Below, piece by piece: positions 1-31,566 of a stretch of 31,566 nt of DNA; within the stretch, counting starts at the first letter, position 1, and the number at the start of each line of letters is the position of its first letter. Both the position numbers and the translations under genes were made by a program. The notes under the pieces are model-generated. The model had not been told where the DNA came from. It was given only the letters and a program-made list of their open reading frames with translations, and searched no databases. This stretch comes from a virus, in the IMG/VR virus record IMGVR_UViG_3300001472_000085, positions 1 through 31,566 of that record. One strand, given 5' to 3'.

Positions 1-2331
1 ATCAAACTAGAATCTATGAAGGAAGCTTCTGATTTTATAAAGCGTTATGACAACGTAGAAAATTTCCGAGTCTATGGTATGAACAACTTCATTTACCAAT
101 ATATTTCTGAAGAGTTTCCCAACAACATAAACTTCGATTCTAAAGATGTTGAGGTCACCTACATAGATATTGAGGTTCACTCTGAGGAAGGTTTCCCCGA
201 ACCAACACTAGCGCAACATCCTGTCACTGCTATCACGATAATCCAGAGAGATGGAATTCGTCGGGTCTGGTCTTGTATTGATTACAAGAACACTAGAGAT
301 GATGTTCTTTATGTTAAGTGTGAGACTGAAGCTGAGTTGATGACAAAGTTTATTGAACACTGGAAAGAGTGGACCCCCGATATCATCACTGGATGGAACA
401 GTACTTCTTTTGATATGACCTATCTTATTAATAGGACCACGCGTTTGTTCGGTGAGGAAGAGTCTAGGAAATTTTCTCCTTGGGGTGTGGTCAGACTTAA
501 GAAGGGACGAGTCAATAAATTTGGTATGGACGAAGCTGACACATTTGATATTATGGGTGTGGCGCAACTAGATTACTTTGATCTATTCCGAAAGTTTACT
601 TACAATACATTAGGTCAACAAGAATCCTATAGACTGGATCACATCGCAAATGTTGTTCTTGATGAACGTAAGTTGTCCTACGAGGAACACGGAAGTCTGC
701 ATAATCTCTATATTGAGGACCCACAAAAATATATTGACTACAACATTAAAGATACTGAACTCGTACTTCGGATTGATGGAGTTCTTGGTCTTATTGACTT
801 GGTTATGACAATGGCCTACCGAGCTGGTGTTAACTATTCCGACACCCTAGGTACGACCACTATATGGGATGTCATTATCTATCGTATGTTGAATCAATCA
901 AAGATTGCATGTCCCCCCAAAATAGAGAAGTCGAAGACCCCATACCCCGGCGGATATGTTAAGGAACCTCAAGTTGGTCAACATAGTTGGGTAACGTCTT
1001 TTGACTTGAACTCACTCTATCCCAATCTAATCGTTCAATATAATATGTCCCCCGAAACTGTCCTTGACGGTATTGTCCCTGATGTATCGGTAGAGAAAAT
1101 ACTAGAAGGCAAGTTGTTTAATGATGACTTTGATTACACAAAACTCTGTCACTCTATCGCGCCCACTGGAGTTAGATTCTCTCATGATCGAAAGGGTATT
1201 GTCCCAGAGATTATTACTCGTTATTATAATGATCGTAAAGTTATTAAGAAGGAGATGTTGAAGACTCAACAAGAGTTTGAGAATACTAAAGACCCCTCTC
1301 TTAAGAATAAGATATCCCAACTTGATAACCAACAAATGGCAATCAAGATTCTTATGAACTCACTTTATGGTGCTTTGGGTAACCGATGGTTTCGGTATTT
1401 CGATCAACGTGTTGCGGAGTCTATTACTATGGCTGGACAGTTAGCCATTAAGTGGGCAGAAAGAACCGTCAACGACGAGATGCAAAAACTTCTTAAGACT
1501 GAGGAAGACTATGTTGTTGCTATCGATACCGACTCGGTATATATCCGAATGGAATCCTTGGTCGAAAAGTTCTCTCCTAAGAATCCTGTTAAGTTTTTAG
1601 ATAACATTTGTAAGGATCATTTCGAACCTGTTCTGACTAAGTCGTATCAGGAGATGGCTGATATGACTGGCGCGTATGAAAACCGAATGGAGATGGGTCG
1701 TGAGGTAATCGCAGACAAGGGTATCTGGGTAGCTAAGAAACGATACATCCTAAACGTACATAATAATGAGGGTGTCCAGTACGCAGAACCAAAACTCAAG
1801 ATGATGGGTATCGAGGCAATCAAGTCTAGTACTCCTATGACGGTAAGGGATAAGTTCAAGGAAATCTTCCACGTTATTATAAATGGTAGTGAGAGTGATA
1901 CTCAAAGTTTTATAAGAAACTTCCGCACAGATTTTCGTACTCTTCCCCCAGAGTCGGTATCCTTCCCTCGATCTGTCTCTGATCTTAAGAAGTGGAGAGA
2001 TGCCAAGAGTATATACTCAAAAGGTACTCCCATACATGTCCGTGGTAGTTTGTTGTACAATGATCAGATTAAAAAACTTTCCCTCGATAAAAGATATGAA
2101 TATATTAAGAATGGTGAGAAGATCAAGTTTTGTTATCTTAAGATGCCTAATCCTATCAGTGAGAACGTAGTATCTTATCCTCAGTTCTTACCGCCCGAGG
2201 TCAATCTACATAAGTACATCGACTATGATAAGATGTTTGATAAGACTTTCCTCGATCCATTGTTACCTATACTGGAGGCAGTTGACTGGTCGGCTGAACC
2301 TCGCGCATCACTTGAGGATTTTTTCTGTTGA
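1..2331 (+). CDS. 43: T4 gp43-like family B DNA polymerase, 5' truncated by window edge
   Basis: Replicative DNA polymerase with 3'-5' exonuclease. The frame is open from base 1, and the first Met in the window (base 16) is probably not the true start: the exonuclease motif DIE lies at residues 51-53 counted from that Met, against Asp112/Glu114 in T4, so about 60 N-terminal residues are missing. Visible motifs in order are Exo I (DIE), motif A (FDLNSLYP, about residue 331), motif B ([12 protein letters not shown], about 445) and motif C (IDTDSVY, about 504). The protein ends SLEDFFC, which matches in position and type the C-terminal clamp-binding peptide of T4 gp43 (SLDFLFG). It is shorter than T4's 898 residues. 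The stop codon is embedded in the -35 box of the next promoter. Confidence 0.97.
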
Positions 2332-2356
2332 CACAACAATGTCTCTGTGGTATAAT
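2328..2356 (+). promoter_or_regulatory. sigma-70-type promoter overlapping gp43 stop codon
   Basis: TTGACA at 2328-2333 and TATAAT at 2351-2356 with a 17-bp spacer: a perfect consensus. The gp43 stop TGA (2329-2331) lies inside the -35 box. It drives the small nuclease at 2414. The leader contains a tandem AAGGATTTT repeat (2394-2411) whose AAGGA elements could act as the ribosome binding site. Confidence 0.85.
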
Positions 2357-2413
2357 ACTACCTCTCATGACTGGTGAGAAACAAAATAACCCAAGGATTT
2401 TAAGGATTTTTTT

Positions 2414-2821
2414 ATGTTGAAAAAGAATACGGTTAGGCAAGGTGAAGTATCTGAACAAATATTTGCTTCTAAGTGTTTCGTGGAACATTCTTATATGGTG
2501 AGTCAACCAAACGGAACCGCAGACTATGACTTAGTTGTAGATGTTAATGGTAGACTACTCAAAGTACAAGTTAAGTCATCTATCAAAGGTGACGGTAATG
2601 TCAATATATGTAAGGGAACTAATGCGGTCAAGTCCGGCAAGCAGGGTAAGTATCCTTATCCGACAGGATCAGTAGACTTCTTTGCTGTGCATAGTATCCC
2701 ACAGGATGATTGGTATATTATACCAAGAGAGGTAACTGGTGATGCAATGAATATTCGCATTGCATTGAAGAGAGAAGGTAAGTATACTTGTTATAAAAAT
2801 AACTGGGACTTCTTCTGTTGA
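2414..2821 (+). CDS. small PD-(D/E)XK endonuclease-like protein with clamp-binding-type tail
   Basis: A 135-residue protein resembling the PDDEXK_5 / cyanobacterial homing-endonuclease fold: an N-terminal helix with Glu11/Glu14, Asp39 in DYDLVV, then VQVK at 51-54, so Gln replaces the usual Glu of the D-(E/Q)-x-K site as in several members of that group. It could be a structure-specific nuclease for recombination or a free-standing homing-type enzyme; the exact substrate cannot be read from sequence. The last residues, NWDFFC, resemble the SLEDFFC tail of the polymerase just upstream, suggesting docking on the sliding clamp. It has its own sigma-70 promoter, and its stop codon again forms part of the next -35 box. 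Confidence 0.7.
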   Translation: MLKKNTVRQGEVSEQIFASKCFVEHSYMVSQPNGTADYDLVVDVNGRLLKVQVKSSIKGDGNVNICKGTNAVKSGKQGKYPYPTGSVDFFAVHSIPQDDWYIIPREVTGDAMNIRIALKREGKYTCYKNNWDFFC

Positions 2822-2846
2822 CAAATACCCCTAAGTATGTTATAAT
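2818..2846 (+). promoter_or_regulatory. sigma-70-type promoter overlapping nuclease stop codon
   Basis: TTGACA at 2818-2823 and TATAAT at 2841-2846, spacer 17 bp. The TGA stop of the upstream gene (2819-2821) is inside the -35 box. Only six bases separate the -10 box from the ATG at 2853, so the transcript should start at or within a base or two of the start codon (leaderless). Confidence 0.85.
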
Positions 2847-2852
2847 ATCAAC

Positions 2853-3797
2853 ATGAATTACGAATTAACTATATTCAAAAATCAGTTTGATAACAAGACT
2901 CATAGAAAAGTTTCTTACGATACTTGGGATGAATTCGTCCAAGAACTTTATAAATTGAGCAAACAAAAAGGAAAGAAAGGTGGAAATAATTCTAGTCCTC
3001 TTATTAGCCCTGCTGTTTTTAAAACCGATAGTACGCGTTCTAATGACAATACTTTATATTGGGGTGGTTGGTGTGCTGTTGATGTTGATACTCATAGGTT
3101 TTCTAACAGTGTGGACGATCTAAATGAACAGCTTTCTAAACAATTGGGAGATGTCGATTATGTGGTTTATAGCACTGCTTCTAGTCGTATGGATTATCTC
3201 AAGTTTCGTATTGTATTTAGGATTGACGAACAGATACAGAGAGATAATATTAAATCGTTCTGGCACGCCCTCAATACCGAACTGGGGGAAATGGGAGATC
3301 CGCAAACTAAAGACTTGGCGCGTATGTATTATGTACCAGCTGATTATCCTGATGCCTATGGTTTTATTTTTCATAATACATCTGGTAAGGCATTAAACAC
3401 TTCCGAACTTATTGCTAAACATCCTTATGTTCAGAAGACCGGAAATTCTTTTCTTGATAGATTGCCACCACAAATGCAAAGTGCGGTCATAGAACATCGT
3501 AAGAATAGTCTAAATAATACTGAGTATCGATGGACTGGTTTTAGAGATTGTCCTTTCTTTCCAAAAAGAATGGCAGTAGAATATCAGACGATAAGTGGTA
3601 CCGGATGGTACCACAAAATGTATCAGATAATGATTGCTATTGCAGGCAGCGCTATCGGTAAAGGATATCCAATTACAGCTTTACAGATATCAGAACTTTG
3701 TAAAGAATTCGACGCCTGTAACGGAAACTGGTATGAGAACAGACCACTTACGGTAGAGGCAGACAGAGCACTAGAATACGTTTATAGGAACGGATAA
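2853..3797 (+). CDS. primase-like (AEP-type) replication protein, tentative
   Basis: A 314-residue protein between polymerase and UvsX. It has a DVD pair (Asp77, Asp79) in a strand preceded by YWGGWCAV, a conserved-looking KFRIVF segment (117-122), and GDPQTKDLARMYY (148-160). This order (DxD, a basic/polar strand, then an Asp near a DLAR motif) is seen in archaeo-eukaryotic primase-like proteins of phages and plasmids. The C-terminal 70 residues are helical and could be a PriCT-type primase tail. No separate T4 gp61-like primase is seen in the window, so this may do that job. No good Shine-Dalgarno precedes the ATG; see the adjoining promoter for likely leaderless expression. It overlaps the next gene by one base (TAATG). 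Confidence 0.5.
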   Translation: MNYELTIFKNQFDNKTHRKVSYDTWDEFVQELYKLSKQKGKKGGNNSSPLISPAVFKTDSTRSNDNTLYWGGWCAVDVDTHRFSNSVDDLNEQLSKQLGDVDYVVYSTASSRMDYLKFRIVFRIDEQIQRDNIKSFWHALNTELGEMGDPQTKDLARMYYVPADYPDAYGFIFHNTSGKALNTSELIAKHPYVQKTGNSFLDRLPPQMQSAVIEHRKNSLNNTEYRWTGFRDCPFFPKRMAVEYQTISGTGWYHKMYQIMIAIAGSAIGKGYPITALQISELCKEFDACNGNWYENRPLTVEADRALEYVYRNG

Positions 3798-4744
3798 TGA
3801 AAATATTAGTAACAGGAGCAGCCGGTTTTATCGGTTCTCAATTAACAAACAGGTTGTTGAAGAGCGGTCATGAAGCTCGCGGATTAGATAATTATAATAA
3901 CCATCTTTATGAACCTGATCTCAAGAGAGACAGAGTTAAACATTTTGGATTAGATATTTCTGAGTGCGATCTCAGAGATAAAGATGGACTTAGAATTGTA
4001 TTGGGTGATTTTAGACCTGATACTATAGTTCATCTTGCGGCACATGCTGGAGTCAGAGATTCTTTTGGGAAGGAATCTGAATACCATGCAAACAACATTG
4101 ATGGAACTCAAAACCTTATTGAAGTGTGTAAGGAAGTAGTCCCTAATGTTAGAGTCATTTATGCATCAACTTCCGGAGTGTTTGGTGGAACTGAGATACC
4201 TGAAGATGGATGGAAAGAAAATCAGATACTTGGAAAACAGTTAAATGCCTACACTTATACCAAGTACATCAACGAGATTCAGTTTGAGATATCTGGTCTG
4301 AATAACACAGGACTTAGATTCTTTACTGTATATGGCCCTTGGGGAAGACCCGATATGGCTTTGTTTGATTTTACTAAAAATATACTTGACAAAAACGAAA
4401 TAAAAGTGTATAATTACGGTAATATGAAAAGAGACTTCACATATGTTGAAGATATCTTAGATGGTATTGAAATTGTTATTCACAATAATGAAATTGCGAA
4501 TAGTGAAATCTTTAATATTGGTCGTGGCAAACAGGTTGATCTTATGCATTTTGTAAGGGAGATTGAAAAGAACTGCGGTATAGATGCTATAGTTAATTTG
4601 GCTCCTAGACATCCAGCAGATTCTTTAGAGACTTGGTCTAACACGACTAAACTAGAGGGATTAGGTTACGTCCCTAAAACTAATATCGAAGACGGTATTA
4701 AAAACTTTTATGCATGGTACAAAGATTACCATAAGGTTAAATAA
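3797..4744 (+). CDS. NAD-dependent sugar-nucleotide epimerase/dehydratase (UDP-glucuronate 4-epimerase-like)
   Basis: Extended short-chain dehydrogenase of 315 residues. It has a Rossmann GAAGFIG loop (7-13), the catalytic Ser/Thr strand YASTSG (122-127), Tyr152 and Lys156 of the YxxxK pair, and LDNYNN followed by LKRDR (30-45), a pattern typical of UDP-glucuronate 4-epimerases. It would interconvert UDP-glucuronate and UDP-galacturonate, or act on a related sugar nucleotide. The next gene makes UDP-glucuronate-type products, so the pair forms a two-step pathway. It overlaps both neighbours by one base, indicating a co-translated operon. A perfect sigma-70 promoter sequence lies inside the gene. 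The precise substrate is an inference. Confidence 0.85.
   Translation: MKILVTGAAGFIGSQLTNRLLKSGHEARGLDNYNNHLYEPDLKRDRVKHFGLDISECDLRDKDGLRIVLGDFRPDTIVHLAAHAGVRDSFGKESEYHANNIDGTQNLIEVCKEVVPNVRVIYASTSGVFGGTEIPEDGWKENQILGKQLNAYTYTKYINEIQFEISGLNNTGLRFFTVYGPWGRPDMALFDFTKNILDKNEIKVYNYGNMKRDFTYVEDILDGIEIVIHNNEIANSEIFNIGRGKQVDLMHFVREIEKNCGIDAIVNLAPRHPADSLETWSNTTKLEGLGYVPKTNIEDGIKNFYAWYKDYHKVK
4386..4414 (+). promoter_or_regulatory. internal sigma-70-type promoter inside the epimerase gene
   Basis: TTGACA at 4386-4391 and TATAAT at 4409-4414, with exactly 17 bp between them as in the intergenic promoters of this window. It lies within codons of the epimerase gene and would transcribe the downstream dehydrogenase and uvsX separately. 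Confidence 0.65.
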
Positions 4745-5655
4745 TGAATAATGAACCATTGAGTCCTAAGAACCAATTTCGACTTGCTGTAGTAGGTCAT
4801 GGGTTTGTTGGACAAGCTGTAGAATATGCCTTCACCCACCCCTTAGTAAAGTCTTATGCTGTAGATCCAAAGTATAACACTTCAATTGATGACTTAAAGG
4901 AATTTTCTCCTCATCTAGTGTTTGTGTGTGCACCTACACCACAAGGTGAAGATGGAAAGGTTGATGCTACTATTGTTATTGATGCGGTACAAAAATCTCT
5001 TATCCATACAGATGCTTTAGTTGTTGTTAAATCAACAATTACTCCAGATGTTGTGGATAGAATATACAGTTCTATGGATAGTAAACATATTGATAGATTT
5101 GTATATAATCCGGAGTTTCTTACAGAGTCCAATGCTAAGGCAGACTTTGTGAATGCTGACTACCATGTTATGGGAGGATCAGAATCTGCTACACAAGAAC
5201 TAAGTGAGATATATGATATCTTTAGTGGATGCTCTTCTAATGATTATCACTATATGACAGCATTCGAAGCTTCCTTTGTGAAGTATACGATAAATTCTTA
5301 CCTTGCAACTAAGGTAACATTTTTCAATCAGATATATGATTTGATCAATGCATATGGTTGCAGTTATAATATTATATCCCGTACTGTAGGATTAGATCCT
5401 AGAGTTGGAATCGGTCATACACGTGTGCCCGGCTTTGATAAGAAACGTGGTTTCGGTGGTGCATGTCTGCCGAAAGATACTAATGCTTTACTTAAATTCT
5501 CAGAACAAACTGATGAAGATGGTGAAGTTGTGTCAATGGACATACTAGAAAGAGTCCTAGACATCAATACTCGATATAGAAAACATTACGAGTTAGATGA
5601 TCGTGAAAGAGTTAATAATATTACATTTGTGAATTTTGGAGAAGATAAAGAATGA
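4744..5655 (+). CDS. UDP-glucose/GDP-mannose 6-dehydrogenase-like enzyme, C-terminal domain missing
   Basis: Nucleotide-sugar dehydrogenase of 303 residues. The NAD-binding GHGFVG (18-23), APTPQGEDG loop (63-71), YNPEFLTE (121-128), Lys180/Asn184 in KYTINSYLATK and the catalytic Cys241 in GFGGACLPKD are all present. Cellular enzymes have 390-450 residues with a C-terminal UDP-binding domain; this one ends soon after the catalytic cysteine region, so that domain is absent, and the short form may be specialised. The predicted reaction is oxidation of UDP-glucose to UDP-glucuronate, feeding the adjacent epimerase. It overlaps uvsX by four bases (ATGA). Products could go to surface glycans or to modified DNA. 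Confidence 0.82.
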   Translation: MNNEPLSPKNQFRLAVVGHGFVGQAVEYAFTHPLVKSYAVDPKYNTSIDDLKEFSPHLVFVCAPTPQGEDGKVDATIVIDAVQKSLIHTDALVVVKSTITPDVVDRIYSSMDSKHIDRFVYNPEFLTESNAKADFVNADYHVMGGSESATQELSEIYDIFSGCSSNDYHYMTAFEASFVKYTINSYLATKVTFFNQIYDLINAYGCSYNIISRTVGLDPRVGIGHTRVPGFDKKRGFGGACLPKDTNALLKFSEQTDEDGEVVSMDILERVLDINTRYRKHYELDDRERVNNITFVNFGEDKE

Positions 5656-6689
5656 ATTTAATGGATAAATTGAAAAAACAGTCTAGAGTAAAAGATAGTT
5701 CTACCCTTGCGGATAGTAAGTTTTTTACTGAAGTGGATATGGTTCCTACTGAAGTGCCTATGGTAAATGTAGCACTCTCTGGTTCTACTGATGGAGGAGT
5801 AACGCCAGGCCTTACGGTTCTTGCTGGTCCATCTAAACACTTCAAGACTTCCTTTGCATTATTGATGGCCGGTGCTTACCTTAAACATAAAAAAGATGCG
5901 GTGATGCTTTTTTATGATTCTGAGTTTGGATCTCCTCAGTCTTATTTTGATCAGTTTGGTATAGACACTACTCGTGTGTTACACGTACCTATCAAAGATG
6001 TTGAGGAATTAAAGTTTGACTTAATCAATCAGTTAGAAAACTTAACTGAGAAAGATGATGTTATTATAGTAATTGACTCTGTCGGTAACCTCGCATCTAA
6101 GAAAGAATTAGATGATGCTAGAGATGGTAAGTCTGTTGCTGATATGTCACGTGCAAAAGCTTTCAAGTCTTTATTCCGTATGGCAACACCATACTTAAAT
6201 ATGAAGAAGATTCCTATGATCGCTATTAACCATACATACAAAGAGATGGGTCTCTATCCTAAAGATGTCGTCTCTGGCGGTACTGGTATTATGTATAGTG
6301 CAGACAATGTATGGATCATTGGTCGTAGACAGAACAAGACTGGTACAGAAGTTACTGGTTATGATTTTGTAATTAAAGTTGAAAAGTCTCGATACGCCAA
6401 AGAAAATTCTAAGATTCCTATTAGTGTGTCTTGGGAAGGTGGTGTAGAAAAATGGTCGGGTCTACTTGATGTAGCATTGGCTGGAGGTTATGTGGAAAAA
6501 CCATCTAACGGTTGGTATCAACGATCTGGAACTGATAAGAAGGTTCGTAAAGATGTTACTCTCACAGAAGACTTCTGGTCTCCTATATTTAAAGAAACTG
6601 ACTTTAAAGACTTCCTAAAGAAACAATATCAAATAGGTCTACAAAGTGTTGTTGAACTTGATATCGAAGTAGAGAATGAAGCAGCATAA
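5652..6689 (+). CDS. uvsX: UvsX-like RecA-family recombinase
   Basis: Strand-exchange ATPase of 345 residues for recombination-dependent replication and repair. The Walker A loop is GPSKHFKTS (59-67), the variant form typical of T4 UvsX rather than the bacterial GPESSGKT. The Walker B region is VIIVIDSVGNL (about 135-145), and NHTYKEMG near residue 196 followed by SGGTG fits the DNA-binding loop region. The length is close to T4 UvsX. The start overlaps the upstream stop (ATGA). In T4, uvsX also lies between genes 43 and 41, as here. Confidence 0.95.
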   Translation: MNLMDKLKKQSRVKDSSTLADSKFFTEVDMVPTEVPMVNVALSGSTDGGVTPGLTVLAGPSKHFKTSFALLMAGAYLKHKKDAVMLFYDSEFGSPQSYFDQFGIDTTRVLHVPIKDVEELKFDLINQLENLTEKDDVIIVIDSVGNLASKKELDDARDGKSVADMSRAKAFKSLFRMATPYLNMKKIPMIAINHTYKEMGLYPKDVVSGGTGIMYSADNVWIIGRRQNKTGTEVTGYDFVIKVEKSRYAKENSKIPISVSWEGGVEKWSGLLDVALAGGYVEKPSNGWYQRSGTDKKVRKDVTLTEDFWSPIFKETDFKDFLKKQYQIGLQSVVELDIEVENEAA

Positions 6690-6690
6690 T

Positions 6691-6719
6691 TTATTTTTAA
6701 AAGGGGGTTTACAAACCCC
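6691..6719 (+). other. A/T tract and short inverted repeat in the uvsX-downstream promoter
   Basis: TTATTTTTAAAA (6691-6702) sits upstream of the -35 box, matching the left part of the palindrome found before two other promoters. GGGGTTT (6704-6710) and AAACCCC (6713-6719) form a 7-bp inverted repeat that contains the -35 hexamer. No T tract follows, so an operator is more likely than an intrinsic terminator. Confidence 0.45.
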
Positions 6720-6736
6720 TTCGGATAGTGTATAAT
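6708..6736 (+). promoter_or_regulatory. sigma-70-type promoter upstream of the 6748 gene
   Basis: TTTACA at 6708-6713 and TATAAT at 6731-6736, spacer 17 bp. The ATG at 6748 is only 11 bases after the -10 box, so the leader would be about five bases. Confidence 0.75.
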
Positions 6737-6747
6737 AGGGTATTATT

Positions 6748-7107
6748 ATGAATGAACAATATAATCAAACTGAGAATGTAGATTATGAGTTAGTACCTGT
6801 TGGTGAAGCAAGTAACCAACAAGCATGGCACGTAAGAATTCTTACTGGAGATTTTGTTGAAACTGTAATTGTGTATGGTAACATACAATTTGACGGAGAG
6901 ATGGATAGACTGAAGTTTAGTTTTTCGGTAGTCTCCTCTCCCATTGATGGTCTTACATCCGCGGATGTTGATTTACAAAACAAGACCACAAAAATACTTG
7001 AGAATATTCTTGAGGTAGCATATAATGAAGGTAGCTTAGTTACAGGAGATGATGAAGTTGGAGATAACACTGGAACAGACGATTCTGAGGAATCTGTTAA
7101 CGAATGA
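6748..7107 (+). CDS. conserved phage protein of unknown function, acidic C-terminus
   Basis: A 119-residue protein with no recognised motif. Residues 1-95 look like a compact alpha/beta domain (alternating strands in RILTGDFVETVIVYGNIQF). The last 25 residues are almost all Gly, Asp, Glu, Ser and Asn, an acidic tail. It sits between uvsX and the helicase gene, where T4 has the small gene 40. The position suggests a role in replication or recombination, but there is no sequence proof. Its 3' end overlaps the helicase gene by 56 bases. Confidence 0.7.
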   Translation: MNEQYNQTENVDYELVPVGEASNQQAWHVRILTGDFVETVIVYGNIQFDGEMDRLKFSFSVVSSPIDGLTSADVDLQNKTTKILENILEVAYNEGSLVTGDDEVGDNTGTDDSEESVNE

Positions 7108-8458
7108 TGATTACGCAAGAAAGGTTGCTGCATTTCTACAACCAGAATATTTTGAGGGGGTCTACAAAGGTCTCTTTAAAGAGTTCACGTTATTCATTGC
7201 TAAATACAATAAACTTCCTAGTATGGAATCTTTCAAAATTGAAATCGATTCTGGCGACAGACTAAACGACGAACAGTACAGACACGCAATAGAGATATTG
7301 CCGAATATATTTACTCCGCAAAAAGAAAACTTAGAATGGTTAATTGACTCTACTGAGAAGTGGTGTCAAGATCGTGCCGTGTTTAATAGTGTGATGGAGT
7401 CAATACAGATAATAGATGGAAAACATCAAACACTATCAAAGAATGCTATTCCTGATGTACTGAGCAAGGCACTGGCTGTAACATTCGATACAGCAGTTGG
7501 TCACGATTACTTAGAGAACATAGACGAGAGATTTGAGTTTTACCATAGACAAGAGGAACGCATTCCTTTTGATCTAGATTACTTTAATCGTATTACTAAG
7601 GGCGGACTTCCTAACAAGACTTTGAATATTGCTCTCGCTGGAACTGGTGTTGGTAAATCTTTATTCATGTGTCACTGTGCAGCTTCCGCTTTATCACAGG
7701 GTCGTAATGTCCTATATATTACTATGGAAATGGCAGAAGAACGTATCGCAGAACGTATTGATGCGAACCTTCTGAATGTTGATATAGGTTCTCTTGAGTA
7801 TATGCAAGAGGATAAATTTAAGAATAGAGTTAAGTCAATTGCAGACAAGACTCAGGGTAAACTTATTATTAAGGAATACCCGACGGGTCAGGCGAATACT
7901 TCACATTTTCGTGCATTATTAAATGAGTTGAAACTTAAGAAGAATTTTGTACCGGAACTTATTTATATTGACTACCTGAATATTTGCGCCTCATCTAGAA
8001 TGAAGTCTATGGGAGGTTCTATTAATTCTTATACTTATATTAAGTCTATCGCGGAAGAGATGCGAGGTCTTGCAGTAGAATTTAACTTACCAATTATGTC
8101 CGCGACTCAAACCACAAGATCTGGTTACAGTAATGATGATGTTGGTCTTGAAGATACTTCAGAATCTTTCGGTCTGCCTGCGACAGCTGACTTAATGTTT
8201 GCTTTAATATCTAATGATGAACTTTCTAACAACAATCAGATATTAGTTAAACAATTAAAAAACAGATACAATGATCCCAGTGTGAATCAAAGATTTACTA
8301 TAGGTGTAGAAAGATCTAAGATGCGACTTCATGATATTGATGAAAGTCTTTGTGTATTAAACAAACCTGAAGAAGATACGGGTCCAGTTTTTGATAACAG
8401 TGCTTCTGGACAAAGAATAAAATCCGAGAAGGGAAATTTCTCAAACTTCAAAATGTAA
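7052..8458 (+). CDS. 41: T4 gp41-like replicative DNA helicase (DnaB family)
   Basis: Hexameric 5'-3' helicase of about 468 residues. The N-terminal helical domain (LEQTILRNLL and EYFEG) matches the DnaB/gp41 type. The RecA-like core has Walker A AGTGVGKS with Lys202, MEMAEERIAERI after it, Walker B LIYIDYLNI (about 305), and SATQTTRSG (about 350), the usual glutamine sensor region. Two ATGs in a row (7049, 7052) follow AGGAG (7044-7048); I chose the second because its spacing is less cramped, though both are short. The start lies inside the upstream gene, suggesting translational coupling. It is last in the uvsX-41 unit. Confidence 0.95.
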   Translation: MKLEITLEQTILRNLLTNDDYARKVAAFLQPEYFEGVYKGLFKEFTLFIAKYNKLPSMESFKIEIDSGDRLNDEQYRHAIEILPNIFTPQKENLEWLIDSTEKWCQDRAVFNSVMESIQIIDGKHQTLSKNAIPDVLSKALAVTFDTAVGHDYLENIDERFEFYHRQEERIPFDLDYFNRITKGGLPNKTLNIALAGTGVGKSLFMCHCAASALSQGRNVLYITMEMAEERIAERIDANLLNVDIGSLEYMQEDKFKNRVKSIADKTQGKLIIKEYPTGQANTSHFRALLNELKLKKNFVPELIYIDYLNICASSRMKSMGGSINSYTYIKSIAEEMRGLAVEFNLPIMSATQTTRSGYSNDDVGLEDTSESFGLPATADLMFALISNDELSNNNQILVKQLKNRYNDPSVNQRFTIGVERSKMRLHDIDESLCVLNKPEEDTGPVFDNSASGQRIKSEKGNFSNFKM

Positions 8459-8468
8459 GGAAAGTTTT

Positions 8469-8630
8469 ATGACTAGTTACGAATTCACTCTTACTTGTTT
8501 AGCTTTAATGGCTGTATCATATTATACTGGTAGGTACTATGGAAACCAACAGGGTATAAAATCCACTTTAAGTTTTTTTGAGTCTCAAGGAATAATCGAT
8601 GTCGAATATGACAGCGATGAAGACCATTAA
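8469..8630 (+). CDS. small single-pass membrane protein (53 aa)
   Basis: Starts 11 bases after the helicase stop, preceded by AAGG. Residues 6-20 (FTLTCLALMAVSYYT) form a short hydrophobic helix, then GRYYGNQQG, then an acidic end (YDSDEDH). Small proteins of this design are common in marine T4-like phages; the function is unknown. It lies immediately before the promoter of the methyltransferase. Confidence 0.65.
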   Translation: MTSYEFTLTCLALMAVSYYTGRYYGNQQGIKSTLSFFESQGIIDVEYDSDEDH

Positions 8631-8637
8631 AAACTTC

Positions 8638-8666
8638 TTGACTTTTTCTTTTGACTAGTGTATAAT
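8638..8666 (+). promoter_or_regulatory. sigma-70-type promoter for the dam-like gene
   Basis: TTGACT at 8638-8643 and TATAAT at 8661-8666, spacer 17 bp. A second TTGACT at 8651 is too close to the -10 box to serve as its -35. Confidence 0.75.
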
Positions 8667-8694
8667 ACACTTTATATTATTAGGTTTTATTATT

Positions 8695-9573
8695 ATGAAA
8701 GATTTAAAAACACCTCTCCGATATCCCGGCGGTAAATCTCGTGCTGTTGATTTTTTATTCTCATCAAAGAATATGCCTGTCACTGATATCCACGAATATC
8801 GTGAGATGTTCCTAGGTGGTGGGTCGTGCGCTTTTGCCTTTACTAAAAAATTCCCTAATATTCCTGTAAGGGTAAATGACAAATACTACAATCTATATTG
8901 TTTCTGGAAGTCCCTCCAGAGCCGTGGTCAAGACCTTGCAGACAAATTACACAAAGTCAAAGATGAACTTTCTACTTCAGAAGATTCTTTGCAGTCACAC
9001 CTTGACTACTATCATGTCATGCGTGAGGGCCTGAACACAGATGAAGATCCCTTTGAGATTGCTTGGCAGTTCTACATCATGAACCGATGTTCGTTTAGTG
9101 GTTTGGGTGAAACTACTGGTTCATTTTCAAAAGATGCGGTTCGTGATCTATTCAACCACCGACTTATTAGTAAGTTGCCCAAGTTTTCTGCGTTGATGCG
9201 CAACTGGGAGATCACCAACGAAGATTATTCGTATTTGCTAGATGGTGCAGACAAGAATACATTTATTTTCGCAGATCCCCCTTATGATATTAAGTCTTTT
9301 ATCTATGGTAATAAGGGTGACATGCATGAAACCTTCTGTCATAAACGTTTCCACGATGAACTTGACGAAACCGATGCGATGGTGATGATAACCTATAACT
9401 CTAATGATACACTCAAACAAGCTTACTCTAGTTGGGGTCAACATGAGTGGGACCTGACTTATACTATGGTGTCCACTAAAAAGTATCGTGAGGATGAACA
9501 CAACCGAAAAGAATTACTCCTTTGGAACTATCAAGAACGAGGAGTATCTACCCTCGAAGACTTTTTTGGTTAA
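8695..9573 (+). CDS. dam: Dam-type adenine-N6 DNA methyltransferase with clamp-binding-type tail
   Basis: D12-class (T4 Dam-like) methyltransferase of 292 residues. The N-terminal RYPGGKS (9-15) and FLGGGS (39-44) form the S-adenosylmethionine site, and DPPY begins at Asp194 (catalytic motif IV). KELLLWNY near residue 270 fits the family C-terminus. Target specificity is probably GATC-like but cannot be read directly. The last residues, STLEDFFG, copy the SLEDFFC end of the polymerase, which suggests that methylation is tethered to the sliding clamp behind the fork. The codons of this tail also form the left arm of a hairpin around the stop codon. It has its own promoter. Confidence 0.95.
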   Translation: MKDLKTPLRYPGGKSRAVDFLFSSKNMPVTDIHEYREMFLGGGSCAFAFTKKFPNIPVRVNDKYYNLYCFWKSLQSRGQDLADKLHKVKDELSTSEDSLQSHLDYYHVMREGLNTDEDPFEIAWQFYIMNRCSFSGLGETTGSFSKDAVRDLFNHRLISKLPKFSALMRNWEITNEDYSYLLDGADKNTFIFADPPYDIKSFIYGNKGDMHETFCHKRFHDELDETDAMVMITYNSNDTLKQAYSSWGQHEWDLTYTMVSTKKYREDEHNRKELLLWNYQERGVSTLEDFFG

Positions 9574-9580
9574 AGTCTTC
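9556..9580 (+). terminator. hairpin spanning the dam stop codon, possible terminator
   Basis: GAAGACTTT (9556-9564) and AAAGTCTTC (9572-9580) are a perfect 9-bp inverted repeat with a 7-base loop containing most of the stop region. A weak T-rich stretch (TTATTT) follows. The stem is poor in GC, so termination may be leaky; it could instead protect the 3' end of the mRNA. Confidence 0.5.
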
Positions 9581-9620
9581 TTATTTAAACTTGTCAAAGC
9601 CGCAGACATTAGTTTATAAA

Positions 9621-9635
9621 TTATTTTTAAAATAA
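9621..9635. repeat. 15-bp palindrome upstream of promoter (copy 1)
   Basis: TTATTTTTAAAATAA: 7-bp arms around a single central base, ending three bases before the -35 box of the 9639 promoter. The same palindrome with a different central base lies at 24643-24657, also three bases before a -35 box. Candidate operator or UP element. Confidence 0.6.
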
Positions 9636-9638
9636 GTG

Positions 9639-9667
9639 TTGACAAAACTATTCCTCTGTGTTATAAT
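9639..9667 (+). promoter_or_regulatory. sigma-70-type promoter for the DUF932 operon
   Basis: TTGACA at 9639-9644 and TATAAT at 9662-9667, spacer 17 bp. The -10 box continues as TATAATACTTGTATT, identical at the promoters at 23618 and 24661. Confidence 0.88.
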
Positions 9668-9705
9668 ACTTGTATTAAAACTGAGAAAACATATAGGATT
9701 ATATT

Positions 9706-10674
9706 ATGAGCATGAATGATGTACTACAAATAGAAACTTCTGCGACTGTGGGTAAGTGCCCTTGGGGTATTGGGACTCAAGTCTCTAATGACTTATCTCC
9801 ACAACAAATGATGGAGAAGTCTGGAACTAATTGGACCGTTGAAAAATGTCCTACCTTTGCAGCAAAGGAAGGCGTAGATCTTATACCTACTGGTAAGGAA
9901 GCTCTCGTTCGATCTTCTGACAATAAGGTCCTAACCCAAGTGGGTGGTAATTGGGAACCCTGTCAAAACGAAACTGCATTTGAATTTTTCAATGAGTACT
10001 GCTTAGAGGGTGGTATGGAAATGTCTACTGCTGGTTCTCTGAAAGGCGGTAAGATGGTTTATGCAATGGCTAGAATCAAAGAGTCCTTCGATATCCTTGG
10101 TGGTGACCAAGTTGACTCTTATCTTTTATTCTCCAATCCTCACGAGTACGGAAAATCAATTGATATTCGATTCACTCCAGTTCGTGTAACGTGTATGAAT
10201 AGTCTTGCGATGGCTCTAAAGGGTCGTGCTATAAATGGTGCGAAGATTAATCATCGACGTGCGTTTGATGCTGATCATGTCAAAGTGACTATGGGTATCG
10301 CACACCGAAGATTTGAGGAATATAAAGAAGTTGCGAAGTTCCTTGCGAGTAAAAGATTTACTCCGGAATCTTTGATCAAATACTACAACGAAGTTTTCCC
10401 TAGAACTTATCAAGGAAAAAATCAAGTTACTGTCAACGAATACAAAGACTTGACCACTAACGGTCAGAAGGCCTTTGATGTTCTTCAGACTCAGCCTGGC
10501 GCAGAGTTTGGTAGAGGTTCTTGGTGGCAAGCACTTAACAGTGTAACTTACTTGACTGATCATGAGATGGGTCGTAGTGCAGATACTCGAATGACTTCTG
10601 CTTGGTTTGGTTCTAATCAAAACCGTAAACAAGTCGCACTATCTCAAGCAATTGATTTCGCGGAGGCAGCATAA
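9706..10674 (+). CDS. DUF932 phage/plasmid-type protein
   Basis: A 322-residue protein matching the DUF932 family by recall (phage/plasmid-like proteins). Visible features are the GKCPWGIGTQV start region, LVRSSDNKVLTQVGGNW near residue 67 (the typical strand following a 'how it was before' loop), RFTPVRVTCMNSL (155-167) with its conserved Arg-Val-x-Cys-x-Asn, and a C-terminal helical half ending SAWFGSNQNRKQVALSQAIDFA. The biochemical role is not established in my knowledge; roles in recombination or plasmid maintenance have been suggested. It is first gene of a long co-directed operon, with its own strong promoter, and its stop overlaps the next ATG (TAATG). Confidence 0.85.
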   Translation: MSMNDVLQIETSATVGKCPWGIGTQVSNDLSPQQMMEKSGTNWTVEKCPTFAAKEGVDLIPTGKEALVRSSDNKVLTQVGGNWEPCQNETAFEFFNEYCLEGGMEMSTAGSLKGGKMVYAMARIKESFDILGGDQVDSYLLFSNPHEYGKSIDIRFTPVRVTCMNSLAMALKGRAINGAKINHRRAFDADHVKVTMGIAHRRFEEYKEVAKFLASKRFTPESLIKYYNEVFPRTYQGKNQVTVNEYKDLTTNGQKAFDVLQTQPGAEFGRGSWWQALNSVTYLTDHEMGRSADTRMTSAWFGSNQNRKQVALSQAIDFAEAA

Positions 10675-11036
10675 TGAAATTTTTAGATTTTGTAGTAAAT
10701 TCTTGGAGGTCTATTATGGACCTCCGATTCAACCCTTTGAGATATATTCCTGATCCTGTACTTCAGTCTTATCTTATGTTAGCTTTATTCACTATGTGGA
10801 GTGGTTTTTTTGGGTTGATTGCTATCTACTATTTTGGGTGGCTTGGTTATAGTATTCCTGTTAGTATAGGAGTTCATCTTGCAGTACTTATTCCTACAGT
10901 TATTACTAATGCAGTATTTTATGATGCGGAAAGGACTAACGCTCCGTGGTTAACCAAGTGGAAAAATAAGAAAACCTTACTCAGTTATTTAAAGGGAAAG
11001 AATATTGTTAAATGGAATTTGGAGAAAGAAGGATAA
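10674..11036 (+). CDS. multi-pass membrane protein, two candidate starts
   Basis: 120 residues from the ATG at 10674, or 106 from an in-frame ATG at 10716. Both starts have a strong Shine-Dalgarno (GGAGG in the end of the upstream gene, and GGAGG at 10705-10709). Hydrophobic stretches at about residues 34-58 and 60-84 predict two or three membrane spans, followed by a basic C-terminal tail (KWKNKKTLLSYLKGKN). The family is not recognised. The second start codon sits in the loop of a perfect hairpin whose stem holds the second Shine-Dalgarno. Confidence 0.75.
   Translation: MKFLDFVVNSWRSIMDLRFNPLRYIPDPVLQSYLMLALFTMWSGFFGLIAIYYFGWLGYSIPVSIGVHLAVLIPTVITNAVFYDAERTNAPWLTKWKNKKTLLSYLKGKNIVKWNLEKEG
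10705..10725 (+). promoter_or_regulatory. hairpin sequestering a Shine-Dalgarno, start codon in the loop
   Basis: GGAGGTC (10705-10711) pairs perfectly with GACCTCC (10719-10725). The 7-base loop TATTATG ends with the ATG at 10716-10718. Opening by ribosomes translating from 10674, or by a protein, would expose the site. Confidence 0.6.
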
Positions 11037-11066
11037 TAAAAATATATATATTATATAGGATAAATT

Positions 11067-11378
11067 ATGAAGTATGATAGTGGTAAACCAGATTTGAGTT
11101 TGATACCGCCCGAAGCCTTGGTGGAAATAGCGCATGTAATGACATTCGGTGCAGAGAAGTACGCTAGAGATGATTGGAGACATGATGGTGATAACACCGA
11201 GTGGTCCCGAACCTACGCGTCTATCCAACGACACCTAACATCTTTTTGGTCGGGTGAGGATTTAGATCCTGAGTCCAGTCGCAATCACCTTGCTCATGCC
11301 GCAACTCAACTTCTAATACTTATGACACATATAAATGATGGTCATACAGAATGTGATGATAGGTATAAACAGAGATGA
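11067..11378 (+). CDS. dATP/dGTP diphosphohydrolase-like protein (DUF5664 family)
   Basis: A 103-residue protein matching the phage family recalled as DUF5664 / dATP-dGTP diphosphohydrolase N-terminal: KYDSGKPDLSLIPPEAL (2-18), MTFGAEKYARDDWR (26-39), then RHLTSFWSGEDLDPESSRNHLAHAATQL, giving the conserved RH and GE-x-D-x-ES and H-x-x-H-A pattern. It is all helical like MazG-type pyrophosphohydrolases. The likely role is nucleotide-pool control during replication; activity is an inference. An AGGA element precedes the ATG. It overlaps the next gene by ATGA. Confidence 0.75.
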   Translation: MKYDSGKPDLSLIPPEALVEIAHVMTFGAEKYARDDWRHDGDNTEWSRTYASIQRHLTSFWSGEDLDPESSRNHLAHAATQLLILMTHINDGHTECDDRYKQR

Positions 11379-11719
11379 AAATCAAAAGAATGCTTTGGAA
11401 AATATTTTCTAGCACAGGAATAATTTGGTTGTGGATAGATTTTTTAAATAATAAAAGAGAGTATAGTGGAAAAAATTTAATTTTTTATTCTACTATATCT
11501 TGGGTGTCTTTATTTATTGTCTTATTTGCAACTACTCACTCTCCTATCTATGGAATTGTTTCTGGGTTGCTTTTGGTTTTTTGGGTTTTAGGTAATACTC
11601 TTTATAGAATATCTGAGTCTCTGGGAGAGTATTTTGTAACTATATTTTTCTTTAGTGTATTTGTTGGTGTGTGGATTCTTTTTACAAAGAATGCGCACAT
11701 ATTTGTAAACTTACAATAA
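11375..11719 (+). CDS. hypothetical integral membrane protein
   Basis: 114 residues with three hydrophobic segments, at about 37-55, 57-75 and 86-104, and a basic N-terminus (MKIKRMLWK). The family is not recognised. The start overlaps the upstream stop (ATGA) and the next small gene begins one base after its stop, so it sits inside an operon. Confidence 0.7.
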   Translation: MKIKRMLWKIFSSTGIIWLWIDFLNNKREYSGKNLIFYSTISWVSLFIVLFATTHSPIYGIVSGLLLVFWVLGNTLYRISESLGEYFVTIFFFSVFVGVWILFTKNAHIFVNLQ

Positions 11720-11720
11720 A

Positions 11721-11891
11721 ATGGAATATGATTCTAGATTAAAATCTATCAATAGAGTTGAAGTTATTGATAGTTTAGGTAGGTCTTACACTAACCTAAA
11801 AGTTAAAAACGTTGCGGTTGTTTTTCAGGATGAAGAACAAACATTAAAATTATTTATAGATGAAAGGAAAGATTCGAATGAAGAAAGGTGA
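11721..11891 (+). CDS. small hypothetical protein (56 aa)
   Basis: ATG one base after the upstream stop, ending at TGA 11889-11891. It has alternating strands (VEVIDSLGRSYTNLKVKNVAVVF) and a charged C-terminus. The small beta-rich layout recalls the next protein. Its 3' end overlaps the next gene by 14 bases. It is probably real because it fills the gap exactly in a tightly packed operon. Confidence 0.55.
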   Translation: MEYDSRLKSINRVEVIDSLGRSYTNLKVKNVAVVFQDEEQTLKLFIDERKDSNEER

Positions 11892-12150
11892 TGTGGTATC
11901 GGTAGTAAATATGGCTGGGGAGTATGTGGGAAGAATTAAAGATGAGTCTTCCAATAAACTCATATTAGAAAATCCTAGGATGGTTGTTAATGGTGATCAG
12001 GGTATGGGGTTTGCTATGGGAATATGTGTAACTGGACAAGAGAGTCCGACAGAAGTATCTTTCTATACAGCTGGAATAGTTTTTGTTACTCCAGTTAACG
12101 CGGATATTGAAAAAGCATATATTGCCGCAACAAGTGGAATAATTATCTGA
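11878..12150 (+). CDS. conserved marine-phage protein, Sm/SH3-like small beta protein
   Basis: About 90 residues. I chose the ATG at 11878 (MKKGDVVSVV) over 11860 because an AAAGGAAAG element lies at the right distance. Residues 1-35 (GDVVSVVNMAGEYVGRIKDES) and LILENPRMVV read as a small beta barrel of the Sm/LSm type, with an internal-Met and Gly-rich turn (GMGFAMG). The C-terminus ATSGIII is typical of a family I recall from T4-like cyanophages and pelagiphages, without known function. Confidence 0.65.
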   Translation: MKKGDVVSVVNMAGEYVGRIKDESSNKLILENPRMVVNGDQGMGFAMGICVTGQESPTEVSFYTAGIVFVTPVNADIEKAYIAATSGIII

Positions 12151-12827
12151 TGGCAGAAATAACTATACGCAACAAAGAACTTCTTTCTACACTAGATGGT
12201 TTTGTGGAAGATATGTTCAGTAATTCTACGTACAACGATCCGAAGTGTTTCACTTTTCGAGAAGAATCTGATATGGACAAAGGAGAGTATTATTGTTCAG
12301 AGGAATATCTTCAGGATTGTCTTGGTAGATTCCCAACATTGGTTGGTCCTCCCGATAGATACTTTGCTATTCCTATTGCGAAACTAGTTAGAGAATATCC
12401 TGATCAGTGGACGGATTATATGCAGAAGGTAAAGTATGACTTTGCCGCAGATTTGGGAGCTCATACCTCAGCACTATTATCCTATTATCCGCCAGGCGGT
12501 TTTGTGGGGTGGCATACTAACTATGATGCAAATGCGTATCAAGTTCTATTCACTTGGTCTAAAGATGGTAATGGTTTTTTTAGGTACCGTGACAAAGACG
12601 GAAGCATTGTGACGGAACAGGATGTGCCGGGCTGGCAAGCACGTCATTATTATTTTGGTGCGGAACATGAAGTCGAAGATCATTGTTGGCACTCTGCTTA
12701 TGCTGGTGGTGAACGTCTTACTCTAGCATATAAGTTTGTTAATGATGGCGGTAAACAAAATACAGTAAAAGACGAACAGGCTAGATACCTGAGAGATTTG
12801 TTGATAGAAGATATTGAAACCGAATGA
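12150..12827 (+). CDS. 2-oxoglutarate/Fe(II) oxygenase-like protein
   Basis: A 225-residue protein with a double-stranded beta-helix layout: WHTNYDA (121-127) provides the first iron ligand His122, GFFRYRDKDG follows, then CWHSA with His181 and ERLTLAYKF with Arg189, which would bind the 2-oxoglutarate carboxylate. The second position of the HxD motif is Asn124, with Asp126 two residues later, so metal binding may be non-canonical, as I recall for phage members of this group. The substrate is unknown. A different dioxygenase family member follows directly (4-base overlap). Confidence 0.75.
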   Translation: MAEITIRNKELLSTLDGFVEDMFSNSTYNDPKCFTFREESDMDKGEYYCSEEYLQDCLGRFPTLVGPPDRYFAIPIAKLVREYPDQWTDYMQKVKYDFAADLGAHTSALLSYYPPGGFVGWHTNYDANAYQVLFTWSKDGNGFFRYRDKDGSIVTEQDVPGWQARHYYFGAEHEVEDHCWHSAYAGGERLTLAYKFVNDGGKQNTVKDEQARYLRDLLIEDIETE

Positions 12828-13534
12828 ATTATGATATAGACAAGTTTGAAGAACTGGGTTATGTTATAGTTACAGACTTTATGTCTAGAGAAGAACACTT
12901 TAATATAAATCAGGAATGTCATATTCAAACAGCATTAGCAACCAACCTTAAAGATAATAGTGATTGTTGGGTAATGAACTCACCTAATAATCCATGTAAG
13001 TTAGACGGTGCCTTTAAGTCTAACAATACTTTTAGAGGTGTAGCATCAAACACCACACTAAAATCTATTGCCAAAAAACTATTAGGAAAGAAAGATATTG
13101 ATACCTACATATCTAAATTTTTCCCTATGGTCCCGAAGGAAGGCTTCTCTGTAGATTGGCACCAAGATAATTATTACATTGGTGCAGACTCCTCTAAATT
13201 AATAAGTTGTGATTTTTTTGTTAATGGTGCGACTAAAGAAAACGGATGTCTCAGAATAATTCCTGAGTCTCATAGAAATATACATGATCATGAGAAAGAG
13301 TCTCATGGTTTTTTTAGATGGATGAATGTAAACGAAACTCACCCCTCTATAATCGATATAGAAATGGAACAACCCTTTGCGGTATTTTTTGATGTCAATT
13401 TAGTTCATGGTTGTTATCGTAATACCAGCGAGGCTTCGTATAGATATAGTATTGCTTGGGAATATATTGATAGGAAGTATATTCCAAAAACTCATAATGG
13501 ACATCAATCACAAGATAGGTTAAGAGTACAATGA
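12824..13534 (+). CDS. phytanoyl-CoA dioxygenase (PhyH)-like oxygenase
   Basis: A 236-residue Fe(II)/2-oxoglutarate enzyme of the PhyH group: FEELGYVIVTDF at the start (typical N-terminal helix-strand), HQD with His113/Asp115, GCLRIIPESHR (141-151), VNLVHGCYRN with His195, and Arg207 in SYRYSIAWEY. The full HxD...H...R set is present, so it should be active. Phage members hydroxylate unknown small molecules or proteins; the substrate cannot be read here. It overlaps both neighbours by four bases. Confidence 0.85.
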   Translation: MNYDIDKFEELGYVIVTDFMSREEHFNINQECHIQTALATNLKDNSDCWVMNSPNNPCKLDGAFKSNNTFRGVASNTTLKSIAKKLLGKKDIDTYISKFFPMVPKEGFSVDWHQDNYYIGADSSKLISCDFFVNGATKENGCLRIIPESHRNIHDHEKESHGFFRWMNVNETHPSIIDIEMEQPFAVFFDVNLVHGCYRNTSEASYRYSIAWEYIDRKYIPKTHNGHQSQDRLRVQ

Positions 13535-13737
13535 AAACACCAATGACGCAATTTAGAATAGCGCCTGAATTAAAGGAAAGGTTCAGAAAGGTTTGTGAAA
13601 AGAAGGGGATATCTATGAGTGATGTTGTCAGAGAGATGATAGAAGATTATGTTAATCTCAATACAGTGGGATTAGATCAGGATACTAGTGTGGTTATTAA
13701 TGATGATGTCGATGATGATTGGAGAAGAGTGTTATGA
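13531..13737 (+). CDS. ribbon-helix-helix (Arc/CopG-type) DNA-binding protein
   Basis: A 68-residue protein. Residues 5-12 (MTQFRIAP) form the DNA-contacting strand, ELKERFRKVCEKKG is helix 1, and SMSDVVREMIEDYVNL is helix 2, the standard RHH fold. The acidic tail after residue 50 is unusual. RHH dimers bind short inverted repeats; several lie 250-590 bases downstream at the start of the curli unit, making this a candidate regulator, though that is inference. ATGA overlap with the gene upstream. Confidence 0.85.
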   Translation: MKTPMTQFRIAPELKERFRKVCEKKGISMSDVVREMIEDYVNLNTVGLDQDTSVVINDDVDDDWRRVL

Positions 13738-13961
13738 GTTTAACTATGTTGGACGCACACAAGATATTAGATGATATGGTAGACCCTAATGTTGAATCTG
13801 TTATGGATTCTTATAGGTCTAGAGCTAAAGTAGGATTTGATAAATATGGAACAGATACCACCAGAACAGATATAGATTTGATGGGTTGGTTAACCCACCT
13901 ACAGGAAGAACTGATGGACGCTACCATCTACATTGAAAGATTGAAAAAAGAAATAGTATAA
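13734..13961 (+). CDS. small MazG-like conserved phage protein
   Basis: 75 residues from the ATG at 13734, which follows GGAGAAG at good spacing and overlaps the upstream stop (ATGA). The conserved core is RSRAKVGFDKYGTDTTR (about 25-41), DLMGWLTHLQEELMDATIYIERL (about 45-67). The KYG...D...WL-x-H-x-x-EE-x-x-D-x-x-x-Y pattern occurs in many phage proteins, often annotated as nucleotide pyrophosphohydrolase-like, with EELMD equal to the first half of the MazG metal site. Activity is not certain. It is the last gene before the late-promoter region. Confidence 0.65.
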   Translation: MSLTMLDAHKILDDMVDPNVESVMDSYRSRAKVGFDKYGTDTTRTDIDLMGWLTHLQEELMDATIYIERLKKEIV

Positions 13962-13977
13962 ATTTTACACCTCTCAG

Positions 13978-13985
13978 TATAAATA
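13978..13985 (+). promoter_or_regulatory. T4-type late promoter box 1
   Basis: Exact TATAAATA, the T4 late-promoter consensus, 17 bases after the stop of the previous gene. A 12-base inverted-repeat arm begins directly after it. Confidence 0.65.
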
Positions 13986-14022
13986 GGTTTATATCCCTTG
14001 ATGCTACCTTGGGATCTAAACC
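13986..14022 (+). other. hairpin in the leader before the curli unit
   Basis: GGTTTA-T-ATCCC (13986-13997) pairs with GGGAT-C-TAAACC (14011-14022): 11 base pairs with one T/C mismatch and a 13-base loop. A smaller CCAC/GTGG pair follows (14021-14036). No T tract, so probably not a terminator. Could be a 5' structure or an operator. Confidence 0.5.
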
Positions 14023-14078
14023 ACCTGAGTAAGTGGAAAACTGCTCAAAAAATAGTTCATTTTAGAAATTGTTTTCGT

Positions 14079-14096
14079 TATAAATAGTAGTATAAT
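14079..14096 (+). promoter_or_regulatory. composite late promoter for the holin-like/curli unit
   Basis: TATAAATA at 14079-14086, four bases, then TATAAT at 14091-14096. The same composite with the same 4-base spacing is at 26323-26340. No good -35 exists for the TATAAT (TTGTTT at 14069 with 16 bp is the best), so late transcription is the main prediction. Confidence 0.7.
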
Positions 14097-14121
14097 TTAC
14101 TTGATATATACGATACTACTA
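14085..14121. repeat. 9-bp perfect inverted repeat over the late promoter
   Basis: TAGTAGTAT (14085-14093) and ATACTACTA (14113-14121) with 19 bases between. The left arm overlaps the late-promoter box and the right arm ends two bases before the ATG at 14124. Since transcription should start inside it, a DNA operator is more likely than an RNA hairpin. Confidence 0.55.
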
Positions 14122-14123
14122 GA

Positions 14124-14402
14124 ATGAATTTTCTTACGATGGTAACTGATGTAGGTTTTCCTATTGCCTCCGCTCTCGCTGGGGGTTTCTTCGTATTTCT
14201 AACTTTAAGATTTATTCTCGATGGTGTCCTTGAAGATATCAAGACTCAACGTGCGTTTGCAAAATCTTTAGACAATCGCGTAAAAACTATGAACAATGAA
14301 CTTGTTCGTGTAGATGTTCTTATGTGTCAAGCATTTGGAGTTACTCCTGATGTAGATAGAATAGCACGTGCGGATGGACAAAAAGATGCGAGAAAGGATT
14401 AA
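14124..14402 (+). CDS. holin-like small membrane protein with coiled coil (paralog 1)
   Basis: A 92-residue protein: VGFPIASALAGGFFVFLTL (about 10-28) is a Gly/Ala-rich membrane helix, then a helical region DNRVKTMNNELVRVDVLM of coiled-coil type, then a charged tail. One membrane span plus a cytoplasmic coiled coil is the design of BhlA/UviB-type holins, but no experimental assignment is possible from sequence. The next gene is a diverged copy (GFPI start of the helix, DxDRVxxxDNDLIRM in place of DNRVxxMNNELVRV). First gene after the composite late promoter, directly ahead of csgF and csgG. No clear Shine-Dalgarno. Overlaps its neighbour by one base. Confidence 0.6.
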   Translation: MNFLTMVTDVGFPIASALAGGFFVFLTLRFILDGVLEDIKTQRAFAKSLDNRVKTMNNELVRVDVLMCQAFGVTPDVDRIARADGQKDARKD

Positions 14403-14668
14403 TGGAAGAATTGAATGTTGCGGATGCCATAGGTAAATATGGATTTCCTATTATTGCCGCATTTGGTTTAGGTTATTTTATATACTATATTTGGAAGTGG
14501 GTTACGACAGAAGTAGATCCTGTAGTCTCTGAATCTCATATGACATTGATAGCCTTAATCGATAGAGTAAGAATGTTAGACAATGATTTGATTCGTATGA
14601 AAACTAAATTGGATATGATACTTCAGGAAAAAGAAAATGAAAAAAATATTAATCGGAATACTGATTAG
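14402..14668 (+). CDS. holin-like small membrane protein with coiled coil (paralog 2)
   Basis: An 88-residue protein with YGFPIIAAFGLGYFIYYIW (13-31) as its single membrane helix, followed by a helical coiled-coil segment (LIALIDRVRMLDNDLIRMKTKLDMIL) and a charged end. The layout and the GFPI and DNDLIRM elements align with the preceding gene, so the two arose by duplication. Two-component membrane pairs of this kind could be a holin/antiholin or the inner-membrane part of the curli export system. The csgF start lies inside its last 32 bases. Confidence 0.6.
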   Translation: MEELNVADAIGKYGFPIIAAFGLGYFIYYIWKWVTTEVDPVVSESHMTLIALIDRVRMLDNDLIRMKTKLDMILQEKENEKNINRNTD

Positions 14669-15110
14669 TTTATTACTATGTGCAACTTACTCCTACTCAG
14701 ATCAAATTACACATAGATTTAAATCTCCTTCGTTCAGTGGTATAGGGACATCTGCTCACTATCTCACAATCGAGAATCAGGAAAGATCTCGTAGAGAGGA
14801 GATTAAAGACGACATAGAATCCGCAATCGCGCAAGCGGAAAGAGATGCAAATAATACTACGCAAGCAAAGTTCTTGCGTAATTTAGAAAGTAGAATATAC
14901 GCACAGATTGCCAAACAACTAGTTGATAATATGTTTGGTAATACTGATTCTTCGGAGTCTGGTTTTTTTGAGATTGAAGGAAACTCCATAACCTATGAGA
15001 CAATATATGGTGGTGGAGCTGATGGGACTGATGTTATAAGAATCACCGTAGTCAGTGAAGATGGGACTGTTACTACATTGGATGTTCCTATTGGTGCTGG
15101 TGGATTTTAA
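14637..15110 (+). CDS. csgF: CsgF-like curli secretion/nucleation factor
   Basis: A 157-residue secreted protein. A signal peptide (MKKILIGILISLLLCATYSYS) is followed by FKSPSFSG, which matches the conserved FRNPNFGG at the mature N-terminus of Escherichia coli CsgF, the segment that inserts into the CsgG pore and makes a second constriction. A helical middle (SAIAQAERDANNTTQAKFLRN) and a beta-rich end (ITVVSEDGTVTTLDVP, compare LNVTDRKTGQTSTIQVSG) follow the CsgF layout. The protein ends in Gly-Gly-Phe. It overlaps csgG by one base (TAATG), so the two are co-translated, as partners in one pore complex. Confidence 0.85.
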   Translation: MKKILIGILISLLLCATYSYSDQITHRFKSPSFSGIGTSAHYLTIENQERSRREEIKDDIESAIAQAERDANNTTQAKFLRNLESRIYAQIAKQLVDNMFGNTDSSESGFFEIEGNSITYETIYGGGADGTDVIRITVVSEDGTVTTLDVPIGAGGF

Positions 15111-15952
15111 TGAGACTGATTTTATTATCTCTGATGATCCTGTCGGGTTGTGCTGGAATACCAAAACCAAAATTAATAGATTGTGAAGATCGTATCGGTC
15201 TTTTGAACGAGTATGTTTTTGAGTGTAGGGAAAGTGCTGAAGTTGTAACACTACCAGCTTCAGAGAAACTCGCAAATCTTCCAGCTGCAAAGGTTCAACC
15301 TATTGTTGCAGTTTATAGTTTTAAAGATTTGACTGGACAAAGAAAAAGTCGAGACAACATTGCAGACTTTTCTACGGCAGTAACTCAAGGCGCAGAAGCC
15401 TTTGTAATAGATGCATTAAAAACTGCGGGCAAAGGTTCGTGGTTCAGAGTTGTTGACCGAGTTGGTCTGGACAACCTAGTTAGAGAAAGACAGATTATAA
15501 GATCTGCGAGAGAAGAGTTTGAGAAAAAAAGTAAAGACAATAAACTCCAACCTCTTTTGTTTGCAGGAATTATTGTCGATGGAGGAATCATAGGTTATGA
15601 TACCAACATCGAAAGTGGTGGTAGAGGAGCTAGGTACCTAGGAATAGGTAAAAGTTCTCAATATAGGAGGGATTCGATTGTGGTAAGCCTAAGGGCGACA
15701 TCGACTCTCACTGGTGAAGTATTACTTAATGTACAGACAAAGAAGTCTATATTGTCTGCTGGTGGTGGTTATGATATCTTTAGGTTTGTTGATATGGATA
15801 CCAAACTTATAGAATTCGAAGACGGAAACGGTTTCAACGAAAGCGTCACATATGCAACACGTGCTGCTGTGGAAGAAGCCGTATTAGAACTAATTTACCA
15901 AGGACACGAAAGGGGTTATTGGGTAATAGGAGAAACAAATGAAGATGAATAA
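15110..15952 (+). CDS. csgG: CsgG-like outer-membrane curli secretion pore lipoprotein
   Basis: A 280-residue lipoprotein (E. coli CsgG: 277). The lipobox LSGC places the lipidated Cys at residue 14. The family core is clear: TGQ...FSTAV, IIRSAREE, GGIIGYDTNIESGGRGARY, LGIG, TGEVLLNVQTKKSILS, FRFVD. The pore forms a nonameric beta barrel in the outer membrane for unfolded curlin. In the constriction loop Phe56 (mature E. coli numbering) is kept, but Asn55 is Asp and Tyr51 is replaced within a charged, one-residue longer segment. About 35 extra residues with two Cys lie between lipobox and core. The start of the first curlin gene lies inside its end. Confidence 0.93.
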   Translation: MRLILLSLMILSGCAGIPKPKLIDCEDRIGLLNEYVFECRESAEVVTLPASEKLANLPAAKVQPIVAVYSFKDLTGQRKSRDNIADFSTAVTQGAEAFVIDALKTAGKGSWFRVVDRVGLDNLVRERQIIRSAREEFEKKSKDNKLQPLLFAGIIVDGGIIGYDTNIESGGRGARYLGIGKSSQYRRDSIVVSLRATSTLTGEVLLNVQTKKSILSAGGGYDIFRFVDMDTKLIEFEDGNGFNESVTYATRAAVEEAVLELIYQGHERGYWVIGETNEDE

Positions 15953-16793
15953 AAAGTCACTATACGTGGTTCTTGGTCTTGCTATGACTAATGCCTATGC
16001 TGGTGATGCTAACGACAATGAGATTTTTATTGCACAGAGTGGTGATAATGTTGAGTTGACTATACAACAAATCGGTGCTGGTAACAAATATGGTGGAGAT
16101 GATTTCACTGGTACATCTATTGATATGACCATGACAATTTCTAACTCGTACTTAGATTTAAAACAAGACGGTGACTACAACAAAATGTTTGGTACTATCG
16201 TAACCACTGGTTCGACTATCAACAACTTCACCGTAGGTAATTACAACATATGGAATCAGAAGATAGGTGTTGCTAATGATGCCGACACTTTGACTATAGA
16301 TTCAAATATAACTGGTAACACGAACACTGTTATTCTGAGAGCTGGTAATGCGGATGATGTTTATAACATATCCACTCCTCTCTGGAATCAGTCTAACGCA
16401 GAACAATTTTGGACAGTTAGTGGAAGTACTTGGTCTAGGACTAATAGTGGTCAAACTGCATATTGGGGATCTTGGGACCCTACTGAAGGTTCATCCGATA
16501 CTTTAGATATGGATCTAGATGTTACTGGTTCGGACAACACATTGAATGTTTTCTTTAATTCGGATAACGCCACTTGGAATTGGGATGTTACTGGATCTAA
16601 TAACTGGATTCAAACAAGTATGGAAGACGGTTCGGATAATAGACAAACTGTTGGTGTGACTGGCGATTATAACTTTGTTTTTGTAGGTCAGAATACTGGT
16701 TCCACTACTGGAGTTACCAACAATGCAATACTCGACGCTACGTTCGCTACCACTCATTCAGATATTAATATTATTCAGTCTGACGCTAACTAA
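15939..16793 (+). CDS. curlin-repeat secreted protein 1 (CsgA/CsgB-like)
   Basis: A 284-residue protein with signal peptide (cleavage after AYA, about residue 21) and then curlin-type strands: IFIAQSGDNVELTIQQIGAGN fits the Q-x-G-x-x-N-x5-Q repeat. The rest is Asn/Thr/Asp/Gly-rich with degenerate repeats every 20-25 residues and unusually many Trp, no Lys/Arg clusters. It is a predicted amyloid or beta-solenoid substrate of the adjacent CsgG/CsgF pore. It shares its N-terminal block with the protein at 17879, so the two are paralogs. Codon start: ATG at 15939 or 15945; both give the same signal peptide core. The last 71 bases are overprinted by the start of the FecR gene. Confidence 0.85.
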   Translation: MKMNKKSLYVVLGLAMTNAYAGDANDNEIFIAQSGDNVELTIQQIGAGNKYGGDDFTGTSIDMTMTISNSYLDLKQDGDYNKMFGTIVTTGSTINNFTVGNYNIWNQKIGVANDADTLTIDSNITGNTNTVILRAGNADDVYNISTPLWNQSNAEQFWTVSGSTWSRTNSGQTAYWGSWDPTEGSSDTLDMDLDVTGSDNTLNVFFNSDNATWNWDVTGSNNWIQTSMEDGSDNRQTVGVTGDYNFVFVGQNTGSTTGVTNNAILDATFATTHSDINIIQSDAN

Positions 16794-17877
16794 TTTATCT
16801 TTGGGGTCTACTGACCCCATTGGTGATATAGTAGAAAGAAAAGGAGTTGCCTCACTAGTTCGGAAGAGTGGTGAGGAACTTTCCGTGTCCGAAAGAAATG
16901 TTCCTGAGATTAAGTTGTTGGATACTGCGGTAACAGGCAATGGAAGAATGCTCATCCAGTTTAAAGATGAGGAAGAATTGTCTCTAATAGAACATACAAA
17001 AATATATATCGACGAAGCATATTATGATCCTGATCCATCTAAGTCTAAGATGGCGATTCGCATGGCTCAAGGTACCGCAAGATTTACTTCTGGTCGCGGT
17101 AAAAGAATAAAAAAATCAAACATCAATCTCACCACTCCTACTGCACAAATCGCAGTTCTGGGGACAGACTTTACCACCACTATCGACGAGATAGGTAGGT
17201 CCTTGATAATATTATTGCCTGACGAAAAGACTGGATTGTCTTCGGGTAAGATAATGATAAGTAACAATGGTGGGACAACTCTGCTTGAGGAACCCTATCA
17301 AGCTTCTGTGGTATCTTCCTATGATACCGCACCAACAAAACCAGTAGTTCTTTCTGGAATAAACACCACAATGATCAGTAATATATTCATTGTAGCCGAA
17401 CCAAAAGAAATAAAAAAAGTGAAGAGTGAGGAAGGTTTATCTTCTGAAAACTCTTCGGACAATATTCTTGACGTGGATTTTCTAGAGTTTAATGAGTTGG
17501 AAAATGACTACTTGGATTACGATGAATTAGAATTTACCGAACTCGACATAGATTATCTCGATGTTGACTTTCTTCAGGATGTCTTGGATGTTATCGCTGA
17601 CTTAGATAAGATGACAGGATTAGATAAAGATAAACTAAATACTGGAATAGACTTGTCGGGAACTACACTGGGGTTCAATGTTGACACTCAGTATAATACC
17701 TTATTAGATACTGGTTTGGGTACAGTAAAATTTTACAGAAATGTTGATGGAGTAATAAGCTTGACATTCATAATGTCACAAAACGCCACTATAAGAACTA
17801 CTTCTAACCAGAAAGAATCTGAGATAGTTTTGGGAGACGGACAGAGTATTATTATAAACATCACTCAGGTTAATTAG
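16723..17877 (+). CDS. FecR-domain secreted/periplasmic protein with acidic repeats
   Basis: A 384-residue protein. A signal peptide (hydrophobic LPLIQILILFSLTLTNLSLG, 9-28) is encoded entirely within the overlap with the preceding curlin gene. A FecR domain follows (about 30-170): DIVERKGVASLVR, LLDTAVTGNGRMLIQFKDEEELSL, a long loop, then NLTTPTAQIAVLGTDFTT, the usual 'TP-x-a-x-x-x-GT' ending. Residues about 247-295 are a strongly acidic ladder with Asp/Glu/Leu/Tyr/Phe in 11-13-residue repeats. The last 90 residues are again beta-rich. FecR-domain proteins often neighbour CHASE2-cyclase genes, and one lies two genes downstream. The role may be surface sensing or binding of curlin; not proven. 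Confidence 0.75.
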   Translation: MQYSTLRSLPLIQILILFSLTLTNLSLGSTDPIGDIVERKGVASLVRKSGEELSVSERNVPEIKLLDTAVTGNGRMLIQFKDEEELSLIEHTKIYIDEAYYDPDPSKSKMAIRMAQGTARFTSGRGKRIKKSNINLTTPTAQIAVLGTDFTTTIDEIGRSLIILLPDEKTGLSSGKIMISNNGGTTLLEEPYQASVVSSYDTAPTKPVVLSGINTTMISNIFIVAEPKEIKKVKSEEGLSSENSSDNILDVDFLEFNELENDYLDYDELEFTELDIDYLDVDFLQDVLDVIADLDKMTGLDKDKLNTGIDLSGTTLGFNVDTQYNTLLDTGLGTVKFYRNVDGVISLTFIMSQNATIRTTSNQKESEIVLGDGQSIIINITQVN

Positions 17878-17878
17878 A

Positions 17879-18628
17879 ATGAAAAATATATTTTTTATAC
17901 TCATGACGTTTAGTTTAGATTTGTTTGCTGATAACGAGATCTATATTAATCAGTCTGGCGATAATCTTAATTTGGAAGTAAGACAGTTGGGTGATAACAA
18001 CAAAGTTGACACTGTAATGAACGGTTATCAATTGACTATGGATGTTCTTCAAGAGGGAAACCGAAACGAATTACTAAAAAATGGAACTGGTATATCTGGT
18101 GACGGAAATACCATAACCACAGAACAATGGAATAACACAACAAGTTCTGATGTCAATAAGATCTATATTGATGTTAATGGTAACAATAATGAAATAGATG
18201 TTGGTCAGGGGTGTAAGTTTGCTGGAGGTATGTCGGACACCACATGTGACAGGGATACTCATGAGGATGCTGGACACACTCTCTATGTTGATATTCAAGG
18301 AGGTAACAACAGAGTAAAGGGTGGACAGAAGTCTGGGACCGCAAATCCAAATCACAATGCATCTATAGACGTGGATTCTGACGGTAATGATGTATTCTAT
18401 ACTCAAGCTGGAAGTGGTGAAAAAAATCTAACTCTAGATATCAATAATGATTCTAATGATGTTACCGTCAATCAGTTATATGGTACACATACTGCTAATA
18501 TAACTTTGAACGGTTCAGACTCAACAACTCTAAATCTCACTCAACAGGGTAGCGGTGTTATGAACTATACACTAACTCAGAACTGTGTGACCTTGGGAGG
18601 TTGCACAATTACGGTAACACAACAATGA
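17879..18628 (+). CDS. curlin-repeat secreted protein 2 (CsgA/CsgB-like)
   Basis: A 249-residue protein with a short signal peptide (cleavage after LFA, residue 17), then NEIYINQSGDNLNLEVRQLG, nearly the same block as in the protein at 15939. Further repeats include LQEGNRNEL, NGNNNEIDVGQG, TQAGSGEKNLTLDI and LTQQGSGVMNYTLTQ, ending CTITVTQQ, giving about 8-9 degenerate strand-turn units of roughly 22 residues. Four Cys are scattered, unlike CsgA. This is the second predicted substrate of the CsgG pore; a major/minor subunit division like CsgA/CsgB is possible. Overlaps the next small gene by ATGA. Confidence 0.85.
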   Translation: MKNIFFILMTFSLDLFADNEIYINQSGDNLNLEVRQLGDNNKVDTVMNGYQLTMDVLQEGNRNELLKNGTGISGDGNTITTEQWNNTTSSDVNKIYIDVNGNNNEIDVGQGCKFAGGMSDTTCDRDTHEDAGHTLYVDIQGGNNRVKGGQKSGTANPNHNASIDVDSDGNDVFYTQAGSGEKNLTLDINNDSNDVTVNQLYGTHTANITLNGSDSTTLNLTQQGSGVMNYTLTQNCVTLGGCTITVTQQ

Positions 18629-18792
18629 AAAAATATTGGCAGATATGGAAACATTCCTTGGGAGCATTCGATGAAGAGGATGGTTACAACCCAGATTCCG
18701 AGAATGCTATAGCGATAATAAGAACTGTCATAGTAGGAATAAATATTCTCTGTGGCATATTGATAATGGCCAATATCCTAAAGGACTGGTAG
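18625..18792 (+). CDS. small single-pass membrane protein (55 aa)
   Basis: ATG at 18625 overlaps the upstream stop (ATGA). An N-terminal amphipathic region (MKKYWQIWKHSLGAFDEED) is followed by a membrane helix (about 29-50, AIIRTVIVGINILCGILIMANIL). It is located between the second curlin gene and the cyclase in the same operon. The function is unknown; possible partner of the cyclase or the export system. Confidence 0.65.
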   Translation: MKKYWQIWKHSLGAFDEEDGYNPDSENAIAIIRTVIVGINILCGILIMANILKDW

Positions 18793-18796
18793 TACA

Positions 18797-20617
18797 ATGT
18801 ATAATTGGAAAGTTGTTATCATAACAATACTTCTATTATGTACAGTAAGAGTAATGGACCCCAAGTTAGTCGAACAATTCCGACTAAATTATTTTGATTC
18901 TCTTCAGTCATATCAAGAACCTATACAATCTGACAACATAGTCATCGTCGATATCGACGAGAAGGCTTTAGATAAGTACGGTCAGTTTCCATTTAGTCGA
19001 GACATATATGCGGACTGGTTAATGTCGTCTCCAGAGAATAGTGCTTATGTATTTAATATGGGATTTACCGAAAAGGATAGGTTCGGTGGAGATAAAAAAT
19101 TTATAGATTCTATGTCTCATAGGGATGTCATCTTATCCTCATTAACAACAAATCAGTTAGAGAACAACGAGGCGCCTCCTAGGGGGTTCGGCAAACTCGG
19201 TAATGGAAATCCTTCTGACTGGTTGTATTCCTACAACGGAATAAGAAATCCTATAATGGGAAAGGACTCCGCCGGAGTCGGAACTGTTACTGTCGCCCCT
19301 TCTGTAGATGGTATTGTTAGGGAGTCTCCTTTAGCAGTACTATCTAATGGTTATCTATATCCCTCCGTCGCTTTAGAGATACTTCGTGTCTGGGAGTTTC
19401 AACCCAACCTCGCAATAAAGATTAAGGAGGCTGGAGTAGAGTGGGTAAGAATGGGTTCACTTCCTCCTATGTACACCACACCAAACTCAAATGTACAAAT
19501 AGCCTACTGGAATACCTACGAAAGAGTATCCTTTGGAGACCCTCTACCAGACGAAAAAATAATCATACTGGGTTTGAGCGCCGGAGGATTAGTCAATCCT
19601 GTAGCAACTCCTACGGGTGCTATGTTGCCCCATGATATCCAAGCACACCTAATATCTACTGTGGTGAACGGTATTCAAATACAAAGGCCTTGGTATGCAG
19701 ATCAGTTAGAAATACTAGTCATCATTATGTCTTCATTTCTTATCCTTCTCATAGTCTACAAAACACCGACATGGTTTTCTGCTCTCGGTTCATTAGGAAT
19801 AATGTCTAGTTGGGTTGCTGTGAGTAATTACTATTGGATGGAATCTCTTATACTACTGGATGTATTGTATCCGGTGATGTCATCCTTTATAGTATTTGCG
19901 CATTCTTCTTTTAATAGATTCTATGTTACTTTCCAACTCAAAGAGCAGATAAAGAAACAGTTTGGAACTTATCTATCTCCAGACATGGTCTATATGCTTC
20001 AGAAGAATCCTTCACTCCTAAAACTTGGAGGAGAGAAGAAAGAGATGTCCTTTCTTTTTATGGACATATGTGGATTTACTCCTATCAGTGAACACTATAA
20101 AAATAAAGACGACCCTGAAGGATTAGTAGAGTTGGTAAATGAATTCTTAGACGCTATGACAAAAATTATATTATCTAATGGAGGAACTATTGACAAGTAT
20201 ATGGGGGACTGCATAATGGCATTTTGGAATGCACCATTGCCCTGTGAAAATCACGCTGAAATGGCAGTTAAATCAGCTATTGAAATAGAAGAAAAAACAA
20301 ATGAACTTAAAGGGATCTATAAAGCCCGCGGCCTTCCTGACATTAATGTTGGTACTGGGATTAACACCGGCGATTGTATTGTTGGCAACATGGGTAGTGA
20401 ATCCAGATTTGACTATTCGGTTATTGGAGATGCGGTCAACTTGGCAGCTAGACTAGAGGCTACGGCAGCAAGAGGAGACTACTTAGAACATAAGACTATT
20501 ATATCTAGTTATACACAAGAACAACTAAGTGATAGTTTTAGATGTCAAGAAATAGGAAACATAAAGGTTAAGGGCAAAGAAGAACTAATAACCATTTATA
20601 AACCCAAACTTATATAA
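18797..20617 (+). CDS. CHASE2-domain class III adenylate/guanylate cyclase
   Basis: A 606-residue membrane signalling protein. An N-terminal membrane helix (5-19), a periplasmic CHASE2 sensor (about 25-300, with NIVIVDIDEKALDKYGQFPFSRDIYADWL near residue 49), three membrane helices (about 301-380), then a cyclase domain. Metal-binding Asp423 (MDICGFT) and Asp471 (YMGDCIMAFW) are present, as are Asp545, Asn548 and Arg552 in GDAVNLAARLE (transition-state residues), so it looks active; whether it makes cAMP or cGMP is not settled by eye. CHASE2 domains sense unknown extracellular signals; FecR and curlin proteins are secreted from the same operon and are candidate ligands. The late-promoter box of the next unit overlaps its stop codon. 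Confidence 0.93.
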   Translation: MYNWKVVIITILLLCTVRVMDPKLVEQFRLNYFDSLQSYQEPIQSDNIVIVDIDEKALDKYGQFPFSRDIYADWLMSSPENSAYVFNMGFTEKDRFGGDKKFIDSMSHRDVILSSLTTNQLENNEAPPRGFGKLGNGNPSDWLYSYNGIRNPIMGKDSAGVGTVTVAPSVDGIVRESPLAVLSNGYLYPSVALEILRVWEFQPNLAIKIKEAGVEWVRMGSLPPMYTTPNSNVQIAYWNTYERVSFGDPLPDEKIIILGLSAGGLVNPVATPTGAMLPHDIQAHLISTVVNGIQIQRPWYADQLEILVIIMSSFLILLIVYKTPTWFSALGSLGIMSSWVAVSNYYWMESLILLDVLYPVMSSFIVFAHSSFNRFYVTFQLKEQIKKQFGTYLSPDMVYMLQKNPSLLKLGGEKKEMSFLFMDICGFTPISEHYKNKDDPEGLVELVNEFLDAMTKIILSNGGTIDKYMGDCIMAFWNAPLPCENHAEMAVKSAIEIEEKTNELKGIYKARGLPDINVGTGINTGDCIVGNMGSESRFDYSVIGDAVNLAARLEATAARGDYLEHKTIISSYTQEQLSDSFRCQEIGNIKVKGKEELITIYKPKLI

Positions 20618-20620
20618 ATA
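20613..20620 (+). promoter_or_regulatory. T4-type late promoter box overlapping cyclase stop
   Basis: Exact TATAAATA overlapping the stop codon (20615-20617), twelve bases upstream of a sigma-70 promoter. The downstream genes can therefore be read early and late. Confidence 0.5.
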
Positions 20621-20631
20621 ATAAATAGTAT

Positions 20632-20660
20632 TTGACAAACACAAAAATCTGTGTTATAAT
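20632..20660 (+). promoter_or_regulatory. sigma-70-type promoter for the kinase/lipase unit
   Basis: TTGACA at 20632-20637 and TATAAT at 20655-20660, spacer 17 bp. Confidence 0.85.
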
Positions 20661-20696
20661 AAGCAAACTGCCACTCTGGAATATAGGAGAAGAAAA

Positions 20697-20948
20697 ATGA
20701 GTAATGATATAGTAGTTATGGTAATCTTTTTTTCGGTTATCGGTGTTTTATTTTGGTTATCTAATAAGGATAAAAAAGTAAAAACAAAACAAATGAATAA
20801 AAAAGAATTGGATGAAAAATATTCTGAACTTTCGAAGATGAAAGTTAGCGAACTAAAAACTCTTGTTCGTGAGTCAGGAACTTCAGAAAAACTTCCTACT
20901 AAAAAGAAAGATCTAATTGAAGCAGCTATTAAAACTTTGGAAAAATAA
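20697..20948 (+). CDS. membrane-anchored SAP/HeH-like domain protein
   Basis: An 83-residue protein: one membrane helix (about 4-21, IVVMVIFFSVIGVLFWLS), a Lys-rich linker, then LSKMKVSELKTLVRESGTSEKLPTKKKDLIEAAIKTL (about 45-82), two helices joined by a turn like SAP or Rho-N/HeH DNA- or RNA-binding modules. A membrane-tethered nucleic-acid-binding protein could hold phage DNA or RNA at the inner membrane. Well-placed AGGAG before the ATG. The SAP reading is tentative. Confidence 0.65.
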   Translation: MSNDIVVMVIFFSVIGVLFWLSNKDKKVKTKQMNKKELDEKYSELSKMKVSELKTLVRESGTSEKLPTKKKDLIEAAIKTLEK

Positions 20949-20951
20949 ACA

Positions 20952-21650
20952 ATGAAAAAGTTTAAACAATTCTGTGAGGAACTGGAACATCTCGAAGAAG
21001 GTGTAAATGATCCCGCTATATTTAAAGCGGTGTTCCTTGCTGGAGGGCCGGGTTCAGGTAAATCTTTTATTGTTGGAAAGACTGCTCTAACTTCATTTGG
21101 TTTTCGTGTAATAAATTCGGATGAATCTTTTGAACATCAAATGAAGAAAGCTGGTTTAGACATGAGTCCTGAGAAAATTTTTTCTCCTCAAGGACAGAAG
21201 ATAAGAGCAAAATCAAAATCTTTCATAATGCATACCAAAAGAAGATCTTATATGAGGGGAGCTTTAGGATTAGTTATTGATGGTACTGGAAAAAATATTA
21301 AAAGTATTGCTTCACAAAAAAAATTCTTAGAAAAATACGGTTATGAAACCGCAATAGTCATAGTAAATACAAATCTTGATACTGCTGTAAGTAGAGATGC
21401 GAAAAGAAAAAGAACCATAGGTAAAAAATCATTAGAACCTATGTGGCAGGCTGTACAAGATAATATCGGGGAATTTCAACAGATGTTCGGAAAGTCGAAC
21501 ACCTATATAGTCGATAACAGTGATGGAAAAGATTTTGAAAAAGAAACTATGTCAACATACAAAGGCATTGGTCAATGGTCAAAGAAACCTCCATCATCTA
21601 GATTTGCTAAGAAATGGATAGAACAAGAGAAGAAAAATAAGACTAGATAA
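20952..21650 (+). CDS. zeta-toxin-like P-loop kinase with capsid-targeting-type N-terminus
   Basis: A 232-residue protein with Walker A GGPGSGKS (about 32-39), an acidic NSDESFE (catalytic-type Asp), VIDGTG (about 110), and basic SRDAKRKR (about 145), the layout of zeta-toxin/polynucleotide-kinase-like enzymes that phosphorylate nucleotides or sugars. The first residues, MKKFKQFCEE, align position by position with the capsid-targeting peptide of T4 internal proteins (aromatic at 4 and 7, Glu at 10), and LEEG (14-17) is also a plausible prohead-protease site. If packaged, it would enter the host with the DNA. The substrate is unknown. Confidence 0.75.
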   Translation: MKKFKQFCEELEHLEEGVNDPAIFKAVFLAGGPGSGKSFIVGKTALTSFGFRVINSDESFEHQMKKAGLDMSPEKIFSPQGQKIRAKSKSFIMHTKRRSYMRGALGLVIDGTGKNIKSIASQKKFLEKYGYETAIVIVNTNLDTAVSRDAKRKRTIGKKSLEPMWQAVQDNIGEFQQMFGKSNTYIVDNSDGKDFEKETMSTYKGIGQWSKKPPSSRFAKKWIEQEKKNKTR

Positions 21651-21666
21651 TTAAGGAATATATATT

Positions 21667-21846
21667 ATGAAAGAATGGAGTATTGACATCAAGGAAGACC
21701 GAAAGGTTTTTGTTGACGGAGATAAACTTGATACTTACGGAATAAAATTGGAAAGAGAAATAAGACTCTTATCTAATAAAGGTCCTAGGTATAGCAAAAA
21801 ACTTAATCGACTTAAGAAGTTGCTTAAATTTCATAAAGGATTGTAG
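21667..21846 (+). CDS. small hypothetical protein (59 aa)
   Basis: ATG at 21667, preceded by AAGGA. Highly charged: an acidic beta-like start (WSIDIKEDRKVFVDGDKLDTYG) and a basic helical end (RYSKKLNRLKKLLKFHKGL). The gene fills the space between the kinase and the next protein. No family recognised. Confidence 0.55.
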   Translation: MKEWSIDIKEDRKVFVDGDKLDTYGIKLEREIRLLSNKGPRYSKKLNRLKKLLKFHKGL

Positions 21847-21848
21847 TT

Positions 21849-22220
21849 ATGTGGGAAAATATTGAACGTATGTTTGGTGACACTTTGTGGATCTACACCG
21901 CTATAGGTGGAAGTATTCTAGGTGCATTGTTTATTGCTTACATGAGAGACACTAAGGTTGCTATGTGGGCATTTGGTAAGTGGGACACTCTAATAGATAG
22001 TTTAGTTGAGAAGTATGAATGGACTTGGTTAACTCAAGATCCCAATGCTTGGAAGAAGGTAAATCCCAATATTGCCAGAAAAATAGATCAATTAGAAGCT
22101 AGAATTATAGAATTAGAAGATGACTCGCACCCTCCTGTGGTTCCGGGCGGAACAACTGAATTGAAAGATCTTATCGCAAAGGTAGAATCTAGACTTAATG
22201 ATTTGGAGAAAGAACTATGA
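21849..22220 (+). CDS. membrane protein with coiled coil, lipase neighbour
   Basis: 123 residues: a membrane helix (about 15-31, IYTAIGGSILGALFIAY), a Trp-rich region (MWAFGKWDTL...WTWLTQD), then charged heptad-like segments (QLEARIIELEDD and LIAKVESRLNDLEKEL) split by a Pro/Gly hinge (HPPVVPGG). It starts two bases after the previous stop and overlaps the lipase start by ATGA, indicating co-translation with the lipase. Function unknown; holin-like architecture is possible but not assignable. Confidence 0.65.
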   Translation: MWENIERMFGDTLWIYTAIGGSILGALFIAYMRDTKVAMWAFGKWDTLIDSLVEKYEWTWLTQDPNAWKKVNPNIARKIDQLEARIIELEDDSHPPVVPGGTTELKDLIAKVESRLNDLEKEL

Positions 22221-22987
22221 GCATAGTATCAATTAGTGTTCGTGAGAGGAGTTCTTTGTTCGCAAAGCTTAGTGCTATCGCTTACCTACCTTTGAAGGAA
22301 GCTAAAAAAGAATCTAAGAAACTTGGTTTTACTCAAGTAGAATTTTATGATAAGGATGGTGCTCAGGCATATCGTTTTCAGAATAAAAAAGATTTGGTTA
22401 TTGCTTGTAGGGGAACGCAACCCACAGAGTTTAATGATATTAGGGCAGACCTTAAAGCAATACCTGTTATTTCCGAAACTATAAGTAGGGTTCACCGAGG
22501 ATTTAAAGGAGAGGTGGATGAACTCTGGCCTATGATAAAAGAAGATCTAGTACCTAAAGTTTTCGCAAAAAGAACCTTATGGGTAACTGGTCATAGTCTG
22601 GGTGCTGCAATGGCAACTATCATAGCCGCAAGATGTACTCTGGACGAGAATATGCCCAATGTTGAGGAACTTTATACATACGGTTCTCCTAGAGTTGGTT
22701 GGAGAAAATACTGTCAAAGTCTTCCAGTAAAACATTACCGATGGAGAAATAATAACGATATCGTTACTACAGTTCCTTTAGTATTAATGGGTTATACTCA
22801 TCATGGAGATTCTTGTTATATCAATGCCTATGGACAGGTTCGTGATCTAACTACTTGGCAAAGAGTCAAAGATAAATTAAGAGGAATGTGGATGGGTATC
22901 AAAGTCGGCCGCATAGATAATTTTAGTGATCATAACATTGGTGCTTATATTGAGCATCTGGATAATTGGATAGAAGAGGATAAATAA
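22217..22987 (+). CDS. class 3 (alpha/beta hydrolase) lipase
   Basis: A 256-residue lipase: DLVIACRGTQPTEFNDIRADLKAI (59-82) contains the oxyanion region, GHSLGAA holds the nucleophile Ser127, Asp181 in NNNDIVTTVP and His239 in FSDHNIGAYIEHL complete the triad. All three catalytic residues are in place, so the enzyme should be active on lipids or esters. No signal peptide is visible, so it would act in the cytoplasm or be released on lysis. A role in attacking host membranes during lysis is possible, given the membrane-protein neighbours. Confidence 0.92.
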   Translation: MSIVSISVRERSSLFAKLSAIAYLPLKEAKKESKKLGFTQVEFYDKDGAQAYRFQNKKDLVIACRGTQPTEFNDIRADLKAIPVISETISRVHRGFKGEVDELWPMIKEDLVPKVFAKRTLWVTGHSLGAAMATIIAARCTLDENMPNVEELYTYGSPRVGWRKYCQSLPVKHYRWRNNNDIVTTVPLVLMGYTHHGDSCYINAYGQVRDLTTWQRVKDKLRGMWMGIKVGRIDNFSDHNIGAYIEHLDNWIEEDK

Positions 22988-23152
22988 ATGTCATACTTAA
23001 AAAAGTTAATGGGTGAAAGAACATCTTGGGATGGAATCACTTTGGTGGGTATCTGTGGTTCGGTTATTTTATTTGGTGGTATTGCTAAACTTATCGCTTG
23101 GGTAGGCCTTGCTTACGGTCTCTGGACATTGTTTAAGTCCGAAGATAAATAA
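22988..23152 (+). CDS. small conserved membrane protein (54 aa)
   Basis: ATG at 22988 directly after the lipase stop. ERTSWDGI (10-17), a hydrophobic helix (about 18-33), a second (about 35-48), and a basic/acidic end (KSEDK). The ERTSWDG element recalls short proteins I know from T4-like cyanophages. Two membrane spans; function unknown. Confidence 0.65.
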   Translation: MSYLKKLMGERTSWDGITLVGICGSVILFGGIAKLIAWVGLAYGLWTLFKSEDK

Positions 23153-23160
23153 AAAAAGAC

Positions 23161-23189
23161 TTGACATTCTTTTCAGTATATGGTACAAT
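23161..23189 (+). promoter_or_regulatory. sigma-70-type promoter for the HEMVH peptidase
   Basis: TTGACA at 23161-23166 and TACAAT at 23184-23189, spacer 17 bp. Confidence 0.75.
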
Positions 23190-23216
23190 GTCTACTTACT
23201 ACTGAGAGATGTTTAT

Positions 23217-23612
23217 ATGAATTTGTTATATATTTCAGGTCGTATTAAAAACAAAAAACGTGTGGAATCTTATATCCATGCGTTATCTAAAGAGTTAGGT
23301 ATTCACCGACTCCGTACAAAATCTATTACCGTTACATTTAAAAATGAATTGGACTCTGATGCCCAAGGATATTGTCTGGGTGATAGAGAAGAAGTTGAAA
23401 TTGATATTGCGAGAACCAGTTGTGGAGACGATTTGAGTATGGAATCTATGATGAAAACCTTAGCCCATGAGATGGTTCATGCAAAGCAATGGTTGAGAGG
23501 AGAAATAAACGACCAAGGTGATACTTGGAAAGGTATGGAAACTAGTGGAGAAGAGCCTTGGGAAGTTGAAGCATACGACCTTGAAGATAGTCTCTATGAA
23601 AAATGTTGGTAA
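23217..23612 (+). CDS. SprT-like zinc metallopeptidase
   Basis: 131 residues from the ATG at 23217; an upstream in-frame extension would cross the promoter and is discarded. HEMVH (His84, Glu85, His88) is the zinc site, with WEVEAYDLED (115-124) providing the likely third ligand Glu. The region before it (DAQGYCLGDREEVEIDIAR) fits the strand of small SprT/IrrE-like peptidases. A short Shine-Dalgarno (GAGAT) precedes. It may cleave a host or phage protein, but no target can be named. Confidence 0.75.
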   Translation: MNLLYISGRIKNKKRVESYIHALSKELGIHRLRTKSITVTFKNELDSDAQGYCLGDREEVEIDIARTSCGDDLSMESMMKTLAHEMVHAKQWLRGEINDQGDTWKGMETSGEEPWEVEAYDLEDSLYEKCW

Positions 23613-23617
23613 AACTA

Positions 23618-23646
23618 TTGACAATGTTTGTTTAATCTGTTATAAT
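23618..23646 (+). promoter_or_regulatory. sigma-70-type promoter with conserved downstream tail
   Basis: TTGACA at 23618-23623 and TATAAT at 23641-23646, spacer 17 bp, continuing as TATAATACTTGTATT as at 9639 and 24661. Confidence 0.85.
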
Positions 23647-23672
23647 ACTTGTATTGATAATAAGGAGTGAGT

Positions 23673-23855
23673 ATGACCCCACTAGCTATAGCGCACAAAG
23701 AACTGTCTGAGGAGTTGGAAGGTTTTATTCTCCTTATGCAAGATGAGGATTTTGATAACTTACCAGACTACATGTCAGAAAGAATTATTAAAGAAAGAAA
23801 TCGTCTAGAAATGTTACTAGAGGTTTTGGAGGAAGATGATGAGTTTATTGAATAA
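23673..23855 (+). CDS. small acidic helical hypothetical protein (60 aa)
   Basis: ATG at 23673 after AAGGAG at ideal spacing (an alternative GTG at 23667 overlaps that site). Almost wholly helical and acidic, with heptad-like Leu spacing (ELSEELEGFILLMQDEDF, RLEMLLEVLEEDDEF). Overlaps the next small gene by 17 bases. Unknown. Confidence 0.65.
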   Translation: MTPLAIAHKELSEELEGFILLMQDEDFDNLPDYMSERIIKERNRLEMLLEVLEEDDEFIE

Positions 23856-23973
23856 GATTCTGCACTTTTTTATGGTTGTCACTGGACAATATGAAATTGA
23901 AGAGATGAGAAAGTTGAGGGAAAATCCCAACTATGATTATTATGGAAACTATATTGGAGAAGAAAATGAATAA
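23839..23973 (+). CDS. small hypothetical protein (44 aa)
   Basis: Tandem ATGs at 23836 and 23839 follow GGAGG (23828-23832); the second has the better spacing. A hydrophobic N-terminus (LLNKILHFFMVVTG) precedes YEIEEMRKLRENPNYDYYGNYIGEE, a sequence style I recall from cyanophage small proteins. It may bind the membrane through the N-terminal helix. Overlaps the next gene by eight bases. Confidence 0.6.
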   Translation: MSLLNKILHFFMVVTGQYEIEEMRKLRENPNYDYYGNYIGEENE

Positions 23974-24181
23974 ACAAACTTTGAAAGATATCTTGGGTGG
24001 TACTGTACTGGTTATTTTTGTACTAACATTCTTTTCGGTTATTATGAACGCACTTAATACACCTGAAGTTTATATGAGTAACACCACTGGAAAATGTGTT
24101 GATGTTATAAATTATGCTGATGGGGATAACTACACTTGTGAGAATATGCCTTCTAAATACACGCACATATGGGTGAGATAA
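23966..24181 (+). CDS. single-pass membrane protein, conserved in marine T4-like phages
   Basis: 71 residues from the ATG at 23966 (a longer frame from 23933 lies within the previous gene and has no good ribosome site). A membrane helix at about 8-30 (LGGTVLVIFVLTFFSVIMNAL), then an extracytoplasmic domain with two Cys (GKCVDVINYADGDNYTCENMP) and KYTHIWVR at the end. This Cys-spaced domain is familiar from cyanophage hypothetical proteins. Function unknown. Confidence 0.7.
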   Translation: MNKQTLKDILGGTVLVIFVLTFFSVIMNALNTPEVYMSNTTGKCVDVINYADGDNYTCENMPSKYTHIWVR

Positions 24182-24183
24182 TT

Positions 24184-24396
24184 ATGAATATGGCCTACTG
24201 CGACTACATCGCTTACACTATACTACAACCAGCACTAGAAAAAGATAGGATTGGTGAAGGTATTGTTAAATCTGTTGGTAAGGTCAATATGGATCTTGAA
24301 CCAGAAGAAGGTTATATGGTGTCTACATCAAAATGGGTAGATGTTGTCGATGTTAATGGGAAGACGTACAGAGTGACCGTAGAGGAAATCGACTAG
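24184..24396 (+). CDS. small hypothetical protein (70 aa)
   Basis: ATG at 24184 preferred over 24169, which overlaps the previous gene. Residues 1-15 are aromatic/Cys-rich (MAYCDYIAYTIL), residues 45-70 form strands (GYMVSTSKWVDVVDVNGKTYRVTVEEID), like a small beta domain. Next gene begins with GTG overlapping its stop. No family recognised. Confidence 0.6.
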   Translation: MNMAYCDYIAYTILQPALEKDRIGEGIVKSVGKVNMDLEPEEGYMVSTSKWVDVVDVNGKTYRVTVEEID

Positions 24397-24632
24397 TGAC
24401 ACCGCAAGAGATATCAGACTTCAAACAATCTTGGTTAAGTGAAACTACTTATACGTACTCCACTATGGCGTATTGGACGGCTACATACTTCTGTAAGAAT
24501 AACTTTGAACCTCAAAATTATCATCGGCAAAGACACTCTAATCCCGACGACTCTCACAAATTTTTCTTCTTAAAATGTGAAGACTATCGAGAATTTGTAG
24601 ACTTCTTTGAAGGATTCGAGTTCGAATATTAA
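24396..24632 (+). CDS. small hypothetical protein, GTG start (78 aa)
   Basis: Starts at GTG (24396-24398), which overlaps the previous TAG; AGAGGA lies at good spacing. Rich in Tyr, Phe and Trp (TYTYSTMAYWTATYFCKNNF) with an aromatic/acidic end (DYREFVDFFEGFEFEY). Unknown function. Confidence 0.6.
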   Translation: MTPQEISDFKQSWLSETTYTYSTMAYWTATYFCKNNFEPQNYHRQRHSNPDDSHKFFFLKCEDYREFVDFFEGFEFEY

Positions 24633-24639
24633 TTTTTTT
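24614..24639 (+). terminator. possible weak intrinsic terminator
   Basis: ATTCGA/TCGAAT inverted repeat (24614-24627) followed after five bases by seven Ts (24633-24639). The stem is short and has a two-base loop, so this is a weak candidate only. Confidence 0.3.
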
Positions 24640-24642
24640 CAC

Positions 24643-24657
24643 TTATTTTGAAAATAA
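24643..24657. repeat. 15-bp palindrome upstream of promoter (copy 2)
   Basis: TTATTTTGAAAATAA, the same arms as 9621-9635, ending three bases before the -35 box at 24661. Confidence 0.6.
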
Positions 24658-24660
24658 TAC

Positions 24661-24689
24661 TTGACAATACTTGTCCAATAAAGTATAAT
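24661..24689 (+). promoter_or_regulatory. sigma-70-type promoter with conserved downstream tail
   Basis: TTGACA at 24661-24666 and TATAAT at 24684-24689, spacer 17 bp, with the tail TATAATACTTGTATT shared with 9639 and 23618. Confidence 0.88.
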
Positions 24690-24726
24690 ACTTGTATTGA
24701 TTATGAGAACTGAGAGAGAAAATATT

Positions 24727-24897
24727 ATGAAAGTTATTAAAGTAGATATAAAAGATGTTAGAGAATTTCGTTCTGGTTATGAACTAGTAGAATATGAAGC
24801 TGGTACTGATCCTTTAGATGGTTTCTGTCTTTTAGGTTTTGACGAAGTTGGAATGTTCTGCGAAAATCCTCGATATGCTTTTGTTGGAGGTCAGTAA
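24727..24897 (+). CDS. small hypothetical protein (56 aa)
   Basis: ATG at 24727, about 30 bases after the predicted transcription start; earlier in-frame TTG/ATG codons (24697, 24703) are at or near that start and unlikely. Beta-like start (MKVIKVDIKDVREFR) and an acidic, aromatic, Gly-rich end. TAATG overlap with the next gene. Unknown. Confidence 0.6.
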   Translation: MKVIKVDIKDVREFRSGYELVEYEAGTDPLDGFCLLGFDEVGMFCENPRYAFVGGQ

Positions 24898-25586
24898 TGT
24901 ATAATTACTTTGACTACCCTGACTACGACTCTGACGAATACAAGTATAATCAGTACTTAGGAAACCACATAAACAAACAAAATAAAGGTAGTCGTGGTAG
25001 AGATACCGAACGAAGTAAGACCTATAGTGCTGAGTGGGCCTTTCAGAGAAAGATCGAAGACATCGAGTTCAATACTATCGAAGAAGCTAAAAAATATGCA
25101 AAGCGAATATACAAGTCTAAGACTTGGAGAAAGCTTTGGATGGAAAGTGTTGAAGAAGATGTATTGTCATTGATTAGAAGTCAACCTAAGATAGTTGAGA
25201 TGCGAAGAAAAAGCACTCGATTTAGTGGTAAGACTGATGGATTCAATGTAGTACTAAACTCTGATGGTGGATTCAATAGGTACACTCTCATTCATGAACT
25301 TACGCACTGCCTAGGTCATATGCATCATGGTAGATCTTTTCGAAGAACTCTCCTGAAATTAGTTGGTACCTTTATGGGAACCAAAGAAAGAGATATTCTT
25401 AAGTCCCAATTCAAACAAAGAAAGTTGTCTGTAGGAAAATCTAGAACTCCCCTCACATTTGATGCGTGGATGGAGTCTCGAAAACGTATGGAGAAACTTC
25501 GAGAAGAGAAAGAGTTCCGTGCCGAGTGTCTTGCAATGCACGAGAAACTAGAAAAAAGAAGACTAAGAAAATTAGAAAATGCTTGA
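24897..25586 (+). CDS. zinc metallopeptidase-like protein with extended HExxHxxGxxH motif
   Basis: A 229-residue protein. The first 45 residues are Tyr/Asp-rich and probably disordered. The metal site HELTHCLGHMH (His133, Glu134, His137, Gly140, His143) fits the extended metzincin consensus, followed by HGRSFRRTLLKLV as in SprT/WLM proteins (HG-x-x-F). The C-terminal third is basic and helical. Which of the two families it belongs to is unclear: the HG-x-x-F speaks for SprT/WLM, the three-His motif for metzincins. Its stop codon is embedded in the -35 box of the next promoter. Confidence 0.75.
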   Translation: MYNYFDYPDYDSDEYKYNQYLGNHINKQNKGSRGRDTERSKTYSAEWAFQRKIEDIEFNTIEEAKKYAKRIYKSKTWRKLWMESVEEDVLSLIRSQPKIVEMRRKSTRFSGKTDGFNVVLNSDGGFNRYTLIHELTHCLGHMHHGRSFRRTLLKLVGTFMGTKERDILKSQFKQRKLSVGKSRTPLTFDAWMESRKRMEKLREEKEFRAECLAMHEKLEKRRLRKLENA

Positions 25587-25611
25587 CAATGAATAAAAAG
25601 TGTGTTATAAT
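25583..25611 (+). promoter_or_regulatory. sigma-70-type promoter overlapping the peptidase stop codon
   Basis: TTGACA at 25583-25588 and TATAAT at 25606-25611, spacer 17 bp. The stop TGA (25584-25586) is inside the -35 box, the third such case in the window. Confidence 0.85.
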
Positions 25612-25646
25612 TTCCCCTACATTAATGATTAAAGTGAGAACTCGTT

Positions 25647-26327
25647 ATGTTCAATCATGTTGATATTGAATTAAAAGAGATGACTGCGGTAACTACCGAT
25701 AAAGGTCGTCAGTACAGAACACCCGAAGGTGTGAACTTACCTTCTATAACTACAGTCCTATCTATTCTAAGTAGGGACTCTATTGCCAAGTGGCGAGCTC
25801 GAGTTGGTGAGAAGGAAGCTAATAGAATTTCTTATCGTTCATCTACTCGTGGAACTGCCGTTCACGAAATCATTGAGAAGTATATCGACAATGATCCAGA
25901 TTATCGTTTGGGTTATACTCCCGATATTATCGCTTCTCTTAATGATGTCAAACCAATTCTCGATAGTAATATCGATAATGTCTATGCCCAAGAGGCACCC
26001 CTCTACAGTAACCACCTTGGTGTTGCTGGCCGAGTCGACTGCATTGCAGAATATAACGGAAAACTTTCCATCATCGACTTCAAAACTTCTATGAAACCGA
26101 AACGAAAGGATTGGATTAACAACTACTTCATGCAAGAGGCGGCTTATGCTATTATGTTTGAAGAAAGAACTGGTAGACCAATAACTCAGTTGGTTACCAT
26201 TATATCTGTTGATGGTGCGAATGAACCACAAATATTTGTCGAACATCGTGACAATTGGGTTCGTCCCCTCAGAGAAACTATCGCAAAATATTGTGAGGAA
26301 CAAGAATCTACTTGCGTTTTATTATAA
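25647..26327 (+). CDS. Cas4/RecB-like PD-(D/E)XK exonuclease
   Basis: A 226-residue nuclease. His73 (RGTAVHE), Asp131 (GRVDCIAEYNG), Asp144/Lys146 (IIDFKTS) and Gln163 (QEAAYA) form the H...D...DxK...QxxxY set of the RecB-family nucleases, also found in MGME1-like and phage exonucleases. Predicted to degrade or process DNA ends during recombination or host-DNA breakdown. Its N-terminal PSITTVLSI is typical of the family. It has its own sigma-70 promoter, and the late-promoter box of the following unit overlaps its stop. Confidence 0.88.
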   Translation: MFNHVDIELKEMTAVTTDKGRQYRTPEGVNLPSITTVLSILSRDSIAKWRARVGEKEANRISYRSSTRGTAVHEIIEKYIDNDPDYRLGYTPDIIASLNDVKPILDSNIDNVYAQEAPLYSNHLGVAGRVDCIAEYNGKLSIIDFKTSMKPKRKDWINNYFMQEAAYAIMFEERTGRPITQLVTIISVDGANEPQIFVEHRDNWVRPLRETIAKYCEEQESTCVLL

Positions 26328-26340
26328 ATAGTGATATAAT
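26323..26340 (+). promoter_or_regulatory. composite late promoter for the capsid-internal block
   Basis: TATAAATA at 26323-26330, four bases, TATAAT at 26335-26340, the same arrangement as 14079-14096. A 6-bp inverted repeat TAGTGA (26329-26334)/TCACTA (26351-26356) starts inside the late box, as at 14085. Confidence 0.7.
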
Positions 26341-26373
26341 TTATTTTTGTTCACTAAATTCGAGGCAAGTATA

Positions 26374-27672
26374 ATGCAAAAATTTGCATCCTATCTTTCA
26401 GAGGCATCTCTCACATTCGGAGAGATTACTAGGGACGATAGAGAATTTCGATTAGAATTATTCTTACGTATGTACAAAGGCAATGAATCATTCACTTTGA
26501 CAGACGGTTCCGAAGTCGTCCTTAAATATAATACAGAAATAGAACGTGCACTAAAGTCAAAGGATAGTAAGACCGCACGTAGTATTGGTCTAGAGACTAT
26601 GTCCGGAGAGAAGATTTCATTCGGTAAGTTATCCAAGACTGCTGAGTTTGGGGGTGGTCGTGGATCTGGTGGTGGATCTGACAGTACTACCGCAACGGAG
26701 TCTGCACAGTGCGTATACCTCCAAGCAATTTGGGACGATCCCAAAACCACTTTCTCACCTGACTGTCTACGTAATGCATATAATAAAGTATTCGTTGATG
26801 GAACTGTAGATCAGATTTTACTAGATGATGAGGGTTGGATCAGTTCATCTATCGATACCGCACGAATGTTACATCGTGTACTCAAGAAAAAAACTTATAC
26901 ATTCCATCGTGGTTCGAGCTGGGTAAACACTCTGAACAATCACTACAAGAGACTTAACCGAGTCGAGAAAGCATTTTCTAACCTTAACAAATGGAATCCA
27001 TCAGATATCTGGATGGTTGCGAAAGGTGCGGAGAACAAGTATGACTTTGATGGTGCGCAGTCTCTACAGTATTTAAAAAACGAACTACTCAAGGCATTTG
27101 CCGCTCGAGACATTGTTGGTGTATCACTCAAGAAAGTTAGTGGTCGTCCTCGACTCATCCAAGTTAACTACAAGGCACCGTTCAAATCACCTACCTTTAC
27201 TAAAGTATCCTATGGTAAGAAAGACTTCTTTAAGTCTAAAGATGGTTACTTGTTTGGTGGTGGTGGTCTAGAGATGCAGTTTCGTACTTTCCCGACATTC
27301 CAGTGTGAGATTATTGGTAAGTCTGCGAAACATGGAAAGGTGTCGCATGGCCCGATCGATTCTGCACTTTATGCAACCAACCGCAATAAAACCGATAACC
27401 GTAAACAACTAGAGAGTTTCATCAAAAAAGATCTGAAAGGTTTCTTGGATAAGTTCTATGGATTCTATACATCTGCGGTACCTAATCCAGTTGACCGTGA
27501 GAAGTTCGGAGAGAATCTAAAAGGTAAAACCACCGAGTGGTTGGTATCTAAATATTATGTGACTACTATATTTACGATGGTGAAGGGACGCGAACAAGAG
27601 TTCATGGAGTATCTGTACCGTCTCGCTAAGTCACAATCCAAATTATCCTCTGTTCACCTGAAGGTACAATAA
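26374..27672 (+). CDS. capsid-targeted PD-(D/E)XK-like protein, probable internal virion protein
   Basis: 432 residues from the ATG at 26374 (a TTG start at 26347 is not needed). MQKFASYLSE followed by Ala matches the T4 internal-protein capsid-targeting peptide exactly in spacing (aromatic at 4 and 7, Leu8, Glu10), with LSE-Ala as the probable prohead-protease cut. The middle has a Gly-rich linker (93-101) and then NPSDIWMV (208-215) and GVSLKK (249-254), a pattern like P-D-...-x-K of restriction-type nucleases with Ser in place of Glu. The C-terminal part is basic. It is first in the late unit, so a packaged, injected nuclease-like protein is inferred. Confidence 0.6.
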   Translation: MQKFASYLSEASLTFGEITRDDREFRLELFLRMYKGNESFTLTDGSEVVLKYNTEIERALKSKDSKTARSIGLETMSGEKISFGKLSKTAEFGGGRGSGGGSDSTTATESAQCVYLQAIWDDPKTTFSPDCLRNAYNKVFVDGTVDQILLDDEGWISSSIDTARMLHRVLKKKTYTFHRGSSWVNTLNNHYKRLNRVEKAFSNLNKWNPSDIWMVAKGAENKYDFDGAQSLQYLKNELLKAFAARDIVGVSLKKVSGRPRLIQVNYKAPFKSPTFTKVSYGKKDFFKSKDGYLFGGGGLEMQFRTFPTFQCEIIGKSAKHGKVSHGPIDSALYATNRNKTDNRKQLESFIKKDLKGFLDKFYGFYTSAVPNPVDREKFGENLKGKTTEWLVSKYYVTTIFTMVKGREQEFMEYLYRLAKSQSKLSSVHLKVQ

Positions 27673-28895
27673 TGGATTTATTTTCTGAATACATAACAGA
27701 ACAAAAGAACACTCACATGACCCACATAGAGGATAAGGTTCTTTATGGGGGTGTGAATGGTACACGTCAGGCTATCTTTGCATTAAGGAGTTTGCGAGAT
27801 ATGTTGGCTGGGAAGAAGTCTTCCAAACTCTCAGTAAAATGGGATGGCGCACCCGCTGTGTTCGCTGGACAAGATCCTTCGGACGGCAAGTTCTTTGTAG
27901 CGAAGAAAGGAATCTTCGCCAAGAACCCAAAGGTTTATAAGACAGACGAAGAAATTGATAAGGATATGTCCGGAGACTTAGCCTCAAAGATGAAAGATGC
28001 ATTAAAGTATCTTCCAGAATTAGGTATCAAAGGAGTTGTCCAAGGTGACTTCCTGTTTTCAAAACAAGATTTATCCAAGAAAAAGATTGACGGTACAAGT
28101 TATGTTGTGTTTCATCCAAACACTATTGCATATGCGGTTCCGGTAGAACAAGCTAAAGAAATACTTCGTGCGAAGATCGGTATTGTGTGGCATACTACCT
28201 ACACCGGAAATACCTTTGAGTCTATGAAGGCTTCATACGGGGTTGATGTTTCTAGGTTCAAAAACTCTACTAACGTATGGTCACAAGATGCAATGTTGCG
28301 TGATGTCTCTAGTGCCACAATGAATGAGAAGGAAACTGAGGAAGTTAATAAACACCTAAGTACCTGTGGAGTTTTGTTTAATAAGATATCTGGGACTACT
28401 TTACGACAACTGGAGAGTAACCAAGATCTCGCACAACTACTGGAACAATACAACAACACTTTAGTGCGCAAAGGAATGATCATAGGCAACACTTCTATGC
28501 ATGTAAAAGGATTGTTGAAATGGATAGAATCTAAGTACCAGAAAGAGATTGATAAGAGAAAGACTGAGAAGGGTAAAGGTGTTCAGCAGAAGAAGTTAGA
28601 CGAAATACTAAAATTCTTCTCTCCTCAGAACAGAAAATCTCTTATTAGTATGTACGAATTACAGAAAAGTATCGTACTTGCGAAGTTAATTCTTATAAAT
28701 AAACTTAACAGATTGAAGAAAATTGACACATTTGTCAAAACACCCAATGGTTACAAGGTAACTGGAGAAGAAGGTTACGTAGCTATTGATGTAATTGGTG
28801 GTGATGCGGTGAAGTTAGTTGATCGTATGGAGTTCTCATACAACAACTTTTCACCTGATATACTTAAAGGATGGGATAAACCAACTAGGAACTAA
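27672..28895 (+). CDS. ligase-like nucleotidyltransferase (DUF6267-type), capsid-targeting-type N-terminus
   Basis: A 407-residue protein. MDLFSEYITE (1-10) again fits the capsid-targeting pattern. SVKWDGAPAVFAG holds Lys56 in KWDG, the KxDG lysine of covalent nucleotidyltransferases (DNA/RNA ligases). VVQGDFLF (122-129) could be motif III, and GYVAID...AVKLVDR (about 367-380) resembles motifs IV and V. The family is one I recall as DUF6267 in marine T4-like phages, without established activity; a ligase or nucleotidyltransferase role is inferred. It follows the previous gene with a one-base overlap. Confidence 0.65.
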   Translation: MDLFSEYITEQKNTHMTHIEDKVLYGGVNGTRQAIFALRSLRDMLAGKKSSKLSVKWDGAPAVFAGQDPSDGKFFVAKKGIFAKNPKVYKTDEEIDKDMSGDLASKMKDALKYLPELGIKGVVQGDFLFSKQDLSKKKIDGTSYVVFHPNTIAYAVPVEQAKEILRAKIGIVWHTTYTGNTFESMKASYGVDVSRFKNSTNVWSQDAMLRDVSSATMNEKETEEVNKHLSTCGVLFNKISGTTLRQLESNQDLAQLLEQYNNTLVRKGMIIGNTSMHVKGLLKWIESKYQKEIDKRKTEKGKGVQQKKLDEILKFFSPQNRKSLISMYELQKSIVLAKLILINKLNRLKKIDTFVKTPNGYKVTGEEGYVAIDVIGGDAVKLVDRMEFSYNNFSPDILKGWDKPTRN

Positions 28896-28896
28896 A

Positions 28897-29361
28897 ATGG
28901 CCAAGAAAATTCTAGGATTAAAGGATTTTATTGCTGTTGATAACACCATGACTGGTGATAAACAGATAGTAAAAAATTCAAAGAAAAGAAAGAACGAAGA
29001 GGTAGAAGATACCAACGAAGTTCTTGACATTGCCCAGAGACGTGCGCGTGGTCGAATGATGAAGCGCATGAAGTCTAAAATAGCTATGGGTAAAAGACGT
29101 GCTTCACGTAAAGTAGCATCTATTGACAAACTAAAAGTTCGTGCTAGAAGACAAGCACGAAACATGATGGTCAAAAAAATTACTAAAGATATTCCTAAAG
29201 CTGACCTCTCAATGGCCAGAAAGAAGGAAATCGAAAAGAGATTGGAAAAACCTGCCTTTAAGAATCGTATAGATAGAATTGCACGTAAATCATTACCCAA
29301 GGTAAGACGTGCAGAGATCGAGAAAAAACGAGGAAGTAAGAATAAGGAAGGTAATAAGTAA
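28897..29361 (+). CDS. very basic protein, probable internal or prohead-core protein
   Basis: 154 residues from the ATG at 28897 (an upstream extension lies in the previous gene). Rich in Lys/Arg with long helices (RRARGRMMKRMKSKIAMGK and similar), like DNA-condensing or prohead-core proteins. The start MAKKILGLKDFIAVDN has the spacing of the capsid-targeting peptides but no Glu, so that reading is weaker. One-base overlap with the next gene. Located in the late block. Confidence 0.6.
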   Translation: MAKKILGLKDFIAVDNTMTGDKQIVKNSKKRKNEEVEDTNEVLDIAQRRARGRMMKRMKSKIAMGKRRASRKVASIDKLKVRARRQARNMMVKKITKDIPKADLSMARKKEIEKRLEKPAFKNRIDRIARKSLPKVRRAEIEKKRGSKNKEGNK

Positions 29362-31175
29362 TGCCAATTAAGAATTTTTCTCAATATCTAGTTGAAGAAG
29401 AACGATCGGTATTTTTTACGTTTGGGAGAATGAATCCTCCTACTATTGGTCATGGGAAAGTCATGGACACTCTTGCCGCAAAGTCTGGTAAGAATGACTA
29501 TAAAGTATATGTGTCTCAATCACAAAACTCCAAGAAAGACCCACTCTCTTATGGAGACAAGGTAAAACATATTCGAAAGATGTTCCCAAAACACGGTAGG
29601 AACATCATGATTGACAAGAAAGTTAAGACAGCATTTGATGCGGTTGTATCTCTTTATGATCAAGGTTATAAGAGTGTAACTATGATTGTTGGTGCTGATA
29701 GAGTTCGTGAGTTTGATGTACTCCTAAAGAAATACAACGGAGTCAAAGCTCGACACGGATTCTACAACTTTAAGAATATTAACATTGTTTCTGCTGGTGC
29801 AAGAGACCCTGACGCTGAAGGTGTCGAGGGTATGTCCGCATCTAAACAAAGAGAGAACGCCAAAAAGAATGACTTTGTCTCATTCTCTCAAGGTGTTTCT
29901 AAGTCTATGTCTAATTCGGACGCACGTAAGTTATTCAACGATGTTCGTTCGGGTATGGGACTAAAAGAAACTACCGAATTCAGAAATCATGTGTCACTTA
30001 CTCCTCTTTCAGAAGAAAGAGAAGCGTTTGTACGTGGAGAATTATTCTCCGTTGGCGATATGGTTGTCATCAAAGAATCTGAAGAAATTGGTAAGGTTAT
30101 TCAATTAGGCGCTAACTTTGTTATAGTCGAGTCTAACGGTAAGGAATACCGAAAGTGGTTGAATTCGATTGAAAAACTGGATGAAGCTTGTTGGAAAGGT
30201 TACAAACAAGTTGGAATGAAGAAGAAAGGTGCTAAGATGGTACCTGACTGCGTACCAGAAGAGTCTGGTGCTGGTGAAGAAGGAACTGATAAGTTAGTTA
30301 AAAAGTATAAGAAAGATACGCCTATGCAAGAAAAGAAACGAAAGGTTTCTGAGGGATTATCTATTAGGAGTATGATGGAAGAAGTTTCTCAAAAAGAGTT
30401 AAATGACTTAGAGAAATTTGCTGACAGACTACTAAATAAGTTTGATGTTGATATAGAATTCACTCGTCACTTTGCTGACCGAATGAATGATAAAAGAAAC
30501 AAACCATCCATTACCATCGCTGAACTACAGCGTCTGTTTAAGAAGATGGCGATGAACAAAGGTAAAAAGATAAAGAAACATGGTAACAGAGAAGCAATCC
30601 TAAAGGATATGCAGTCTGACCTAAATTTACCTGTCGTTGTTAACTGGAAGAATGGTGAGTTTGAAGTTGTAAATAAAACGATTATGAGAAAGAAGGCATT
30701 CAAATCTCCTGATCCACAAATTAAATACGAAGCACAAGACCCAGATATTAAGGATCGTGAAGGTACACAACCAGCACGATACCATAAAGGATTGAAGAAG
30801 TCTACAAAGGCTAAGAGAGACGCCCATTTTAAGAAGCATGGTAAGAAAGCGGACGATGATTCATCTGCATACAAACCAGCTCCGGGCGACAAATCTGCCG
30901 AAACTAAACCTTCAAAGTACACTAAGGCTTTCAGAGATATGTACAATGAAGAACATAGTATGGAAAATGTTAATGAATCTTCTTTTGAAGACAAGTCAAA
31001 GAAGAGTGGAATATCAGTTGCGACACTTAAGAAGGTATATCGACGAGGTGTTGCTGCATGGAAAACTGGCCATAGGCCTGGCACGACTCCGGAACAATGG
31101 GGTCATGCAAGAGTGAATGCATTTATAGTAAAGAAGAAGAAAGGTGGTTTAAATCACGATAAAGATTTGGCCTAA
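29361..31175 (+). CDS. HxGH-type nucleotidyltransferase fused to modular structural domains, capsid-targeting-type N-terminus
   Basis: A 604-residue multidomain protein. Residues 6-12 (FSQYLVE) match the capsid-targeting pattern. A cytidylyltransferase-like domain (about 17-170) has GRMNPPTIGH with the T-x-G-H site at 28-31 (Gly30, His31) and IVGADR near 112. Then a KOW-like beta region (VGDMVVIKESEEIGKVIQLG), the marine-phage element CWKGYKQVGMKKKGAKMVPDC, a basic middle, and the C-terminal ISVATLKKVYRRGVAAWKTG (about 560), known in marine phages as DUF5872-like. The enzyme half could act on nucleotides or NAD; the fusion with virion-type modules suggests a packaged enzyme. Part is disordered. 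Confidence 0.7.
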   Translation: MPIKNFSQYLVEEERSVFFTFGRMNPPTIGHGKVMDTLAAKSGKNDYKVYVSQSQNSKKDPLSYGDKVKHIRKMFPKHGRNIMIDKKVKTAFDAVVSLYDQGYKSVTMIVGADRVREFDVLLKKYNGVKARHGFYNFKNINIVSAGARDPDAEGVEGMSASKQRENAKKNDFVSFSQGVSKSMSNSDARKLFNDVRSGMGLKETTEFRNHVSLTPLSEEREAFVRGELFSVGDMVVIKESEEIGKVIQLGANFVIVESNGKEYRKWLNSIEKLDEACWKGYKQVGMKKKGAKMVPDCVPEESGAGEEGTDKLVKKYKKDTPMQEKKRKVSEGLSIRSMMEEVSQKELNDLEKFADRLLNKFDVDIEFTRHFADRMNDKRNKPSITIAELQRLFKKMAMNKGKKIKKHGNREAILKDMQSDLNLPVVVNWKNGEFEVVNKTIMRKKAFKSPDPQIKYEAQDPDIKDREGTQPARYHKGLKKSTKAKRDAHFKKHGKKADDDSSAYKPAPGDKSAETKPSKYTKAFRDMYNEEHSMENVNESSFEDKSKKSGISVATLKKVYRRGVAAWKTGHRPGTTPEQWGHARVNAFIVKKKKGGLNHDKDLA

Positions 31176-31207
31176 CATTACTTTAAAAATTTAACGGAGA
31201 TAACAAG

Positions 31208-31566
31208 ATGGCTTTTAAGCTACAGCCTGGATTAATACTGGGGGGGAACTTAACACTTTCTCCTACGGGAACTCCATTCATAAAAGATGCTAATTGGTCT
31301 AAAGCATCCACTAAACCTATTTTGGTTGGTGTTGCAACTAACACAGCATTTGCCTCAACCAGTAAGTATAATGCTGATGGTTCTACTGTTACAGGTGGAA
31401 CAACTATTGGTGGTGGTGTGAGTTCCACTACTAGATGGTCATCACCATTAGCGATTGGTGTTGCAACTAATACCGCATTCGCTTCAACTAGTAAGTATAA
31501 TGCTGACGGTTCTACCGTAACAGGTGGAGCTACTATTGGTGGTGGAACATCAACAACGACTCGTTG
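31208..31566 (+). CDS. repetitive structural protein (tail or head fibre-like), 3' truncated by window edge
   Basis: ATG at 31208 preceded by ACGGAG at good spacing. The first about 40 residues are unique (LQPGLILGGNLTLSPTGTPF), then a 43-residue repeat starts at 31328 (GVATNTAFASTSKYNADGST...). Gly/Thr/Ser-rich beta structure is typical of phage fibre or baseplate-decorating proteins. The gene runs past the window end. Confidence 0.65.
   Translation, partial: MAFKLQPGLILGGNLTLSPTGTPFIKDANWSKASTKPILVGVATNTAFASTSKYNADGSTVTGGTTIGGGVSSTTRWSSPLAIGVATNTAFASTSKYNADGSTVTGGATIGGGTSTTTR
31328..31566 (+). repeat. in-frame 129-bp tandem repeat
   Basis: Unit 31328-31456 is followed by a second copy from 31457, incomplete at the window edge. 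The 129-bp period equals 43 codons. The copies differ mostly at third codon positions, a sign of selection on the protein. Confidence 0.8.

Follow-up and report, generated by a model that had tools for sequence, protein, structure and literature searches.

A putative late curli secretion module with FecR-domain and CHASE2-cyclase genes in a T4-like marine phage

The gene module and its conservation

The window (the whole 31,566-nucleotide stretch of viral DNA analysed here) carries, between positions 14124 and 20617 and all on the + strand, a run of overlapping or abutting genes. They encode two small single-transmembrane (TM) proteins, a (14124..14402) and b (14402..14668), CsgF (14637..15110), the outer-membrane pore lipoprotein CsgG (15110..15952), a first curlin-type protein (15939..16793), a FecR-domain protein (16723..17877), a second curlin-type protein (17879..18628), a further small protein (18601..18792) and a CHASE2 receptor with a class III adenylate/guanylate cyclase domain (18797..20617). 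Pfam matches, all above cut-off, were found to CsgF (PF10614, 3.7e-11), CsgG (PF03783, 7.1e-48), FecR (9.1e-11), CHASE2 (1.7e-28) and Guanylate_cyc (6.1e-21). The gene calls and these searches, which the first-pass annotation had called for, confirm the series it described, gene by gene and with its coordinates. Its description of the export and signalling parts as ‘fused’ would be wrong if taken literally, as the genes are separate. The small protein before the cyclase belongs to PHROG 1679 and has a relative in four of 59 CsgG clusters; its called start is a TTG at 18601, and a later ATG start is possible.

The module is widespread among viral contigs: one IMG/VR scan confirmed 551 stretches that encode CsgG. 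Where examined, it is strictly conserved. The gene order is constant in related phages, with the CsgF-CsgG-curlin-FecR series in 59/59 CsgG clusters having enough flank, and the cyclase in 58 of the 59, so that the proposed neighbourhood survey did find the genes co-located in related phages. Among contigs fetched by CsgG and having flank, 44/44 contained a curlin, 44/44 FecR and 41/44 the cyclase (none within 6.5 kb in the other three), while all 33 contigs fetched by the cyclase contained CsgG. dN/dS was 0.02–0.09 for all eight main genes among the rows listed (three or four relative contigs), showing purifying selection on the module genes, the curlins included.

The phage CsgG profile matched the solved E. 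coli CsgG at 2.2e-73, its N-terminal Cys is invariant (26/26 aligned), and a lipobox-like Cys motif lies within the first 60 aa of 126 of the 141 distinct ORFs. Both the pore lipoprotein and the CsgF of curli secretion are thus represented. No Pfam match to the CsgE gate or the CsgD regulator was found among the window proteins scanned, which cover part of the ORFs of a record that is itself a fragment; CsgE is described as dispensable for the curli core (PMC7029224). The pore is much too small for virions (PMC7029224), which speaks against their egress through it. Uptake is another matter: with no CsgE gate matched, the pore might stay open and admit larger nutrients to the periplasm, a role suggested for CsgG in PMC7029224 and PMC9599517. 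However, uptake leaves CsgF, the curlins, FecR and the co-travelling cyclase unexplained, and of the alternatives weighed here we find it the least probable.

The curlin-type proteins require more indirect evidence. Neither window copy matches Pfam Curlin_rpt, and NCBIfam gave only weak matches (CsgA at 2e-4 for the second, CsgB at 0.04 for the first, which was assigned by its position and relatives). Their identity rests on positional homologues, 21/42 of the second-position and 15/36 of the first-position representatives matching Curlin_rpt at E<=0.01, on the profile match between the two curlins (99.7%, 6e-27), and on the model of the second, a predicted beta-solenoid (pLDDT 84, pTM 0.84). 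The claim of curlin repeats therefore holds through positional homologues and profiles, but not through Pfam matches of the window copies themselves. A simple repeat regex matched each window curlin twice, weakly above shuffles (reached by 48 and 49 of 2000). Foldseek returned nothing for the curlin model at E<=0.001; VIA-align, run on the 300 top chains, matched it to proteins of SufB/SufD type and to beta-helical ones (Z up to 16.2), with no curli chain among the best 50 of the 300, which speaks neither for nor against curli. Some second curlins carry PA14 (5/42 representatives) or GLEYA (3/42) domains, fitting an adhesive role.

Small membrane proteins and late-like boxes

Proteins a and b are paralogues and belong to PHROG 18771, a family of unknown function; by eye, the helical tail of a resembles a coiled coil. 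Such small upstream proteins are 82–135 aa long in 202 distinct ORFs and mostly have one TM segment. They had been called holin-like, but this is weak: one of them matches a holin PHROG at E=0.01, against 9.8e-31 for PHROG 18771, and the Pfam matches of 31 representatives include no holin family. Nor did these 31 contain a kinase family at Pfam E<=0.1, HisKA and HATPase_c included, which leaves the idea that these proteins are histidine kinases unsupported.

Upstream of the module lie two copies (+ strand) of a T4-late-like box, TATAAATA, at 13978..13985 and at 14079..14086, the latter 45 nt ahead of the gene for protein a; a third (20613..20620, +) spans the stop codon of the cyclase and precedes the following gene. 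In the window alone the box count is not significant (seven found versus 4.0 expected, with 8/100 shuffles reaching seven). In relatives, the box is enriched ahead of the module, 33 of 99 distinct regions having one in the 200 nt before its first gene, whereas mononucleotide shuffles gave a mean of 2.9 and a maximum of 8. It was found before CsgF in 7/93, CsgG in 0/94, FecR in 1/90 and the cyclase in 2/111 regions, and in only 8/105 at the position after the cyclase. The first-pass claim of late boxes is thus sustained by the relatives and not by the window count. In 23 of the 33 box-bearing regions only 10–19 nt separate the beginning of the box from the start called for the longest ORF, a tight spacing for a promoter unless translation in fact begins further downstream.

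Membrane proteins and late-like boxes upstream would also suit a device for lysis, in which CsgG and CsgF are repurposed as a gated pore that helps to time lysis and the curlins are plugs or minor cargo, as proposed in print for phage Melnitz (PMC9004378). The small proteins adjoin csgF in 67/67 CsgG-fetched contigs with upstream flank. Yet the curlins are under purifying selection and present in every contig with flank, and the one holin match has E=0.01. CsgG, moreover, sits in the outer membrane and would not itself depolarise the inner one. We therefore consider a lysis device unlikely.

The FecR-domain protein, the cyclase and their host context

The FecR-domain protein has a signal-like N terminus, a FecR fold modelled at residues about 31–228 and a C-terminal beta domain (about 311–384) ending IxIxQ. 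The fold matches that of periplasmic FecR/CSSD domains (PupR 6ovk, Z 15.0, rmsd 2.4, 134 aligned). An N-terminal cytoplasmic anti-sigma domain is absent, a hydrophobic helix (residues 9–24, low pLDDT) preceding the fold, so the earlier suggestion of an anti-sigma-like FecR was not borne out. The terminal pattern [IVLTF]x[IVLF]xQ, 0–4 residues from the stop, was found in 151/151 FecR ORFs (37/37 clusters at 70%), as opposed to 5/1492 background ORFs; elsewhere in the module it ends 0/130 CsgF, 0/145 CsgG, 1/163 cyclase and 0/207 small TM ORFs. Short strands are modelled in the terminal region. Homology of the whole C-terminal domain to curlin was not borne out: profile comparisons with both curlins were not significant (probabilities 1–10%), and structural matches were to propeller-like and other pieces (Z<4), so any likeness to curlin is limited to the terminal strand.

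The cyclase retains its CHASE2 domain and all six catalytic residues (D423, K467, D471, S541, N548 and R552 in the window), which we take to be two metal-binding Asp, a Lys, a Ser/Thr/Asp, an Asn and an Arg; the Lys and Ser/Thr pattern presumably indicates ATP as substrate. All six are kept in 144 of 146 cyclase ORFs, with losses in Melnitz and one other relative (L103). Of 147 genomes from the presumed host family, three gave class III cyclase matches, two of them above cut-off and both of these on contigs with CsgG within 5 kb. Domains binding cyclic nucleotides (cNMP) were found in 9/147 of these genomes, which may be incomplete, and in 0/8 phage records, some of them fragments. A cAMP signal would thus be an orphan, made by a cyclase without a known receptor, and this argues against a simple cAMP effect. 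One alternative is that the cyclase mainly floods or drains the nucleotide pools of a host that has no receptor for cAMP, in take-over or to block other phages, its link to curli being one of regulatory timing. The scarcity of host cyclases and receptors and the retained catalytic residues agree with this, but the fixed co-location with FecR and the curli genes and the kept CHASE2 domain do not; furthermore, the host is only presumed and other receptors exist. It seems to us doubtful.

A more specific and equally tentative idea is that the phage brings a complete sensory circuit, an orphan there, into a host that lacks curli and, in most cases, also class III cyclases and receptors for cAMP. 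FecR, through its curlin-like terminal strand, would physically read fibre assembly or export and relay it through CHASE2 to the cyclase, a fibre checkpoint that might set lysis time or block superinfection.

A cellular relative is known from a single MAG, labelled Hyphomonas (L244), whose five-gene core sits between bacterial genes and whose FecR has no Q tail. Its cyclase branches apart from all 26 of the phage representatives (support 1.0), which group together at 0.96, whereas its CsgG falls inside the phage group (a 0.97 clade, with inner supports of 0.45 and 0.67). A cellular origin of the module was considered, but the two placements conflict and transfer may have gone in either direction. 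L244 alone among 105 genomes of its family had a FecR match at 1e-40, and the next best in 385 genomes of its class was 3.3e-36, although L244 is a row of both query alignments and its own scores are high by construction. At 25 of 150 listed cyclase matches in that class, L244 included, FecR and a CHASE2 cyclase lay within 5 kb of each other.

Interpretation and comparison with known systems

We favour, at a probability of about 55%, a late-expressed type VIII (curli) secretion module (T8SS) of a T4-like marine phage. Together, CsgG and CsgF would form the outer-membrane pore through which the two curlin-type beta-solenoid proteins are exported, probably as fibres on the infected cell, and the small TM pair would be an accessory membrane part. 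FecR, in the periplasm or travelling with the fibres, would likely serve the CHASE2 receptor as partner or ligand carrier, so that a change of fibre or envelope state might lead the cytoplasmic cyclase to make cAMP. The probable pay-off would be surface remodelling, either making neighbouring hosts adhere and aggregate or serving as a shield against other phages. This reading is supported by the family matches, synteny, dN/dS, catalytic residues and curlin solenoid model, and by the proximity of FecR and the CHASE2 cyclase together with a Burkholderia FecR-CHASE2 kinase operon (PMC5192318). Against it stand the missing CsgE match and the window curlins without Pfam matches, the rare cNMP-binding domains, the residue losses in Melnitz and L103, the three contigs without cyclase, the boxes close to the start, and the report that Melnitz caused no clumping under the culture conditions of PMC9004378. 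Should the module build fibres, and should its hosts be SAR11 and OM43 bacteria like those of HTVC008M and Melnitz, phages would be altering the surface of very common ocean bacteria and the way these clump; a cyclase signal in a host lacking any known receptor would imply an unknown cyclic-nucleotide route.

The first-pass interpretation thus stands as to a conserved block of curli export genes, curlin cargo, FecR and receptor cyclase, and is not supported as to holins, an anti-sigma FecR and newness. Wittmers and colleagues (2022; PMC9599517) described this T8SS unit in pelagiphages, both podo- and myophages, and its gene order there is the one found here: CsgF, CsgG, CsgA/B, FecR, often a further CsgA/B, then adenylate cyclase. 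What we add to this known gene set is the survey of catalytic residues, the kinase and anti-sigma tests, L244 and the host-family counts. Two published readings are due for re-examination, the histidine kinase and the iron-type FecR regulator: the pelagiphage paper places one or two histidine kinases before csgF, where we found no kinase domain. HTVC008M (KC465899) and the Methylophilales phage Melnitz (MZ577097) share the module gene order with the window, with CsgG identities of 52% and 47% and cyclase identities of 44% and 34%, respectively; the second curlin of HTVC008M has a PA14 domain, while the Melnitz cyclase has lost the catalytic Asn and bears a C-terminal extension like that of L244.

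Bacterial curli operons share CsgG, CsgF and curlin repeats with the module. FecR and cyclase are given as absent from bacterial T8SS operons in PMC9599517, whereas L244 has both. Among the 80 bacterial-genome loci nearest phage CsgG, four had FecR (L241, L243, L244 and L246, all but L244 looking like phage contigs) and four a cyclase (L241, L243, L244 and, weakly, L306). The Burkholderia biofilm operon likewise sets a secreted FecR-domain protein beside a CHASE2 receptor and is linked to biofilm, but its output is a histidine kinase and the available text names no curli genes (PMC5192318).

A conserved module of curli, FecR and cyclase genes

The window is an IMG/VR virus record of 31,566 bases. 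Matches to PHROG families place a phage DNA polymerase, a UvsX-like recombinase and a DnaB-like helicase in the window, genes which, judged by sequence, may be read as a T4-like replication region. Nine genes lie on a single strand at 14124-20617, overlapping or almost abutting: small TM proteins a (14124-14402) and b (14402-14668), both PHROG 18771; CsgF (14637-15110); CsgG (15110-15952); a first curlin-type protein (15939-16793); a FecR-domain protein (16723-17877); a second curlin-type protein (17879-18628); a small protein (18601-18792); and a cyclase with CHASE2 and Guanylate_cyc domains (18797-20617). CsgF, CsgG, FecR and both cyclase domains exceed their Pfam cut-offs, and the two curlin-type proteins have homologues at the same positions. 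In a PHROG search of the nine proteins, seven matched existing families, all of unknown function, while neither curlin had a family.

Three IMG/VR scans returned 551 relatives for CsgG, 336 for the cyclase and 529 or more for FecR; the sample is skewed to near relatives because only the best 80 of each were retained. A set of 195 CsgG ORFs, those of the phages HTVC008M and Melnitz and of the window among them, formed 98 clusters at 95%, overlapping loci from one contig being counted separately. Of these clusters 39 lacked enough flank, leaving 59, the window's among them. The order CsgF-CsgG-curlin-FecR was found in all 59, a cyclase within 7 kb in 58 and a recognisable second curlin in 39. 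Two small TM genes were present in 49 (one in 9, none in 1), the second lying between csgF and csgG in 4 of the 49. Contigs with flank gave the same picture whichever gene had fetched them: via CsgG (44 of 80), curlin and FecR in 44/44 and cyclase in 41/44; via cyclase (33 of 80), CsgG and FecR each in 33/33; via FecR (34 of 80), CsgG and cyclase each in 34/34. Among the pairs listed, drawn from three or four contigs of relatives, dN/dS of the eight main genes was 0.02 to 0.09; for the second curlin dS was close to saturation. Pfam matches and synteny (59/59 and 58/59) thus bear out the co-occurrence of curli, FecR and CHASE2-cyclase genes described by the first-pass annotation, and the module is a biologically real unit.

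Upstream lie a Phytanoyl-CoA dioxygenase family protein (12824-13534; Pfam PhyH 5.5e-22), a gene for which likewise immediately precedes the module of HTVC008M, and, close to the module, a RelB-like/ribbon-helix-helix small protein (13531-13737; Pfam 2e-6). Close downstream is an AAA_33/zeta-toxin-like P-loop kinase (20952-21650; Pfam 7e-8 and 1e-6). A class 3 lipase (22217-22987; Pfam 1.5e-18) directly follows a small protein whose N terminus is hydrophobic (21849-22220), and these two are possibly an envelope-attack or lysis pair.

The box TATAAATA occurs at 13978 and 14079, ahead of the first module gene. Within the window alone its frequency is not significant (7 found versus 4.0 expected). 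Among relatives it occurs in 33 of 99 distinct regions upstream of the module (mononucleotide shuffles: mean 2.9, maximum 8), and in the same stretch before other genes in 7/93 (CsgF), 0/94 (CsgG), 1/90 (FecR) and 2/111 (cyclase). In 23 of the 33 boxed regions it begins just 10-19 nt ahead of the called start, which is that of the longest ORF and may lie too far upstream. The box resembles T4 late promoters, and by that analogy could be the late promoter proposed earlier.

Proteins of the module

The small TM proteins a and b are paralogues, ranging from 82 to 135 aa among relatives; by a simple hydropathy rule, 154 of 202 have one TM segment, 38 none and 10 two. Kinase families were absent from the Pfam matches of 31 representatives. 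The genes before csgF labelled histidine kinases in PMC9599517, compared through that paper's description only, would by their number and place be these small TM genes; if so, the label finds no support in this analysis.

Neither window curlin matches the Pfam curlin model, and their NCBIfam similarities (the second to CsgA, 2e-4; the first to CsgB, 0.04) fall far under cut-off. Among phage representatives, Curlin_rpt was matched at E<=0.01 by 15 of 36 first-position and 21 of 42 second-position proteins, and profiles of the two positions match each other (99.7%, 6e-27). In the model of the second window curlin (pLDDT 84, pTM 0.84) short strands form a beta-solenoid, the first four starting 11 residues apart. 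Extra domains occur in the 42 second-position representatives (PA14 in 5, GLEYA in 3). One second curlin with PA14 is AGE60352.1 of HTVC008M (7658-8980 of its locus), which carries the domain at its N terminus and is annotated as 'hypothetical protein'.

In the FecR model (mean pLDDT 80, pTM 0.53) a hydrophobic helix near the N terminus (residues 9-24) is followed by a FecR fold at about residues 31-228, a linker of poor prediction quality and, at the C terminus, a beta domain. The fold resembles 6ovk, the cell-surface signalling domain of PupR (Z 15.0, rmsd 2.4 over 134), and also 4m0n (Z 13.2). This layout leaves no space for a cytoplasmic anti-sigma part. Every one of the 151 distinct phage FecR ORFs with 300 aa or more ends in a strand-like tail, [IVLTF]x[IVLF]xQ, versus 5 of 1492 other ORFs; under a slightly wider pattern a similar tail ends 70/72 second-position and 47/135 first-position curlins. 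Profile comparison gives no support for curlin homology of the FecR C-terminal part.

All six positions with catalytic roles in class III cyclases are retained in 144 of 146 distinct full cyclase ORFs in the alignment. A catalytic Asp is Tyr in one relative (L103), while two catalytic positions differ in Melnitz (Ser to Asp, Asn to Ser). The closest solved structures are adenylate cyclases, and the Lys and Ser/Thr pair suggests ATP.

Cellular relatives and hosts

Profiles applied to the 80 bacterial-genome loci closest to phage CsgG found CsgG ORFs in 78, CsgF in 65, and FecR and cyclase in 4 each, one cyclase (L306) being weak. Loci L242 and L243 lack a profile-found CsgG ORF; tblastn matches both. 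L241 and L243 have the phage gene arrangement, small TM genes included, and seem to be phage contigs assigned to MAGs by binning. Phage-type curli genes are indicated by gene order in L241-L243 and by the CsgG tree for L241, L245 and L246 (a 3-kb contig), and all five loci, from MAGs labelled Sphingobacteriales, Flavobacteriales, Planctomycetaceae, Pirellulales and Pelagibacter, are probably binned phage sequence. A 1.5-kb record named Salmonella phage (OR851715.1) encodes a CsgG 41.5% identical, and is perhaps host DNA.

Locus L244 (9366-15389), from a single MAG, lies on a 705-kb contig titled Hyphomonas sp. TMED17, in the order csgF-csgG-curlin-fecR-cyclase, with CsgF and FecR over Pfam cut-offs. 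Its flanks are bacterial, with genes on one side for an acetyl-CoA hydrolase/transferase, a TonB receptor plug, an alanine-racemase-like protein, a lactone oxidase and an FAA hydrolase, and on the other for a protein without a match and a 2OG oxygenase; its G+C is 0.505, versus 0.53 in its surroundings. In a tree with 29 other bacterial cyclases its cyclase is sister to the 26 phage representatives (support 1.0), and its CsgG sits within the phage group, where inner supports are weak. CHASE2 cyclases occur (E<=1e-90) in 133 of 385 genomes of its class. At least 25 of the 150 cyclase matches listed, L244 included, have FecR within 5 kb (150 FecR matches listed), and the two are therefore an ordinary cellular pair. 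A single case of that pair joined to curli was seen in cells, as against nearly every phage cluster examined.

Relatives infect SAR11 and OM43. For the presumed host family, the comparison covered 147 genomes from the family of a Pelagibacter-labelled MAG. A cNMP-binding domain was found in 9, a class III cyclase in 3 (2 over cut-off) and CsgG in 3; some of these genomes may be incomplete, and there are receptors of other kinds. Two of the genomes (G394, G429) carry CsgG and cyclase some 3 kb from each other on one contig, which is probably the phage module. No cNMP-binding domain was found in 8 phage records, some of them fragments.

Comparison with described phages

In the accessible portions of the open-access literature we met no experiments testing the module's function, which, above all for the orphan cyclase, is worth a test. 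As far as the available text of each paper goes, csgF and csgG are reported in pelagimyophages, with 'sibling capture' proposed (PMC7029224), and a lysis role is proposed for Melnitz, which showed no clumping (PMC9004378). The combination of curlins, FecR and cyclase had been thought new, but the consulted part of PMC9599517 already describes this unit, in both podo- and myophages.
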